Both the position numbers and the translations under genes were made by a program. Positions 1-64,000 of a DNA stretch of 64,000 bases are shown in pieces. Origin of the DNA: Amycolatopsis sp. 195334CR (lineage in GTDB: Bacteria > Actinomycetota > Actinomycetes > Mycobacteriales > Pseudonocardiaceae); NCBI RefSeq assembly GCF_017309385.1, contig NZ_JAFJMJ010000002.1, forward strand, positions 1,736,001 through 1,800,000, in the 5' to 3' direction. The first letter of the stretch is position 1; the number at the start of each line of letters is the position of its first letter. Under the pieces are notes generated by a model. That model was not told the DNA's origin. It was given only the letters and a program-made list of their open reading frames with translations, and did no database searches.

Positions 1-2
1 GC

Positions 3-311
3 CGGATCGCGATGGCGCTGCCCGAGGTGACCGAGGCGGGGCAGGGGACCACGCCGAGCTTCCAGGTCCGGGGGCGGACCTTCGCCGCGGTGGTCGCCGA
101 CGGCACCCGCGCCCAGCTGCACCTGAAGGAGGCCGACGTCCGCGCCGCGGTGGAGGAGGACCCGGCCGTGTTCAGCGGCCTGCTCCGCCAGCGGCGGCTG
201 CTGCTCGAAGTCGACCTGGCCGCGGTCGACCCGGCGCTGTTCGCCCGGCTCACCGAACGGGCGTGGGCGTGGCGGGCCCCGCGCCGCCTCGCCGACACCG
301 GCGGCCGCTAG
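3..311 (+). CDS. MmcQ/YjbR-like protein, 5'-truncated by window edge
   Basis: C-terminal part of a small protein resembling the MmcQ/YjbR (DUF419) family, which has a CyaY-like fold and no firmly assigned role. The visible reading begins R-I-A-M-A-L-P-E-V-T-E, like the early 'ALPEVTE' stretch of this family, followed by the PSFQVRGRTFAAV strand and a C-terminal 'LTERAWAWRAP' helix. The frame is open to the window edge without a stop, so the ATG at position 12 is probably internal and the true start lies upstream. It is followed by an intergenic palindrome that was hit by an IS110 element. Family assignment rests on motif memory only. Confidence 0.6.
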   Translation, partial: RIAMALPEVTEAGQGTTPSFQVRGRTFAAVVADGTRAQLHLKEADVRAAVEEDPAVFSGLLRQRRLLLEVDLAAVDPALFARLTERAWAWRAPRRLADTGGR

Positions 312-346
312 CGTCCGGCCCCCGGCCCCCAGCCCCGGCCAAGTGG

Positions 347-389
347 TGTGAATGTGGCTTTCACAGCGGAATCGGCAGTGAAAGCCACA
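347..389. repeat. Intergenic palindrome interrupted by the IS110 element (left part)
   Basis: The left arm at 347-364 (TGTGAATGTGGCTTTCAC) is complete. The right arm starts at 378 (GTGAAAGCCACA) and breaks off at 389. The missing TTCACA is found at 1743-1748, just beyond the right end of the IS110 element. Joined, the two pieces give an 18/18 perfect inverted repeat with a 13-nt loop. It probably served as a transcription terminator after the upstream gene. Related hairpins lie at 13195-13247 and 22612-22660. Confidence 0.85.
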
Positions 390-404
390 GTGATGATGGT
401 GTGT

Positions 405-600
405 ATGGACGGGGGCTGCCCCGGGGCTTGGCCCGGAAAGCCACTGATGCCCTGGCCGGGGTTGTCTTGCGAATGATCTGCCGGTTCCGGGGTGGTCTCC
501 GTTCGTGCACGTCACCAGGCCAGGGGATGTGACTTGATAGGAGCCTGTGCCACCAGGACACCCATCACTGTGCTGTCCACCCCTGCTGGCCCGGTACGTG
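405..600 (+). ncRNA. Candidate bridge RNA of the IS110 element
   Basis: This non-coding left end holds two loops' worth of guide segments in the order target loop then donor loop. Target left guide: GAAAGCCAC at 436-444, identical to flank 380-388. Target right guide: TGCGAATG at 468-475, whose reverse complement matches 1741-1748 at 7 of 8 bases. Donor left guide: ATAGGAGC at 537-544, identical to the element's right end at 1731-1738. Donor right guide: CATCACTG at 563-570, the exact reverse complement of the left end at 388-395. Possible stems are CCCCGG 419-424 with CCGGGG 487-492, GTCAC 511-515 with GTGAC 529-533, and GGACA 556-560 with TGTCC 574-578. The RNA ends are guesses; the guide matches are seen directly. 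Confidence 0.75.
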
Positions 601-642
601 CCCTCCCTGACCACTGAACACCACGGGACGGCAGAGACCAGG

Positions 643-1725
643 ATGACTGATCAGCACACCGGCGTCGACACTGCCCAGCACACCGCGGTGATCGCCGGGG
701 TCGATACCCATAAAGACACCCACACCGCCGCCGCGCTCGATCCTGTCGGCCGGGTACTGGGCACGCACACCTTCCCGGCCACCACCGCCGGCTACACCGC
801 GCTGCGCACCTGGCTGGCCGGGTTCGGCACGGTGTCCGCGGCCGGTGTCGAGGGCACCGGTTCCTACGGCGCGGGCCTGGCCCGCTACCTGGCCGGCGAG
901 GGTGTCACGGTGGTGGAGGTCAACCAGCCCGACCGGCATGCCCGCCGCCGCAAGGGAAAGACCGACACCCAGGACGCGATCAACACCGCCCGCGCCGTCC
1001 TGGCCGGCCACGCCGAGGCCACCCCCAAAGCCGGCACCGGGCCCGCCGCCGCGATCACCGCCCTGCGCACCGCGCTGACCAGCGCGGTCAAATCCCGCAC
1101 CGCCGCGCTCAACCAGCTCCACGCCCTGATCGTCACCGCCCCCGCCCCGCTACGCGAATCCTTGTCCGGCCTGACCGGCACAACCCTGATCAGGGCCTGC
1201 GCCCGGCTGCGCCCCGGCACCGACCTCACCAGCCCCGTCAACGCCACGAAAACCGCGCTCCGCCGCCTCGCCCGGCGCATCACCGACCTCACCACCGAGA
1301 TCACCGACGCCAAAACCGACCTGAACACCCTGACCCGCCAGGTCCTGCCCGCCACCACCGCCGTGTTCGGCGTCGGCCCCGACACCGCCGCCCAGCTCCT
1401 GGCCACCGCCGGAGACAACCCCGACCGCATCACCACCGAAGCCCAGTTCGCCCACCTCTGCGGCACCGCCCCGATCGACGCCAGCAGCGGCCGCAACAAC
1501 CGCCACCGCCTCAACCGCGGCGGCGACCGCCACGCCAACGCCGCCCTCCACCGAATAGTGATCGTCCGCCTGCGCCACTGCCCCCGCACCCGCGCCTACC
1601 TCGAACGACGCACCCGCGAAGGCCTCCCCAAACGACACATCATCCGCTGCCTCAAACGCTACGTCGCACGCGAAATCCACCGAACCATCACCACAGACAT
1701 GGCCAACCTCACAACAACCCCTTGA
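643..1725 (+). CDS. IS110-family recombinase (DEDD transposase)
   Basis: A 360-residue recombinase that would excise and insert the element as guided by its bridge RNA. The N-terminal RuvC-like domain has the acidic set at D21 (GVDTHKD), E70 (VEGTGSYG), D108 and D111 (KTDTQDA). The middle is a helical linker. The C-terminal Tnp_20 domain carries the serine-containing PIDASSGRNNRHRLNRGG segment near residues 278-293, typical of IS110 enzymes. ATG at 643 is preferred over an upstream in-frame ATG at 547, because the upstream 32 residues would run through the guide-RNA region and do not resemble the family N-terminus. The stop lies 16 bp before the element's right end. Confidence 0.93.
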   Translation: MTDQHTGVDTAQHTAVIAGVDTHKDTHTAAALDPVGRVLGTHTFPATTAGYTALRTWLAGFGTVSAAGVEGTGSYGAGLARYLAGEGVTVVEVNQPDRHARRRKGKTDTQDAINTARAVLAGHAEATPKAGTGPAAAITALRTALTSAVKSRTAALNQLHALIVTAPAPLRESLSGLTGTTLIRACARLRPGTDLTSPVNATKTALRRLARRITDLTTEITDAKTDLNTLTRQVLPATTAVFGVGPDTAAQLLATAGDNPDRITTEAQFAHLCGTAPIDASSGRNNRHRLNRGGDRHANAALHRIVIVRLRHCPRTRAYLERRTREGLPKRHIIRCLKRYVAREIHRTITTDMANLTTTP

Positions 1726-1789
1726 CCTCAATAGGAGCATCATTCACAGCGTGCGCCGGGGGCGGTGGGGGCTGTGGCATGCTGGGCCG

Positions 1790-2344
1790 GTGTTCGCCGG
1801 GATCGTGCTCGCGGGTGGTGAAGCCCGGCGCCTGGGGGGCGTGGACAAACCCATGCTCGAGGTCGGCGGCCGGTCGCTGCTCGGCGGCGTGCTGGCCGCG
1901 CTCGGCGACGCCGGCGCAGCGGACACCGTGGTCGTCGGACCGCCGCGCGACGGCCTGCCCGGGGTCCGCTGGGCGAGGGAGGACCCGCCCGGCGGTGGTC
2001 CCGTCGCGGCGCTCGCGGCCGGGCTCGCCCTGCTCCCGGACGCCACCGAGATCGCCTTGCTGGCCGGGGACCTGACCGGCATCACCTCGTCCACAGTGGA
2101 CCGGCTGCGCACCGCCCGCGGTGCCGCCGACGGGGCGCTGCTGGTCGACTGCGGGCACCGCCAGTGGCTGGCCGGGGTGTGGCGCGCGGCGGCGCTGCGG
2201 GCCGCGGTCCCGGCCGAACCCGCCGGCGCCGCGCTGCGCCGGGCACTGGGCGATTTGTCCATTGTGGAGGTTGCCGCCGCGCCGGGCGAGGCGGCCGACG
2301 TGGACACCCCCGAAGACCTGCGCCGGCTGCGCGGCACGCGGTGA
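1790..2344 (+). CDS. mobA: MobA-like molybdenum cofactor guanylyltransferase
   Basis: A nucleotidyltransferase of about 184 residues that would transfer GMP to molybdopterin in the cytoplasm. The N-terminus has the family signature LAGGxxxRxGGxDKP, here LAGGEARRLGGVDKP, followed by a GGGPVAALAAGL segment and the LLAGDLTGI strand that replaces the usual metal-binding CDMP region. The GTG at 1790 puts the signature 7 residues from the start as in MobA proteins; another in-frame GTG at 1751 sits at the IS/palindrome junction and is less likely. The changed CDMP region leaves substrate choice (GTP with molybdopterin, or another NTP) open. It is not next to other molybdenum cofactor genes here. 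Confidence 0.65.
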   Translation: MFAGIVLAGGEARRLGGVDKPMLEVGGRSLLGGVLAALGDAGAADTVVVGPPRDGLPGVRWAREDPPGGGPVAALAAGLALLPDATEIALLAGDLTGITSSTVDRLRTARGAADGALLVDCGHRQWLAGVWRAAALRAAVPAEPAGAALRRALGDLSIVEVAAAPGEAADVDTPEDLRRLRGTR

Positions 2345-2428
2345 TCGCGTCTTCACAGCCGTCATACCGCCACCCGGGTTGACTACGGTGGCGGCACCAT
2401 CTGCAGAGAACTCGTCTAGGAGGCACCC

Positions 2429-3499
2429 GTGACCGATCCCGGCTACGCCGAGGGCGTGCCCGGTCAGCAACCAGGAACCCCCGCGCGGGACGCCCAGTTG
2501 CTGGAGCGCACCGTGTTCGAGGTGAAGCGGATCATCGTCGGGCAGGACCGCCTGGTCGAGCGCATGCTGGTGGGCCTGCTGGCGAAGGGGCACCTGCTGC
2601 TCGAAGGCGTGCCGGGCGTGGCCAAGACGCTCGCCGTGGAGACCTTCGCGCGGGTGGTCGGCGGGTCCTTCTCCCGCGTCCAGTTCACCCCCGACCTGGT
2701 GCCCGCCGACATCCTCGGCACCCGGATCTACCGCCAGGGCGCCGAGCGCTTCGACGTCGAGCTCGGCCCGGTGGTGGCGAACTTCGTGCTCGCCGACGAG
2801 ATCAACCGCGCGCCGGCCAAGGTGCAGTCGGCGATGCTCGAGGTGATGGCCGAGCGGCACGTCTCCATCGGCGGCAAGACCTTCCCGATGCCCGACCCGT
2901 TCCTGGTGCTGGCCACCCAGAACCCGATCGAGAACGAGGGCGTCTACCCGCTGCCCGAGGCCCAGCGCGACCGCTTCCTGTTCAAGATCGTGGTGGAGTA
3001 CCCCAGCGCGGAGGAGGAGCGCGAGATCGTCTACCGGATGGGCGTGACCCCGCCGGAACCGCACGAGGTGCTCAGCCCGGCCGAGCTGGTCCGCCTGCAG
3101 GGCGTGGCCTCGCAGGTCTTCGTGCACCACGCGCTGGTCGACTACGTGGTCCGGCTGGTGCTGACCACCCGCACCCCGGCCGAGCACGGCCTGACCGACG
3201 TGGCCGGCTGGGTGTCCTACGGCGCCTCGCCGCGCGCCAGCCTCGGCATCATCGCCGCCTCGCGGGCGCTCGCGCTGGTCCGTGGCCGCGACTACGTGCT
3301 GCCGCAGGACGTGGTGGACGTGGTGCCGGACGTGCTGCGCCACCGGCTGGTGCTCTCCTACGACGCGTTGGCCGACGGCGTGCCGCTGGACCACATCATC
3401 ACCCGCGTGCTGCAGACGGTGCCGCTGCCGCAGGTCTCGGCCCGGCCGCAGGGCGGCCCGCCGCAGCAGCCGGTGCCGGCGGGCGCGCCGGTCAGGTAA
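2429..3499 (+). CDS. moxR1: MoxR-family AAA+ ATPase
   Basis: A 356-residue AAA_3 ATPase, probably a chaperone for assembly or activation of VWA-domain partners. Walker A is GVPGVAKT at residues 60-67, Walker B LADEIN at 121-126, and sensor 1 is in LATQNPIENEG. A GTG start follows the ribosome site TAGGAGG. It is the first gene of a moxR-DUF58-VWA cluster with 12 bp and then 4-bp overlapping spacing, matching Rv1479-Rv1481 upstream of fabG1-inhA in mycobacteria. A possible promoter hexamer TTGACT lies at 2379-2384. Confidence 0.93.
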   Translation: MTDPGYAEGVPGQQPGTPARDAQLLERTVFEVKRIIVGQDRLVERMLVGLLAKGHLLLEGVPGVAKTLAVETFARVVGGSFSRVQFTPDLVPADILGTRIYRQGAERFDVELGPVVANFVLADEINRAPAKVQSAMLEVMAERHVSIGGKTFPMPDPFLVLATQNPIENEGVYPLPEAQRDRFLFKIVVEYPSAEEEREIVYRMGVTPPEPHEVLSPAELVRLQGVASQVFVHHALVDYVVRLVLTTRTPAEHGLTDVAGWVSYGASPRASLGIIAASRALALVRGRDYVLPQDVVDVVPDVLRHRLVLSYDALADGVPLDHIITRVLQTVPLPQVSARPQGGPPQQPVPAGAPVR

Positions 3500-3511
3500 G
3501 CGGCGAGGTCG

Positions 3512-4462
3512 ATGTTTTCGGCGAAGGAGACCAACGACGACCGCCCGCGCTGGGCGCCCCCGATCCTCACCGGCGACCGGCTCGAAGCGGGCCTGCGCAC
3601 GCTGGAGCTGGACGTGCGGCGGCGGCTCGACGGGCTGATGCAGGGCAACCACCTCGGGCTGGTGCCCGGGCCGGGGTCCGAGCCCGGCGAGGCGCGGCCC
3701 TACCAGCCCGGTGACGACGTGCGCCGGATGGACTGGGCGGTCACCGCGCGCACCACCGTGCCGCACATCCGCGAGACCGTCGCGGACCGCGAGCTGGAGA
3801 CCTGGGTGGTGGCCGACCTGTCGGCCAGCCTGGACTTCGGCACCGCGCTGTGCGAGAAGCGGGACCTGGTGGTCTGCGCGATGGCCGCGATCGCGCACCT
3901 GACCGGCGGTGGCGGCAACCGGATCGGCGCCATCGTCTCCACCGGCGCGCAGACCCAGCGCATCCCGGCGCGCGGCGGGCTGGCCCACGCGCGCGGCCTG
4001 GTCCGCAAGGTGGCCGAGACGCCGCGCGCGGGCGAGGGCACCCGGGGTGACCTGCCCGGCGCGATCGAGCAGTTGCGGCGCCCGCCCCGCCGGCGCGGGC
4101 TGGTGGTGGTGATCTCGGACTTCCTCGGCGGGACCGAGTGGCAGCGGCCGCTGCGGGGGCTGTCCGCGCGGCACGAGCTGATCGCGGTCGAGGTGCTCGA
4201 CCCGCGTGACCTCGACCTGCCGGAGGTGGGCACCGTGGTGCTGGCCGACCCGGAGTCGGGGCGGCAGCGCGAGGTGCACGCGACCCCGTTGCTGCGCAAG
4301 GAGTTCGGCGCGGCGGCCAGGGCGCACCGGGCCGAGGTGGCCGCCGGGATCCGGCGGGCCGGGGCCGGGCACCTGGTGCTGCGCACCGATTCGGACTGGA
4401 TCGCGGACATGGTCCGCTTCGTCGTGGCCCGCAAGCGCGGATGGTCGGGAGGTGTCGCATGA
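3512..4462 (+). CDS. DUF58 domain protein of the MoxR cluster
   Basis: A 316-residue soluble DUF58 protein, equivalent to Rv1480. The DUF58 signature R-x-Y-x-P-G-D-D-x-R-x-x-D-W is present as RPYQPGDDVRRMDW at about residues 62-75. After it comes a VWA-like fold with VVADLSASLDFG near residue 100, which is a partial MIDAS site, and VVISDFLGG around residue 207. Its stop overlaps the start of the next VWA gene as ATGA, implying translational coupling. Its role is inferred from context: part of a MoxR-chaperoned complex, often tied to envelope stress or protein maturation. Confidence 0.9.
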   Translation: MFSAKETNDDRPRWAPPILTGDRLEAGLRTLELDVRRRLDGLMQGNHLGLVPGPGSEPGEARPYQPGDDVRRMDWAVTARTTVPHIRETVADRELETWVVADLSASLDFGTALCEKRDLVVCAMAAIAHLTGGGGNRIGAIVSTGAQTQRIPARGGLAHARGLVRKVAETPRAGEGTRGDLPGAIEQLRRPPRRRGLVVVISDFLGGTEWQRPLRGLSARHELIAVEVLDPRDLDLPEVGTVVLADPESGRQREVHATPLLRKEFGAAARAHRAEVAAGIRRAGAGHLVLRTDSDWIADMVRFVVARKRGWSGGVA

Positions 4463-5442
4463 GCTTGACCGGATTCGCCGCGCCGTGGTGGTTCCTGCTG
4501 CTGATCGCGGTGGCCGGGGTGGTCGCCGGGTACGTGGTGGTGCAGCGCCTGCGCCGCCGCCGCACGCTGCGGTTCTCCAACCTGGAACTGCTGGAGAAGG
4601 TGGCGCCGAAGAGCGAGCGCCGGGTCCGGCACGTGCCCGCCGCGCTGATCACCGTGGCGCTGATCCTGTTCACCGTGGCGCTGGCCGGGCCGACCGCCGA
4701 GGCCAAGGTGCCGCGCAACCGCGCCACGGTGATGCTGGTGATCGACGTGTCGCTGTCGATGGAGGCCACCGACGTCGAGCCGAGCCGGATCAAGGCGGCG
4801 CAGGAGGCGGCGCGCTCGTTCGCCCAGGGGCTCACGCCCGGGGTGAACCTGGGGCTGATCTCGTTCGCCGGCACCGCGACCGTGCTGGTGGCGCCGACCA
4901 CCGAGCGGGTCAACGTGGTCAAGTCGATCGACAACCTCAAGCTCGCGCAGTCCACCGCCACCGGCGAGGGCGTGTTCGCCGCGCTGCAGTCGATCGAGGG
5001 CTTCTCGTCGGTGATCGCGGGGGCGGAGGGGCCGCCGCCGGCGCGCATCGTGCTGATGACCGACGGCAAGCAGACCGTGCCGACCGACGACCCGTACGGG
5101 CCGCGGGGCGGGTTCACCGCCGCACAGGCCGCGCGGCAGGCGCAGGTGCCGATCTCCAGCATCTCGTTCGGCACCTCGCGGGGGACCGTGGAGATCGAGG
5201 GCGAGCAGGTCCCGGTCGAGGTGGACGACGAGTCCATGCGGGAGATCGCCAAGCTCTCCGGCGGCGAGTTCTACAAGGCGGCGACGGCCGAGGAACTCAA
5301 GCAGGTCTACGCGAACCTCGGTGAGCAGATCGGCTACGAGACCAAGGACGCCGACGCGAGCAGGCCGTGGGTGGTGCTGGGCACGCTGGTGCTCTTCGCC
5401 GGGGTGGGCAGTTCACTGTTCATCGGCCAGCGCCTGCCGTAG
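4459..5442 (+). CDS. Membrane-anchored VWA domain protein
   Basis: A 327-residue protein equivalent to Rv1481. Two N-terminal membrane spans lie at about residues 11-28 and 60-77. A VWA domain follows with the MIDAS motif DVSLS at 96-100 and the threonine/aspartate parts LMTDGKQT. A third span lies near the C-terminus (WVVLGTLVLFAGVGSSLFIG). The ATG at 4459 has GGGAGG upstream and overlaps the DUF58 stop; an in-frame ATG at 4441 lies inside the preceding gene and was not chosen. It is probably the membrane partner of the upstream MoxR ATPase. Confidence 0.9.
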   Translation: MSLTGFAAPWWFLLLIAVAGVVAGYVVVQRLRRRRTLRFSNLELLEKVAPKSERRVRHVPAALITVALILFTVALAGPTAEAKVPRNRATVMLVIDVSLSMEATDVEPSRIKAAQEAARSFAQGLTPGVNLGLISFAGTATVLVAPTTERVNVVKSIDNLKLAQSTATGEGVFAALQSIEGFSSVIAGAEGPPPARIVLMTDGKQTVPTDDPYGPRGGFTAAQAARQAQVPISSISFGTSRGTVEIEGEQVPVEVDDESMREIAKLSGGEFYKAATAEELKQVYANLGEQIGYETKDADASRPWVVLGTLVLFAGVGSSLFIGQRLP

Positions 5443-5581
5443 CCGTCAAGCGGGGAACCCGGGCTGGTGGCTGGCAGGCCCCCGGCCCGGTCGCCCGGCT
5501 GCCGTGGCGATGAAGCGCGCGGCCCGGTCCGGGGCCGACCCGAGCCGGTGGATCCACGACCACCGACGAGCCCGCCGTGGT

Positions 5582-6043
5582 CTAGGAACCGGCGAAGTCG
5601 TGCTGGCGCCAGGCTTCGTAGACGGCGATGGCCGCGCTGTTGGACAGGTTGAGCGACCGGTTCGCCGGTCGCATCGGCAGGCGGACGCGGTCGGTGATCT
5701 CCGGCGCGTCCCGCACCTCCGGCGGCAGCCCGGCCGACTCCGGCCCGAACATCAGCACGTCACCGGCGGCGAAGTCGACCTGGGTGTGGAGCCTGCTGCC
5801 CGCGGTGGTGAAGGCGTACACCTTCGCGGGCAGCAGCGCCGCCCACGCCGCGTCGAGATCGGGGTGCACCCGGACCACCGCCAGATCGTGGTAGTCCAGC
5901 CCGGCGCGGCGCAGGTGGCTTTCCTCGAAGTTGAACCCGAGCGGCTCCACCAGGTGCAGCTCGCACCCGGTGTTCGCCGCCAGCCGGATGGCGTTGCCGG
6001 TGTTGGGCGGGATCTCCGGCCGGTAGAACAGAATGCGGAACAC
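5582..6043 (-). CDS. trmL: tRNA (cytidine(34)-2'-O)-methyltransferase
   Basis: A 153-residue SPOUT methyltransferase that would 2'-O-methylate the wobble base of leucine tRNAs. It begins FRILFYRPEIPPNTGNAIRLAANTG, the conserved TrmL/SpoU motif 1, and has motif 2 LMFGPESAGLP and motif 3 IPM-type LPMRPANRSLNLSNSAAIAVYEAWRQ, which build the trefoil-knot SAM site. Length matches the minimal TrmL family without extra domains. A 161-bp repeat lies just upstream of its start. Confidence 0.92.
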   Translation of the reverse strand: MFRILFYRPEIPPNTGNAIRLAANTGCELHLVEPLGFNFEESHLRRAGLDYHDLAVVRVHPDLDAAWAALLPAKVYAFTTAGSRLHTQVDFAAGDVLMFGPESAGLPPEVRDAPEITDRVRLPMRPANRSLNLSNSAAIAVYEAWRQHDFAGS

Positions 6044-6075
6044 CCGCCCACCCTAGAGAGTGCTGGACAGTGGTT

Positions 6076-6236
6076 TGCGTGGCGGTGCGGGTGGCGGAAC
6101 CTCAGGCGTCTTCTCGCTCCGGGATCTCCACCTCATGAATAACCGATTCACCACGGTGAAGCTGTCCTCGCGAGGAGCCGCCTGAGAACCCGCTGCGGTG
6201 CGAGCTGGCGGCCCACAGCAAGCGGCTCCGCCGCTT
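6076..6236. repeat. 161-bp dispersed intergenic repeat, copy 1
   Basis: This segment matches 54743-54903 at 153 of 161 positions (my alignment by eye), in the same orientation and with no gaps. Differences are mostly transitions grouped near the middle and near 6203-6207. It contains the small hairpin TTCACC/GGTGAA and, at its right end, AAGCGGC/GCCGCTT closed by a short loop. Here it sits between the start of trmL and the 3' end of the next minus-strand gene, 25 bp after that gene's stop. It may act as a 3'-end element of the minus-strand gene, a non-autonomous mobile repeat or a small RNA. Confidence 0.85.
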
Positions 6237-6261
6237 GAACCGCTTGACTCGCGCCCCGCGA

Positions 6262-7203
6262 TCAGGAGTTGTACGGCATGTTCGGCCACCACAGCACGCC
6301 CGCGCGGTAGCCCAGTTTCACGCCCCAGTAGAAGACGAAGAACGTGCCGACGAGGATGAAGGCCGCCGCCGAGATGCGGGCCGCGCGGCCCGGGGAGCGG
6401 GTCAGCCACCGCTGGAACCGGCCCCGCGTGGCAAGGGTGACCACCAGGAACAACACCGCCACCCCGGCGATGTTGCCCGCCGACTGCAGCGCGAAGGTCA
6501 GGAAACCCAGCAGCGGGTTGTCGGTCGACGCCGCGTACTCGTACAGCTTGCGGAACGGCGGGTACGGCCGCCCGATCAGGAACGCGCCCATCAGCGCGCC
6601 GAGGAACACCAGTTCGGCGCCGGGACGGCGGGCGAACAGCCCGGCCAGCGGGTTGCGCGCCATCCCGGCGTAGCTCAGCCCGCGCCACACCATGATCAGC
6701 CCGATCAGGCTGAACACGATCCCCGCCTGCAGGATCCGGACCGCCAGCCCGGTCTCCGGGTCCCCGAGCCTGGCCGACGACAACTGCGGCATGCCGTCGC
6801 TGAACAGCACGCCGATCGCCCCGTAGAGCCCCGAGACCACCACCGCGCCCGCCAGCAGCAGGCCGATCGGGCGCAGCAGCGCCAAGGCCCGGCTCCGGGT
6901 GTCACCCGGCTGCGTGGCCAGCGGCGCGAGCGCGCTGAACACCGCCACGTTGCACGCGGTGAACATGCCCGCGATCCCGGTGACGAAGGCGAACGCGATG
7001 GCCATGCCGGACCCGGAGATGGTCACCGCGCCGAGGTCCTCGCCGAAGATCGGGCCGGCGATGCCGCCCGCGATCACCTTGTCCACCAGGTGCGGCGACC
7101 ACAGCACGGCGAGCACCACCCCGGCCAGCCCGGACAGCAGCACCAGCCGCCACGGTTTCGCTCGGGTCGAGGTGGGATCGGACAGCGGGATCGACTGGGT
7201 CAT
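6262..7203 (-). CDS. Polytopic membrane protein, possibly CcdA/DsbD-like
   Basis: A 313-residue protein with about eight predicted membrane spans and charged loops. It has a GMFTACNVAVFSALAPL segment reminiscent of the cysteine-proline motif in CcdA/DsbD-type electron carriers, but only one cysteine is present there, so a thiol-redox role is doubtful. A second conserved-looking stretch is LQSAGNIAGVAVLFLVV, and the C-terminus ends WWPNMPYN. The start at 7203 has GGAGG nearby. The minus-strand frame stays open far upstream but that part looks non-coding. Function unknown. Confidence 0.6.
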   Translation of the reverse strand: MTQSIPLSDPTSTRAKPWRLVLLSGLAGVVLAVLWSPHLVDKVIAGGIAGPIFGEDLGAVTISGSGMAIAFAFVTGIAGMFTACNVAVFSALAPLATQPGDTRSRALALLRPIGLLLAGAVVVSGLYGAIGVLFSDGMPQLSSARLGDPETGLAVRILQAGIVFSLIGLIMVWRGLSYAGMARNPLAGLFARRPGAELVFLGALMGAFLIGRPYPPFRKLYEYAASTDNPLLGFLTFALQSAGNIAGVAVLFLVVTLATRGRFQRWLTRSPGRAARISAAAFILVGTFFVFYWGVKLGYRAGVLWWPNMPYNS

Positions 7204-7313
7204 CGCGGTTCCTCCGTGGCCGGTGTGGAATTGTGCCCGGAATACAACCGCCTCCGTTGACCGCTGATCAAGATGCGATCGGCGCAACAGGGGTTGCTCG
7301 CCGGGCGCACCCC

Positions 7314-8492
7314 CTACCCGAGCACGGCCTCGCGCTCCTCGGCGATGATCGCCTCGACGTCGAGGTCGTAGTTGCACAGCACCACACCGGTCCAGTCGCG
7401 GTCGAGGTAGATCGACCAGTTCGTGCTGCCACCCGCGATCCCGCCGCCGTGCCCGAGCACGCGTTGCTTGCGGTACAACCCCGCGACCGGGCCGTAAGCG
7501 TGGAAACTCTCGCCCCGCAACGGATCCACTGGTCCCATCGGCGCAGCGCTGATCTTCCCGTTGACGTACAGCTCGTGGTACGCGCGGCCGAGCAGCTTGC
7601 CCTCGCGCAGCGCGCGGGCGAACGAAAGCAGGTCGGGTGCGGTGGAGAAACCGTTGCCACCGCCCGATCCGATGAACCCGCGAGCCGAGTTCGAACCGGG
7701 GGCGCCGCCGAGCACCGCGCCCTTGTCGAGGTGGCGCACACAGTCCACACGCGACCCGTCGGCCTGGAGCGCGTAGGGGTGGGCGATGCGCGGATCGCTG
7801 AGCCATTCGGGCCGGGTGTGGTAGGCGGAACGGCCCATCCCCGCCGGGGTGAAGATGTGGTCGAGAACGTAGGTGTGGAACGGTTTCCCGGACACCGTGG
7901 CGACGAGCTCGCCGAGGAGGTCGTAGGCCGGGCTGTTGTAGGCCTTCGTGGTGCCGGGCGCGTCCTTGAGCACCATCTCGCGCGTGCGCCGCGCCAGGTA
8001 CGCGGTGCGTTCCTCGACGCTGGTGAAGATGTGCTCGGGCCCGGCGGGGCCGGGGTGGGCCAGGCCGGAGGTGTGCGTGAGCAGGTGGTGGACGGTGACC
8101 TTCCCGGCCACGTCGGCGGCGAACCCGCCGAGGTGCATGCCCAGCGTGTCGTGGAAGCGCAGCTTGTCCTGTTCGGCCAGTTGCACCACGGCCAGTCCGG
8201 TGAACGGTTTCGAGGCCGACGCCAGCGCGTACACGGTGTCCGTCCGATTCGGAATGCCCTGCTCCTTATCGGCCATGCCGTAGGAGCGCGTGAGCACCGG
8301 GTGGTCCCGGTAGGCGACCTGGACGGTGCCGGAGAACTGGTCGGCGTCGGCGAGCCGGCGCAGGTAGCGGTCGTAGCGGCCACCGGGCAGCATGGCACCG
8401 GGAACGGGCGTGGCCGCCGCGGTACCGGGCAGGGCGAGAGCGCCGCCGACGGCGGCCGCCATGCCGAAGAGGGCACGTCGTGAGGGGTTCAT
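7314..8492 (-). CDS. Secreted serine hydrolase, beta-lactamase (class C) family
   Basis: A 392-residue exported enzyme of the serine beta-lactamase/D-Ala carboxypeptidase fold. The N-terminus MNPSRRALFGMAAAVGGALALPGTAAA looks like a twin-arginine (Tat) signal peptide. The catalytic SxxK is SASK in ALASASKPFTG, the second motif is YNS in KAYNSPAYDLLG, and the third is HGG in LGHGGGIAGG. The ATG at 8492 gives this signal peptide directly; a start at 8564 would add 24 residues ahead of it and was rejected. Substrate is unknown; such proteins are esterases, amidases or peptidases and only rarely true beta-lactamases. Confidence 0.85.
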   Translation of the reverse strand: MNPSRRALFGMAAAVGGALALPGTAAATPVPGAMLPGGRYDRYLRRLADADQFSGTVQVAYRDHPVLTRSYGMADKEQGIPNRTDTVYALASASKPFTGLAVVQLAEQDKLRFHDTLGMHLGGFAADVAGKVTVHHLLTHTSGLAHPGPAGPEHIFTSVEERTAYLARRTREMVLKDAPGTTKAYNSPAYDLLGELVATVSGKPFHTYVLDHIFTPAGMGRSAYHTRPEWLSDPRIAHPYALQADGSRVDCVRHLDKGAVLGGAPGSNSARGFIGSGGGNGFSTAPDLLSFARALREGKLLGRAYHELYVNGKISAAPMGPVDPLRGESFHAYGPVAGLYRKQRVLGHGGGIAGGSTNWSIYLDRDWTGVVLCNYDLDVEAIIAEEREAVLG

Positions 8493-8529
8493 GCGGCGAT
8501 CGAACCGAAGGGCGTGTTTCCCCGGCGTT

Positions 8530-9507
8530 TCAGCCGTGCAGTTCGCGGTAGGTCCGCACGGCACCGGGGTGCAGCGGGACCTCGCCGGTGCCGATCAGCG
8601 TGCGGACGTCGAGGAACTGCGCGCCGACGGCTTCGGCGGGCACCAGGTCGGCGGCGTGGTTGACCAGCACGCGCACCACGGCGGCGGCCACGTCGTCGGG
8701 CAGCGCGGGGGAGCAGGCGAGCAGGTTCGCGGTGCCGATGGTGGGCACGTCGCCGACGCCCTCGTAGGCACTGGCCGGGACGCGCACCTGTTCGTAGACC
8801 GGGCCGTGCACCGAGCGCAGCACCGGCAGCGCGCGGTCGAGGGCCAGCAGCCGGATCGGGGTTTCGCGGTCGAGTTCGGCGATCGCGGGGGTCGGCACGC
8901 CGCCGGACCAGACCAGGGCGTCGACCCGGCGCTCGCGCAGCGCGGCGAGCGCGTCGTCGAGCAGGAGCGTGCTCGGCTGGACCTCGATGCCGGACACGGT
9001 GAGCAGGCGCTGTGCGAGGAAGGCGGCGCCGGAAAACCGCGAGCCGATGGCCACCGGGCGCCCGGCGAGTCCGGCCAGGTCGCGGACCGGGCCGTCGGCG
9101 CGGACGACGACCTGGAGGTAGTTCTCGTAGACCCGGCCGAGCGCGTGCAGCGGCACGGGGGCGGTGAAGGGCTCCTGCCCGAGCACCGCGGACTGCGCCA
9201 CGTCGGCCAGCACGAGGCCCAGGTCGACGGTGCCCTCGCGAAGCTGGGTCACGTTGGCGACGCTGGCTTCGGTCACCACCGCTTCACAGTGCAGGTCGGG
9301 TTCGGCCTTGGTGATCTCGGCGGCGAGCAACTGCGCGAAGGCGAGGTAGAAGCCACCACGCTCCCCGGCGGCGATGGTCACCTTGCGCTCGGGGCCGCGG
9401 TACCCGCCGGTCGCACACCCGGCGGCGAGCAGGGCCACCCCGCCGAGCAGCACGCTGCGGCGCCCGATGGGGCTACCCCCGGCGAGCGGCAGGTCGTGGC
9501 GCCTCAT
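8530..9507 (-). CDS. TAXI-family TRAP solute-binding lipoprotein
   Basis: A 325-residue periplasmic-type binding protein of the TAXI/NMT1 family. The N-terminus has an RR motif (GRRSVLLGG) and a lipobox LLAAGC at about residues 27-32, so it is probably a lipoprotein on the outer face. IAAGERGGFYLAFAQLLAAEI is the typical first strand and helix. Its start overlaps the sensor kinase stop by 4 bp, so it is the last gene of a regulator-kinase-receptor operon. No TRAP permease is nearby. It may present a ligand to the kinase instead of a transporter; that is inference from context. Confidence 0.85.
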   Translation of the reverse strand: MRRHDLPLAGGSPIGRRSVLLGGVALLAAGCATGGYRGPERKVTIAAGERGGFYLAFAQLLAAEITKAEPDLHCEAVVTEASVANVTQLREGTVDLGLVLADVAQSAVLGQEPFTAPVPLHALGRVYENYLQVVVRADGPVRDLAGLAGRPVAIGSRFSGAAFLAQRLLTVSGIEVQPSTLLLDDALAALRERRVDALVWSGGVPTPAIAELDRETPIRLLALDRALPVLRSVHGPVYEQVRVPASAYEGVGDVPTIGTANLLACSPALPDDVAAAVVRVLVNHAADLVPAEAVGAQFLDVRTLIGTGEVPLHPGAVRTYRELHG

Positions 9508-10883
9508 GGGGTCACCACCGGAAACTCCACTCGTACCGTCAGGCCGTGCGGGTCGGTGGCGTGCAGGCTCAAGACGCCCCCGTGCGCGGAGGTGAGCCGT
9601 TCCGCTATGGCGAGGCCGAGGCCCGTTCCACGCGGGGCGCCGTCGCCGCCGCGGCGCCAGAAGCGTTCGGTGGCCTTCGCCCGCTCCTCTTCGGACAGTC
9701 CGGGACCGTTGTCGCGCACCAGGAGTACCGCGCGGTCATCGTGCACCGACGCGCTCAGCGCCACTTCGGGACCACCGTGGCCGATAGCGTTGTCCAGCAG
9801 CACGTCCAGGATCTGCGCCAGATCCGATTCGGGACAGCGCAACAACACCGGCGGCAGCACACCCACCTTGATGTCCACATCGGACTGATCGGCCGACGGC
9901 CGCCAGGTGTCCACCCGTTCGGCGACCACGTTCCCCAGATCGGCGTGCTCCGGCGAACCCGCGGCCGCCGCCCTCGTCGCCGTGCTTTCGGCGACGGCCA
10001 GCGCGAGCAGACCGTCCAACAAGGACTCCAGTCGCTCCACTTCGGTCACCGTGGCGTGGTACGCGCGCTGCCCCTGCTCGTCGACCCGCGGTGCCAGTGA
10101 ATCCACCCGCAGGCGCAGCGCCGCCATCGGGTTCCGCAGCTGGTGCGAGGCGTCGGCGACCATCCGCCGTTGCTGCTCGGCGGATTCGAGCACGGCGTCG
10201 GACATCTGGTTGAACTCCCCGGCCAGCACCCGCAGTTCCTTCGGCCCGGTGCGGGCCGGGACCTGGGCGCGCCGCCCACCGGTCACCGCCAGCACCCCGT
10301 CCTCCAGCTGCCGCAACGGTTTGAGCACCCACCGGGCGAACAGCCAGGCGAGCGCCGCGAAGGCGAGTGCGGCGGCGACCGCGCCGAGCCCGGTCAGCAG
10401 CCACCGCCGGCCGACGTCGGCCGCGGCGATGTCCACCGACGCCCGCAGCAGCACTACCCCGGCCACCCGCGTGCTCGGGCCGACCGGCCGCGCGAACATC
10501 ACCGGATCGGCCGACCACGGGCTCAGCGTCTCCGGTGCCGGGGTGGCCTGGTTCCGCAGGGTGGCTTCGACCAGCTCGCGCACCGGCGGCTGGTCGAGGC
10601 CCAGGTCCGGGCTCTCCACCAGCGGCCGCCGGTGCGCGTCGACCACCAGCACCGGTTCGTTGTATAACGTCCTATACGCTTCGGCTTCGGTGCGCAGCAT
10701 GGCCGTGTCGCCGGATTCGACGGCCTGTTGCGCGAGCAGAACGAAGCGGTCGACGTCGGCGTTGCGGCTGATCACCAGCTGCTGCGTGCGCTGCTCGGCG
10801 GTCGCCGACAGCAGGGGCACGGCGAAGCCGGCGACCGCGACCAGCGCGAACACCAGCAGCGCGACGAGCAGGCGGGCACGCAC
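9504..10883 (-). CDS. Sensor histidine kinase
   Basis: A 459-residue membrane kinase. It has an N-terminal span, an extracytoplasmic sensor region of roughly 130 residues, a second span (WLLTGLGAVAAALAFAALAWLF), a HAMP linker, and a HisKA domain with the phospho-accepting histidine in ADASHQLRNPM. The HATPase domain has N box DNAIGHG, G1 DNGPGLS and G2 GTGLGLAIAERL. GTG start 4 bp after the response regulator's stop. A 16-bp palindromic motif (10662-10677) lies inside the sensor-coding part and recurs at 63372. It is the likely partner of the OmpR-type regulator. Confidence 0.93.
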   Translation of the reverse strand: MRARLLVALLVFALVAVAGFAVPLLSATAEQRTQQLVISRNADVDRFVLLAQQAVESGDTAMLRTEAEAYRTLYNEPVLVVDAHRRPLVESPDLGLDQPPVRELVEATLRNQATPAPETLSPWSADPVMFARPVGPSTRVAGVVLLRASVDIAAADVGRRWLLTGLGAVAAALAFAALAWLFARWVLKPLRQLEDGVLAVTGGRRAQVPARTGPKELRVLAGEFNQMSDAVLESAEQQRRMVADASHQLRNPMAALRLRVDSLAPRVDEQGQRAYHATVTEVERLESLLDGLLALAVAESTATRAAAAGSPEHADLGNVVAERVDTWRPSADQSDVDIKVGVLPPVLLRCPESDLAQILDVLLDNAIGHGGPEVALSASVHDDRAVLLVRDNGPGLSEEERAKATERFWRRGGDGAPRGTGLGLAIAERLTSAHGGVLSLHATDPHGLTVRVEFPVVTP

Positions 10884-10887
10884 CGGC

Positions 10888-12391
<1,504 letters not shown>

Positions 12392-12419
12392 CTCTCTTCC
12401 CACCAACCTGGAGGTATTT

Positions 12420-13187
12420 GTGACCGGACTGCTCGAAGGCAAGCGCCTGCTGATCACCGGGGTGATCACCGACGGCTCGATCGCCTTCCACGCCGCGAAG
12501 GTGGCGCAGGAGCAGGGCGCGAAGGTGGTGCTCACCGGGTTCGGGCGGATGTCGCTGGTCGAGCGCATCGCCAAGCGCCTGCCCGAGCCCGCGCCGGTGA
12601 TCGAGCTGGACGTGCAGGACAACGAGCACCTGGCCACCCTGGCCGACCGGGTCCGCGAGCACGTCGACGGGCTGGACGGGGTGCTGCACTCGATCGGGTT
12701 CGCGCCGCAGACCTGCCTGGGCGCGCCGTTCCTGGACGCCCCGCGCGAGGACGTCTCGGTGGCGGTGGAGGTCTCGGCGTACTCGTTCAAGTCGCTGACC
12801 GCCGCGGTGCTGCCGCTGCTCGGCGAGGGTTCGTCGGTGGTCGGCATGGACTTCGACGCGCGCGTGGCGTGGCCCGCCTACAACTGGATGGGCGTGGCGA
12901 AGGCGGCGCTGGAGTCGGTCAACCGCTACCTGGCGCGGGACCTGGGGCCGAAGGGCATCCGGGTGAACCTGGTCTCGGCCGGTCCGGTGAAGACCATGGC
13001 GGCGAAGTCGATCCCGGGCTTCGGCGAGCTGGAGGACTCGTGGGGCGAGCGCGCCCCGCTCGGCTGGAACACCGAGGACCCGACGCCGGTGGCGAAGTCC
13101 ATCTGCGCGGTGCTCTCGGACTGGCTGCCGGCCACCACCGGCTCGATGATCATGGTCGACGGCGGCGTGCACGCACTGGGCCTCTGA
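12420..13187 (+). CDS. inhA: NADH-dependent enoyl-ACP reductase InhA
   Basis: A 255-residue FabI-type enoyl-ACP reductase for the last step of fatty acid elongation. The N-terminus [33 protein letters not shown] parallels mycobacterial InhA closely. Catalytic Tyr154 and Lys161 occur in [10 protein letters not shown], with Met157 between them. HSIGFAPQ carries the serine equivalent to the NADH-site S94 of M. tuberculosis InhA, a known isoniazid-resistance position. GTG at 12420 follows GGAGG. It ends just before a strong hairpin and converges with the NTF2-like gene. Confidence 0.95.
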
Positions 13188-13194
13188 CCCGACT

Positions 13195-13247
13195 GTCACG
13201 AATGTGGCTTTCGAGACGTTGTGCGTCTCGAAAGCCACATTCGTGAC
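13195..13247. terminator. Perfect 24-bp stem hairpin between convergent genes
   Basis: The arms at 13195-13218 and 13224-13247 are exact reverse complements with a 5-nt loop. It lies 8 bp after inhA and 6 bp before the end of the converging NTF2-like gene, so it fits a bidirectional terminator without a U tract. The outer arm contains GAATGTGGCTTTC, shared with the palindrome around the IS110 insertion and partly with 22612-22660. Its right arm carries GAAAGCCACATTCG at 13230-13243, an unoccupied match to the IS110 target guides. Confidence 0.8.
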
Positions 13248-13252
13248 ATGGG

Positions 13253-13648
13253 TCAGGTGCGGGCGGCGTCGGCGACGTGCCAGCTGTCCTCGTGCAGGTG
13301 GTACCGGGTGATCCGGCCGTCCACCACGGTCAGTTCGATGGCGAACCGGGTCTCGATCCAGTGGTCGTTCGCCCGGATGCGGGAACGCAGGTGCCCGGTG
13401 CGCACCGCTTCCTGACCGTCCACAAAGGTCCGCTCCACTTCGTACACGTCCCGCTCCAGGTAGCGGTCCAGGTCGGCGAAGAACTCGCGGACCTCGGCGC
13501 GCGTGGTGCGCTTGCCGATCCACGGCACGGCCGCGGTGTCGCCGGGGATGTCCCAGTCCACGGTGTCCGCGAACAGTCCGGCGATCCGGGCCGGGTCGTA
13601 GTCGGCCATCCGGCGGTCCAGTTCCGCCAGCACCTCACGCGTGTTCAT
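13253..13648 (-). CDS. SnoaL/NTF2-like protein
   Basis: A 131-residue single-domain protein of the NTF2-like/SnoaL_2 type: N-terminal helix [32 protein letters not shown], then a curved sheet ending [15 protein letters not shown]. This fold is used as a small-molecule binding or isomerase scaffold; the substrate is unknown. GAGGAG precedes the ATG. It follows the MFS exporter gene by 8 bp on the same strand, so the pair is probably co-transcribed and under the TetR regulator further upstream. Confidence 0.8.
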
Positions 13649-13656
13649 CGTTCTCC

Positions 13657-14820
13657 TCATCCGATCGATACCAGAACTCGTTGCCGCATACGGGAAGCGA
13701 GGGCGACCCCGCCGAGGGCCAGCACACCGAGCGCGATGCTCACCCAGGTGACGCTGAGATAACCCAGCCCGGCGTCGATGATCAGCCCGCCCAGCCACGG
13801 CGCCAGCACGATGCCCACGTTGAACGCGGACACGTTGCTCGCCCCGGCCAGCGTCGGTGCCGAGGACGCCAGCGCGAACACCCGGACGTTGAGCGCGGGA
13901 TTGGTGACAAAACTGGTCAATCCCAGCAGGAACGCGGCGGCCACCGCCACCGGCACCGAGGTACCGGCGACCGCGAGCGCGGCGAACACCACCACCGCCG
14001 CGCCGAACCCGCCCGCGAGTGTCCTCAGTGGATGGACGTCGGCGAACCGCCCGCCCAGGGTGATGCCGATGACCGCGCCGACGCCGTACAGGCCGAGCAC
14101 CGCGGGCAGCCAGTCCACCGGCAGCCCGCTCACCTCGGTGAGCAGTGGCGCCAGGTAGCTGAAGGTGGCCATCGCCATCGCGGTGCTGGCCGAGGTGATG
14201 CCGAAAGCCAGCCACAGCTCGGGATCGCGGTACGAGCGCAGTTCACCGCGCAGGCTCGGGCGTTCGGCGGACGGCCGGACCGCGGGCACCAGCAGCAGCA
14301 CACCGATCATCGCCACCGCGGTCAGCGCCGCCACCGCCCAGAACGCCGAGCGCCAGCCCGCGAGCTGGCCCAGCCAGGTGCCCGCCGGCACGCCCAGCAC
14401 GTTGGCCACGGTCAGCCCGCCCGCCATCACCGCCAGCGCCCGGCCGCGCCGCCGCTCGGGCACCATCGCCACGGTGGTCACCGCGGCGACCGCCCAGAAC
14501 CCGGCCGCCGCCGCGGCGCTGACCACCCGCGAGGCGAACAGCAGGCCGTAGCCGGGGGAGACCGCGCCGGCCAGGTTGCCCAGCAGGAACACCGCGAGCA
14601 TGCCGAGCAGGGTGAGCTTGTGCGGCAGCCGGAGCGTGGCCGCGGCCAGCAGCGGCGCGGCGACCAGCATGCCCACCGCGAACGCGGAGATCAGCAGCCC
14701 GGCGTCCGGGATGCTCACGCCGAGATCGGCGGCGATCGGCGGCAGCAGCCCGGAGAGCATGAACTCCGAGGTGCCGAGCGCGAAGATGCTCAGCGCCAGC
14801 ACGTAGACGGCGATCGGCAT
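13657..14820 (-). CDS. MFS efflux transporter (DHA1 type)
   Basis: A 387-residue exporter with 12 predicted spans, of the drug:H+ antiporter 1 group. It starts [36 protein letters not shown], the N-terminus seen in the AraJ/YdhP/Cml type. Motif A is loosely kept in the loop after TM2 and motif C (the GG.. PAG segment of antiporters) is [14 protein letters not shown]. The start lies 14 bp from a TetR-type operator at 14834-14857, so the gene is probably repressed by the TetR protein encoded just upstream. Substrate unknown. Confidence 0.88.
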
Positions 14821-14833
14821 CGGCGTCCCCTTC

Positions 14834-14857
14834 GTTTTGGATCGGGCAGTGCAAAAT
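14834..14857. promoter_or_regulatory. TetR operator upstream of the MFS gene
   Basis: A 24-bp imperfect palindrome, half sites GTTTTGGATCG and TGCAAAAT, just before the exporter start. It shares GTTTTGGATCG and TGCAAAA with the site at 15488-15511, which lies before the TetR gene itself. Two near-identical palindromes in the two promoters strongly suggest one regulator controls both. Confidence 0.75.
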
Positions 14858-14895
14858 ATGGGCAGCAGGAAACCGCCGGGGGCGGGGGAGCGGGG

Positions 14896-15471
14896 TCAGA
14901 GCGTGCTGAGCGCCAGTTCGGCGACGCGTTCGAGAGTGGGGCGATCGGTACCGCTGCGCGCGCTCAGCCGGATCGCGCCGATCTGGCTGTGCACGAAACG
15001 GGCGAGCACGGCCGGGTCGTGGTCCGGGCCGATCTCGCCGGCGCGCTGGCCTTCGGTCACCACGGCGTGGATCGCGGCGACGTAGCGTTCGTTGTCCTTT
15101 GCCAGCTGCGCGCTAATCTCCGCGTCCTTGCCGCCGAGTTCGGCGACCGTGTTCACCGCGAGGCAGCCGTGGTTGTCGCTGGTGAACTCGTCCTCGACGG
15201 TGGACAGCAGCAGGGTGCGCAGCTTCTCGCGCGGCGAGCCCGGCTGCTCGAGGAAGTCGATCTGGTGCTGGGTCGCGGTGTCGCAGTAGTGCTGCAGCGC
15301 CCGGACGAACAGCGCGCGCTTGCTGCTGAAGGTGTTGTAGATGCTGCTGCGCCCGAGGCCGGTGGCCTCGCACAGCTGCTGGGTCGACGTGCCTTCGTAG
15401 CCGCCTCGCCAGAACGCGTGCATCGCGCGGTCGACGGCGGCGCGCTCGTCGAATTCTCGGGGGCGGGCCAT
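14896..15471 (-). CDS. TetR-family repressor of the adjacent MFS pump
   Basis: A 191-residue regulator with an N-terminal TetR helix-turn-helix ([39 protein letters not shown]) and a helical ligand domain with a C-terminal TetR_C-like part. ATG at 15471 gives the family-typical start [17 protein letters not shown]; the long upstream frame is the antisense of hemH. Palindromes before this gene and before the MFS gene are likely its operators, implying autoregulation and ligand-induced release. Confidence 0.9.
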
Positions 15472-15487
15472 GCCGAGCACCGTACCT

Positions 15488-15511
15488 GTTTTGGATCGAC
15501 CGATGCAAAAC
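15488..15511. promoter_or_regulatory. TetR operator upstream of the repressor gene
   Basis: A 24-bp palindrome with half sites GTTTTGxATCG and CGATxCAAAAC, starting 17 bp from the TetR ATG and 35 bp from the hemH start on the other strand. It is more symmetric than its partner at 14834-14857, so it may be the stronger site. Given its place it could also influence hemH. Confidence 0.8.
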
Positions 15512-15546
15512 CCCCGGGCAAGCGTGGCCGGGATCACCGGGGGAAG

Positions 15547-16605
15547 ATGGACACCGTGGGTTACGACGCGCTGTTGTGGTTGTCCTTCGGTGGTCCGGAA
15601 GGGCCGGACGAGGTCATGCCGTTCCTGGAGAACGTGACGCGTGGCCGGGGTGTGCCGCGCGAGCGGCTCGAAGAGGTCGCCGAGCACTACCAGCACTTCG
15701 GCGGGGTGTCGCCGATCAACCGGCTCAACCGCGACGCGATCGCCGCGGTGGAGAAGGAACTCGCGGCCCAGGGCGTCGGCCTGCCGGTGTACTTCGGCAA
15801 CCGCAACTGGCGGCCGATGGTGGAGGACACGCTGGCGCGGATGCGGGCCGACGGCGTGCAGCGCGCCTTGGTGTTCCCGACCAGCGCCTACGGTGGTTAC
15901 TCCGCGTGCCGCCAGTACGACGAGGACATCGAGCGCGCGCGGGCCGCGGTCGGCGAGGACGCGCCGGAACTGACCAAGCTGCGCCAGTTCTTCGACCACC
16001 CGCTGTTCATCGGCGCCTTCGCCGACGCCGTGCGCACCGCCATCGCCGGACTCGACGACCCGGCGGGCGCGCGGATCGTGTTCGTGGCGCATTCGGTCCC
16101 GGTCAGCGCGGACAAGGCGGCCGGGCCGCCGGAAGAGGGCGGGCACCGGTACTCGCGCCAGATCGCCGAAGCGGCGCGCCTGGTGGCGGCCGAGGTGGGC
16201 GTGGCGACCTACGACGTGGTGTGGCAGTCGCGGTCCGGCCCGCCGCAGGTGCCGTGGCTGGAGCCGGACATCGTCGACCACATCGACGCGCTGCACGCCG
16301 AGGGCGTGCCCTCGGTGGTCGTCTGCCCGGTGGGCTTTGTCTCCGACCACCTCGAAGTGATCTGGGACCTGGACAACGAAGCCGCCGAACGCGCGCAGGA
16401 GCTCGGCATGGGCTTCGCCCGCGCGGCCACGCCCGGCACCGATCCGCGGTTCGCCGAGCTGGTGGTGGAACTGGTCCGCGAGCACGTCGCCACCGCACCG
16501 GCGCGCAAGCTGTCGGAGTTCCCGTCGGCGGGCTGCACGGTCAACGGCGCGCCCTGCGCGATCGCCTGCTGCGAACCGGCGAAGCGCCCGGCTCGACAGG
16601 GCTGA
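15547..16605 (+). CDS. hemH: Ferrochelatase, coproporphyrin type
   Basis: A 352-residue enzyme that inserts ferrous iron into the porphyrin; in actinobacteria the substrate is coproporphyrin III (CpfC). It begins with [16 protein letters not shown] and has [16 protein letters not shown] as in mycobacterial HemZ. The catalytic histidine is in [10 protein letters not shown], the second metal-site region is [20 protein letters not shown], and [21 protein letters not shown] carries conserved acidic residues. The C-terminus [13 protein letters not shown] supplies cysteines likely to hold the [2Fe-2S] cluster found in actinobacterial enzymes. In mycobacteria it follows inhA directly; here three genes intervene. 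Confidence 0.95.
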
Positions 16606-16637
16606 ATCCTTTTCGCCGCACGCCGCCTCTAGTAGGG

Positions 16638-16654
16638 GCCGGGACGTTCCCGGC
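16638..16654. terminator. Small GC hairpin after hemH
   Basis: GCCGGGA (16638-16644) and TCCCGGC (16648-16654) form a 7-bp stem with a 3-nt loop, 32 bp after the hemH stop and 22 bp before the sigma-factor start. It could end hemH transcription; there is no U tract. Confidence 0.35.
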
Positions 16655-16676
16655 GCTGGAGTAGTGGGGGTGGCTC

Positions 16677-17219
16677 ATGACCGAGGCAGGCTGGCCACGG
16701 GAAACCCTGGTCGTCGCCGCGCAGGGCGGGGATCCGGAGGCGATCGCCGCCCTGGTCTCCGGTTCGCACCCGCACGTGCAGCGCTTCGCGCGTTCGCTGT
16801 GCGCGTCGCCGGAGGACGCGGAGGACTCGGCGCAGGAGGCGCTGATCATCCTGTACCGCAAGATCGGCACGCTGCGGGCGTCCGGGGCGCTTGCGTCGTG
16901 GATGTTCCGGATCGTGCGCAACGAGTGCCTCCGCCGGGCGCGCCGGGCGTGGCGCGGCGACGACCTGGTCCGGGCCGGGGCGATGGATTCGGCGGAGGAC
17001 GACGTCCTGCGCGGGCTGGAGGCGCAACGGGTGGCCGCGGCGATCGCCGAGCTGCCCGCCGACCAGCGGCGCGTGCTGATCATGCGGGACATCCAGGGTT
17101 ATCCCGGCCGGGCCGTCGCCGACGCGCTCGGCCTGAGCACTGCGGCGATGAAGTCCCGGCTCCACCGGGCCAGGGCCACGGTCCGCGAACTGCTGCTGCT
17201 CCGGCTCGACGACCACTAG
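16677..17219 (+). CDS. ECF-type RNA polymerase sigma factor
   Basis: A 180-residue sigma factor with region 2 (CASPEDAEDSAQEALIILYRKIGTLRASGALASWMFRIVRNECLRRARR) and region 4 (LPADQRRVLIMRDIQGYPGRAVADALGLSTAAMKSRLHRARATVRELL). No C-terminal extension is present. It is followed 10 bp later by a peroxiredoxin-like gene, so it may direct an oxidative stress response. No anti-sigma gene is visible next to it, so control may be transcriptional or through an unlinked partner. Confidence 0.93.
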   Translation: MTEAGWPRETLVVAAQGGDPEAIAALVSGSHPHVQRFARSLCASPEDAEDSAQEALIILYRKIGTLRASGALASWMFRIVRNECLRRARRAWRGDDLVRAGAMDSAEDDVLRGLEAQRVAAAIAELPADQRRVLIMRDIQGYPGRAVADALGLSTAAMKSRLHRARATVRELLLLRLDDH

Positions 17220-17229
17220 GAGTTCCCTC

Positions 17230-17688
17230 GTGCTCGAAACCGGAACCACCGTGCCCGACCTCGCGCTGGAAGACACCGCCGGACGGCCGGTCGACCTCGC
17301 GGACTACCGGGGCGCGGACCACGTGCTGCTCTACTTCGCGCGCTCGACCACCTGCCCGGTGTGCAACCTCCACCTCAAGGACCTCACCGGGCGGGCCGCC
17401 GAACTGGCGGACGCCGGGGTGCGGCTCCTGGTCGTGGTGCCCGAGGGCCGGGCCGAAGCGGCGGCCTGGCAGGCCAAGCGCGCACTGCCGTTCCCGGTGG
17501 TCACCGGACGGCGCGGCAGCCCGCACGAGGCCGTCGGCCTGGTGCGGAAGGTGTTCGGCGCGCTGCAGCAGTCCGGCAGCCTGCTGATCGACCGCGACGG
17601 GGTCATCCGCCACGCCCACGCGGCGACCATGCCGGTCAACAGCTACGACCGGAAGGGGATCACCCAGGCCCTCAGCCGGCTGGGATGA
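17230..17688 (+). CDS. Peroxiredoxin-like thiol oxidoreductase
   Basis: A 152-residue AhpC/TSA-fold protein. The active-site loop reads YFARSTTCPVCNLHLKDL, with a CxxC in place of the single TxxC of most peroxiredoxins, so it may work as a thioredoxin-like reductase as well as a peroxidase. The GTG start follows the sigma stop by 10 bp. Its last 17 bp overlap the end of the converging phosphoesterase gene. Co-transcription with the ECF sigma gene suggests a redox stress role. Confidence 0.85.
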   Translation: MLETGTTVPDLALEDTAGRPVDLADYRGADHVLLYFARSTTCPVCNLHLKDLTGRAAELADAGVRLLVVVPEGRAEAAAWQAKRALPFPVVTGRRGSPHEAVGLVRKVFGALQQSGSLLIDRDGVIRHAHAATMPVNSYDRKGITQALSRLG

Positions 17689-18409
17689 CGCGGTAGTGCG
17701 TGGTCAGCCGCCCGTCGTCGGCCAGGACGTGGAAGGCGATGGCGGGCGGCGCGGCCAGGTCGACGACCTGCTCGCTCTCCCACGGCAGCAGGATCGTCGA
17801 CACCACACCCGGCGCGACGAGCAGCGGCAGGCCCGCGAACGTGCTCGCCGCGGCGGTGTGCGCGTGGCCGCACAGGATCGCGACCACGTTGGGGTGGCGG
17901 GAAAGCAGGGCGGCGAGCCGGTCCTCACCGGACTGCCGGATGCCGTCGACGTACGGGATGTGCAGGTCCACCGGCGGATGGTGGAAGCAGACAAAAACCG
18001 GGGCGCCGGCGGCGCCGGTGAGGACCGATTCGAGCCAGGCGAGCGTTTCGTCGTCGAGGTGACCGTCGTCGCGGCCGGGGATGGTCGAGTCGCACAGGGC
18101 GAACACGGCACCGCCCACGCGGTGCACCTGGTTGATCGGCTCCTCGGACGCGGGTTCGCCGAGCAGGACCTCGCGGTACGGCCCGCGTGCGTCGTGGTTT
18201 CCGGGGCAGTGCAGCGGCCGGCCGCCGAAGAACTTGGCGACGGTGTTGTACTCCTCGGCCAGCCCGTGGTCGGCGAGGTCGCCGGTGACCAGGACCGCGT
18301 CGATCTCGTCCCGCAAGCCGTCGAGGTAGGCGAACACGCGGGCCGCCCGCGCCTGGCTGCGCTCGCCGGCGTCGAGGTGGAGGTCGCTCAGGTGGGCCAG
18401 GACGATCAC
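17672..18409 (-). CDS. Calcineurin-like metallophosphoesterase (CpdA-like)
   Basis: A 245-residue dinuclear metal hydrolase. Its motifs are DLHLDAG (D-x-H), VTGDLADHG (GD), PGNHDARG (GNHD), CFHHPP and CGHAHT (GHxH), which together make the metal site. The layout resembles 3',5'-cyclic nucleotide phosphodiesterase CpdA/Rv0805, so cyclic AMP may be a substrate, but the family is broad. Its ATG overlaps the stop of the upstream gene by 4 bp. The 3' end overlaps the converging peroxiredoxin gene by 17 bp. Confidence 0.87.
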   Translation of the reverse strand: MIVLAHLSDLHLDAGERSQARAARVFAYLDGLRDEIDAVLVTGDLADHGLAEEYNTVAKFFGGRPLHCPGNHDARGPYREVLLGEPASEEPINQVHRVGGAVFALCDSTIPGRDDGHLDDETLAWLESVLTGAAGAPVFVCFHHPPVDLHIPYVDGIRQSGEDRLAALLSRHPNVVAILCGHAHTAAASTFAGLPLLVAPGVVSTILLPWESEQVVDLAAPPAIAFHVLADDGRLTTHYRVIPAG

Positions 18410-19239
18410 GGCAGCGGGTCCGGCTGGTCGGCGAAGACCCGGATGGTCTCGTTGACCGCGGCGAACCGGGCGGTGCGGACGGCGTCGTGCAGCGGGCGGA
18501 GCGCGTCCGCGCGGCGGATCGCGGCCGACGCCGACAGCGCGCCACCGGGGTCGTCGGCGTGGGCGATGGCGAGAATGGCGCCGATCTCCTCGGCCCGTTG
18601 CAGGACTCGCAGCGCGCGGCCGGGCGTGCCCGACGGCCAGCTCACGTGCGCGGTCCGGCGCAGGCGCTCGGACAGCTCGGCCCGCACGCCGGGCCGGTCC
18701 CTGGCCACGTCGAGCTCCTGCAGCGCGCCCGCGCTGCTCCGGGTCGCGCTGGTCAGCGCGTGCTCGGCCTCGCCGAGCGCGATGTACTCCATCGGGGCCG
18801 CGGTGGTGATCCGGTGAACCGTCCAGCGGAACAGGCCCTCGGCGATCGCCTCCGGCACCACGCCGTAGCCGATCTCGGCGAACACCACGGCCTCACCCGA
18901 GCGCAGCGCGGCTTCGGTCAGCGAGCCGCCACCGCCCAGCCCGCGCACGTCGCCGGGCACCGGGAGGACGAACCGCGCCGGTCCGGCCCCGAGGCGGCGC
19001 AACGCGGTGAGGAAACCGGCGAGCCCGGCCGGGCGCTCACCGGCGACCGGGATGTCGAAGGCGTCGGCGCCGAACGGGTCGGCGGCGACCACCTCGTGGT
19101 CCTCGCCCCACACGCGCAAGGCGTCGAGGGCGTCGTCGGAGGCCGCGGCACCGTGGAGCCACGCCGAGGACCAGACCGCGAGGGACGCACTGGGACAGCA
19201 CACGGAGTACAAGCGTACCGGGCCCTGGAGCTGGTCCAC
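18406..19239 (-). CDS. Conserved protein of unknown function, divergent from AAA-VWA module
   Basis: A protein of about 277 residues without a motif I recognise. It is soluble and alanine-rich, with RLYSVCCPSASLAVWSSAWLHGAA at the start, a PVPGDVRGLGGGGSLTEAAL segment with several glycines in the middle, and a helical C-terminal half. It is translationally coupled to the phosphoesterase (4-bp overlap) and its start lies about 37 bp from the divergent ATPase gene. GTG 19239 is the most upstream plausible start before the divergent promoter. Context suggests a link to the AAA-VWA module; that is inference. Confidence 0.65.
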   Translation of the reverse strand: MDQLQGPVRLYSVCCPSASLAVWSSAWLHGAAASDDALDALRVWGEDHEVVAADPFGADAFDIPVAGERPAGLAGFLTALRRLGAGPARFVLPVPGDVRGLGGGGSLTEAALRSGEAVVFAEIGYGVVPEAIAEGLFRWTVHRITTAAPMEYIALGEAEHALTSATRSSAGALQELDVARDRPGVRAELSERLRRTAHVSWPSGTPGRALRVLQRAEEIGAILAIAHADDPGGALSASAAIRRADALRPLHDAVRTARFAAVNETIRVFADQPDPLP

Positions 19240-19276
19240 GTCGACGCCGGGCCCACGGGTCAGTAGCGTCGGGGAG

Positions 19277-20674
19277 GTGAACTCCGCACCAGCACACCTT
19301 CCCCGCACCGCGGGGGAGCTCCGCGCCGCCGGGTACACCCCGCGCGGCGTGAAAACCGAGATCCACGACAACCTGCTCACCGCCCTGCGGGCCGGGAAAG
19401 ATCCGTGGCCGGGCATCGTCGGGTTCGGCCGCACCGTGCTGCCGCAGCTGGAGCGCGCGCTGCTGGCGGGCCACGACGTGGTCCTGCTCGGCGAGCGCGG
19501 GCAGGGCAAGACCCGGCTCCTGCGCACCCTGGCCGGCCTGCTCGACGAGTGGACGCCGGTGATCGAGGGCGCCGAACTGCCCGAGCACCCGCTCGACCCG
19601 ATCACCCCGGCCTCGCGGCGCCGGGCTGCCGAACTCGGCGACGCGCTGCCCGTGGCCTGGCTGCACCGCGGCGAGCGCTACACCGAGAAGCTGGCCACGC
19701 CGGACACCTCCGTCGGTGACCTCATCGGCGACGTCGACCCGGTGAAGGTGGCCGAGGGCCGCAGCCTGGGCGATCCCGAGACCATCCACTTCGGACTGGT
19801 GCCGCGCGCGCACCGCGGCATCGTCGCGGTCAACGAGCTGCCGGACCTGGCCGAGCGCATCCAGGTGGCGCTGCTCAACGTGATGGAGGAGCGCGACATC
19901 CAGGTCCGCGGCTACACCCTGCGGCTGCCGCTGGACGTGCTCGTGGTGGCCACCGCGAACCCCGAGGACTACACCAACCGCGGCCGGATCATCACCCCGC
20001 TGAAGGACCGCTTCGGCGCCGAGATCCGCACGCACTACCCGCTGGAACTCGATGCCGAGGTCGGCGTCGTCCGCCAGGAGGCCCAGCTGGTCGCCGAAGT
20101 GGGTGACCCGCTGCTGGAGGTGCTCGCCCGGTTCGTCCGGAACCTGCGCGAGGCCAGCGTGATCGACCAGCGCTCCGGGGTGTCCGCCCGGTTCGCGGTC
20201 GCGGCGGCGGAGACCGTGGCCGCTGCGGCGCTGCGGCGGGCCGCGCTGACCGGCGAGGAGCCCGCGGTCGCCCGCCCGATCGACCTGGAGGCCGTGCCCG
20301 CCGTGCTGCGCGGCAAGCTCGAGTTCGAGCCCGGCGAGGAGGGCCGTGAGACCGAGCACCTGGTGCACCTGCTGCGCCGGGCGGTCGCCGAGACCGCGCG
20401 CGAGCGGTTCGCCGGTCTCGACCTGCGCCCGCTCGCCGACGTGGTGGCCGACGGCCACCTGGTGGCCACCGGTGACCGCGTCCCGGGCGCCGACGTGCTC
20501 GCCGCGCTGCCGGAACTGCCGGTCCTGCACGAGGTCGCCCACCGCGCCGGGGTGTCCGCCGACGACTCGCCCGGCCGCATCGCCGCCGCGGTGGAGCTGG
20601 CGCTGGAATCGCTGTACCTCGCCCGCCGGCTGGCCAAGGACGAGGACGGCACCAGCACGGTGTACGGGCCATGA
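19277..20674 (+). CDS. AAA+ ATPase, magnesium chelatase ChlI-like/MoxR-like
   Basis: A 465-residue ATPase equivalent to Rv0958. Walker A is GERGQGKT (VVLLGERGQGKTRLLRTL), Walker B-like VNELPDL, and sensor 1 lies in VVATANPEDYTNRGRIITPLKDRFG. A helical lid and a C-terminal helical domain follow. GTG 19277 is chosen because it gives a normal N-terminus; GGGGAG overlaps it closely, so the exact start is uncertain. Its stop overlaps the next VWA gene (ATGA). The pair is like the chelatase I/D or MoxR/VWA partnership, but no cobalt or magnesium chelation context is present. Confidence 0.88.
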   Translation: MNSAPAHLPRTAGELRAAGYTPRGVKTEIHDNLLTALRAGKDPWPGIVGFGRTVLPQLERALLAGHDVVLLGERGQGKTRLLRTLAGLLDEWTPVIEGAELPEHPLDPITPASRRRAAELGDALPVAWLHRGERYTEKLATPDTSVGDLIGDVDPVKVAEGRSLGDPETIHFGLVPRAHRGIVAVNELPDLAERIQVALLNVMEERDIQVRGYTLRLPLDVLVVATANPEDYTNRGRIITPLKDRFGAEIRTHYPLELDAEVGVVRQEAQLVAEVGDPLLEVLARFVRNLREASVIDQRSGVSARFAVAAAETVAAAALRRAALTGEEPAVARPIDLEAVPAVLRGKLEFEPGEEGRETEHLVHLLRRAVAETARERFAGLDLRPLADVVADGHLVATGDRVPGADVLAALPELPVLHEVAHRAGVSADDSPGRIAAAVELALESLYLARRLAKDEDGTSTVYGP

Positions 20675-22611
20675 CCTACGCGTACGGGCCGTGGCACGAC
20701 GGTCCCGATCCGCTGGCCCCACCGGCTGATCTCCGCGACGCGCTCGACGAGATCGGCCGGGACGTGCTGGGCGGCTCGTCGCCCCGCGCGGCGCTGGAGG
20801 AACTGCTGCGGCGCGGTACCCGGTCCACCACCGGTCTCGACGAGCTGACCCGCCGCGTCTGGCAGCGGCGCTCGGAGATCCAGCGGCGCAACAACCTCGA
20901 CGGCACGCTCAACGAGGTCCGCCGTCTGCTGGACGAAGCGCTGGACGCGGAGAAGCGCGCCTTGTTCCCGGATCCGTCCGACGACGCGCGCTTCGACGAG
21001 GCCCGGCTCGACGCGCTGCCGCCCGGGACCGCCGCGGCGGTGCGTGAGCTGGCCGAGTACTCGTGGCGGTCCGAGCAGGGCCGGGAGAACTACGAGAAGA
21101 TCCAGGAGCTGCTCGGCAAGGAGCTGCTCGACTCCCGGTTCGAGGGCATGAAGGAGGCCCTGCAGAGCACACGGCCCGAGGACGTCGAGCGGGTCCGGCA
21201 GATGCTGGCCGACCTCAACGCGCTGCTCGCCGCGCACGCGCAGGGCTTCTCCGACGTCCACGAGCGCTTCACCGAGTTCATGCGGCGCCACGGCGAGTTC
21301 TTCCCGGAGAACCCGAAGAACATCGACGAGCTGATCGACGCGCTGGCCGCCCGTGCCGCGGCCGCCCAGCGCATGCTCAACTCGATGACCCCGGAACAGC
21401 GCGCCGAGCTGGCCGAGCTCTCGCAGCAGGCGTTCGGCAGCCCGGAACTGGCCCAGCAGCTGTCCAATTTGGACTCCCAGCTGCGGGCGCTGCGGCCGGG
21501 CGAGGACTGGGAGTCGGCGGGCCGGTTCCGCGGGGACAACCCGATGGGGCTCGGCGAGGGCGCGCAGGCGATGGCGGACCTGGCCGAGCTGGACGCGCTG
21601 GCCGAGCAGCTCGCGCAGTCCTATCCCGGGGCCAGCATGGACGACCTCGACCTGGAGGCGCTGACCCGGCAGCTCGGCGAGGACGCCGCGGTGGACGCGC
21701 GGCGACTGTCCGAACTGGAGCGTGAACTCCGCGGCCAGGGCTTGTTCGAGCGGGCGCCGGACGGTTCGCTTCGCTTGTCGCCCAAGGCATTGCGGCGACT
21801 CGGGGAGACCGCGCTGTCGGACGTGGTGCGCACCCTGCGCGGGCGCACCGGCGAACGGGAGACGGCCTCGGCGGGCGCGGCGGGGGAGCCGACCGGCTCG
21901 ACCCGGCCGTGGCGCTTCGGGGACACCCAGCCGTGGGACGCCTCGCGCACCGTGCGCAACGCCGTGCTGCGGCGGGCTTCCGCCGGTGGCGCGGCGGTGC
22001 GGCTGGACGTGTCCGACGTGGAGATCACCGAGACCGAGCACCGGTCGCGGGCGGCGGTCGCGTTGTGCGTGGACACCTCGTGGTCGATGGTGCAGGAGGG
22101 GCGCTGGCTGCCGATGAAGCGCACCGCGCTCGCGCTGCACCAGCTGATCTCCACGCGGTTCCGCCACGACGCGCTGCAGCTGATCACCTTCGGGCGCTAC
22201 GCGGCGCCGGTCGAACTGGGTGACCTGATCGGCCTGGAGGGCACGTGGGAGCAGGGCACCAACGCCCACCACGCGCTGCTGCTGGCCGGACGGCACCTGC
22301 GGCGGCACCCCGGCGCGCGGCCGGTGGTGCTGATGGTGACCGACGGGGAGCCGACCGCCCACCTGGAGGCCGACGGGGTGGCGGAGTTCTCCTACCCGCC
22401 GCTGCCGCAGACCATCCGCTGGACCATCACCGAGGTGGACCAGCTGGCCAGGCTGGGCGCCGCGGTGACCGTGTTCCGCCTCGGCGACGACCCGCGGCTG
22501 ACCTCGTTCGTGAACCTGATCGCCCGCCGCTCCGGCGGCCGGGTGGTGGCACCGGACCTGGACGGCCTCGGCGCCGCCGTGGTCGGCGACTACCTGCGCA
22601 ACCGCGACTGA
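20671..22611 (+). CDS. VWA domain protein partnered with the AAA+ ATPase
   Basis: A 646-residue protein equivalent to Rv0959. The first 430 residues are mostly helical and acidic with many charged repeats. The C-terminal VWA domain has the complete MIDAS start DTSWS (ALCVDTSWSMVQEGRW), a threonine in GTWEQGTNAHHALL and VLMVTDGEPT. No signal peptide or membrane span. Translationally coupled to the upstream ATPase by a 4-bp overlap. Probably acts as the metal-ion-dependent adhesion partner whose binding is driven by the ATPase. Substrate unknown. Confidence 0.9.
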   Translation: MTYAYGPWHDGPDPLAPPADLRDALDEIGRDVLGGSSPRAALEELLRRGTRSTTGLDELTRRVWQRRSEIQRRNNLDGTLNEVRRLLDEALDAEKRALFPDPSDDARFDEARLDALPPGTAAAVRELAEYSWRSEQGRENYEKIQELLGKELLDSRFEGMKEALQSTRPEDVERVRQMLADLNALLAAHAQGFSDVHERFTEFMRRHGEFFPENPKNIDELIDALAARAAAAQRMLNSMTPEQRAELAELSQQAFGSPELAQQLSNLDSQLRALRPGEDWESAGRFRGDNPMGLGEGAQAMADLAELDALAEQLAQSYPGASMDDLDLEALTRQLGEDAAVDARRLSELERELRGQGLFERAPDGSLRLSPKALRRLGETALSDVVRTLRGRTGERETASAGAAGEPTGSTRPWRFGDTQPWDASRTVRNAVLRRASAGGAAVRLDVSDVEITETEHRSRAAVALCVDTSWSMVQEGRWLPMKRTALALHQLISTRFRHDALQLITFGRYAAPVELGDLIGLEGTWEQGTNAHHALLLAGRHLRRHPGARPVVLMVTDGEPTAHLEADGVAEFSYPPLPQTIRWTITEVDQLARLGAAVTVFRLGDDPRLTSFVNLIARRSGGRVVAPDLDGLGAAVVGDYLRNRD

Positions 22612-22660
22612 ACACGAATGTGGCTCGGGGGCGTAATCAGCCCCCGAGCCACATTCGTGT
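22612..22660. terminator. Perfect 21-bp stem hairpin between convergent genes
   Basis: Arms 22612-22632 and 22640-22660 are exact reverse complements with a 7-nt loop, starting right after the VWA stop and ending 15 bp before the end of the converging small gene. The outer 12 bp (ACACGAATGTGG) match the hairpin at 13195-13247, while the loop-side stem is a different GC-rich sequence. It is probably a bidirectional terminator. Confidence 0.8.
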
Positions 22661-22675
22661 CCGGGTCAGAGCGTG

Positions 22676-22897
22676 TCAGCGTGTATCGACGTCCCGCTGG
22701 AGTTCGACGTCCTGGACGCCCGGGATCTCCTGCAGCGCGGCGACATCGCCCTGGCCGATGGAGCCGGTGACGGTGCCGATCGGCTCGAGCACCGAGTCCA
22801 CCGTGAGCCCCGCTTCCTCCAGTGCGGTCACCACGGCCGGGACCTCGGACAACCGCTCCTCGGCGATGGACACGATCACTTTGCGATTCTCGGTCAT
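22676..22897 (-). CDS. Small I9-like propeptide/inhibitor protein
   Basis: A 73-residue protein with an apparent beta-alpha-beta-beta-alpha-beta pattern: KVIVSIAEERLSEVPAVVTALEEAGLTV, then VTGSIGQGDVAALQEIPGVQDVELQRDV. The final stretch looks like the end of subtilisin propeptides and I9 inhibitors (GxV..LxxIxGVxxVE). It lies 25 bp downstream of a subtilase on the same strand and has GAGGAG before the ATG, so the two are probably one operon. It may act as a free-standing chaperone or inhibitor of that protease. No signal peptide. Confidence 0.65.
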   Translation of the reverse strand: MTENRKVIVSIAEERLSEVPAVVTALEEAGLTVDSVLEPIGTVTGSIGQGDVAALQEIPGVQDVELQRDVDTR

Positions 22898-22922
22898 CGC
22901 GCTCCTCGGGGTCGGGGGCCGC

Positions 22923-24107
22923 TCAGGGGGCCTGAACCAGTCCAACACCCGAATCCTGCGAAGACAACCCGGTGCGCAGCGAGCACTGCGACAACCTGCC
23001 CCACAGCTCCCACCCGCGCGCGCCGTACTTCTGCGCGACCAGCGCGGCCAGCCCGGACACGTGCGGCGTGGCCATGCTGGTGCCGCTGATGCTGCGGTAC
23101 CGCTTCGGCATCGGCCACGCCGAGTGCACGTTCACGCCCGGCCCGCCGATGTCCACGCCGTGCCCGGGATCCACCGAACCCGAGGAGAAGTCCGCGATCG
23201 CGCCCGCCGAGTCCACCGCGCCGACCGCGAGGATCGACGGGCAGTTCGCCGGGTGCCCGATCGGGGCGATCCGGCCGTCGGCACGTTCGCTGGCGTTGCC
23301 CGCCGCGGCGATGATCAGCGTGCCGCGGCCGAGCGCGCGCTGGGCGACCTGCTCGTAGACCGGCGAGAACGGGTCGCCCGGGCTGGTGTCCGCGCCCAGC
23401 GACATGGAGATGATCGCGCAGCCGTTGCCGATGGCCCAGGAGATCCCGGCCAGGATGCCGCCGTCGGAACCGGAACCGGAGTTGCCGAGCACCTTGCCCG
23501 CGTAGATCTCGGCCTCGTAGGCGATCCCGTACCCGGGCCCGCCGTCGACCTTGCGCGGCCCGCACGAGGTGCCGATGCAGTGCGTGCCGTGGCCGTTGCC
23601 GTCCTGGACGTCCTCCCCCTCGACGAACGAGTTCGTCACCACGGTGCGCCCGGCGAAGTCCGGGTGGTTGACGTCGAACCCGGTGTCCAGCACGGCCACC
23701 CGGATCCCCTTGCCGCTCAGCTGGCTCTCGTGCGCGCGGGTGGCCTGCAGCCCCCAGGTGAACAGCGACTCGTCGACCTGCGCCTGCTCGACCGTCGGTG
23801 TGGCGGGCGAGATGGCGAAGACCGTGCGCTCGGCCTCGATCCGCGAGATCGGGCCCGGTGCGTCGGCCGCCGCGGTGAGCGCGGCGACCTGGTCCTCGGC
23901 CGCGGTCACCACCGCGACCCCGAGTTCGTGGAACAGCAGCCCGTCGGCGCCGCCGAGCGAACTCGCGCTCGACGCGTCGTACAGATCGGCTGTGCTCGCC
24001 GTGCGCAGTCCGGCGACGTCGGCCATGCTCCGGGCCCCCGCCACGGCTGAATCCTCTTCCAGCAGAACCAGATACCGCCCCGTGGTCCTGCTCGCCGCGT
24101 CCGTCAT
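22923..24107 (-). CDS. S8 family serine peptidase (subtilase), apparently cytoplasmic
   Basis: A 394-residue subtilase with the full triad: Asp in VAVLDTGFD, His in GNGHGTHCIGT, Ser in SGTSMATPHVSG, plus the oxyanion Asn in IIAAAGNAS. About 110 residues precede the catalytic domain and resemble a propeptide. There is no signal peptide or cell-wall anchor, so action inside the cell is likely. It is followed by the small propeptide-like gene. Such intracellular subtilases can act in peptide maturation, but no precursor peptide gene was seen here. Confidence 0.9.
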   Translation of the reverse strand: MTDAASRTTGRYLVLLEEDSAVAGARSMADVAGLRTASTADLYDASSASSLGGADGLLFHELGVAVVTAAEDQVAALTAAADAPGPISRIEAERTVFAISPATPTVEQAQVDESLFTWGLQATRAHESQLSGKGIRVAVLDTGFDVNHPDFAGRTVVTNSFVEGEDVQDGNGHGTHCIGTSCGPRKVDGGPGYGIAYEAEIYAGKVLGNSGSGSDGGILAGISWAIGNGCAIISMSLGADTSPGDPFSPVYEQVAQRALGRGTLIIAAAGNASERADGRIAPIGHPANCPSILAVGAVDSAGAIADFSSGSVDPGHGVDIGGPGVNVHSAWPMPKRYRSISGTSMATPHVSGLAALVAQKYGARGWELWGRLSQCSLRTGLSSQDSGVGLVQAP

Positions 24108-24199
24108 GTCGTACCCCTCGTGCTCGTAACTGTGCCTTCTAGGTCAATCGGCATACGGGCACGAGTTGCAACACCGGGGACATCACCGTTTGGTCGCGA

Positions 24200-25528
24200 T
24201 CAATTCCGCTCAGTGACAAGGATTTTCGCTCCGCGGGCGGGAACCATGGTGATGTGCCGGGCTTTCGGCTGTTCCGCGCTGAGCCGTTCGGGGGACAGGT
24301 GGTAGCGCCGCAGCACCTCGCCCAGCACGACATTGGCTTCCATCAAGGAGAATCCGGCACCGAGGCACCGCCGGACCCCGCCGCCGAACGGGAACCAGGT
24401 GCCCGCCGGCGGCGCGCCGTCGACGAACCGCTCCGGCGAGAACCGCTCCGGCTCCGGGAAGTGCTCGGGATCCGACTGCACCAGCGCGATCGACGGCTGC
24501 ACGGTGAACCCGGCGGGCAGCAGGTAACCACCGACCTCGACGTCCTCGGTGAGCCGGCGGGCGACCTCGTGGATCACCGGGTGCAGCCGCATCGCTTCCT
24601 TCGTCACCGCTTCGAGGTATTTTTCGTCGTGGTTGTCGGCCGCCTCGGTCGCGGAGCGCAAGCACCCGGGATCGCGCGCGAGTTCGTGGAAGGCCCAGCC
24701 GAGCGTGGTCGCGGTGGTCTCGTGCCCGGCCAGCAGCAGGGTGATCAGCTGGTCGCGCAGTTCCGCGTCGGTCAGCGGATCGTCACCCGGCACGGTGAGC
24801 AGGCGGGAGAGCACGTCACCGCGGTCGGCCAGGTCGTCGGCGCGGCGGCGGTCGGCGATCTCGGCGTAGATCAGCTCGTCGATCTCGCGCTGGCGCTGGG
24901 CGTTGCGCTTCCACGGGCCGATCTTCTGCAGGTTCGCGTTGTGCCAGCCGAAGATGTCGAGCGGGCCGATGTCGAGCAGGCGGCGCAGCAGCACGCGCAG
25001 CCGGTCCAGGCGGGGCCCGTCGGTCACGCCGAAGACCACCCGCAGGATCACCTCCAGGGTGAGCACCTGCATCCGTTCGTGTGACCGGAAAACCCGGCCG
25101 GTCGGCCAGCGCTCGACCTCGGCCACGGTCAGTTCGGTGACCATCTCGCGGTAGCCGCGCAGGGCCGAGCCGTTGAACGCGGGCATCAGCAGCTTGCGCG
25201 CCCGCATGTGCTCGTCCTCGTCGGTGAGCAGCACCGAGTGCTCGCCCATCAGCGGCTTGAGGATGGCGTTGCCCTCGCCGGCGTGGAAGGTGGTGACCGG
25301 GCCGGTGAACACCGCCTTGATGTGCTCGGGGTCCGACAGCGAGACCACGTCCCGCTCGGGGTAGATGCGCAACCGCACCACGTCGCCGTAACGGCGGCGG
25401 GCCAGCGGCAGCAGGAACTGGCGGAAGCTGCCGAAGAGCACGGTCTGCACCGCGACCGGCAGGCGCGGGCCGGGTGGCAGCGCCGCGGCCGGGCGGGCGC
25501 TGGGACGGGTCGGTGCGGTGCTGGTCAT
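24200..25528 (-). CDS. Cytochrome P450, CYP138/CYP135-like
   Basis: A 442-residue soluble P450. The I-helix motif is LLAGHETTATTLG (oxygen activation), the ExxR motif lies in KEAMRLHP, and the haem-binding loop is FPFGGGVRRCLGAGF with the cysteine thiolate. A proline-rich PPGPRLPVAVQ segment opens the fold. It resembles the mycobacterial CYP135/CYP138 group by feel, so a fatty acid or lipid substrate is possible but unknown. It is divergent from a TetR regulator with a 24-bp operator between. No ferredoxin gene is adjacent. Confidence 0.92.
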   Translation of the reverse strand: MTSTAPTRPSARPAAALPPGPRLPVAVQTVLFGSFRQFLLPLARRRYGDVVRLRIYPERDVVSLSDPEHIKAVFTGPVTTFHAGEGNAILKPLMGEHSVLLTDEDEHMRARKLLMPAFNGSALRGYREMVTELTVAEVERWPTGRVFRSHERMQVLTLEVILRVVFGVTDGPRLDRLRVLLRRLLDIGPLDIFGWHNANLQKIGPWKRNAQRQREIDELIYAEIADRRRADDLADRGDVLSRLLTVPGDDPLTDAELRDQLITLLLAGHETTATTLGWAFHELARDPGCLRSATEAADNHDEKYLEAVTKEAMRLHPVIHEVARRLTEDVEVGGYLLPAGFTVQPSIALVQSDPEHFPEPERFSPERFVDGAPPAGTWFPFGGGVRRCLGAGFSLMEANVVLGEVLRRYHLSPERLSAEQPKARHITMVPARGAKILVTERN

Positions 25529-25555
25529 GGCTGGTCCCTCCCGAGGCGTCTGCCC

Positions 25556-25579
25556 CGATTTATACGCGCGTATAGATCG
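25556..25579. promoter_or_regulatory. Palindromic operator between the P450 and TetR genes
   Basis: The centre TATACGCGCGTATA at 25561-25574 is a perfect 14-bp palindrome. Outer CGAT (25556-25559) and ATCG (25576-25579) extend the symmetry to 24 bp with one unpaired position on each side. It lies 28 bp before the P450 start and 33 bp before the TetR start, the usual place for a site that represses both genes. Confidence 0.8.
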
Positions 25580-25611
25580 GCTGTCCAGGAGCGGGGGACT
25601 ACGCTGTCGGG

Positions 25612-26262
25612 GTGGGTCACCGCGAAGAACTGCTGGCCGCCGCGCGCCGGCTGCTCGAGGACAAGGGCTACGCGCACATCACCGCGCGCGACCTGGTGGC
25701 CGCGTCGGGCACCAACCTGGCCTCGATCGGCTACCACTTCGGCTCCAAGGCGGGCCTGCTCAACGCCGCGATCGGCGAGGTGTTCGAGGAGTGGACCAAC
25801 CAGCTCGCCGACATCGCGATGGCCGAGCCGGGCGTGCCGCCGATCGAACGCGGGCGGCTGACCTGGGCGACGATGCTGGAGAACCTGGACTCCCGCCGCG
25901 CGCTGCTGCTGTCCTATGTGGAGGCTCTGGCGCAGGCCGAGCGCACGCCGTCGCTGCGCGAGCAGTTCGCCGCGCAGTACCGCCGCTGCCGGGTCAGGGT
26001 GGCCGGGCTGGTGGCGCAGTCGCTGGGGGAGGGCTGGTCGGCCGACGACCCGCGGTGCGCGGCGGTGGCCAGTTTTGTCATCGCCGTCTGCGACGGGCTT
26101 TCCGTGCAGTGGCTGCTCGACCCGGAAGGCTCGCCCAGTGGGGACGACCTGACCGCGGGATTGATCGCGTTGTGGTCCGCGTCCGCAGACTGGACAGCGC
26201 GCAGCTCCGTTGAGGGTGGTGGTGGGCCGGCGGGCGGGAGGGTTGACCCTCACGCGACGTGA
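25612..26262 (+). CDS. TetR-family regulator divergent from P450
   Basis: A 216-residue TetR protein with an N-terminal helix-turn-helix (LLAAARRLLEDKGYAHITARDLVAASGTNLASIGYHFGSKAGLLNAAI) and a helical effector domain. GTG start at 25612. The palindrome at 25556-25579 is probably its operator, so it would repress both itself and the P450. The last codons overlap the inverted repeat used by the downstream MerR/TipA-type gene. Confidence 0.9.
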   Translation: MGHREELLAAARRLLEDKGYAHITARDLVAASGTNLASIGYHFGSKAGLLNAAIGEVFEEWTNQLADIAMAEPGVPPIERGRLTWATMLENLDSRRALLLSYVEALAQAERTPSLREQFAAQYRRCRVRVAGLVAQSLGEGWSADDPRCAAVASFVIAVCDGLSVQWLLDPEGSPSGDDLTAGLIALWSASADWTARSSVEGGGGPAGGRVDPHAT

Positions 26263-26270
26263 GGAACCAC
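26243..26270 (+). promoter_or_regulatory. TipA-type autoregulated promoter/operator
   Basis: A -35-like TTGACC at 26243-26248 is followed by the inverted repeat CCTCACG-cga-CGTGAGG at 26248-26264, which fills a long spacer as in MerR-family promoters. As I recall, the tipA promoter of Streptomyces lividans carries a very similar CCTCACG/CGTGAGG repeat. The site overlaps the last codons and stop of the TetR gene and lies 63 bp before the MerR-type start. Confidence 0.75.
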
Positions 26271-26326
26271 AGTGGTTCCCGTCAGGGCCGGGAACACACC
26301 GGCCGAAGGGAAAAAAGGGGGAAGTC

Positions 26327-27097
26327 GTGAGCTTTCCGGTCGGCCGGGTGGCCGAACTCGCCGGGGTGACCGTGCGCACGCTGCACCACTACGACGAGAT
26401 CGGCCTGCTCACCCCGAGCGGCCGCAGCGCCGCCGGGTACCGCCGCTACAGCGACGCGGACCTGGACCGCCTGCAGCGCATCCTGCTGTACCGGGAGCTG
26501 GGCTTCCCCCTGGAGACGATCGCGGCCATTGTGGACGAACCGTCGACCGATCCGATCGGGCACCTCAAGCGGCAGCGCGACCTGCTGCACGAGCGGATCG
26601 AGCGGTTGCGGCGGATGGCCGCCTCCGTCGAGCACGTGCTGGAGGCGAAGATCATGGGCGAAGCGCTGACCCCGGAGGAGAAGCTGGAGGTGTTCGGCGG
26701 CTTCCGCGAGCCGGAGGGCTACGCCGAGCAGGCCGCCGCGCGCTGGGGCGACACGCCCGAGTGGCAGTGGGCCCAGCGGAACCGCAAGCCGATGGGCAAG
26801 CAGGACTGGGCCGAGGCCGAGCGGGTCCGCCGGGACTGGGTCGACCGGCTGCTGGCGCTGCTGGACGCGGGGGCGTCCCCCGGTGACGAGGCCGCGATGG
26901 ACCTGGCCGAGGAGCACCGGCGGATGCTGGGCGCGTTCATGGGGGAGTGCGGGTATGAGATGCATCGCAACGTGACCGCGCTCTACGTGACCGAACCGGT
27001 ACAGCTGGGCTTCCTGGTGCGCGAACCGGACCAGCGGCCGGGCCTGGCCGAGTTCATCCGGGACGCCGCGGTGGCCAACTCGGCACGGGGGGAGTAG
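26327..27097 (+). CDS. TipA-like MerR-family regulator (TipAS domain)
   Basis: A 256-residue regulator with an N-terminal MerR helix-turn-helix (VGRVAELAGVTVRTLHHYDEIGLLTPSGRSAAGYRRYSDADLDRL), a coiled-coil dimer helix, and a C-terminal TipAS-like domain of about 140 residues (EALTPEEKLEVFGGF to the end). TipAS domains bind thiopeptide antibiotics and other hydrophobic compounds and switch the regulator into an activator. GTG 26327 follows GGGGGAA. The promoter repeat at 26248-26264 fits autoactivation. Confidence 0.88.
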   Translation: MSFPVGRVAELAGVTVRTLHHYDEIGLLTPSGRSAAGYRRYSDADLDRLQRILLYRELGFPLETIAAIVDEPSTDPIGHLKRQRDLLHERIERLRRMAASVEHVLEAKIMGEALTPEEKLEVFGGFREPEGYAEQAAARWGDTPEWQWAQRNRKPMGKQDWAEAERVRRDWVDRLLALLDAGASPGDEAAMDLAEEHRRMLGAFMGECGYEMHRNVTALYVTEPVQLGFLVREPDQRPGLAEFIRDAAVANSARGE

Positions 27098-27169
27098 CGG
27101 ACTCGCCTTCCCGCCCGCACATCCCACCGGGCGGGAAGGCACTCGGCCGGGGAGCTTACGCTGGTGCGT

Positions 27170-28408
27170 ATGCATACTTGGTCTTCGATCGACGTGCCCC
27201 GGGTGCCTGGGAGCCCTCGTCCGCTGCGGCTCCACGACACCTCGACCGGCCTGCTGCGGCCGACGGCGCCCGGATCGACGGCCCGGTTGTACGTCTGCGG
27301 CATCACCCCGTACGACGCCACCCACCTCGGGCACGCGGCCACCTACCTGGCCTTCGACCTGGTGCACCGGCTGTGGCTGGACGCCGGGCACGAGGTCCAC
27401 TATGTACAGAACGTGACCGACATCGACGACCCGCTGCTGGAGCGCGCCGAGCGCGACCAGGACGACTGGGTGGTGCTCGGCATGCGGGAGACCGCGTTGT
27501 TCCGCGAGGACATGGAGGCGCTGCGCGTGCTGCCGCCCCGCGACTTCGTCGGCGCGGTGGAGAGCATCCCGGAGATCGTCGAGGTGATCGGGAAGCTGCT
27601 GGCCAGCGGCCTGGCCTACCGGGTGGACGACCCGGAGTACCCGGACATCTACTTCGCCAAGGACGGCAGCGGCCGGTTCGGCTACGAGTCCGGGTACGAC
27701 GCCGAGACCATGGCGAAGTTCTTCGCCGAACGCGGCGGGGACCCCGACCGGGCGGGCAAGCGGGATCCGCTGGACGCGCTGCTGTGGCGGATGGCGCGTC
27801 CCGGCGAGCCGTCGTGGGAGTCCGAACTGGGCGCGGGCCGCCCCGGCTGGCACATCGAATGCAGCGCGATCGCGGTGAACCGGCTGGGCATGGGCTTCGA
27901 CGTCCAGGGCGGTGGCTCCGACCTCGCCTTCCCGCACCACGAGTACAGCGCCGCGCACGCGGAGGCGCTGTCGGGCGAGCACCCGTTCGCCCGGCACTAC
28001 GTGCACGCGGGCATGATCGGGCTCGACGGGGAGAAGATGTCGAAGTCCAAGGGGAACCTGGTGTTCGTTTCCCGGCTGCGGGCGGACAAGGTGGACCCGG
28101 GCGCGATCCGGCTCGGGTTGTTCGCCGGGCACTACCGCAGCGATCGCTCGTGGACGGACGAGGTGCTGGAGACCGCGGAGGCGCGGCTGTCGAAGTGGCG
28201 CGAGGCCATCTCGCTGCCGGCCGGTCCGGCCGCCGGGAGCACGGTGGACCGGCTGCGCGAGCACCTCGCCGACGACCTCGACACGCCGAAGGCGCTGGCC
28301 GCGGTGGACGCCTGGGCGGACGAGGCGCTGACCCGCCGGGGCACCGACAGCGCCGCGCCCGGACTGGTGCGCGACGCCGTCGACGCCCTACTGGGGATCG
28401 CCCTGTAG
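27170..28408 (+). CDS. mshC: Cysteine:1D-myo-inosityl 2-amino-2-deoxy-alpha-D-glucopyranoside ligase MshC
   Basis: A 412-residue ATP-dependent ligase that joins cysteine to glucosaminyl-inositol in mycothiol synthesis. It is a class I cysteinyl-tRNA synthetase relative without the anticodon domain: HIGH-type THLGHAATY near residues 51-59, zinc ligand Cys43 in [15 protein letters not shown] further on, and KMSKS in [15 protein letters not shown] 27170 is favoured over GTG 27164 because it aligns with the short N-terminus of known MshC proteins. Its last 21 bp overlap the end of the converging ABC-F gene. Confidence 0.95.
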
Positions 28409-30049
28409 CCGTCCGCCGGAGACGGTCAGCTCCCGGCAGTGTGCTTCGCGGAAGCGGCGCTGCCACAGGCGGTCGTGGGAAACCGTCACGACGGCACCCC
28501 GGTAGTCGCGCAGCGCGGCTTCCAGCTGCTCGACGAGCACCGGCGAGAAGTGGTTCGTCGGCTCGTCGAGCAGCAGCACGTCGACCGGGTTCTCCAGCAG
28601 CCGGGCGAGCCGGGTCCGCCTGCGCTGCCCGACCGAGAGCGGGCCGCCGCAGCCCGCTTCGTCCTGCGGCAGGTACCTGACACCACCGGTGTCCGGTTCG
28701 TTCTGCGGCAGGTACCCGGCACCACCGGTGCCCGCTTCGTCCTGCGGCAGGTACCCGGCACCACCGGTGTCCGGTTCGTCCTGCAGCAGGTAGCCGACAC
28801 GGCCGGTGTCCGGTTCGTCCTGCGGCAGGTATCCGACGCGCCCGTGTGCCCGCACCGCGCCCGGTGCCAGCTCGCCGGCGAGCACCCGCAGCAGGCTCGA
28901 CTTGCCCGCCCCGTTCGGCCCGGTGACCAGCAGCCGGTCACCCGGGCGCAAGCTCAGCCCGGACAACGCGATCCGGCCCGGGACGTCCACTTCGGACACT
29001 TCGAGCAGTGGTCCGGCCACCGCACCGGTGGTCCGGGCGCTGGTGGTGAACCGCGGTGGGTCGGGCGGCTTCGGCACCGGTTTCGCCCGCAGGCGGGCGA
29101 GTCGTTCCCGCGCCGAGCGGGTGCGGGTGGTGATCGACTGCTGCACCCGGCGGCCGTCCCCGTGGTACTTGCACTTGTTGTGGTCGGCCATCGGCCGTCC
29201 CGGGGCCACCCGATAGGCGGTGTGCTCGGCGAACTCGGTCCAGCGGGCGATTTCTCCCTTCCAGTCGTCGTACGCCTGCTCCCAGCGCAACCGGGCGGCG
29301 CGGCGTTCGGCCAGGTAGCCGTCGTACCCGGTGCCGTACCGCCGCACCGCGCCGGACTCCACTTCCAGCAGGGTGGTGGTGATCGCGGTGAGGAACAGCC
29401 GGTCGTGCGAGACGGCCACCACCGTGCCGCGATGCCGCCGGAGGCGGTTCTCCAGCCACGCCAGCGCTTGCGCGTCGAGGTGGTTCGTCGGCTCGTCGAG
29501 CAGTAGTAGCTCCGGATCGGCGGCCAGCACCGCCGCTAATGCCAGTCGCGCCCGCTCGCCACCGGACAGCTCACCGAGCCGCCGGTCCGAGGGGAGCCCG
29601 GAAAGACCGAGCGTGTCCAGGGTTTCGGCCAGTCGGGCGTCCACTGTGTACCCGTCGCGGCGTTCGAACTCGGCCAGCAGTGCGCCGTACCTCGGCAGGT
29701 CCTCTTCGGACAGATCCCGCTCGGCTCGCCGGAGTTCGGCTTCGAGCCAGCGGAGATCGGCCAGCGCGCTGTCGGCCGCATCGGCCACGGTGGCCTCCGG
29801 TGGCAGCGCGAGCACCTGGTCGAGGTACCCGACGCCACCGGGGAACCGCACGGTGACCTCACCGGCATCCGGCCGCGTCGTGCCCGCCATCAGCCGGAGC
29901 AGGGTCGACTTGCCGGAGCCGTTCTCGCCGACGATCCCGGCGCGTTCGCCGGGGCGCACGGTGAGCGTGACGTCGTGCAGTACGCGGTGGCCGGGAAAGC
30001 CCTTCGAGACCGCGTGCAGGCTCAGTTGCGCGATATCGGTGCGTATCAA
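28388..30049 (-). CDS. ABC-F ATPase (ribosome-associated, possible resistance factor) with internal repeat
   Basis: A 553-residue protein with two ABC domains and no membrane part. First domain: Walker [10 protein letters not shown], signature LSGGERARL, Walker [13 protein letters not shown]. Second domain: [33 protein letters not shown] proteins bind the ribosomal E site and can protect against antibiotics. The TTG start at 30049 is set by AAGGAGG 8-9 bp upstream, and overlaps the stop of the preceding ABC-F gene (TTGA). The second domain's Q-loop region holds five copies of a 13-residue repeat ([13 protein letters not shown]). The 3' end overlaps mshC. Confidence 0.88.
28653..28840 (-). repeat. 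39-bp coding minisatellite in the ABC-F gene
   Basis: A tandem array with period exactly 39 bp: CCTGCGGC or a close variant begins at 28663, 28702, 28741, 28780 and 28819. It encodes about five copies of a 13-residue unit containing YLPQDE, the Q-loop region of the second ATPase domain. Units differ at a few positions. The frame is kept, so length change would alter repeat number without stopping translation. Confidence 0.9.
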
Positions 30050-31716
30050 GCGCTTTCCTCCTTTCCGTTGCGCAGCCTCAGTTCCCGGCCGGTCCAGCCG
30101 CGGCGGAGCCAGCGGTCGTGCGAGGCGATCACCACCGCGCCCGGCGCGGTGCCCAGCGCGGCGAACAGTTCCTCGGCCAGGGTGAGGGAGATGTGGTTGG
30201 TCGGTTCGTCGAGCAGCAGCACGTGCGGCGGCTCGGTGAGCAGCAGGGCCAGCGCCACCCGGCGGCGCTGCCCGACCGACAGGTGCCCCACCGGCCGATC
30301 CAGGTCGCGACGCGCGATCAGCCCGAGCTCGGTCAGAGCGAGCGCGCCGGCGCGGCCAGCGGCGCCGGGAATGGCGCCACCCGAACTGGCGTGGGCAGCG
30401 GCGCCGGCGTCGCGGGCTGCGGCCAGTTGGCGGGGGGTGTGGGCCGGGTCCGGGAAGACCACGTCCTGGTCCAGCAGGCCGATGTTGATCCCGCGTCCGC
30501 CGCTGACCGTGCCGCGGTCCGGGGTCAGCCGCCCGGCCAGCACGCTGAGCAGGGTGGACTTCCCCGCGCCGTTGCCGCCGGTGATCAGCAGGCGGTCGTC
30601 GGTGGTCAGGTCGAGTTGTCCAATGTGGAGCCTCCCGGGGATTTCGATGCCGCGCGCGGTCAGCGCGAGCTTGTCCTCGACCGCGGCCGCGGTCAGGTGC
30701 GCCGCGAACCGCAGTGGTACCGGCGGTTTCCGGACCTGGTCGCGCCGCAGTTCCTCGTAGCGCAGCTGCGCGTTGCGCACCCGCCGCGAGATCTGCTTCT
30801 GCACGCGCCCGCCCTTGAAGTCGTAGAGCATCTTGGCGTTGTCGCGCTGCGGTCGGTTGTGCGCGACGTTCCGCGCGGTCACCGCGACCGCCTCCTTCAG
30901 CTGCTTGAGTTCGTCCTGTTCCTCCGCGTACCGCTGTTCCCAGCGCGCCCGCTCGGCCTTCTTCTGGACCAGGTAGTCGGAATAGGTCCCGCCGTACCGC
31001 GTCGGCCCGCCGAGCGCCGGATCGAGGTCGACGATGTCGGTGCACACCGCGTCGAGGAACACGCGGTCGTGCGAGGACAGCACGATCACCCCGGGCAGCA
31101 CCGCGAGGTGGCGTTCCAGGAACTCCATGCCCGCGTCGTCGAGGTGGTTCGTCGGTTCGTCCAGCAGCAGGGTCTCCGGCTGCCGGATGAGCAACGCGGC
31201 CAGGCCCAGCCGCGACCGCTGACCGCCCGAAAGCGTGCCGAGCGGGCGGTCGGGGGAGATCCCGGCCAGGCCGAGCCCGTCGCAGACCAGCTTGGCGCGG
31301 CGGTCGGCGTCCCACAGGTCGTGTGCCTGCGCCCACTCCAGCACCCGGCCGTACTCGTCGAGCACCTCGGTGTCCTCCGGCGCCACGGCCAGCTGTGCGG
31401 TCAGCCGGTCGAGACGGGCGGCGGCGTCGCGGATCTCGCTGAGCGCGTCGTCGATGACGTCGGAGAACCGGGCGTCGCCGGGGAAGGGCAGTTCCTGCAC
31501 CAGGAACCCGAGGTCGGCACCGCGCCGCACGCTGCCCGCGTGCGGCTCTTCGAGTCCGGCGAGCAGGCGCAGCAGGGTGGACTTGCCGACGCCGTTCTCG
31601 CCGACCAGCCCGAGCCGCTGTCCCGCACTGGCGGTCAGGTCGAGCCCGTCGAACACGACGCGGTCGCCGTAGCTGAAGGTGAGATCCCTGGCTTGCAGGG
31701 ACAAGGAAACAGACAT
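30046..31716 (-). CDS. ABC-F ATPase, first of tandem pair
   Basis: A 556-residue ABC-F protein. First domain: Walker A GENGVGKST, signature LSGGQRSRLGLAAL, Walker [13 protein letters not shown]. Second domain: [31 protein letters not shown]. The interdomain linker is charged and helical (KKAERARWEQRYAEEQDELKQLKEAVAV), as in ribosome-protection proteins. Its stop overlaps the TTG start of the second ABC-F gene. Expression probably starts from the region shared with the divergent ArsR gene. Drug specificity cannot be read from the sequence. Confidence 0.9.
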   Translation of the reverse strand: MSVSLSLQARDLTFSYGDRVVFDGLDLTASAGQRLGLVGENGVGKSTLLRLLAGLEEPHAGSVRRGADLGFLVQELPFPGDARFSDVIDDALSEIRDAAARLDRLTAQLAVAPEDTEVLDEYGRVLEWAQAHDLWDADRRAKLVCDGLGLAGISPDRPLGTLSGGQRSRLGLAALLIRQPETLLLDEPTNHLDDAGMEFLERHLAVLPGVIVLSSHDRVFLDAVCTDIVDLDPALGGPTRYGGTYSDYLVQKKAERARWEQRYAEEQDELKQLKEAVAVTARNVAHNRPQRDNAKMLYDFKGGRVQKQISRRVRNAQLRYEELRRDQVRKPPVPLRFAAHLTAAAVEDKLALTARGIEIPGRLHIGQLDLTTDDRLLITGGNGAGKSTLLSVLAGRLTPDRGTVSGGRGINIGLLDQDVVFPDPAHTPRQLAAARDAGAAAHASSGGAIPGAAGRAGALALTELGLIARRDLDRPVGHLSVGQRRRVALALLLTEPPHVLLLDEPTNHISLTLAEELFAALGTAPGAVVIASHDRWLRRGWTGRELRLRNGKEESA

Positions 31717-31816
31717 GGAGCATCACCGGCCCAGGAGCGGAAAGCGGAACACCCGCCGGGCACAGGAGCCTCGGACGCGGATGGGGGCTGGGATCAGTTG
31801 TCCATGATGCGACGAG

Positions 31817-31844
31817 GTTAACGCAACTGGAGTTGGATTAGCAA
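31817..31844 (-). promoter_or_regulatory. Possible promoter of the ABC-F pair
   Basis: On the minus strand TTGCTA (31844-31839) and GTTAAC (31822-31817) are 16 bp apart and could act as -35 and -10 boxes. They would give a leader of about 95 nt before the ABC-F start at 31716. The leader contains a four-codon open frame ATG-GAC-AAC-TGA. Hexamer matches are weak. Confidence 0.35.
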
Positions 31845-31875
31845 CCCCCTCTTGGTTTTCGGTCCGCGACGTGCA

Positions 31876-31913
31876 ACTCTGAAAGAGAACTTTCGAAAGA
31901 AACCTTTCAGAGT
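31876..31913. promoter_or_regulatory. Triple half-site operator before the ArsR gene
   Basis: Three 10-bp sites evenly spaced by 4 bp: ACTCTGAAAG (31876-31885), CTTTCGAAAG (31890-31899, itself a palindrome) and CTTTCAGAGT (31904-31913). The outer two are exact reverse complements. The block ends 9 bp before the ArsR-type start codon and overlaps its ribosome-binding region, so binding could block both RNA polymerase and ribosomes. Confidence 0.75.
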
Positions 31914-31922
31914 GGAGGGCCG

Positions 31923-32510
31923 ATGGCCGAACTGCCGCCGCGCACCCGGGTCCGCGAGGTCGCGCTGCTCAAGGCGCTGGCCCATCCGCTGCGCTCGGAG
32001 CTGCTGAACTACCTGATGTCGGTCGGCCCGCGCACGGCCAGCGAATGCGCGGTCGCGATCGGCTCCTCGGCGTCGAACTGCAGCTGGCACCTGCGCCAGC
32101 TCGCCGAGTTCGGCCTGGTCGAGCGCGTCGACGGCGGGGACGGGCGCGAACGGCCGTGGCGCGCGAAGCACGTCGGCCTCGACTTCGGCGAACTCGACGA
32201 CGAGCCGTCCACGCGGTCGGCCCAGCTGGCCGCGTTCGGCACCCGCCTGCGCGAGGAGGAGTTGCTGACCCAGCGCTACCTGGAGACCGCCGAGCAGGCC
32301 GAGCCCGAATGGCTCGACGCCTCCGCGATCAGCTTCTACGGCCTGCGGATCACCGCCGCCGAGATGAAAGAGCTGGTGGAAGCGGTGGACGCGCTGATCC
32401 GGCCGTACGTCGGCAGCATCCGCCAGGACGCCCCGCCCGACGCGCGCCCGGTGCACGCGAGCCTGCGTGCCTTCCTCCGGATCGAAGCGGACGGGAAGCC
32501 GAGCAGATGA
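31923..32510 (+). CDS. ArsR-type helix-turn-helix regulator
   Basis: A 195-residue regulator with an N-terminal winged helix (LLKALAHPLRSELLNYLMSVGPRTASECAVAIGSSASNCSWHLRQLAEFGLVERV) and a C-terminal helical part rich in acidic residues. It lacks the CVC metal motif, so it probably senses an organic ligand. The stop overlaps the next MFS gene (ATGA), so the pair is coupled. The triple-site operator directly upstream suggests autoregulation, and it may also affect the divergent ABC-F genes. Confidence 0.87.
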   Translation: MAELPPRTRVREVALLKALAHPLRSELLNYLMSVGPRTASECAVAIGSSASNCSWHLRQLAEFGLVERVDGGDGRERPWRAKHVGLDFGELDDEPSTRSAQLAAFGTRLREEELLTQRYLETAEQAEPEWLDASAISFYGLRITAAEMKELVEAVDALIRPYVGSIRQDAPPDARPVHASLRAFLRIEADGKPSR

Positions 32511-33706
32511 ACCTGTTGCGGGAACCCAAGTTCGCCCGATTGTCGGCCGCCTCGCTGTTGTCCGAGATCGCCGAGTGGATCCTCCAGGTCTCGCTGCCGC
32601 TGTCGCTGTACCAGTTGACCGGCTCGGCGGCGTCCACCGCGGTGATGATGATCATCGGGCTCGTGCCCGCGGTGGTGCTCAGCCCGCTCGCCGGTCCGCT
32701 GGCCGACCGCGGCGACCGGCACCGGGTGCTGTGCGCGGTCTCGTTCGCGCAGGCCGCGGTGGCGCTGCCGCTGCTGCTGGCCGAGCACGTCGCCGTGCTG
32801 TACGTGGTGATGGCGGCGCAGGCCGGGCTCGCCGCGATCGCCGAACCCGCCCGCAACGCCCTCGTGCCGCAGGTCGTCGGCCAGGACCAGCTCACCGCCG
32901 CGAACGGGCTGATGAGCGTGAACGCGAACGTGGCCAGGCTGGCGGGCGGCTGGGCCGGTGGCTGGCTGCTCGGCGCCGGCGGGTTCGGGCTGACCGTCCC
33001 CGTCTACGCCGGGGTGCTCGTCCTGGCCGCCGTGTTGTTCGCGCGGCGGTTCTCGATCGACCCGCCGGAGCCGGCGGAGCGGCCGCACGTGCTGCGGCAG
33101 TGGGTCGAGGGGCTGGCCGAGGTCCGGCGCAACCCGGCACTGCGGACCATCTCGGTCGCGGTGGTCCTGCTGCAGCTCGCGCAGGGCATGTTCCTGGTGC
33201 TTTTCCTGGTTTTCGTGCTCCGGACCCTGGGCGGCGACGAGGCCGACACCGGGTTGCTCCGGGGGGTGCAGGCCGTCGGCGGGCTGGCCGCGGGCGTGCT
33301 GGTGGCCACCGCGGCGCGGCGCGTGGACCCGGCGAAGCTGCTCGGCTGGGGCGCGCTGGTGATGGGCCTGTACTCGGCGCTGACCTGGAACGCCGCGCAC
33401 CTGACCACGTCGATGGCGGTGTTCGCCGGACTGTTCGCGGTGGCCGGTGGGCCCGGGGTGTTTGTCGGCAGCGGGCTGCTGTCGGTGATCCAGCGGGTCA
33501 CCCCGCCCGAGCTGACCGGGCGGGTGCTGAGCACCGCGTTCGCCGGCATGGCCGCGGCGAACGCGGCCGGGATGCTGGTGGCGGGCGCGCTGGCCGACCG
33601 GATCGGGCTGGAGATCTTGCTCGGCGTTCAAGCCGCGCTGTTCCTGCCCGCCGGGCTGGTGGTGCTGCTGCGCTTGGCCCGGCGGCGGGAACCGGCGCTA
33701 ACGTAG
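32507..33706 (+). CDS. MFS efflux transporter (MefA/tetV-like, 12 TM)
   Basis: A 399-residue exporter with 12 predicted spans, of the MFS_3/enterobactin-exporter-like group that includes macrolide pumps. It begins FARLSAASLLSEIAEWILQVSLPLSLYQLTGS, and has motif A-like GPLADRGDRHRVL after the second span. It is coupled to the ArsR regulator by a 4-bp overlap. Together with the divergent ABC-F pair it forms a likely drug tolerance cluster. Substrate unknown. Confidence 0.9.
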   Translation: MNLLREPKFARLSAASLLSEIAEWILQVSLPLSLYQLTGSAASTAVMMIIGLVPAVVLSPLAGPLADRGDRHRVLCAVSFAQAAVALPLLLAEHVAVLYVVMAAQAGLAAIAEPARNALVPQVVGQDQLTAANGLMSVNANVARLAGGWAGGWLLGAGGFGLTVPVYAGVLVLAAVLFARRFSIDPPEPAERPHVLRQWVEGLAEVRRNPALRTISVAVVLLQLAQGMFLVLFLVFVLRTLGGDEADTGLLRGVQAVGGLAAGVLVATAARRVDPAKLLGWGALVMGLYSALTWNAAHLTTSMAVFAGLFAVAGGPGVFVGSGLLSVIQRVTPPELTGRVLSTAFAGMAAANAAGMLVAGALADRIGLEILLGVQAALFLPAGLVVLLRLARRREPALT

Positions 33707-33711
33707 GGGAC

Positions 33712-34536
33712 GTGCCCACCCTTTTCGCCACCAGTGACCTGCACGTGACCCACGAAGGCAATGCCGAGGTCGTCGACACCATCCAGCCGGACGGACCGGA
33801 GGACTGGCTGCTGGTGGCCGGGGACGTCGGCGAACAGGTCCCGGCGATCATGAAGACGCTCAAGATGCTGCGCGACCGGTTCGCGAAGGTGATCTGGGTG
33901 CCGGGCAACCACGAGCTGTGGACCACCGAACGCGATCCGGTGCAGCTGCGCGGGCAGGCGCGCTACGACGAGCTGGTGCGCCGGTGCCGGGAGATCGACG
34001 TGCTCACCCCGGAGGACGAGTTCGCCGTGTGGGAGCACGGGAGCGAGCCGCTGACCATCGCGCCGATGTTCCTGCTCTACGACTACAGCTGGCGCACGCC
34101 CGCCGCGCACGGGCGGCCGCTGTCGGTGGCGATGGACCAGGCGCGCGAGGCCGGGGTCATCTGCACCGACGAGTACTTCCTGCACCCGGACCCGTACCCG
34201 ACGCGCCAGGAGTGGTGCGCGCAGCGGCTGAAGGTGACCGAGCAGCGGCTGCAGGAGATCCCGGCCGACCGCAAGACGATCCTGATGTCGCACTGGCCGC
34301 TGCACCGCCACCCGACCGAGCCGCTGTACTGGCCGGAGTTCGCGATGTGGTGCGGGACCACCGAAACCGAGGACTGGCACCTCCGGTTCCGCGCGGAGAT
34401 CGCGGTGTACGGCCACCTGCACATCCCGCGCTCCACCCAGGCCGACGGCGTCCGGTTCGAGGAGGTCTCGCTCGGTTACCCGCGTGAGTGGCGCAAGCGC
34501 GCCCGCGGCCCGGTCCCGCTGCACCGCCTGCTCTGA
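33712..34536 (+). CDS. Metallophosphoesterase, PptH-like
   Basis: A 274-residue calcineurin-like hydrolase. Metal motifs are SDLHVTHEGN, VAGDVGEQ, PGNHELWTT, SHWPLHRHP and YGHLHIPRST. The sequence feels close to Rv2795c (PptH), which removes phosphopantetheine from carrier proteins and usually lies beside pptT; no pptT is seen here. GTG 33712 is chosen because it begins the first metal-binding strand, 6 bp after the MFS stop, so it may be read from the same transcript. Confidence 0.8.
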   Translation: MPTLFATSDLHVTHEGNAEVVDTIQPDGPEDWLLVAGDVGEQVPAIMKTLKMLRDRFAKVIWVPGNHELWTTERDPVQLRGQARYDELVRRCREIDVLTPEDEFAVWEHGSEPLTIAPMFLLYDYSWRTPAAHGRPLSVAMDQAREAGVICTDEYFLHPDPYPTRQEWCAQRLKVTEQRLQEIPADRKTILMSHWPLHRHPTEPLYWPEFAMWCGTTETEDWHLRFRAEIAVYGHLHIPRSTQADGVRFEEVSLGYPREWRKRARGPVPLHRLL

Positions 34537-34554
34537 CCGGCGGTCGCGCGGACC

Positions 34555-37077
34555 TCAGGAGAACCTGACCGTGCCGTCGCCCGGTGGCGCGGTGGCCCGC
34601 CTCGCCAGCAGCGCGGCCAGTTCGACGCGGGACCGGACGCCCAGCTTGGTGTAGATGTTGCGCAAGTGGTGGTCCACCGTGCGGTGGCTGATCACCAGCC
34701 GCCGCGCGATCTCGCGGTTGGTCTTGCCTCCGGCGACCAGCAGCGAGATCTGCGCCTGCTGCGGGGTGAGCGAGGGCAGGTCGCCGTCGGCCGGTTCGGC
34801 CGGATCACCGCCCGCCGCGCGGAGTTCGGCGCGGGCGCGCCCGGCCCAGAACTCGGCGCCATGCCGGTCGAACAGGCGGGCCGCGTCGCCGAGCAGTTCG
34901 CGCGCGTCGCGGAACCGGCGGTCGCGGCGCAGGCGCATTGCTTGGCACAGCTGGGTTTTCGCCAGTTCCAGCGGGGTGCGGGCGAGCCGGTGCAGGTCCA
35001 CCGCGGTGGTGAAGTGCTTGTCCGCGGCGTCCGGGTCGCGGGCCAGCAGGCCGTGGCAGCGCTGGGCCAGTGCCCGCCACTGCACGCTGCCGGTCGCTTC
35101 GGCCCAGCCGTCGAGCACGCGCAGCCCGCGCACCGCCTCTTCCGGTTCCTCGCAGCGCACCGCCGCCTCGACCAGCAGCGGGGTGGCGAGCACGGCGATC
35201 GCCGGTTGCGCGTAACCGGTGTCGGCGGACAGCGTGCGGAAGCGGGCCAGCGCGTCGGCGGGCCGGTCGGTGGCGAGGTCGACGCACACCTCGGCCCAGG
35301 CGGCGATCGCGCGCGGCCGCCCGAGCGACCGGCGGTCGAGATCGGCTTCGTCGAGCCACTTCCGCGCGGCCTTGGTGTCGCCGAGCCGGGCGGCGGACAG
35401 CGCGAGCACGGTCATGTTCTCCGCGGCGCAGGTGCGCTGGCCCGTGCTTTCGGCCAGTCCTTCGGTGGCCGCCGCGACGGCGGCGCGGTGCCGGTCGAGC
35501 AGCGCCGCGGACATGCCGAGGTGGATCAGCGCCCACGGCAGCGTGGTGACCGCGCCGATCCGCGCGCGGGCCACCGCGGCGGCGGCGTACTCGTGGGCGA
35601 GCGCAGTCCGTCCCAGCGCGAGTGCCGCCTCCGCGGCCCAGACCTGGCTGCGCACGTCACCGGGCGCGACACGCAGCGCCTCCTCCAGCGCCGGGATCGC
35701 TTCCTCGTGCCGTCCGGCGAAGGTCGCGGCCAGCCCGCGGGTGTGCGCCGCGGCGAGGCGGACCTCCGGTACGCCGGAATCGCGGGCCAGCTGGGCGGTG
35801 CGCGCGGCGATGGCGGCGAACCCGCGGAGGTCCCCGCTGATCCGGCGGGCCTCCCCGGCCAGCATCAGCGCGACCGAGGTTTCGGCGGGTGGCAGGGTTT
35901 CCGCGGCGGTCAGCAGTTCGTGCGCGGCGACGGCCGGTTCCCCGTCGCGCAGCTCGATCTCGCCCTGCAGCAGCCGATCCCCGGCGCGGCGCAGCAACTG
36001 CCGCGCCCAGGTGGTGCGCCCGAGCTCCCAGGCGCCGCGGGCGGCCGGGATCAGCCACTGTGGACCGTCCTCGCCGAGTTCGGCCGCGCGTTCGAAGGCG
36101 TGCACGGCTTCCTCGGTGACGCCCGCGCGCAGGGCCGCTTCGGCGAGCGCGGTGGCCATCGCGGGGGCGGCGTCCTCGCGGAGCGTGGCACGCACGGCCG
36201 GGCTCGCGAGCAGTCCCGACGCGAGCGCCTCGTCGCGGGCGAGTACGCCGCACCGGTCGAATTCGGCTTGGCTGAGCGGTGTTTCCGCCGCGGCGAGCAA
36301 CACGAACCGGCGCGCGGCGGCGGAAAGCCCTGCCAGGACACGGCGATAGGCGGCGCGCTGGTGACCGTCGTCGGGCAGGGTTTCGGTGCCGGATGCGGCC
36401 AGCTCCAGCAGATCGCGGGGATTGCCGGCGGCTCGCGTGAGCAGCCGGGCCCGCTCGTCGGGAGGCAGGTCCGGCGGGAGCAGGCTCGCCGCCGCGTGGT
36501 CGTCGAGCGGGGACAGGCGGAGGGTGGGCAGGCCGTCGAGCGGGTCCGGTCCCGGCGAGGCCGGTGGGCCGGTCGCGAACACCATCACCACCGGCAGTCC
36601 GGTGAGCCGCCGGGCCGCGAAGGCCATCGCCTTCAGGGACGGCTGGTCCCACCACTGGGTGTCGTCGGCCCAGCAGAGCACCGGGCCGAGCTCGGCGAGG
36701 AGGCGGTGGAGCGCCGCGCAGAGCGCGAATTCCTCCGGTTCTGCCCCGCCCCGCCCGGCGGCGAAGCGCAGTTCCTCCGGCAGGTCGGTGAGGGGGTGGA
36801 GGAACCGGTGCAGGGCGCCGAACCGGAGAGACCGCTCGGCCGGGACACCAGCCGCGCCGAGCTTCCGGGGCCGCCCGGCTGGGGAAGCGGTCGTGCCAAG
36901 TTGCTCGGCCGGTGAAGCCCTCGTGCCGAAGTGCCGGAGGCCGGTCACCGCGGCGTGGTCGAGCAGCCGGGTTTTGCCGATGCCCGGCGCGCCGGTGACC
37001 CGCACGGCCCCACCGCCGGTGGTCAGCAGGCCGCCGAGCACCGCCAGCTCGTGCGCCCGCCCGACCGGGCCGGTCAT
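34555..37077 (-). CDS. LuxR-family regulator with AAA ATPase (LAL type)
   Basis: An 840-residue LAL regulator. Walker A GAPGIGKT is at residues 29-36, Walker B-like VLCWADDTQWWD near residue 145, then a long helical TPR-like middle and a C-terminal LuxR helix-turn-helix (LTPQQAQISLLVAGGKTNREIARRLVISHRTVDHHLRNIYTKLGVRSR). Its start overlaps the acyl-CoA ligase stop by 4 bp, so the two are translationally coupled. It could be an ATP-dependent activator of lipid or secondary-metabolite genes. Confidence 0.92.
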   Translation of the reverse strand: MTGPVGRAHELAVLGGLLTTGGGAVRVTGAPGIGKTRLLDHAAVTGLRHFGTRASPAEQLGTTASPAGRPRKLGAAGVPAERSLRFGALHRFLHPLTDLPEELRFAAGRGGAEPEEFALCAALHRLLAELGPVLCWADDTQWWDQPSLKAMAFAARRLTGLPVVMVFATGPPASPGPDPLDGLPTLRLSPLDDHAAASLLPPDLPPDERARLLTRAAGNPRDLLELAASGTETLPDDGHQRAAYRRVLAGLSAAARRFVLLAAAETPLSQAEFDRCGVLARDEALASGLLASPAVRATLREDAAPAMATALAEAALRAGVTEEAVHAFERAAELGEDGPQWLIPAARGAWELGRTTWARQLLRRAGDRLLQGEIELRDGEPAVAAHELLTAAETLPPAETSVALMLAGEARRISGDLRGFAAIAARTAQLARDSGVPEVRLAAAHTRGLAATFAGRHEEAIPALEEALRVAPGDVRSQVWAAEAALALGRTALAHEYAAAAVARARIGAVTTLPWALIHLGMSAALLDRHRAAVAAATEGLAESTGQRTCAAENMTVLALSAARLGDTKAARKWLDEADLDRRSLGRPRAIAAWAEVCVDLATDRPADALARFRTLSADTGYAQPAIAVLATPLLVEAAVRCEEPEEAVRGLRVLDGWAEATGSVQWRALAQRCHGLLARDPDAADKHFTTAVDLHRLARTPLELAKTQLCQAMRLRRDRRFRDARELLGDAARLFDRHGAEFWAGRARAELRAAGGDPAEPADGDLPSLTPQQAQISLLVAGGKTNREIARRLVISHRTVDHHLRNIYTKLGVRSRVELAALLARRATAPPGDGTVRFS

Positions 37078-38633
37078 GTCAGCTGTTCGCGCAGGGCCCG
37101 CTTGAGGATCTTCCCGGCGGCGGAAACCGGCAGCTCCGGCACGAACCGCAGCTCCCGCACCCGCTTGTACCCGGGCACCTGCGCGTTCACCGCGTCCAGC
37201 ACGTCCGCGTCGGACACCGACGCCTTCGCGGGCACCACGAACGCCACCGGCAGCTCGCCGACCGCCGGGTCGGGGCGGCCGACCACCGCGGCCGCGGCCA
37301 CCTCCGGCAGCGCGACCAGCAGCTCCTCCAGCTCCCGCGGGTAGACGTTGTACCCCTTGTACAGCAGCATGTCCTTCTTGCGGTCCACAATGGACAAGTA
37401 GCCGTCGTCGTCGAGCACGCCGATGTCACCGGTGTGCAGCCAGCCGTCCCGCAGCACTTCGGCGGTGGCTTCGGGCCGGTTGTGGTAACCGCGCATCACC
37501 TGCGGGCCGCGGACGCAGACCTCCCCGCGTTCCCCCGCCGGCACGGGCGCGTCGTCACCGTCGAGCGAGGCCAGGCGGACCTCGGTGTCGAACACCGGGC
37601 GCCCGACCGCGCCCGCCTTGTGCAGTCCCGAACGGTGTGACGGGGTGCTGGTGGCGCCCATGGTCACCTCGGTCAGGCCGTAGCCCTCCAGGATCGGCGC
37701 GCCCGGCAGCAGTTCGTTCAGCTGGTGGATCATCTCCAGCGGCATCGGGGCGGCACCCGAACTGATCGAACGGACCGAGCTGAGGTCGCGCGTGCGGACG
37801 TCCGGGCACATCAGCAACGCGGCGAACAACGCGGGCGCGCCACCCATCGAGGTGACGCCGAGGCGTTCGACGTCGGCCAGGTAGGCGGCCGGGTCCAGCC
37901 GCGAGTGCAGCACGACGGTGAGCCCGCTCAGCACCGGCACGTTCAGCCCGCCGATCGTGCCCATCGCGTGGAACCACGGCGTCAGGTTGATCGCGATCCC
38001 GGTACCCAGCCGGGTCGGCCACTCCTCGGGGCCGCCGATCTGGTCGAGCACCAGCCCGCCGTGCTCGTCGAGCGCGGGCATCGAGCCGGTGGCCCAGCAG
38101 GCGTACTGGAGGGAGTTCACCACCACGTTGCGGTGCGGCAGCTCGACGCCCTTCGACACGCCGGTGGTGCCGCCGGTGTAGGCGAGGTGGGCCAGGTGGT
38201 CGTACAGGTCGACCTCGACCTCCGGCGGCGCCTCGCTCTGCCCGGCGCACAGCTTCGGCACGTCGGCGGCGGTGATCGAGCGCACCGCGCCCGCGTCGGT
38301 CAGCTGGGCCCGCGCGGCCGGCTCCGGCAGCAGCGGGCTGACCGGCACGAAGGTGCCCCCGGCCAGCAGCGTGCCGTAGTAGGCGACCGGGTAGGCCAGG
38401 CAGTTCGGCATGCGCAGGGCCACCGGGTCGCCGGGGGAGAGGCCGTCGGCGAGCAGGCCGTTGGCGAAGGCGGCGGCCGCCTGGCCGAGTTCGCGGAAGG
38501 TGATCCGCTCGCCCTCGTGGACGAAGGCGGGGCGGTCGCCGAAGCGGCGGGCCGAGCCGGCCAGGATGGCGGGCACGCCCACCTCGGGGTAGTCCAGCGA
38601 CGGGCCGAATCCGGGCAGCCAGGTGTCGGGCAT
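37074..38633 (-). CDS. Class I adenylate-forming acyl-CoA ligase
   Basis: A 519-residue AMP-forming ligase. The phosphate loop is AYTGGTTGVSKGVELPH, the A5 motif is YGLTEVTMG, A7 is YLSIVDRKKDMLLYKGYNVYP with the hinge, and the catalytic lysine is in AAGKILKRAL. ATG 38633 has AAGGAG upstream; the open frame above it is antisense. It is preceded by an operator-like inverted repeat and a QsdR-like TetR gene, a pairing known from the gamma-lactone (qsd) pathway of Rhodococcus where QsdC is such a ligase. No lactonase gene is present here. Confidence 0.9.
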   Translation of the reverse strand: MPDTWLPGFGPSLDYPEVGVPAILAGSARRFGDRPAFVHEGERITFRELGQAAAAFANGLLADGLSPGDPVALRMPNCLAYPVAYYGTLLAGGTFVPVSPLLPEPAARAQLTDAGAVRSITAADVPKLCAGQSEAPPEVEVDLYDHLAHLAYTGGTTGVSKGVELPHRNVVVNSLQYACWATGSMPALDEHGGLVLDQIGGPEEWPTRLGTGIAINLTPWFHAMGTIGGLNVPVLSGLTVVLHSRLDPAAYLADVERLGVTSMGGAPALFAALLMCPDVRTRDLSSVRSISSGAAPMPLEMIHQLNELLPGAPILEGYGLTEVTMGATSTPSHRSGLHKAGAVGRPVFDTEVRLASLDGDDAPVPAGERGEVCVRGPQVMRGYHNRPEATAEVLRDGWLHTGDIGVLDDDGYLSIVDRKKDMLLYKGYNVYPRELEELLVALPEVAAAAVVGRPDPAVGELPVAFVVPAKASVSDADVLDAVNAQVPGYKRVRELRFVPELPVSAAGKILKRALREQLT

Positions 38634-38690
38634 GGGGACACTCCTTTGTGGACAACACCGTCCGGGGAGGCACACACGAGCCTGACCGCA

Positions 38691-38715
38691 TGAAACACCA
38701 CGGCGATCTGTTTCA
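38691..38715. promoter_or_regulatory. Inverted repeat between TetR gene and acyl-CoA ligase
   Basis: TGAAACA (38691-38697) and TGTTTCA (38709-38715) form a 25-bp inverted repeat with an 11-bp spacer, 58 bp before the ligase start and 17 bp after the TetR stop. Probably the operator of the QsdR-like repressor on the ligase promoter. Confidence 0.65.
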
Positions 38716-38731
38716 CAACCACCGCGCCGGC

Positions 38732-39322
38732 CTACCGGACCGCGACCGGTGTCCCTTCGACGAGGACTCCCAGCAGCTTGGCCGCCGCTTCCAGGTTCGG
38801 TTTCCCGGCCGCGACCACGTCGGAGTAGAGGAAGGATTCGCCCAGACGCACCAACGCGAAGCTGAGCGAGTCGAGGTCGACCACCGGGGTGAACCCGCCG
38901 TCGGCGACGTCGCGGGCGAGCAGGTCCCGGTAGGCGGCGATCACCCTGGGCTGGACCCGGCCGTGCGGGTCGGTGAGCACCCGGATCGCCGTGGTCGGCT
39001 CGTTGTCCAGCAGCACGTGCAGCCCGCTCGCGGTGGCCACGTCCGAGCGGTACCAGCCCATCACGGTCAGGCAGCGCAGGCGGCCCCCGGCGTCGCGCAC
39101 CACCGGGCCCTCGGTCTGCTCCCACCGGCGGACCGCCCTGGCCAGGGTGCGCTCGGACATCCGCCAGAGCGCGTCGCCGAGCAGGTCCTCGCGGTTGCCG
39201 ACGCGGCGGAACAGGGTGGCCCGGGAGATGCCCGCCTCGGCGGCGAGCGCGCCCAGGTCCAGCCGTTCCCCGCGCGCCAGCTTGCGCGCGGCCAGGCGGA
39301 CGAGCTCCTCGGGTGCGGTCAC
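38732..39322 (-). CDS. QsdR-like TetR regulator
   Basis: A 196-residue TetR regulator with helix-turn-helix [36 protein letters not shown]. The rest ([51 protein letters not shown]) has the look of the QsdR family, which controls gamma-lactone and acyl-homoserine-lactone breakdown in Rhodococcus. Neighbouring acyl-CoA ligase on the same strand and the inverted repeat between them support a local role. The family call is from memory. Confidence 0.82.
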
Positions 39323-39470
39323 GACCGGAAAGCGTAACCGGCTGCCCGTGCCGGGGCGCGCCGCCGGAAGCCGGGTGGCGGGCTGGCGATTTCACCGATG
39401 CCGGGCGGGCGCGCCGGGTGCCACAGTCAGCACGGTCCGTCACCGATCCACCCCGAAGGAGCACAACGAA

Positions 39471-40337
39471 GTGCGCAGACGACTCACCGGTGCCGCGCTC
39501 GCCCTCGCGCTGGGCGCCGCGGCGTTCGCCGCCCCCGCCGCGGGCGCCGCCGAGAACCCGTACGAACGCGGTCCCGCCCCGACCAACTCCAGCATCGAGG
39601 CCACCACCGGCCCGTTCGCCACCGCCGAGAGCAGCGTGTCCAGCCTGGTCACCGGGTTCGGCGGCGGCACCGTCTACTACCCGACGAGCACCAGCGAGGG
39701 CACCTACGGCGCGCTCGCCATCTCGCCGGGGTTCACCGCCACCCAGTCCAGCATCTCGTGGATGGGCAGGCGGCTGGCCTCGCAGGGGTTCGTGGTGATC
39801 ACCATCGACACGAACACCATCTACGACCAGCCGGACAGCCGTGGTGACCAGCTGCTCGCCGCGCTGGACTACCTGACCCAGCAGAGCCCCACCACGGTGC
39901 GCAGCAAGATCGACCCGACGCGGCTGGCCGTGGCCGGGCACTCGATGGGCGGCGGCGGGTCGCTGGAGGCCTCGGTCAAGCGCCCGAGCCTGCAGGCGGC
40001 GATCCCGCTCGCGCCGTGGAACACCGACAAGACGTGGAACACCGACCAGGTGCCCACCTTCATCGTCGGCGGGGAGTCGGACTCGGTGGCGCCGGTGTCC
40101 AGCCACGCCGAGCCGTTCTACACCTCGCTGAGCAGTGCGCCGGACAAGGCGTACCTGGAGCTGAACAACGCGAGCCACTTCTTCCCGAACACGCCGAACA
40201 CCACGCAGGCGAAGTACATGATCTCGTGGCTGAAGCGGTTCGTGGACAACGACACCCGGTACGAGCAGTTCCTCTGCCCCGGCCCGTCGAAGTCCACCCT
40301 GGTCGAGGAGTTCCGGAGCAGCTGCCCGAACGGCTGA
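39471..40337 (+). CDS. Secreted polyester hydrolase, cutinase/PET-hydrolase homologue
   Basis: A 288-residue secreted alpha/beta hydrolase. A Sec signal peptide occupies about 27 residues ([18 protein letters not shown]). The mature start [11 protein letters not shown] is like Thermobifida cutinases. Triad: Ser158 in GHSMGGG, Asp204 in ESDSVAP and His236 in ASHFFPN; the spacing of 46 and 32 residues equals that of TfCut2 (S130, D176, H208). The clamp tyrosine is replaced by Phe88 (SPGFTAT). FLCPGP and SSCPNG give the C-terminal disulfide. GTG 39471 follows GAAGGAG. Confidence 0.92.
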
Positions 40338-40401
40338 CCGGATCGGCGGGGCCGTGGGCGCGCTCACGGCCCCGCCGGCGTGCCGCTAGAGTTCCTGGCT
40401 C

Positions 40402-43014
40402 ATGACCGATCCGAACGAGCACGAGTACCGGCGGCTCGGGGTGATTGGTTCCGTCGCGTGCTCGGTGGCCACGACGAGCCGCCCCTGGGCGCTCAAGATC
40501 GATGCGATCGTGGTGCCGGTCGGCGAAGGGCTCGGCGAACTCGGCCAGGCACTCGAGGAGCAGTATCCCACCGCGGCGTGGAGCACCGTCTCGTTCGACA
40601 GCGTTGTCCCGCAGCTGCCGAGGGCGATCGAGCTGCCTGGTCCCGGCCCGAGGCTGGCGATCCTGGTTTCGTCGATGTCGGCGGAGGAACAGGACGCCGC
40701 GACAGCGGTGATGGGGGCTGTTTCGCTCGCGATCCGCACCGGCGTCACCGCTCTGGGAATGCCGTTGCTCACCGCCGGGCTGATGGGCAATTCGGCGGCG
40801 GTGGCGGCCGGGGCGGTGGTGCCCGCGGCCATTGCCTCGCTCGACGGGATGACCGGAACCGTGCTGCGGCGGCTGGTGTTCTTCGCGAAGAGCCGGGAAG
40901 ACACCGAAGCGATCCGCACCGCGTTCGCCGGCGGTGAACCGGCTGAAGCCGCGCTCGAGCTGGAAGGCGGGGTGAGCCGGGACCTCGTCGACCCCAATCG
41001 GAGCATTCCGCTCGAAGACGATCAGCTGGACGTCGCGCCCTACGTTTCGATGCTGGCGACGGTGATCGCCGATCCGGCTACGCCGTTACCGTTGTCGGTG
41101 GGGGTGTTCGGCGAATGGGGCAGCGGCAAGAGCTACTTCATGGGCCTGCTCCGCGGCGAGGTGGAACGCCTGACCAGCCAGGACATCGTGCAGATCGGCT
41201 TCAACGCCTGGCACTACGCCGACAGCAACCTCTGGGCCAGCCTCGGCGACGAGATCTTCCGGCAGCTCGCCGGCGTCGACGCGAAGTCACCGGAACGCGC
41301 CGAGCGGATCCGCGCCGAACTCGCCGAGCGGCTCGACCAGCGACGCCGGCTGGAGGCGGAAACCCAGGAGGCACGCGAAGCCGCGGCCACCCTGCAGTCC
41401 GAAGTGGACGCTGCCGCGGCCGGGCGGGAGCGCAGCGCCGAGGTGCTCGTCGCGGCGTTGCGGAACTCCACCGCCTTCCGCGACCGCGTCGACCGGCTGT
41501 GGCACCGGCTCGGCGTCACCGCGGAAGCCGAACAGGGGCGGCTGCTGGCCGAGCAGATGCGCGGCTCGCTCGACGACGCGGCCGTGTTGCGGCGGCTGCC
41601 CGGCGAACGGCACGGCAAGATCGCGCTCGCCCTGGCCGCAGTGATCCTGGTCGTCGGGCTGGTGGCGCCGCTGGCCCGCGAGTGGCTCGCCGGGGTCGCC
41701 GCGTTGTTCACCGTGTTCGCCGGGACCGGCATCACCGTGCTCGCCCGCGTCCGCTCCGGGATGCGCGGCCTGCGCGAACTGAGCGAGGACCTCCACACCG
41801 GCATCACCCAGGCCGCCGAGGCCGAACTGCCGGAGAAGCTGGAGGCCCTGCGCGCGGCCGAGGCGCAGCAACGGGTCGCCGAGGCGCAGCTCGCGGAAGT
41901 CGTTTCCCAGGTGGGAGAACTCGGCAGGCAGCTCACCCAGCTCACCCCGGGACGGCGCCTGTACACCTTTCTCGCCGACCGCGCGCGCAGCGAGTCCTAC
42001 GCCGGCAACCTCGGCATCATCTCCACCATCCGCAAGGATTTCGAGCAGCTGGTCAAGCTGATGGCCGAGTGGCGCGAGCACCCGGACGAGGGGAACCCGC
42101 GCCCGGTCGACCGGATCGTGCTCTACATCGACGACCTGGACCGCTGCAGCCCGCGGCAGGTGGCCGAGGTGCTGCAGGCGGTGCACCTGCTGCTCGCCTT
42201 CGAACTCTTCGTCGTGGTCGTCGGGGTCGACCCGCGCTGGCTGCTGCGCGCGCTGCGGAGCCACTACGCGGAGATACTGGACGACGGGGTCACGCCCGAG
42301 GACTACTTGGAGAAGATCGTCAACATCCCGCTGGTGCTGCCGGGCCTGGCCGCGGACGGGATGACCCGGCTGCTCCGGTCGATGGTGCGGACCACGCCGC
42401 GCGAGCCGGTGACCTGGTCCTCGCCGAAGCCCGCCGGGGCCGACCAGGCCGCCATCCAGATCGAGGCCGGGTCCGAAGTGGACAGCCAGCGCACGTCGGC
42501 GCGCCCGGTGGAACCCCGGCCGCTCACCGAACCCGAGCTGAAACTGCTGTCCACTCTGGACTCGCTGGTGGCCACCCCGCGCGAGGCGAAGCGGCTGGTG
42601 AACCTGTACCGCATGGTGCGCTCCACGCGTGACCTCTCGGTGGCTTCCCGGTTCCTCGGCCAGGACGGCGAACCGGGGGAGTACCAGGCCGTCGTGCTGC
42701 TGCTGGCCCTGCTCACCGCGCACGCGCGCCTGCTGTGCGACGTGCTCGACACCCGGCCCGACCCGGAAAACGCCATCACCGGCGGGCTGGTGCACCGCGA
42801 CCCGTCGAGCAGCTGGTACGAGTTCGTCGACGACCTCGAACCGCGTGACGGGCGCAACCGGGTCGCCGGTGCGGTCGGACGGCTCGGGGACTGGCGGCGG
42901 CTGCACGCCGGGCTGGTCCGGGTCTCCGCCGAGGTGGACCTGCCCGACGTGTCGGCGTTGCAGCGGTGGGAGCCGCGCATCCGGCGGTTCTCCTACCTGC
43001 TTCAGCGGCGGTAG
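40402..43014 (+). CDS. KAP family P-loop NTPase with N-terminal macro-like domain
   Basis: An 870-residue protein. Residues 1-190 have an alpha/beta pattern (DAIVVPVGEG, later GVTALGMPLLTAGLMGNSAAVAAGAV) that may be a macro-like domain. Walker A is GEWGSGKS at about 237-244, followed by IGFNAWHYAD, typical of KAP. Two membrane spans (about 407-450) are inserted within the NTPase domain between long coiled coils, a KAP hallmark. Walker B is IVLYIDDLDRCSP near 573-585. KAP proteins include phage-exclusion PifA. The 3' end overlaps the converging methyltransferase gene by 13 bp. A defence role is inference. Confidence 0.85.
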   Translation: MTDPNEHEYRRLGVIGSVACSVATTSRPWALKIDAIVVPVGEGLGELGQALEEQYPTAAWSTVSFDSVVPQLPRAIELPGPGPRLAILVSSMSAEEQDAATAVMGAVSLAIRTGVTALGMPLLTAGLMGNSAAVAAGAVVPAAIASLDGMTGTVLRRLVFFAKSREDTEAIRTAFAGGEPAEAALELEGGVSRDLVDPNRSIPLEDDQLDVAPYVSMLATVIADPATPLPLSVGVFGEWGSGKSYFMGLLRGEVERLTSQDIVQIGFNAWHYADSNLWASLGDEIFRQLAGVDAKSPERAERIRAELAERLDQRRRLEAETQEAREAAATLQSEVDAAAAGRERSAEVLVAALRNSTAFRDRVDRLWHRLGVTAEAEQGRLLAEQMRGSLDDAAVLRRLPGERHGKIALALAAVILVVGLVAPLAREWLAGVAALFTVFAGTGITVLARVRSGMRGLRELSEDLHTGITQAAEAELPEKLEALRAAEAQQRVAEAQLAEVVSQVGELGRQLTQLTPGRRLYTFLADRARSESYAGNLGIISTIRKDFEQLVKLMAEWREHPDEGNPRPVDRIVLYIDDLDRCSPRQVAEVLQAVHLLLAFELFVVVVGVDPRWLLRALRSHYAEILDDGVTPEDYLEKIVNIPLVLPGLAADGMTRLLRSMVRTTPREPVTWSSPKPAGADQAAIQIEAGSEVDSQRTSARPVEPRPLTEPELKLLSTLDSLVATPREAKRLVNLYRMVRSTRDLSVASRFLGQDGEPGEYQAVVLLLALLTAHARLLCDVLDTRPDPENAITGGLVHRDPSSSWYEFVDDLEPRDGRNRVAGAVGRLGDWRRLHAGLVRVSAEVDLPDVSALQRWEPRIRRFSYLLQRR

Positions 43015-43574
43015 GACAGGCGGATGTTCTGCGGCCCGGCCGAAACCCGCTCCCTGGTGAAGGTCGACTCCAGCAGCTCGAGCACCGGCGCCCGGCGGCG
43101 GCGCCCGATCACCGGCCGCCACAGGAACAGGACCAGCTGCCCGCCGGGCCGCAGGACCCGGTGCGCGTCGTGGATGGCGGCCAGCGGGTCGCTGAACTCC
43201 TCCAGGCTGTAGCCGTAGAACAACGCGTCCACACTGGACTCCGGCAGCGGCAGGGCGCAGCCGTCCCCGGCCTGGTAGCGCATCCGCGCGCCCGGCGCGC
43301 CGGTCAGCCGCTCGCGCAGCACTTCGAGGCTGCCCGCGTCGGGGTCGAGCGCGATCAGCTCGCTGCCCGCGCCGAGGTGCCCGGCCAGCGCGCGGGTGTA
43401 GAACCCGCCGCCGCTGCCGACTTCGAGGCAGGTCATGCCCTCGACCGGGCGCACCCAGCGGACGTCGCGGGAGCGCAGGTCCCAGCCGAACGCCGCCCGC
43501 AGCGCGGGCGAGCTGATCAGCCGGTAGAACGCCGCCGGGGTGCGCCAGCCCGCCCTGATCTCGGTCGTGGTCAT
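43002..43574 (-). CDS. Class I SAM-dependent methyltransferase
   Basis: A 190-residue methyltransferase. Motif I is CLEVGSGGGFYTRAL, motif II ELIALDPDAGSLEVL, and the post-motif HRVLRPGGQLVLFLWRP shows the usual fold. The substrate is not evident; it looks like UbiE-type small-molecule enzymes. ATG 43574 overlaps the stop of the upstream MFS exporter (4 bp), so the two are coupled; the enzyme may modify the compound exported or act in self-protection. Confidence 0.87.
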   Translation of the reverse strand: MTTTEIRAGWRTPAAFYRLISSPALRAAFGWDLRSRDVRWVRPVEGMTCLEVGSGGGFYTRALAGHLGAGSELIALDPDAGSLEVLRERLTGAPGARMRYQAGDGCALPLPESSVDALFYGYSLEEFSDPLAAIHDAHRVLRPGGQLVLFLWRPVIGRRRRAPVLELLESTFTRERVSAGPQNIRLSYRR

Positions 43575-45085
43575 CGTGCGACTCCTGTCTTCGGTAGCAG
43601 CCGGGCCGCGGCGATGGCGGCGACGGCGAAGGTGATGAAGCCGGTGGCGAGCGCGACGGTCATGCCGTCGACGAACGCGCCGCGCGCCGCTTCGAGCAGC
43701 TGCCCGGCGACCGGCTCCGGAAGGCCCGACGCGGCCTCGGCCGCATCGGTCAGCCCGCGTCCGGCGAGTTCCGCCTCGTGCGGTGGAACGCCCGCGACGG
43801 CGGGGAAAGCGGCGGTGTAGACACCGGCGGCGATGCTGCCCAGCACCGCCACGCCGAGCCCGGCACCCAGTTCGTACGCGGTCTCCTCGACCGCCGAGGC
43901 GGCACCGGCCTGTTCGGCCGGCGCGGCGGCCAGCAGCGCGTCGGAGGCGGCCGTGAGCGCCACCGAGATGCCGAAGCCGACCGCGACCAGCACCGGCCCG
44001 AGCAGCCACAGGTTCTCCGTGGTGTCCAGCCACAGCGCCGCCGCGCCGAGCGCCAGCCCGACCACGGCGAACCCGCCGACGGTCACCGCGCGGCCCTCGA
44101 ACCAGCGCAGCATCGGGGCCGCGACCAGGCTGCCGACCACCGCCGCGACCATCACGAACAGCAGCCGCAGCGCGGCCTCCATCGGTTCGAGCACCAGCAC
44201 CAGTTGCAGGTACTGGGCGAACAGCAGGCCGAGCCCGACCAGCGACAGCATCACCAGCAGCACGCTGCCGACCGCCACGCTGAACGCGCGCCGCCGGAAC
44301 AGCGCGAGGTCGAGCAGCGGCGAGACCAGCCGCCGCTGCCGCCGGACGAACACCACCAGCAGCGCCACCCCGGCCAGCCCGGCCGCCGGGCCGAGCACGG
44401 ACATCGAACCGCCGTGCGGGGTCTGCTTGATCGCGAACGCCACGCCGAGCACGCCGCCCGCCGCGAGCAGCGCGCTGAGCAGGTCCCACCGGCCCTCGGG
44501 CGGATCGGCGGACTCCGGGATCAGCCAGTAGGTCAGCGGCAGCGCGGCCAGCATCACCGGCACGTTGATGGCGAACGCGGCGTGCCAGCTGAACTCCTGC
44601 ACCAGGAAACCGCCGAGCAGCGGGCCCAGCACCGCGCCGGACCCGGCCACCCCGCTCCAGACGCCGATGGCGGTGCGCCGCTCGGCGCGATCGGGGAAGG
44701 CCTGCCGCAGGATGGACAGCGTGGCGGGCATGATCATCGCGCCGCCGACGCCGAGCAGCGCCCGCGCGGCGATCAGCATCGGCACGTTCACCGAGAACAC
44801 CGCGGCGAACGACGCCAGCCCGAACACCACGTAGCCGAGCACCAGCACGCGCCGCCTGCCGTAGTGGTCGCCGAGCGTGCCGAAGGCCAGCAGCAGCGGC
44901 GCGGCCAGCAGCGAGTACACCGCGATGATCCACAGCTGCTCGGTGGCGTCCGGGCGCAGGTCCTCGGCGATCGCGGGCAGCGCCATGTGCAGCACGGTCG
45001 CGTCGATCGAGACCAGCAGCAGGCTGGCGCACAGGATCGCGAGCACCGCCCAGCGACGGCGCACCAGCGCCTCGGTCCTCCCCAT
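43571..45085 (-). CDS. MFS drug exporter (DHA2, 14 TM)
   Basis: A 504-residue EmrB/QacA-type exporter with 14 predicted spans. Motif A is LGDHYGRRRVLVLGY, motif C is PAGAVLGPLLGG-like (GVAGSGAVLGPLLGGFL), and TM1 carries SIDATVLHMALPAI, with the aspartate typical of DHA2 pumps. ATG 45085 is preferred over ATG 45094 because GAGG lies 9 bp before it and immediately beside the other. Coupled downstream to the methyltransferase. Confidence 0.9.
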   Translation of the reverse strand: MGRTEALVRRRWAVLAILCASLLLVSIDATVLHMALPAIAEDLRPDATEQLWIIAVYSLLAAPLLLAFGTLGDHYGRRRVLVLGYVVFGLASFAAVFSVNVPMLIAARALLGVGGAMIMPATLSILRQAFPDRAERRTAIGVWSGVAGSGAVLGPLLGGFLVQEFSWHAAFAINVPVMLAALPLTYWLIPESADPPEGRWDLLSALLAAGGVLGVAFAIKQTPHGGSMSVLGPAAGLAGVALLVVFVRRQRRLVSPLLDLALFRRRAFSVAVGSVLLVMLSLVGLGLLFAQYLQLVLVLEPMEAALRLLFVMVAAVVGSLVAAPMLRWFEGRAVTVGGFAVVGLALGAAALWLDTTENLWLLGPVLVAVGFGISVALTAASDALLAAAPAEQAGAASAVEETAYELGAGLGVAVLGSIAAGVYTAAFPAVAGVPPHEAELAGRGLTDAAEAASGLPEPVAGQLLEAARGAFVDGMTVALATGFITFAVAAIAAARLLPKTGVAR

Positions 45086-45178
45086 GCTGATCATCCTCGC
45101 TGTTCGGCGCGGTCCGCACGACGGCGTGAAGGCGGATTCGAAGTCATCCTCAAGTCGGACAACCCCTGAGGGGGATGC

Positions 45179-46264
45179 TCATCGGGCGCGTACCAGGATC
45201 GGGGTGGCGAGCACGAGCACCGCCGCCGGCACGAGGAAGCCCAGGCGCGGATCGGCGTGGTAGAGGCCGGTGAAGGCCAGCGGGGAACAGGCCATGCCGA
45301 GGAACCGCAGTGCCTGGACCACCGAGATCGCGCCGTTGCGCGCGGTGCCCGCCCGGGTGATCACCAGCGTGTTCGTGCCGACCGAGATCAGCTGGGCGAC
45401 CACGCCGCCGATCGCCCAGGCCGCGACGAGCACCGGCAGCGACCCGGCCAGCCCGAGCAGCGCGACCACGGCCCCGCCGCCGAGCAGCCCGGTGACCAGC
45501 GCGACCACCGGCCCGAACCGGTCGGCGAACGCCCCGCTCAGCCGGGCGGTGAGGAACCCGGCCGCGCCGAACGCGGTGAGCGCGAGCCCGCGCGGCCCCG
45601 AGCTGAGCCCGAAGACGTCCTCCAGCCGGAACGCGACCAGGAAGGACAACCCGGCCAGGCAGCCCCAGCCGACGAGCACCAGCACACCCGGCACCACCGA
45701 CGGCCGGACCACGGACCGCCAGTCCGCGCGGGGACCGGCTTCGGCCTGGCCGGGGGCGGCGGGCAGGGGAGCGGCGGCCAGCGCGAGCGCGGTGACCGCG
45801 ATCCCGGCGAAGGCCCAGGGCCACGACAGCTCCGCGGCCAGCCCGCCGACCAGCGGCGCGGTGGTGTGCCCGAGCGCCTGCATCGCGGCGAACAGCCCGA
45901 GCGAACGGCCCAGCCGGTCACGCGGGGTGACCGCGGCCAGTTGGGCGAGGAGCAGCGGGGTGATGAACGCGTTGGCAGCGCCCTGCAGCCCGCGTGCCGT
46001 CAGGAACAGCCAGAACCAGGGCGCGACCAGTGCCAGCAGGGCGGTCGCCGCGTAGGCCGCATAGGCGACGCGCAGGGTGCGGACCACGCCCCAACGCTCA
46101 CCGAGCGTGCCCGAGACCAGCATGATGGCCGCGAACGGCACGAGGTACACCGTCAGCGAGGAGGCCGCCCCGGCCGGGCTGGTGCCGTAGGTGGCGGCGA
46201 GCTCGGGCAGCATCGCCACCACCACACCCGCCCCGAACGGCCCGAGGAGCCCGCCCAGATACAC
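45179..46264 (-). CDS. MFS transporter
   Basis: A 361-residue transporter with about 11-12 predicted spans. It begins VYLGGLLGPFGAGVVVAMLPELAATYG and has motif A-like GTLGERWGVVRTLR after the second span and GLQGAANAFITPLLLAQL later. The GTG at 46264 is a tentative start: upstream of it lies a 93-bp hairpin that should not be coded, although the frame is open. Substrate unknown. Confidence 0.82.
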   Translation of the reverse strand: MYLGGLLGPFGAGVVVAMLPELAATYGTSPAGAASSLTVYLVPFAAIMLVSGTLGERWGVVRTLRVAYAAYAATALLALVAPWFWLFLTARGLQGAANAFITPLLLAQLAAVTPRDRLGRSLGLFAAMQALGHTTAPLVGGLAAELSWPWAFAGIAVTALALAAAPLPAAPGQAEAGPRADWRSVVRPSVVPGVLVLVGWGCLAGLSFLVAFRLEDVFGLSSGPRGLALTAFGAAGFLTARLSGAFADRFGPVVALVTGLLGGGAVVALLGLAGSLPVLVAAWAIGGVVAQLISVGTNTLVITRAGTARNGAISVVQALRFLGMACSPLAFTGLYHADPRLGFLVPAAVLVLATPILVRAR

Positions 46265-46276
46265 CCCGATCGAACC

Positions 46277-46369
46277 GTGAGGTCGCGCCGGTGTTCGGGG
46301 GTGCGCTGGAAACGGCCCCCCAGGCCGTTTCCAGCGTGCGCCCGAACACCGGCTCAAAAGCGACCTCAC
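46277..46369. terminator. Large nested hairpin of 93 bp
   Basis: Nested arms: GTGAGGTCGC with GCGACCTCAC on the outside, GCCGGTGTTCGGG with CCCGAACACCGGC in the middle, and GCGCTGGAAACGGCC with GGCCGTTTCCAGCG at the tip. It lies between the 3' end of the PAC2 gene and the MFS gene on the same strand. Next to it, 46371-46389 makes a small GTTTCGGC/GCCGAAAC hairpin, and GGAGCCGAAACCAA is repeated at 46379 and 46399. It may end PAC2 transcription or control the MFS gene. Confidence 0.7.
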
Positions 46370-46412
46370 CGTTTCGGCGGAGCCGAAACCAACATTACGG
46401 AGCCGAAACCAA

Positions 46413-47300
46413 TTAGCCGAGGCCGCCGGGGCGGCGGCGCCGGAGGTAGCGTTCGAACTCGGCGGCGATCTTGTCGCCGCTGGCCTCGTCCACGGTGAGC
46501 TCGGTGTCCCGCTCCTCCAGCGACCGCACGTAGTCGCGGATCTCCTCGTCCTCGTCGGCCATCTCCGAGACCGTCCGCTGCCACTCCTCGGCCTGCTCGG
46601 GCAGCGCCCCGAGCGGGATCTCCACGTCGAGGATGTCCTCGAGCTTGTGCAGCAGCGCCAGCGTGGCCTTCGGCGACGGCGGGTGCGAGACGTAGTGCGG
46701 CACCGCGGCCCACACCGACACCGCCGGGATCCCCGCCTGCACGCACGCGTCCTGCAGCACGCCGACGATGCCGGTCGGGCCCTGGTAGCGGTTGCGCTCC
46801 AGGCCGAAGCGCGCGGCGGCGGCCGCGTCGTAGGCCGTGCCGGTGACCGGGACCGGCCGCGTGTGCGGGGTGTCGGCCAGCAGCGCGCCCAGCGTCACCA
46901 CGGTGGACACCTGGAGGTGCTCCATGTGCTCGAGCAACTCGGTGCAGAACGCGCGCCAGCGCATGTTCGGCTCGGGCCCCTGCACCAGCACCACGTCGCG
47001 GCCGAAACCCTCCGGGTGGCATACCGCCAGGCGGGTGGTCGGCCATTCCACCCTTCGAGTGACGCCGTCCACCATGCGGACAGTGGGCCTGCTCACCTGG
47101 AAGTCGTAGTACTCGTCGGGGTTGAGCTCGACCAGCGGGGTCGCGTCCCAGTTCAGCTGCAGGTGCTCGATCGCGGTGCTGGCCGCGTCACCTGCGTCGT
47201 TCCAGCCCTCGAAGGCGACCACCATGACGGGTTTGCCGTCGTCGGCGGCTTCCGGGGCCGGCTCGGCGTGCGGGCTGTTCGGCTGTTCGGGCTCACTCAC
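46413..47300 (-). CDS. PAC2 family protein
   Basis: A 295-residue protein of the PAC2 (proteasome assembly chaperone-like) family, equivalent to Rv2125. It has VMVVAFEGWNDAGDAASTAIEHL at the start, typical of bacterial PAC2, and an acidic C-terminus with YLRRRRPGG. It diverges from metH by 51 bp, the same neighbour as in mycobacteria. The function in bacteria is not settled. Confidence 0.92.
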   Translation of the reverse strand: MSEPEQPNSPHAEPAPEAADDGKPVMVVAFEGWNDAGDAASTAIEHLQLNWDATPLVELNPDEYYDFQVSRPTVRMVDGVTRRVEWPTTRLAVCHPEGFGRDVVLVQGPEPNMRWRAFCTELLEHMEHLQVSTVVTLGALLADTPHTRPVPVTGTAYDAAAAARFGLERNRYQGPTGIVGVLQDACVQAGIPAVSVWAAVPHYVSHPPSPKATLALLHKLEDILDVEIPLGALPEQAEEWQRTVSEMADEDEEIRDYVRSLEERDTELTVDEASGDKIAAEFERYLRRRRPGGLG

Positions 47301-47351
47301 TGTGCCAGCCTACGACCTGGCCGAGGCCGCGCTGACCGTAGGCTAAGGAGC

Positions 47352-50300
47352 ATGGCCGAACGACTCTCTTCGCCCTTGCTGGACGCCCTCGCCGAACGGG
47401 TTGTGGTGGCCGACGGTGCGATGGGCACCGCGCTTCAGGCCCACGACCTGTCCCTCGACGACTTCGACGGTCTCGAAGGCTGCAACGAGATCCTCAACGT
47501 CACCCGCCCCGACGTGGTGCGCGAGATCCACCGCGGCTACCTGGAGGCGGGTGCGGACGCGGTCGAGACCAACACCTTCGGCTGCAACTTCGCCAACCTC
47601 GCCGAGTACGACATCGAGGACCGCATCTTCGAGCTGTCCGAGATCGGCGCCCGCCTCGCGCGGGAAACCGCCGACGAGTTCGCCACCCCGGACCAGCCGC
47701 GGTTCGTGCTCGGCTCGGTCGGTCCCGGCACCAAGCTGCCCACACTGGGACACGCCCCCTACGCCCGCCTGCGCGACGCCTACGTGCAGGAAGTGCGCGG
47801 GCTGCTGGCCGGCGGCGCCGACGCGGTGCTGGTCGAGACCACCCAGGACATCCTCCAGACCAAGGCCTCGATCGTGGCCGCGCACCGCGCGATGGCCGCC
47901 GAGGGCAGGCGGGTGCCGATCATCGCCTCGATCACCGTCGAGACCACCGGCACCATGCTGCTCGGCACCGAGGTGGGCGCCGCGCTGCAGGCGCTCGAAC
48001 CGCTCGGCATCGACCTGATCGGGCTGAACTGCGCCACCGGCCCGGCCGAGATGAGCGAGCACCTGCGCCAGCTGTCCAAGCACGCGAAGGTGCCGCTGAC
48101 CGTGATGCCGAACGCCGGGCTGCCCGAGCTGGGCCCGAACGGCGCGGTCTACCCGCTCGGCCCGGAGGGGCTCGCCGAGGCGCTGGCCGGGTTCGTCCGG
48201 GAGTTCGGCGTCGGCCTGGTCGGCGGCTGCTGCGGCACCACCGACGAGCACATCCGCCAGCTGGTCGCCGCGGTCCGCGAGACCGAGCGCGCCCAGCGCC
48301 GCCCGCGCCCCGAGCCCGGCGTGTCCTCGCTGTACCAGGCGGTGCCGTTCGAGCAGGACGCCAGCGTGCTGATGATCGGCGAGCGGACCAACGCCAACGG
48401 CTCGAAGGCCTTCCGCGAGGCGATGCTGGAGGGCCGCTGGGAGGACTGCGTCGCGATCGCCCGCGACCAGACCCGCGACGGCGCGCACATGCTCGACGTC
48501 TGCGTGGACTACGTGGGCCGCGACGGCGCGGCGGACATGGCCGAGATCGCCTCCCGCTTCGCCACCGCCTCCACCCTGCCGATCATGCTCGACTCCACCG
48601 AGATCGACGTGATCCGGACCGGCCTGGAGCACCTCGGCGGGCGCTGCGCGGTCAACTCGGTCAACTACGAGGACGGCGACGGCCCGGAGTCCCGCTTCAC
48701 CAAGGTGATGGAGCTGGTCGCCGAGTTCGGCGCGGCGGTGGTCGCGCTGACCATCGACGAGGAGGGCCAGGCCCGCACGGCCGAGCACAAGGTGGCCATC
48801 GCCGACCGGCTGATCACCGACATCACCACCAACTACGGGCTGGCCGAGTCCGACATCATCATCGACACGCTGACCTTCACCATCGCCACCGGGCAGGAGG
48901 AGTCGCGCCGGGACGCCATCGAGACCATCGAGGCCATCCGCGAGCTCAAGCGCCGCCACCCCGAGGTACAGACCACGCTGGGCCTGTCGAACATCTCCTT
49001 CGGCCTGAACGCGGCCGCGCGGCAGGTGCTGAACTCGGTGTTCCTGCACGAGTGCGTGCAGGCCGGGCTGGGCACCGCGATCGTGCACGCCTCGAAGATC
49101 CTGCCGATGTCGAAGATCCCGGACGAGCAGCGCAAGGTCGCGCTCGACCTGGTCTACGACCGCCGCGCCGACGGCTACGACCCGCTGCAGGCGTTCATGG
49201 CGCTGTTCGAGGGCGTCACGGCGTCCTCGTCGAAGGAGTCGCGCGCGCAGGAGCTGGCCAAGCTGCCGCTGTTCGACCGGCTGGAGCGGCGGATCGTCGA
49301 CGGCGAGCGCAACGGCCTCGACGAGGACCTCGCGGAGGCGCTGCAAACACGCCCGGCGCTGGAGATCATCAACAACACGCTGCTGTCCGGCATGAAGACC
49401 GTCGGCGAGCTGTTCGGCTCCGGCCAGATGCAGCTGCCGTTCGTGCTGCAGTCCGCCGAGGTGATGAAGGCGGCGGTGGCCTACCTCGAACCACACATGG
49501 AGAAGGACGACTCCGGCGGCAAGGGCCGGATCGTGCTGGCCACGGTCAAGGGCGACGTGCACGACATCGGCAAGAACCTGGTCGACATCATCCTGTCGAA
49601 CAACGGCTACGAGGTGGTGAACCTGGGCATCAAGCAGCCCATCACCTCGATCCTGGACGCCGCCGAGGAGAACAAGGCCGACGCCATCGGCATGTCCGGC
49701 CTGCTGGTCAAGTCCACGGTGATCATGAAGGAGAACCTGGAGGAGATGAACTCCCGCGGGGTCTCCGCCCGCTGGCCGGTGCTGCTCGGCGGCGCCGCGC
49801 TGACCAGGTCCTACGTGGAGAACGACCTCACCGAGATGTACCTCGGGGACGTCCGCTACGCCAGGGACGCCTTCGAGGGCCTGCGGCTGATGGACGCGAT
49901 CATGGCCGCCAAGCGCGGCGAGTCGCCGGTGCTCGACGAGGAGGAGCAGGCCAAGCGCGCCGAGCGCAAGGCGCGGCGCGAACGGTCCCTGCGCATCGCC
50001 GAGGCCCGCCGCGCCAAGCAGGAGGCGGCCGAGGAGGAGCCGCCGCCCGCGCGCTCGGACGTGGCCGCCGACGTGGCGCTGCCGACCCCGCCGTTCTGGG
50101 GCAGCCGGGTGATCAAGGGCGTGCCGCTGGCCGAGTACTCGGCGATGCTGGACGAGCGCGCCACCTTCATGGGGCAGTGGGGGCTCAAGGGCGCCCGCGG
50201 CGGCAGCGGCCCGACCTACGACGAGCTGGTGGAGTCCGAGGGCAGGCCGCGCCTGCGGTACTGGCTGGACAAGCTGACCGCGGACGGCGTGCTGGCGCAC

Positions 50301-50912
50301 GCGGCGGTGGTCTACGGCTACTTTCCGTGCGTGGCCGACGGCGACGACCTGGTGGTGCTCGCCGACGCGAAGCCGGACGCGCCCGAGCGCACCCGGTTCA
50401 CCTTCCCGCGCCAGCGCCGTGACCGGCGGCTGTGCCTGGCCGACTTCTACCGCCCGCGGGAGCTGGCGCTCGCCGCCGGTGAGGTCGACGTGGTGCCGTT
50501 CACCCTGGTCACCATGGGCCAGCCGATCGCCGACTACGCCAACGAGCTGTTCGCGGCGAACGCCTACCGCGACTACCTCGAGGTCCACGGCCTCGGCGTG
50601 CAGCTGACCGAGGCGCTGGCCGAGTACTGGCACCGGCGGATCCGCGAGGAGCTGCACTTCGCCAGCGGGGCCGCGGTGGCCGAGGAGGACCCCGAGGAGA
50701 TCGAGCGGTACTTCAAGCTCGAGTACCGTGGGGCGCGGTTCTCCCTCGGTTACGGCGCCTGCCCCGAGCTGGAGGACCGGTCGAAGATCGTGGAGCTGCT
50801 CGGCGCGGAGCGCATCGGGGTCAAGCTGTCCGAGGAGTACCAGTTGCACCCGGAGCAGTCCACCGACGCGATCGTCTGCCACCACCCGGAAGCAAAGTAC
50901 TTCAACACCTAG
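47352..50912 (+). CDS. metH: Cobalamin-dependent methionine synthase
   Basis: An 1186-residue enzyme that transfers methyl from 5-methyltetrahydrofolate to homocysteine through cobalamin. Order: homocysteine domain with zinc ligands (LNCATGP and VGGCCGTT), pterin domain (MIGERTNANGSKAFREAM), B12 cap and B12 domain with DVHDIG in VKGDVHDIGKNLVD, a linker rich in K/R/E, and the reactivation domain (AEYWHRRIREELHF, RFSLGYGACPELEDRSKI). ATG 47352 follows AAGGAG. No riboswitch-sized leader is present. Confidence 0.97.
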   Translation: MAERLSSPLLDALAERVVVADGAMGTALQAHDLSLDDFDGLEGCNEILNVTRPDVVREIHRGYLEAGADAVETNTFGCNFANLAEYDIEDRIFELSEIGARLARETADEFATPDQPRFVLGSVGPGTKLPTLGHAPYARLRDAYVQEVRGLLAGGADAVLVETTQDILQTKASIVAAHRAMAAEGRRVPIIASITVETTGTMLLGTEVGAALQALEPLGIDLIGLNCATGPAEMSEHLRQLSKHAKVPLTVMPNAGLPELGPNGAVYPLGPEGLAEALAGFVREFGVGLVGGCCGTTDEHIRQLVAAVRETERAQRRPRPEPGVSSLYQAVPFEQDASVLMIGERTNANGSKAFREAMLEGRWEDCVAIARDQTRDGAHMLDVCVDYVGRDGAADMAEIASRFATASTLPIMLDSTEIDVIRTGLEHLGGRCAVNSVNYEDGDGPESRFTKVMELVAEFGAAVVALTIDEEGQARTAEHKVAIADRLITDITTNYGLAESDIIIDTLTFTIATGQEESRRDAIETIEAIRELKRRHPEVQTTLGLSNISFGLNAAARQVLNSVFLHECVQAGLGTAIVHASKILPMSKIPDEQRKVALDLVYDRRADGYDPLQAFMALFEGVTASSSKESRAQELAKLPLFDRLERRIVDGERNGLDEDLAEALQTRPALEIINNTLLSGMKTVGELFGSGQMQLPFVLQSAEVMKAAVAYLEPHMEKDDSGGKGRIVLATVKGDVHDIGKNLVDIILSNNGYEVVNLGIKQPITSILDAAEENKADAIGMSGLLVKSTVIMKENLEEMNSRGVSARWPVLLGGAALTRSYVENDLTEMYLGDVRYARDAFEGLRLMDAIMAAKRGESPVLDEEEQAKRAERKARRERSLRIAEARRAKQEAAEEEPPPARSDVAADVALPTPPFWGSRVIKGVPLAEYSAMLDERATFMGQWGLKGARGGSGPTYDELVESEGRPRLRYWLDKLTADGVLAHAAVVYGYFPCVADGDDLVVLADAKPDAPERTRFTFPRQRRDRRLCLADFYRPRELALAAGEVDVVPFTLVTMGQPIADYANELFAANAYRDYLEVHGLGVQLTEALAEYWHRRIREELHFASGAAVAEEDPEEIERYFKLEYRGARFSLGYGACPELEDRSKIVELLGAERIGVKLSEEYQLHPEQSTDAIVCHHPEAKYFNT

Positions 50913-50920
50913 GAGAACAC

Positions 50921-51622
50921 GTGACTCACGCGTCCACAGTGGACGGTGCGGTGGCCGGAACCGGGATCGCCGCGGTGCTCTGGGACATGGACGGCACCCT
51001 GGTCGACACCGAGAAGCTGTGGGACGTCGCGCTGTACGAGGTGGCCCAGTGGCTCGGCGGCACCCTGACCGAGGCGCAGCGGCTGACCCTGGTGGGGTCC
51101 AACATGGAGACCACCACCGGGTTCCTGCTGGGCGCACTGGGCAAACCGGACACCCCGGAGCTGCGCGCGGAGATCGCGCGGTGGATCCGCACCCGCACCG
51201 CCGAGCTGTTCGGCGACGCGCTGCCGTGGCGGCCGGGGGCGCACGAGGCGCTGACCGCGGTGCGCGCGGCCGGCATCCCGTCGGCGCTGGTCACCTCCAC
51301 CGAGCGGGAGCTGACCGAACTCGCGCTGAACACCATCGGCCGCGAGTTCTTCGACGTCACCGTGTGCGGGGACGAGGTCGGCGGCCGCAACAAACCGGAC
51401 CCGGAGCCGTACCTGCTGGCCGCGCGACTGCTCGAAGTGGACCCCGCGCGCTGCGTGGCCGTGGAGGACTCGCCGCCGGGCACCGAATCCGCGGTGGCCG
51501 CCGGCTGCACGGTGCTGGTGGTGCCGAACGACGTCGAGGTCGCCCCGGGACCGCGCCGGGTGTTCAAGGACTCGCTGGTCGGCGTGGAGCCCGCCGCGCT
51601 GGTGGCGCTGCTGGCGCCTTGA
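50921..51622 (+). CDS. HAD-superfamily phosphatase
   Basis: A 233-residue haloacid dehalogenase-like hydrolase of subfamily I (helical cap). Motif I is LWDMDGTLVDTE with the nucleophile and acid aspartates, motif II is LVTSTE, motif III the lysine in GGRNKPDPEPYLLAA, and motif IV VEDSPPG. It could be a phosphoglycolate-type phosphatase or phosphoglucomutase-like; substrate unknown. GTG start 8 bp after the metH stop with AGGAGA, so co-expressed with metH. Confidence 0.88.
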   Translation: MTHASTVDGAVAGTGIAAVLWDMDGTLVDTEKLWDVALYEVAQWLGGTLTEAQRLTLVGSNMETTTGFLLGALGKPDTPELRAEIARWIRTRTAELFGDALPWRPGAHEALTAVRAAGIPSALVTSTERELTELALNTIGREFFDVTVCGDEVGGRNKPDPEPYLLAARLLEVDPARCVAVEDSPPGTESAVAAGCTVLVVPNDVEVAPGPRRVFKDSLVGVEPAALVALLAP

Positions 51623-51629
51623 CCTGCCG

Positions 51630-51677
51630 CGAACGGTCCGTTCCGGTGCCGGTTCTCGCCGCGGAACGGACCGTTCG
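51630..51677. terminator. 16-bp stem hairpin between convergent genes
   Basis: CGAACGGTCCGTTCCG (51630-51645) and CGGAACGGACCGTTCG (51662-51677) pair perfectly with a 16-nt loop. It is placed 7 bp after the HAD gene and 17 bp before the end of the converging methyltransferase. Likely a bidirectional terminator. The arm sequence differs from the GAATGTGGCT family. Confidence 0.75.
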
Positions 51678-51694
51678 TGGCCGTACCGGTGGTG

Positions 51695-52474
51695 CTAGGG
51701 GAATTCGGTGAATTCAGCGGGGATGTCGGCGTGCTTGGTGCCGACCACGGCCACGTAGTGCAGTGGCTCGCCGCTGATGTTGAGCCGGTGCCGGTAGCGC
51801 TCCGTCGCGCGGACCTCGAGGACGCCGTTGTCCTGGCAGGTCTGGATGAACCCGGCGAAACCGGAGGTGTCCTCTTCGGTGAGGAACCTGTCCTTGATCG
51901 TGAAGGCGATCCAGCCGCCGTCGGAGACCAAGTTGAACGCCGCGCGGAACGCGCTCGGCGGGATGTCCGCGTAACCCAGTGCGGCCACGCAGACCAGGGT
52001 GTTGAACTTCGCCGCCGCCAGCGCGGCCGCGGTCTCTTCGGACGGAGCGGTCACGTCGCCGACGTGGTAGGCGTCGTAGACCTCGGGCCGTTCCCGGCGC
52101 GCGGCCTCGGCCGCCTCCGGGATGATGTCGGCGCCGACCAGGTGGCCGACCCCGATCGTGCGCAACTGCTCGCCGACGAGGCCGTTGCCCGCGCCGAGGT
52201 CGAGCACGCGCAGCCCCTCGGCGTCGTAACCGTCGCGCTGCAACTGCTCCTTCAGCAGCTTGGCGATGACGTCGGGGGACCGGCAATCGAGAATTTCGTG
52301 GAACAACTGCTCGTACAGCCCGTTAATGCGGTAGATACGGTGGTAGTCGTGAAAGCGGATGTCGACCCATTCACCGTCCAGCAGAACCGAGCAGTACTCG
52401 GCGTCCTGGTCGATTTCCTCGGGTCGCTCCGGCAACCTGATCTGCGGCTTGCCCAGTGATCGCTGGTTCTCCAT
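51695..52474 (-). CDS. Class I SAM-dependent methyltransferase
   Basis: A 259-residue methyltransferase. Motif I is LRVLDLGAGNGLVGEQL, followed by LVGADIIPEAAEAAR, and FNTLVCVAALGYADIPPSAFRAAFNLVSDGGWIAFTIKD marks the catalytic face. The N-terminal 80 residues (LDGEWVDIRFHDYHRIYRINGLYEQLFHEIL) may bind substrate. ATG 52474 follows GGAAG. Substrate unknown. It is divergent from hisE with 174 bp between. Confidence 0.85.
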   Translation of the reverse strand: MENQRSLGKPQIRLPERPEEIDQDAEYCSVLLDGEWVDIRFHDYHRIYRINGLYEQLFHEILDCRSPDVIAKLLKEQLQRDGYDAEGLRVLDLGAGNGLVGEQLRTIGVGHLVGADIIPEAAEAARRERPEVYDAYHVGDVTAPSEETAAALAAAKFNTLVCVAALGYADIPPSAFRAAFNLVSDGGWIAFTIKDRFLTEEDTSGFAGFIQTCQDNGVLEVRATERYRHRLNISGEPLHYVAVVGTKHADIPAEFTEFP

Positions 52475-52648
52475 ATCACTTCTTCCCGTTGTCTCCCATG
52501 TACCGAGGACCATTTGAGATAAGTGGACCCGGCGCCGAACGTCAACATCGACTGGACCATTCGGAGCAGGCTCGCGGTGTGACCGGTCTGGCACCCGGGG
52601 CGGCCCCGGTCGGCGGGCGCGCACCTGGGGTGGAAGGATCTGCAGACC

Positions 52649-52912
52649 GTGAAGACCTTCGATGAGCTGTTCGCGGAGCTGGCCGATCGCGCGCGCACGC
52701 GGCCCGCCGGATCGGGCACGGTGACCGCTTTGGACGCCGGTGTGCACGCCCAGGGCAAGAAGGTGCTCGAGGAGGCGGGCGAGGTGTGGATCGCCGCCGA
52801 GCACGAGTCCGACGAGCGGCTCGCCGAGGAGATCTCGCAGCTGCTGTACCGCGTCCAGGTGCTGATGCTGGGCCGCGGACTGTCCACTGAGGACGTCTAC
52901 CGGTACCTGTAG
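52649..52912 (+). CDS. hisE: Phosphoribosyl-ATP diphosphatase HisE
   Basis: An 87-residue enzyme for the second step of histidine synthesis, hydrolysing phosphoribosyl-ATP to the monophosphate. It has the MazG-like EExxE pattern [38 protein letters not shown] with acidic metal ligands. GTG start. It is separate from hisI, as in actinobacteria, and sits 28 bp upstream of hisG. Confidence 0.95.
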
Positions 52913-52940
52913 GGCCGGTCCCGCTACAAAGGAGTCGAAA

Positions 52941-53786
52941 GTGCTGCGTGTCGCTGTGCCGAACAAGGGAGCGCTGGCCGGGGCTGCCTCGGAGATGCTC
53001 GGTGAGGCGGGGTACCGGCAGCGACATGAGCAGCGCGACCTGACCGTGCTCGACCCGGCCAACGAGGTCGAGTTCTTCTTCCTCCGCCCGAAGGACATCC
53101 CGATCTACGTCGGGTCCGGCGAGCTGGACCTCGGCATCACCGGCCGGGACCTGGCGCTGGACTCGGGCGCGCCGGTGGAGGAGAAGCTGGCGCTCGGCTT
53201 CGGCGGGTCGACCTTCCGCTACGCCGCGCCGGCCGGTCGCGACTGGAAGCCCGCCGACCTGCACGGCAAGCGGCTGGCCACCTCCTACCCGCGCCTGGTC
53301 CGCGACGACCTGGCCCGCCAGGGCATCGAGGCGCAGGTGATCCGGCTCGACGGCGCGGTGGAGATCTCCATCCAGCTCGGCGTGGCCGACGCGGTGGCCG
53401 ACGTGGTCGGCTCCGGCCGCACCCTGCGCCAGCACAACCTGGTGGCCTTCGGTGACCCGATCTGCGTGTCCGAGGCGGTGCTGGTGCAGCGCACCGGCGC
53501 GGAGGTCACCCGGGCGAAGGACCAGCTGGCGGCCCGGCTGCGCGGGGTGGTCTTCGCCCAGCACTACATGATGCTGGACTACGACTGCCCGCGGACGCTG
53601 CTGGAGACCGCGATCGCGATCACCCCCGGCCTGGAGTCGCCGACCGTGGCGCCGCTGGCCGACCAGGACTGGGTGGCGGTGCGCGCGATGGTGCCGCGCA
53701 AGGAGGTCAACCTGATCATGGACGAGCTGGCCGAGGCCGGGGCCAAGGCGGTACTGGCCTCGGACATCCGCTCCTGCCGGCTGTAG
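52941..53786 (+). CDS. hisG: ATP phosphoribosyltransferase HisG (long form)
   Basis: A 281-residue enzyme for the first, feedback-controlled step of histidine synthesis, joining ATP and PRPP. It opens [19 protein letters not shown], has the PRPP loop in [19 protein letters not shown], and ends with an ACT-like regulatory domain ([45 protein letters not shown]). This long form needs no HisZ partner. GTG 52941 follows AAAGGAG. Confidence 0.96.
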
Positions 53787-53792
53787 CCGCGG

Positions 53793-54737
53793 GTGGGGGG
53801 AGCGCTCACCGCGTTCGCGCCGATCTGGGCCCTGACCGGGCTCGGCTACCTGCTGAGCCGGTTCGGGGTGCTCGGTGACCGCGCGGACGCGGTGCTCACC
53901 AGGCTCGCCTTCCAGGTGGCGATGCCCGCGGTGCTGTTCAGCACGCTGATCGGCACGCCGTTCTCGGCGCTGGCCGACCGCGGGCTGCTCGCCTTCGTGC
54001 TCGGCACGGTGCTGGTCGCGCTGCTCGCGTTCTCGCTGTCGACCTGGGTGTTCAAGCGCCGCCGCGCCGAGCGCACGCTGTCCGCGGCGGCGGCCAGCTA
54101 CGTCAACGCGGGCAACCTGGGCATCCCGGTGGCGTTGCAGGTGCTGGGCAACTCGTCGTTCATCGTCGCGGTGCTGCTGTTCCAGTCGCTGCTGATGATG
54201 CCGTCGATGCTGGCCGCGATCGAGTCGGACGTGCCGCGCGACGACGGCCCGCGCTGGCGGCGGCTGGTCCTGCTGCCGGTGCGGAACCCGGTGATCGCCG
54301 CGTCCATGCTCGGCCTGCTGGTCGGCGGGATCGGCCTCGACCTGCCGTCGGTGGTGCTGGAGCCGATCCACACCCTCGGCGACGCCGGGGTGGCGTGCGC
54401 GCTGCTGGTGCTGGGCATGTCGCTGCGCGGCGACCAGGTCGCCGCGGGCCCGGCGGGGGAGCGCCGCCGCGCGGAGGCGGTCGTGGTGGTGGTGCTCAAG
54501 GCGCTGGTGCAGCCCGGCGTGACGCTCGGGTTCGGGCTGCTGCTCGGGCTGAGCGGGCCGTCGCTGTTCGCCGCGGTGCTCTGCTCGGCGCTGCCCACCG
54601 CGCAGAACGTGTTCATCGCGTCGAGCCAGTACACGGTCGACGTCCGGTTCGTCCGGAACTGCGTACTGGTCTCCACGCTGCTGTCGATGGGCTCGCTGAC
54701 CCTGATCGCCTGGCTGCTCGGTGGAGCCGTGGCCTAG
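53793..54737 (+). CDS. AEC-family transporter
   Basis: A 314-residue auxin efflux carrier-type protein with 10 predicted spans. It starts VGGALTAFAPIWALTGLGYLLSRFGVLGDRADAVLTRLAFQVAMPAVLFSTL, the typical first repeat, and has SYVNAGNLGIPVALQVLG with the conserved NxGNLGIPV-like motif. It begins 6 bp after hisG, so it may share the transcript; a link to histidine is not implied by the family. Substrate unknown. Confidence 0.88.
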   Translation: MGGALTAFAPIWALTGLGYLLSRFGVLGDRADAVLTRLAFQVAMPAVLFSTLIGTPFSALADRGLLAFVLGTVLVALLAFSLSTWVFKRRRAERTLSAAAASYVNAGNLGIPVALQVLGNSSFIVAVLLFQSLLMMPSMLAAIESDVPRDDGPRWRRLVLLPVRNPVIAASMLGLLVGGIGLDLPSVVLEPIHTLGDAGVACALLVLGMSLRGDQVAAGPAGERRRAEAVVVVVLKALVQPGVTLGFGLLLGLSGPSLFAAVLCSALPTAQNVFIASSQYTVDVRFVRNCVLVSTLLSMGSLTLIAWLLGGAVA

Positions 54738-54742
54738 AGGCC

Positions 54743-54903
54743 TGCGTGGCGGTGCGGGTGGCGGAACCTCAGGCGTCTTCTCGCTCCGGGATCTCCACCT
54801 CATGAATGGCCAATTCACCACGGTGAAGCTGTCCTCGCGAGAAGCCGCCTGAGAACCCGCTGCGGTGCGAATGGGCGGCCCACAGCAAGCGGCTTCGCCG
54901 CTT
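54743..54903. repeat. 161-bp dispersed intergenic repeat, copy 2
   Basis: Second copy of the repeat at 6076-6236, same orientation, same length and about 95% identical. It fills the whole gap between the AEC gene and the converging ParA gene and overlaps the ParA stop codon by 2 bp. The terminal AAGCGGC/GCCGCTT hairpin is kept in both copies. A frame on the minus strand stays open through both copies, but there is no start codon or ribosome site specific to the repeat. Confidence 0.85.
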
Positions 54904-55837
54904 AGCGGGGTGGCCTCGGCCGCTTCGGCATCAGGTCGTAGAGCTTCTTCCGCGCGCCGTTGTCGTTGACGCTGCGCGTGTGCGCCACCTCGGTGATGAA
55001 GTCCTCGAAGACGAACTCCGTCTCGGCGGGCACCAGCTGGGTCACCGGCTGGCTCTGCCGCCGCTGTTCCAGCGCCCTGGCGATCTGGTGGAACGCCACC
55101 GCCTGCGCGGTCTCCGGCGCGAAGGTGGTCACCGGCACGCCGCGGATGGCGGCCTCGTTCATCACCACGCCGAGCGGCACGTGCGCCAGCATCGGGATGC
55201 CGAAGGTCTGCAGCTCCTGCATCGCGGTCACCGCGTAGGTCGACATCGGCCGCCGGTACAGGCCCGGGACCAGGCCGAAGTAGGTGATCGGGCCGCGGCC
55301 GACGGTCTGCTGCACGTAGTTGAGCTGGTCGTTGAGCAGGCGCAGGGCGCGGATGCTGGTGCGGTCGGGCTGGACCGGCACCAGGATGCCGTGGGTGGCG
55401 GTGAGCGCGTTGTTGGTCAGCACGTCCAGCGCCGGCGGGCAGTCGATGATCACGTGCTCGTAGTTGGCGAACTGGATCACCCTGGCCAGCTGCCAGCCCG
55501 GCACCCGGAACTGGTCGAGCCGCCGGATCAGGTCGAACATGCCCGGCGAGGTCGGGATGACGTCGAAGGCACCGCCGCGGCCGATGTTGCTGCGCGGGTG
55601 GCTGACGATCAGGTCCTCGACCGGGCCCTTCCACATCTTGGTCAGCGCTCTGGCCATGCTCGGCAGGTGGCCCGGCGTCTCGGGCAGCCCCAGCATCTCC
55701 GTGGTGGCGTGTCCCTGCGGGTCGAGGTCGATGAGCAGGACCCGGCGGCCCTGCTCGGCGAGCGCGGCCGCCGCGCCGACACTGAGCGCGGTCTTGCCGA
55801 CCCCGCCTTTCTGGTTGACCACCGAGGTGATCTGCAT
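54902..55837 (-). CDS. ParA-family ATPase (orphan)
   Basis: A 311-residue Walker-type ATPase. The deviant Walker A KGGVGKT is at residues 10-16, with DLDPQGHATTEML and HVIIDCPPALDVLTNNAL as further ParA motifs. A C-terminal extension ends KKLYDLMPKRPRPP. No parB gene is next to it, and no rsmG or rnpA gene typical of the chromosomal parAB locus is nearby, so it probably positions some other cargo. ATG 55837 gives the standard start. Confidence 0.92.
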   Translation of the reverse strand: MQITSVVNQKGGVGKTALSVGAAAALAEQGRRVLLIDLDPQGHATTEMLGLPETPGHLPSMARALTKMWKGPVEDLIVSHPRSNIGRGGAFDVIPTSPGMFDLIRRLDQFRVPGWQLARVIQFANYEHVIIDCPPALDVLTNNALTATHGILVPVQPDRTSIRALRLLNDQLNYVQQTVGRGPITYFGLVPGLYRRPMSTYAVTAMQELQTFGIPMLAHVPLGVVMNEAAIRGVPVTTFAPETAQAVAFHQIARALEQRRQSQPVTQLVPAETEFVFEDFITEVAHTRSVNDNGARKKLYDLMPKRPRPPR

Positions 55838-55940
55838 GCCAGGGGACTCCCGCGTGCTCGTGGTTGGCTCGATGAGGCAGGCTATTGGATCCGCAGGTCC
55901 AGCGGTGGGATATCGGCCCCGACCGTGGTGGTGTCGGCGG

Positions 55941-56726
55941 TCAGCGCGGCCGCACCAGCAGTGCCTGCGCCCCGGTGGCCACCTGCCCGCCCCGGTCGTG
56001 CAGGTCGCTGGTGGCGGTGCCGATGCCGTCCGGCCCGACCACCGTGCGCGCGTCCAGCCCGATCCACTCACCAGCGGGTTCGCGCTGGAGGTGCACGGTC
56101 AGCTCGGTGTTGATGAACCACCACCGGCGCGGGTCGAGGTAGTTCGACACGCCGTTGCCGGAGTCGGCCACCGCGAACAGCCGCTGCAGCGGGCTCGGCT
56201 TCTCCCCGCCGACCAGGTCGACACGCTGGCGGACCCAGACCGCGGCCGGGCCGGGGTCGACCATCGAGCCGCGCACCGCCCGCCACTCGGTGGCCGCGAG
56301 GTAACCGCGGTCCGCCCCCAGCCAGTGCTCCGGCCAGGGCGCGGGCTCGGCCTCCTCGGGCGGCACCGGCAGCGGTTCGGCGCCACCGGCGATCACCTCG
56401 GTGCTGTCGGAGGTGACCAGCCGCCACGCCGACGCCCTGGCCACCACCTTCCCGCCCGCGCTCAGCTCCGCGGAGAGCAGTTCGACCGAGCGGCCGGGCC
56501 GCTCCACCCGCGCCCGCGTGGTCAGCTCGGTCAGCGGCGCCGGGCCGAGGATCTCCACGGTCACCCTGGCCAGCCTGCTCTCGCGGGTGGCTGGCACCTC
56601 TTCGAGCGAGCGCACCAGCAGCGCCGACGGCGGCCCGAAGTGCTGCGCGTCGGGCGACCACGGCCCGGCGGTGTGCTCGGTGGGGGCGAAGCGCCCGCCG
56701 CCGAGCGGCTCGTAGAACGCCGTCAT
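55941..56726 (-). CDS. Acyl-CoA thioesterase-like protein (TesB type)
   Basis: A 261-residue double-hotdog protein. The first hotdog starts FYEPLGGGRFAPTEHTAGPWSPDAQHFGPPSALLVRSLEEV and the second includes GLDARTVVGPDGIGTATSDLHDRGGQVATGAQALLV, the usual C-terminal motif with D-x-x-G-x-x-A-x-G-x-Q. It would cleave acyl-CoA in the cytoplasm; chain preference is unknown. It is next to the RecB-like gene with no gap (1 bp). Confidence 0.88.
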   Translation of the reverse strand: MTAFYEPLGGGRFAPTEHTAGPWSPDAQHFGPPSALLVRSLEEVPATRESRLARVTVEILGPAPLTELTTRARVERPGRSVELLSAELSAGGKVVARASAWRLVTSDSTEVIAGGAEPLPVPPEEAEPAPWPEHWLGADRGYLAATEWRAVRGSMVDPGPAAVWVRQRVDLVGGEKPSPLQRLFAVADSGNGVSNYLDPRRWWFINTELTVHLQREPAGEWIGLDARTVVGPDGIGTATSDLHDRGGQVATGAQALLVRPR

Positions 56727-57614
56727 TCAGTCCGCCCGATCCAACGCCGACTCCTCCCCGGGGTCCGGTTCCGGCCAGCCCGGGTACGCCGGGGGAGTAC
56801 CGCCGAACTCCGGGCAGTGTGCCTGATGATCGCACCAGGCGCAGAGCTTGCTCGGGTTCGGCCGGAAGTCCCCGGTCTTGCCCGCCTTGAGGATGGCCTG
56901 CCAGATGGCCTCCAGCGTGCGCTCGAACCGGCGCAGCTCCGGCTCGTCCGGCGCGTAGGCCAGCGACTGCCCGTCGGTCAGGTACATCAGCTTGAGCTGG
57001 CGCGGCACCACCCCGCGCAGCCGCCACAGCACCACGGCGTAGAACTTCATCTGGAACAGGGCCTTGGCCTCGCCGATCTCGCGCGGCGCCGCGCCGGTCT
57101 TGTAGTCGACCACCCGGATCTCGCCGGTCGGTGCCACGTCGAGCCGGTCGATGTAACCGCGCAGCAGCACCCCGGAGCCCAGCTCGGTCTCCACGTGCAG
57201 CTCGCAGGCCTCCGGTTCGAGCCGGGTCGGGTCCTCCAGCTGGAAGTAGGCGTCGACCAGCTTGCCCGCCGAGCGCAGCCAGGCGTCGACGTCCTTCTGG
57301 TCCTCGCCGAACAGCTCCATCCACTCCGGACGCAGCTGCTCGGACACCTCGGTCCAGGCCGGGCCGAGCAGTTCCTGCGCCCGGTCGCGCCGGCGTTCCT
57401 CCTGCGGCAGCGCGAACAGCTTTTCCAGCACCGAGTGCACCAGCGTGCCCCGCAACTGGGCTTTGGTCGGCGTCTCCGGCAGCTTGTCCACCGCGCGGAA
57501 GCGGTAGAGCAGCGGGCACTGCTTGAAGTCGCTGGCTCTGGACGGGGACAGCGCGGGACGGCGGCGGACCTCGGGTTCGGCTTCGGCGTTCGCGGTCGGC
57601 AGGGGCGCTGACAT
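56727..57614 (-). CDS. RecB-family exonuclease with likely iron-sulphur cluster
   Basis: A 295-residue PD-(D/E)XK nuclease, like Rv2119. The catalytic core reads LLRGYIDRLDVAPTG, then IRVVDYKTGAAP (D and the xK pair), and QMKFYAVVLW as motif QxxxY. Four cysteines (one in DFKQCPLLYRF and three in CAWCDHQAHC near the end) match the Fe-S arrangement of AddB/Cas4-type nucleases. ATG 57614 is preferred over 57680. The gene is divergent from the M50 protease gene. Confidence 0.92.
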   Translation of the reverse strand: MSAPLPTANAEAEPEVRRRPALSPSRASDFKQCPLLYRFRAVDKLPETPTKAQLRGTLVHSVLEKLFALPQEERRRDRAQELLGPAWTEVSEQLRPEWMELFGEDQKDVDAWLRSAGKLVDAYFQLEDPTRLEPEACELHVETELGSGVLLRGYIDRLDVAPTGEIRVVDYKTGAAPREIGEAKALFQMKFYAVVLWRLRGVVPRQLKLMYLTDGQSLAYAPDEPELRRFERTLEAIWQAILKAGKTGDFRPNPSKLCAWCDHQAHCPEFGGTPPAYPGWPEPDPGEESALDRAD

Positions 57615-57715
57615 ACCCCGCACCCTAGGACAGGGGTACGACAACCTGGGGAACGGGCGCGCGGGAGGGCCCCGGATCACCGCTTTCCCACACCGGGCGT
57701 TCTAGGCTGTCCGGC

Positions 57716-59762
<2,047 letters not shown>

Positions 59763-59788
59763 GGCGGCGCGGTCCGGTGCGTCCGGGT

Positions 59789-60394
59789 TCAGCCGGGGAT
59801 GCACCACTTCTCGCGCTGCTTGACCAGCTTGAACGGGGTCTCCTTGAAGTTGCCCCCGCCTTCCACGCGGACCGTCACGGTGGCGCTGTCGCCGTTGGTC
59901 TCCACCGGCTTGGCCAGTTTGGCCGAGATGTCCCCGGCGCGGTCCCAGGTGTCCTGCAGGCCCTTGACGTCGGCTTCCTTCTGGACGTTGCAGGCGATCG
60001 TGGCGTACTTCTGCGCGTCCTTGGTGTTCAGCGCCTCGATCACCACCTCACCGGCTTCCTCCGGCGTCTCCGAGCCCCGCCCGGTCGCCGCGCTCGACGA
60101 CGGCGCGGGCTTCGACGGGGCAGCCGACGAAGACGCGGGCGGCGGCAGCGCGGGAGGCTGCTGCGCCGCGGGCGGCTCCTCCTCGCCACCGGTGAGCACC
60201 ACGACGAGCGTGACCGCCACGCCGACGAGGAGCACCGCGCCGATCACCAGTCCCGCGATCAAACCGCGGTTCTTCTGCTTTGCGGAGTTCGGTTCGCCGG
60301 GCCAGCCGCCGGGCGCCGGATACGGCTGCTGCGGCGGATACTGTCCGTAACCACCGTAGGGCTGCTGCCCGTACGGGTCGTGGGGTTGGTTCAT
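59789..60394 (-). CDS. Single-span protein with proline-rich N-terminus (DUF4878-like)
   Basis: A 201-residue protein. The first 40 residues are rich in Q, P, G and Y (cytoplasmic), then KNRGLIAGLVIGAVLLVGVAVTLVVVLTGG is a membrane span, then a P/S-rich extracellular linker and a domain of about 95 residues (EAGEVVIEALNTKDAQKYATIACNVQ to WCIPG). Two cysteines in the outer domain could form a disulfide. It is a paralogue of the next gene, with which it shares layout. Function unknown. Confidence 0.82.
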   Translation of the reverse strand: MNQPHDPYGQQPYGGYGQYPPQQPYPAPGGWPGEPNSAKQKNRGLIAGLVIGAVLLVGVAVTLVVVLTGGEEEPPAAQQPPALPPPASSSAAPSKPAPSSSAATGRGSETPEEAGEVVIEALNTKDAQKYATIACNVQKEADVKGLQDTWDRAGDISAKLAKPVETNGDSATVTVRVEGGGNFKETPFKLVKQREKWCIPG

Positions 60395-60425
60395 GTCGTT
60401 CCCCTGCTCGTCGCGCGGCGACGGC

Positions 60426-61220
60426 TCAGCTGCCCACGCACCACCGCGAGGCTTCCTTCTTCAGCTTGATCGGCGACTTCTCCGACTGCCCCTGGTAGGA
60501 CAGTTCGGCGTCGAGGGTAGCGGTGTCCCCGGTGACCACCGGCTCGCCGACGATCTTCGCCTCGACCCCCTGCGGCATCTCGTCGATGTCGGACTGCGAG
60601 ACCGTTTCCGGGCTGCAGGCGACCTCCTTGGCGAGGTTCACGTCGCGGTCGTTGATCGCGTCGACCGCCTTCTGGCCGGCCGCCTTCACCTCCGACTTGT
60701 CCGCCGCGGAACCGGAGTCGCCGGAGTTGCCGCCCGGCTTGCTCGCGCTCGGCTTGCCGGAGTTCGGCGGCGGCACCTGGCCACCCGGCTCCGGCGGCGC
60801 TGACGTGGGGTTCTGCTGGGCGACCTGGCTCGGCTCGTCGTCGCCGGTGAGCAGCACGACGGCCGCCACGGCCCCGCCGATCACCACCACCGCGCCGATC
60901 ACCAGGCCGACGATCAGGCCCGTTTTCTTCTTTTTGGGCGGTTCCTCGCCGAACCCGCCGGGCTGCTGCGGCGCGCCGCCGAAGGCGTCCCACCCCTGTT
61001 GCTGCTGCGCGTAGGGGTCGGGTGCCTGCTGCCACCCCTGCTGTCCCCAGCCACCCTGCTGCGGTTGCTGCTGCCCCCCGTCGAAGGCGTTCCAGCCGCC
61101 CTGCTGCGGGTACTGCTGGGGCTGCGGTCCGCTCTGCGGGTAGCCCCCGCCCGGTTGTCCCTGGTAGCCCGGCTGGCCGTACGGTCCGGGGCCGCCGGGG
61201 TGCTGCGGTGGATAGGTCAT
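60426..61220 (-). CDS. Single-span protein with QPG-rich N-terminus (paralogue)
   Basis: A 264-residue protein with a 90-residue Q/G/P/Y-rich cytoplasmic part, a membrane span (TGLIVGLVIGAVVVIGGAVAAVVLLTG), a P/S/G-rich linker, and an outer domain of about 95 residues (VKAAGQKAVDAINDRDVNLAKEVACS to WCVGS) that parallels the downstream neighbour. The two genes are 31 bp apart on the same strand, so probably co-transcribed and a duplication. It diverges from arc. Confidence 0.82.
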   Translation of the reverse strand: MTYPPQHPGGPGPYGQPGYQGQPGGGYPQSGPQPQQYPQQGGWNAFDGGQQQPQQGGWGQQGWQQAPDPYAQQQQGWDAFGGAPQQPGGFGEEPPKKKKTGLIVGLVIGAVVVIGGAVAAVVLLTGDDEPSQVAQQNPTSAPPEPGGQVPPPNSGKPSASKPGGNSGDSGSAADKSEVKAAGQKAVDAINDRDVNLAKEVACSPETVSQSDIDEMPQGVEAKIVGEPVVTGDTATLDAELSYQGQSEKSPIKLKKEASRWCVGS

Positions 61221-61453
61221 TGTTGCCCCCTAGTGTCCTGCGCCGAAGTCCGTGCACCTGGCGGATCGCGGAGCGAGCGATGTAGACGCACGGTAGCGGT
61301 TGGGCATCTTTCGCCTTTACCGGGTTGGACCATTGCGCATCGGGGAACCCCGTGATCCCGGTGCGACGCGCCGATCCTGTGATGCGGATAGGGCTTCTCA
61401 AGTCGGTGATCGCCGGTACCGTGGACTGAAAAGCACTCCGAGGAGGTGCCGAC

Positions 61454-63268
61454 ATGCAACACGACCTTCCCGGAGGTCGGCCGGAGGACGCCGACCCATC
61501 AGAAACGAGTGGAGCTGGGAACACGTCGGATGAGCAGGCACGACAGGTCCGTTTCCTGGAAGAGGAAGTCGCCCTGCTGCGCCGTAAGCTGACCGATTCG
61601 CCACGGCAGAACCGGGTGCTCGAGCAGCGGCTCGCCGAGGCATCGGAACGGGTCAGTCAGCTGACCGAACGAAATAACAAACTGGTTGAGACGCTTCGTG
61701 AAGCGCGCGGCCAGTTGCTCGCTCTCCGTGAGGAGGTCGACAGGCTGGCGCAGCCGCCGAGCGGATATGGAGTATTCCTGGCCGCGTTCGAGGACGGCAC
61801 GGTCGACGTGTTCACCTCCGGCCGGAAGATGCGCGTGTCGGTTTCCCCCGCGGTCGAGGTGGAAACGCTGCGGCGCGGGCAGGCGCTGCGCCTGAACGAG
61901 GCGCTGACCGTGGTCGAGGGCGGCGGCTTCGAGCAGACCGGTGAGGTGTGCGCGCTCCGCGAGGTGCTCGCCCCCGAGGTCACCGGTGGCAGCTCGCGGG
62001 CGCTGGTGGTCGGGCACGCGGACGAGGAGCGGGTGGTCTACCTCTCCGACCCGCTGGCCGAGCAGACGCTCAAGCCGGGTGATTCCCTGCTGGTCGACTC
62101 CAAGGCCGGCTACGCCTACGAGCGGGTGCCGAAGGCCGAGGTCGAGGACCTCGTGCTGGAGGAGGTCCCCGATGTCAGCTACGAGGACATCGGCGGGCTC
62201 GGGCGGCAGATCGAGCAGATCCGCGACGCGGTGGAACTGCCCTTCCTGCACTCGGATCTGTACCTGGAGTACCAGTTGCGGCCGCCGAAGGGCGTGCTGC
62301 TCTACGGCCCGCCGGGCTGCGGGAAGACGCTCATCGCCAAGGCGGTGGCGAACTCGCTGGCCAAGAAGGTCGCGCTGGCCAGGGGCGACGATCCGGGCGA
62401 CGGCTCGGAGGCGAAGTCCTACTTCCTCAACATCAAGGGCCCGGAGCTGCTCAACAAGTTCGTCGGGGAGACCGAGCGGCACATCCGCCTGATCTTCCAG
62501 CGGGCGCGCGAGAAGGCCTCCGAGGGCACCCCGGTGATCGTGTTCTTCGACGAGATGGACTCGATCTTCCGCACCCGCGGTTCGGGCGTGTCCTCCGACG
62601 TGGAGACCACCATCGTGCCGCAGCTGCTCTCCGAGATCGACGGGGTGGAGGGGCTGGAGAACGTCATCGTCATCGGCGCCTCCAACCGCGAGGACATGAT
62701 CGACCCGGCGATCCTGCGGCCGGGCCGGCTGGACGTGAAGATCAAGATCGAGCGTCCGGACGCCGAGGGTGCCAAGGACATCTTCTCGAAGTACCTGGCC
62801 GAGGGCCTGCCGATCCACGCCGACGACCTGGCGGAGTTCGGCGGCGACCCGAAGGCCACCTTCGACGCGATGATCCAGCACACCGTCGAGCGCATGTACG
62901 AGGAGAGCGACGAGAACCGCTTCCTCGAGGTCACCTACGCCAACGGGGACAAGGAGGTGCTCTACTTCCGCGACTTCAACTCGGGCGCGATGATCCAGAA
63001 CATCGTGGACCGGGCGAAGAAGGCGGCGATCAAGTCGGTGCTGGAGACCAAACAGCCCGGTCTGCGCGTGCAGCACCTGCTGGACGCGATCGTCGACGAG
63101 TTCGCGGAGAACGAGGACCTGCCCAACACCACCAACCCGGACGACTGGGCCCGGATCTCCGGCAAGAAGGGCGAGCGGATCGTCTACATCCGCACGCTGG
63201 TCACCGGCAAGAACCAGGACTCCGGCCGGGCGATCGACACGGCGACCAACACCGGGCAGTATCTGTAG
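61454..63268 (+). CDS. arc: Proteasome-associated ATPase Arc/Mpa
   Basis: A 604-residue AAA+ ATPase that unfolds pupylated proteins for the 20S proteasome. N-terminal coiled coil ([36 protein letters not shown], the Pup-binding part), tandem OB domains, Walker A GPPGCGKT, Walker [11 protein letters not shown], and sensor region [18 protein letters not shown]. It ends GQYL, the C-terminal tail whose penultimate tyrosine docks to the proteasome. ATG 61454 follows GAGGAGG. prcB/prcA lie outside the window. Confidence 0.97.
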
Positions 63269-63371
63269 GGAACTTGCGGTAGCGAAGCTTCCCACCAAGG
63301 GCGGTGCCCCCGGAGCGATCCGGGGGCACCGCCCGTCCACGTGTCCGGCGTGTCCGAACCGCCGGATGTTC

Positions 63372-63387
63372 GTATAACGACCTATAC
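63372..63387. promoter_or_regulatory. Palindromic motif GTATAACGACCTATAC upstream of small gene
   Basis: GTATA (63372-63376) and TATAC (63383-63387) with a 6-bp spacer, 9 bp before the start codon at 63397. The same 16-bp motif with one base changed lies at 10662-10677 inside the sensor kinase gene. It looks like a regulator site, possibly of a GntR-like protein; the regulator is unknown. Confidence 0.5.
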
Positions 63388-63396
63388 TTCCGGGCC

Positions 63397-63744
63397 ATGA
63401 GCGGTGAGGAGTACCCGTCCCCGGAACCACCCGTCACGCCCCGCCAGATCAACGAATGGCTGCGGACGGTAGCCGAATCCGCCCGTCGCGGGGAGTTGAG
63501 CGCGGACGAGCTGATCGGCCTTCTCGGCCAGCTGCGGGCCGCCTCCACGGCCTGTGCGAACGCCTCCGACTGGGCCCTGCTGGCGGCCAGGGAAGCGGGC
63601 GCGAGCCTGCGTCAGATCGCACCGGTGTTCGGCAAGGGTTATGTTCGCGCGCCCGCCGCGCGGCTGGAAAAACTGCACCGCCAGGTGCTCGACTCCGACC
63701 AGTTCCTCGAGCTGATGCGGCGGAAAGAAAGCGGGGAGGCCTGA
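63397..63744 (+). CDS. Small conserved-looking protein of unknown function
   Basis: A 115-residue protein that is mostly helical. It has TPRQINEWLRTVAESARRGELSADELIGLLGQLRAASTACANAS and then ASDWALLAAREAGASLRQIAPVFGKGYVRAPAARLEKLHR, which may contain a helix-turn-helix (GASLRQIAPVFGKGYVRAPAARL). ATG 63397 is the first after the palindromic motif. No family is recognised. It is followed by another small gene. Confidence 0.6.
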   Translation: MSGEEYPSPEPPVTPRQINEWLRTVAESARRGELSADELIGLLGQLRAASTACANASDWALLAAREAGASLRQIAPVFGKGYVRAPAARLEKLHRQVLDSDQFLELMRRKESGEA

Positions 63745-63773
63745 CGCTCGCGCGTTCGAGTGGCGGGCACGGA

Positions 63774-64000
63774 ATGGGAAACTTCTACGAACGCGATCAC
63801 CGCGACTGGACCGGCGGCCCGGTCGACGCGCGCCGCCGCGAGGGGGTGCGGTCGCTCCCGGGCCGCTTCGCCGCGACCGGGGAGGAACTTCGGCTGACCG
63901 TGCCCGGGCGGTGGTCGCTGCTGGTGGCGCCGGACGGCGAGGTGCTGGCCTACGACGGTCCGGTCGCGTCGCTGCCGCCCGGGGCCGATCCGGTGGCGTG
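63774..64000 (+). CDS. Unknown protein, 3'-truncated by window edge
   Basis: An open frame starting at ATG 63774, 30 bp after the previous stop, and running to the window end. The visible part is about 75 residues (GNFYERDHRDWTGGPVDARRREGVRSLPG and on) with strong third-position GC bias. No family recognised. The start could be further upstream in another codon, but this one fits the spacing. Confidence 0.5.
   Translation, partial: MGNFYERDHRDWTGGPVDARRREGVRSLPGRFAATGEELRLTVPGRWSLLVAPDGEVLAYDGPVASLPPGADPVA

Follow-up and report, generated by a model that had tools for sequence, protein, structure and literature searches.

Since bridge RNAs and the natural re-aiming of insertion sequences (PMC11208160, PMC11187229) and the insertion of IS110 elements into repetitive extragenic palindromic (REP) sequences (PMC1525189, PMC8450116) have already been published, the element presented here is a well-supported further example of a known system. 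The closest described element is IS621. As described in PMC11208160 and PMC11208158, IS621 and its close relatives have a CT core in both DNAs, with an almost invariant T. Each right-hand guide of IS621 is followed by two bases that, as described in PMC11208158, pair with the other DNA once the strands have been exchanged, and a promoter is rebuilt at the joined ends, according to PMC11208160.

The window is a 64,000 nt stretch of DNA from Amycolatopsis sp. 195334CR. It very probably contains an IS110-group insertion sequence whose two-loop bridge RNA guides the recombinase from repeat to repeat. In the proposed mechanism, the long left end would encode the bridge RNA, of whose two internal loops the first would read the target and the second the element's own joined ends. 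The target is an arm of a palindromic repeat that is abundant in the genome (GTGAAAGCCAC^ATTCAC). A DEDD/serine recombinase guided by this RNA would exchange strands at a shared C, and the element would move from repeat to repeat with no target bases duplicated. The features are the following.

348..388, no strand assigned: target palindromic repeat, with the intact arm at 348-364 and the left part of the interrupted arm at 378-388
388..1741, forward strand: IS110-family insertion sequence, seven copies with 99-100% identity, borders determined by flank rejoining
C388 and C1741, part of element 388..1741: junction core base common to both junctions
392..397, forward strand: GATGAT, -10-like box, 17 bases from 1727 in the joined ends, weak consensus
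401..595, forward strand: bridge RNA region, by covariance model R1
423..488, forward strand: target-binding loop, outer stem approximately 423-432 with 480-488, inner hairpin 446-450 with 461-466
436..444, forward strand: left target guide, GAAAGCCAC, identical to left flank 380-388 (9/9), supported by co-variation
468..475, forward strand: right target guide, TGCGAATG, compared with the reverse complement of 1741-1748 (7/8, mismatch at 470), supported by co-variation
476..477, forward strand: handshake guide of the target loop, pairs with donor 1739-1740, fits 31/32 guide sets, 30 invariant
528..579, forward strand: donor-binding loop, outer stem approximately 528-533 with 575-579, inner hairpin 547-549 with 559-561
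537..544, forward strand: left donor guide, ATAGGAGC, identical to right element end 1731-1738 (8/8), relatives have their own versions at both places
563..570, forward strand: right donor guide, CATCACTG, identical to the reverse complement of left element end 388-395 (8/8)
571..572, forward strand: handshake guide of the donor loop, pairs with target 386-387, mean 1.88/2 over 32 guide sets compared with 1.21 when permuted
643..1725, forward strand: IS110 recombinase, PF01548 and PF02371, frame open from GTG 547
1722..1727, forward strand: TTGACC, -35-like box, part of a putative promoter that spans the joined ends
1742..1747, no strand assigned: right part of the interrupted target arm, by flank rejoining

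The genome of the host strain (G000, 9.9 Mb) has seven full copies of the element with 99-100% identity. All seven are found in the same, guide-matching arm of the palindromic repeat; the left flank ends in GAAAGCCA-C and the right flank starts with ATTC in every copy. Rejoined flanks form an arm of the palindrome, 17 bases long, whose reverse complement is identical to the intact sister arm in 7/7 copies. In a sister genome, G020, the rejoined arm is exact in five of six copies and matches at 16/17 positions in the sixth, i.e., 12/13 copies are exact over both genomes. Because flank rejoining restores the sister arm, insertion occurs without target duplication and the borders C388 and C1741 are established independently of the guides. 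An empty orthologous site was sought, and genomes G054, G027 and G003 were found to have neither hairpin nor element, so the borders were checked on the sister arm. At these three loci (L194, L195 and L196) the orthologous neighbour genes of the window locus adjoin directly with no hairpin or element between them, and thus the repeat itself also came or went at this locus. The frame downstream of the element (positions 1751-2344 of the window) resembles, by a motif at its start, a MobA-type nucleotidyltransferase.

The frame at 547-1725 shows both IS110 domains, PF01548 with 85.9 bits (cut-off 29) and PF02371 with 65.4 bits (cut-off 21.3). ATG 643 is taken to be a likelier start than GTG 547, because a protein started at the latter would have the donor loop within its coding sequence. 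The nearest solved structures by sequence are those of IS621 (E 3e-11, a low similarity between the two recombinases) and ISCro4 (E 4e-11). The catalytic D, E, D, D and serine residues of IS621 align in the recombinase when the alignment to 8wt6 is inspected by eye; the 8wt6 chain numbering is two higher than in PMC11208158, from which the residue names are taken. A close homologue (P0003) is publicly annotated as 'IS110 family RNA-guided transposase'. There are 255 noncoding bases before ATG 643 compared with 16 bases after the stop codon, and the RNA is located in the left end. Matches at E <= 1e-80 are present in 39/390 genomes and 13/46 genera of the family, which agrees with the assignment of the element to an actinobacterial subgroup in the original prediction. 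A contig scan of genomes with the recombinase protein confirmed no relative; the relatives were taken from separate genome searches.

The original prediction had placed four guide segments at 436-444, 468-475, 537-544 and 563-570, and all four are found there with matches of 9/9, 7/8, 8/8 and 8/8. Chance matches were assessed with 20,000 dinucleotide-preserving shuffles of positions 405-600, with the best match anywhere scored for each guide. The observed match was reached in 6 shuffles for the left target guide, 2564 for the right target guide, 4 for the left donor guide and 107 for the right donor guide. Two or more guides together were reached in 11/20,000 shuffles and all four in none. With 2564 shuffles reaching its match, the right target guide taken by itself could be a chance match in this one sequence; the four-guide set is beyond chance. 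The mismatch at base 470 is a C-A pair in six of the seven copies in the host genome. Copy L007 (G000:C1:3918371-3919725) is in a variant repeat (GGAAAGCCAC^ATTCG), and its fit to the guides exceeds that of the other six, which are in the common repeat.

A consensus of 36 relatives reveals two stem-loops with internal loops, and the guides are inside these internal loops. The alignment, which also underlies covariance model R1, includes 36 of the 40 distinct left ends; the four that are excluded are three from the host genome and L083, which has a long insertion. In the consensus fold 94.4% of cells are paired, compared with 80.2% in shuffles, and 16/24 pairs show changes on both sides (shuffled mean 10.2). 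None of 500 shuffles is as high on any of five fold measures, and sliding the partners by 1-3 columns reduces pairing to 31-45%. The two-pair helix between the donor guides is nearly invariant and gives little information. Model R1, built without the copies of the host genome, finds positions 401-595 of the window at 113.1 bits (E 9.3e-23), and the next match in the window has 8.4 bits (E 1.9). At 28.9 to 35.9 bits (E 2e-6 to 7e-5) it also matches five loci of distant lineages. When 405-642 is folded as a single sequence, the target-loop stem is visible but the fold is no better than that of its shuffles (z -0.82), and thus the support for the fold is comparative. A search of Rfam at a loose threshold gave no bridge RNA family and three weak matches of microRNA/snoRNA type below gathering scores. 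The two-loop fold and the bispecific layout of the IS621 type that had been proposed from the one sequence are both borne out by this comparison, and the handshake guides, which the original prediction did not name, are present as well.

Co-variation of the guides with their flanks was analyzed with loci from the genus and family, which gave 117 unique records. Of these, 69 were kept and 48 dropped: 29 had no matching donor-guide pair, 18 were below 40% identity, and the last is L117. Among the 29 records, 20 have at least 40% identity, and several of them are cut by contig ends or miss one end. The left tip was located by an automatic rule, a 6-base match between the left tip and the right donor guide, and was set by hand in ten cases, where the rule had misplaced it (L001, L005, L006 and L074) or had failed (L081, L102, L115 and L155-L157). 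The rule in part predetermines the C at the left junction and its next base; it does not predetermine the C of the right junction. The 69 records represent 32 distinct guide sets, including that of the window's element.

With the core base excluded, the mean match over the 32 sets is 7.19/8 positions between the left target guide and its own flank (2.90 when permuted) and 4.22/6 for the right target guide (1.78 when permuted). The donor-loop handshake pair matches target positions 6-7 at 1.88/2, compared with 1.21. These three values are reached in 0/10,000 permutations, a figure that is not an exact probability as the relatives share descent. The handshake type of positions 476-477 is changed in L083 in both guide and donor, and L163 is the sole exception among the 32 sets. 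The left donor guide has five versions (ATAGGAGC, ATAGGGGC, GTAGGAGC, ATAGCAGC and ATAGAAGC), each of which is repeated at its own right end. These matches between donor guides and ends were first found as shared words with no preset motif; in the later counts the match served to select the records. Where copies have a guide in common, they also have a common flank (7/7 in G000, 6/6 in G020). The expected co-variation is seen as other flanks with other guides over 32 sets; it does not extend to one base in the distant lineage of G003, which is unpaired.

The core at the junction differs from that of IS621. A CT core in target and donor was not found here; both have CA in the element of the window. 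All 69 records have C as position 8 of the right junction. At position 9, the target has A in 12 guide sets, C in 8, T in 7 and G in 5, and the donor has A or T. Donor and target are unlike at this position in 24/32 guide sets. The CA core of the original prediction is correct for the target and donor of the window element, where A follows C, but it does not hold as a general core in view of these 24 sets. Target position 9 and the right target guide agree in 29/32 sets (permuted mean 8.6, maximum 22, 20,000 permutations), and the three sets that fail there are L071, L102 and L163. The right ends of L071 and L163 are followed by the donor-like sequences CAGTGA and CTGTGAG, respectively; these two loci are perhaps tandem junctions, in which two element ends abut.

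In the kept elements the left junction has the base that is read by the donor guide, which is partly fixed by the left-tip rule, and the right junction has the target's base. All six copies in G020 show A, as in the donor, at the left junction and T, as in the target, at the right one. A crossover immediately behind the C explains this most simply; a two-base exchange followed by one-sided repair could also account for the junction bases. We see an even chance that this subgroup recombines at a single shared C and not at a CT dinucleotide, with position 9 belonging to no common core. If true, bridge recombinases would gain one more programmable base and would not need matching dinucleotide cores; should an assay bear this out, a constraint on present bridge recombinases would fall away. 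In the passages of PMC11208160, PMC11208158 and PMC11187229 covered here a single-base core is not mentioned, and it may be the part of this work that is new.

Joining of the ends places TTGACC at 17 bases from the GATGAT box. A TTGAC motif is present 19-20 bases before the core in 38 of the 40 distinct elements, and weak GANNAT-like boxes are found just inside the left end. By analogy with IS621, the RNA would be expressed from the joined ends, the recombinase would bind it, and a circular intermediate and catalysis would follow; the same analogy suggests that changed guides would re-aim the element, a programmable activity.

A shorter left-end RNA of the seekRNA type could also guide the choice of target, with the match between the second loop and the element ends not used as a donor guide. 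An RNA of 70-100 nt, commoner than the longer form that contains it, is described for IS1111 and IS110 elements (PMC11187229). In the present elements, however, the fold of the donor loop is as conserved and as co-varying as that of the target loop, left donor guides and right element ends vary in concert, and the handshake pair of the donor loop follows the target. These properties make a target-only RNA quite improbable. The guides, the fold, the co-variation of guides and flanks, the handshake pairs, the repeated use of a single target and the borders are documented here at the level of sequence.

The target repeat is abundant in the host genome. AAAGCCACATTC is found 171 times in forward and 150 times in reverse orientation, i.e., there are 321 guide-matching sites, and read backwards it has 0 and 0 matches. 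Of 80 genomes of the genus, 38 have a match to GAAAGCCACWTTC: 35 to 774 sites in 23 of them, 5 to 8 in three, and a single site, which may be due to chance, in twelve. The repeat with AAAGCCAC arms is found genus-wide, and each species has nearly all sites in either the A-form or the T-form. GAAAGCCACATTC represents 317/321 sites in G000 and 765/774 in G003, which are A-form genomes, and elsewhere 0/205 in G020, 0/318 in G024, 0/148 in G060 and 1/102 in G015. A Y1 transposase of the REP-associated kind (PF01797) was not detected in the host genome; the same search was positive in 5/14 control genomes. A strand polarity of the repeat along the contig was also considered and was dropped, as the idea came from the first places listed only.

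A comparison of the host genome and G020 reveals a change of one base in guide and repeat. G020 has six copies of two sister elements, with 83.7% and 85.5% DNA identity to the window element. Their right target guide is TGCGAAAG, compared with TGCGAATG in the window, and their right flank is CTTTC in 6/6 copies compared with CATTC in 7/7 copies of G000. The difference in the guide goes with the version of the host repeat, T in G020 and A in G000. Sister elements and their host repeats thus differ at the same single base of the right target guide, which represents a clean natural experiment. In G015, a T-form genome, the guide is GAAAG in the one copy where it is readable (guide only). A second IS110 lineage, with a recombinase approximately 33% identical, is present in the same repeat at L088 and L165-L171 (G003), L091 (G024) and L092 (G060). 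Its guide is GAAAG in the T-form genomes G024 and G060. In G003 the guide is GAACG, with its C unpaired to the target A, and all eight copies are in the A-form. The guide follows the form of the repeat in five of six genomes, with G003 as the exception. An A/T guide switch throughout the distant lineage was considered; it holds for G024 and G060 and fails in A-form G003, where the guide has C.

That the recombinase protein or the hairpin shape picks the target, with the guide-like matches left over from earlier insertions, is hardly credible: although guide and flank cannot be separated in the host genome, as the flank is common to 7/7 copies, and although the same repeat is occupied by two IS110 lineages whose recombinases are only about 33% identical, relatives that have other guides are found at correspondingly different, matching sites, the position of the guides within the fold is conserved, and L187 of the distant lineage has a different left guide together with a different flank.

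The guided, two-loop reading places the element close to IS621 as described in PMC11208160 and PMC11208158. In both, the bridge RNA is in the left end upstream of the gene with the target loop before the donor loop, the four guides are in the same order and accompanied by handshake dinucleotides, an intergenic palindromic repeat is the insertion site, and a TTGAC-type box is at the right end. Unlike in IS621, only the C is shared here and the next base varies. The match of the left donor guide stops two bases short of the core (at 1738), whereas it reaches the core C in IS621. This actinobacterial subgroup has guides and sites that can be read directly, and its shared core seems to be one base.

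The seekRNA elements ISEc21 (IS110) and ISEc11 (IS1111), as described in PMC11187229, are similar in that a noncoding region matches both target strands, insertion is without duplication, and related elements are re-aimed naturally. They differ in that the seekRNA is shorter and its described guide roles concern the target. The noncoding region of ISEc11 is downstream, whereas that of the window element is upstream; the 16 bases between stop codon and right end are not the long downstream noncoding region of the IS1111 group. IS110-type elements in the REP sequences of other bacteria, as described in PMC1525189 and PMC8450116, likewise insert into repetitive extragenic palindromes, and one of these, ISPpu9, also has seven copies in its genome. 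These elements have other hosts and other repeats, and the comparison covers their insertion sites and, for ISPpu9, the copy number.
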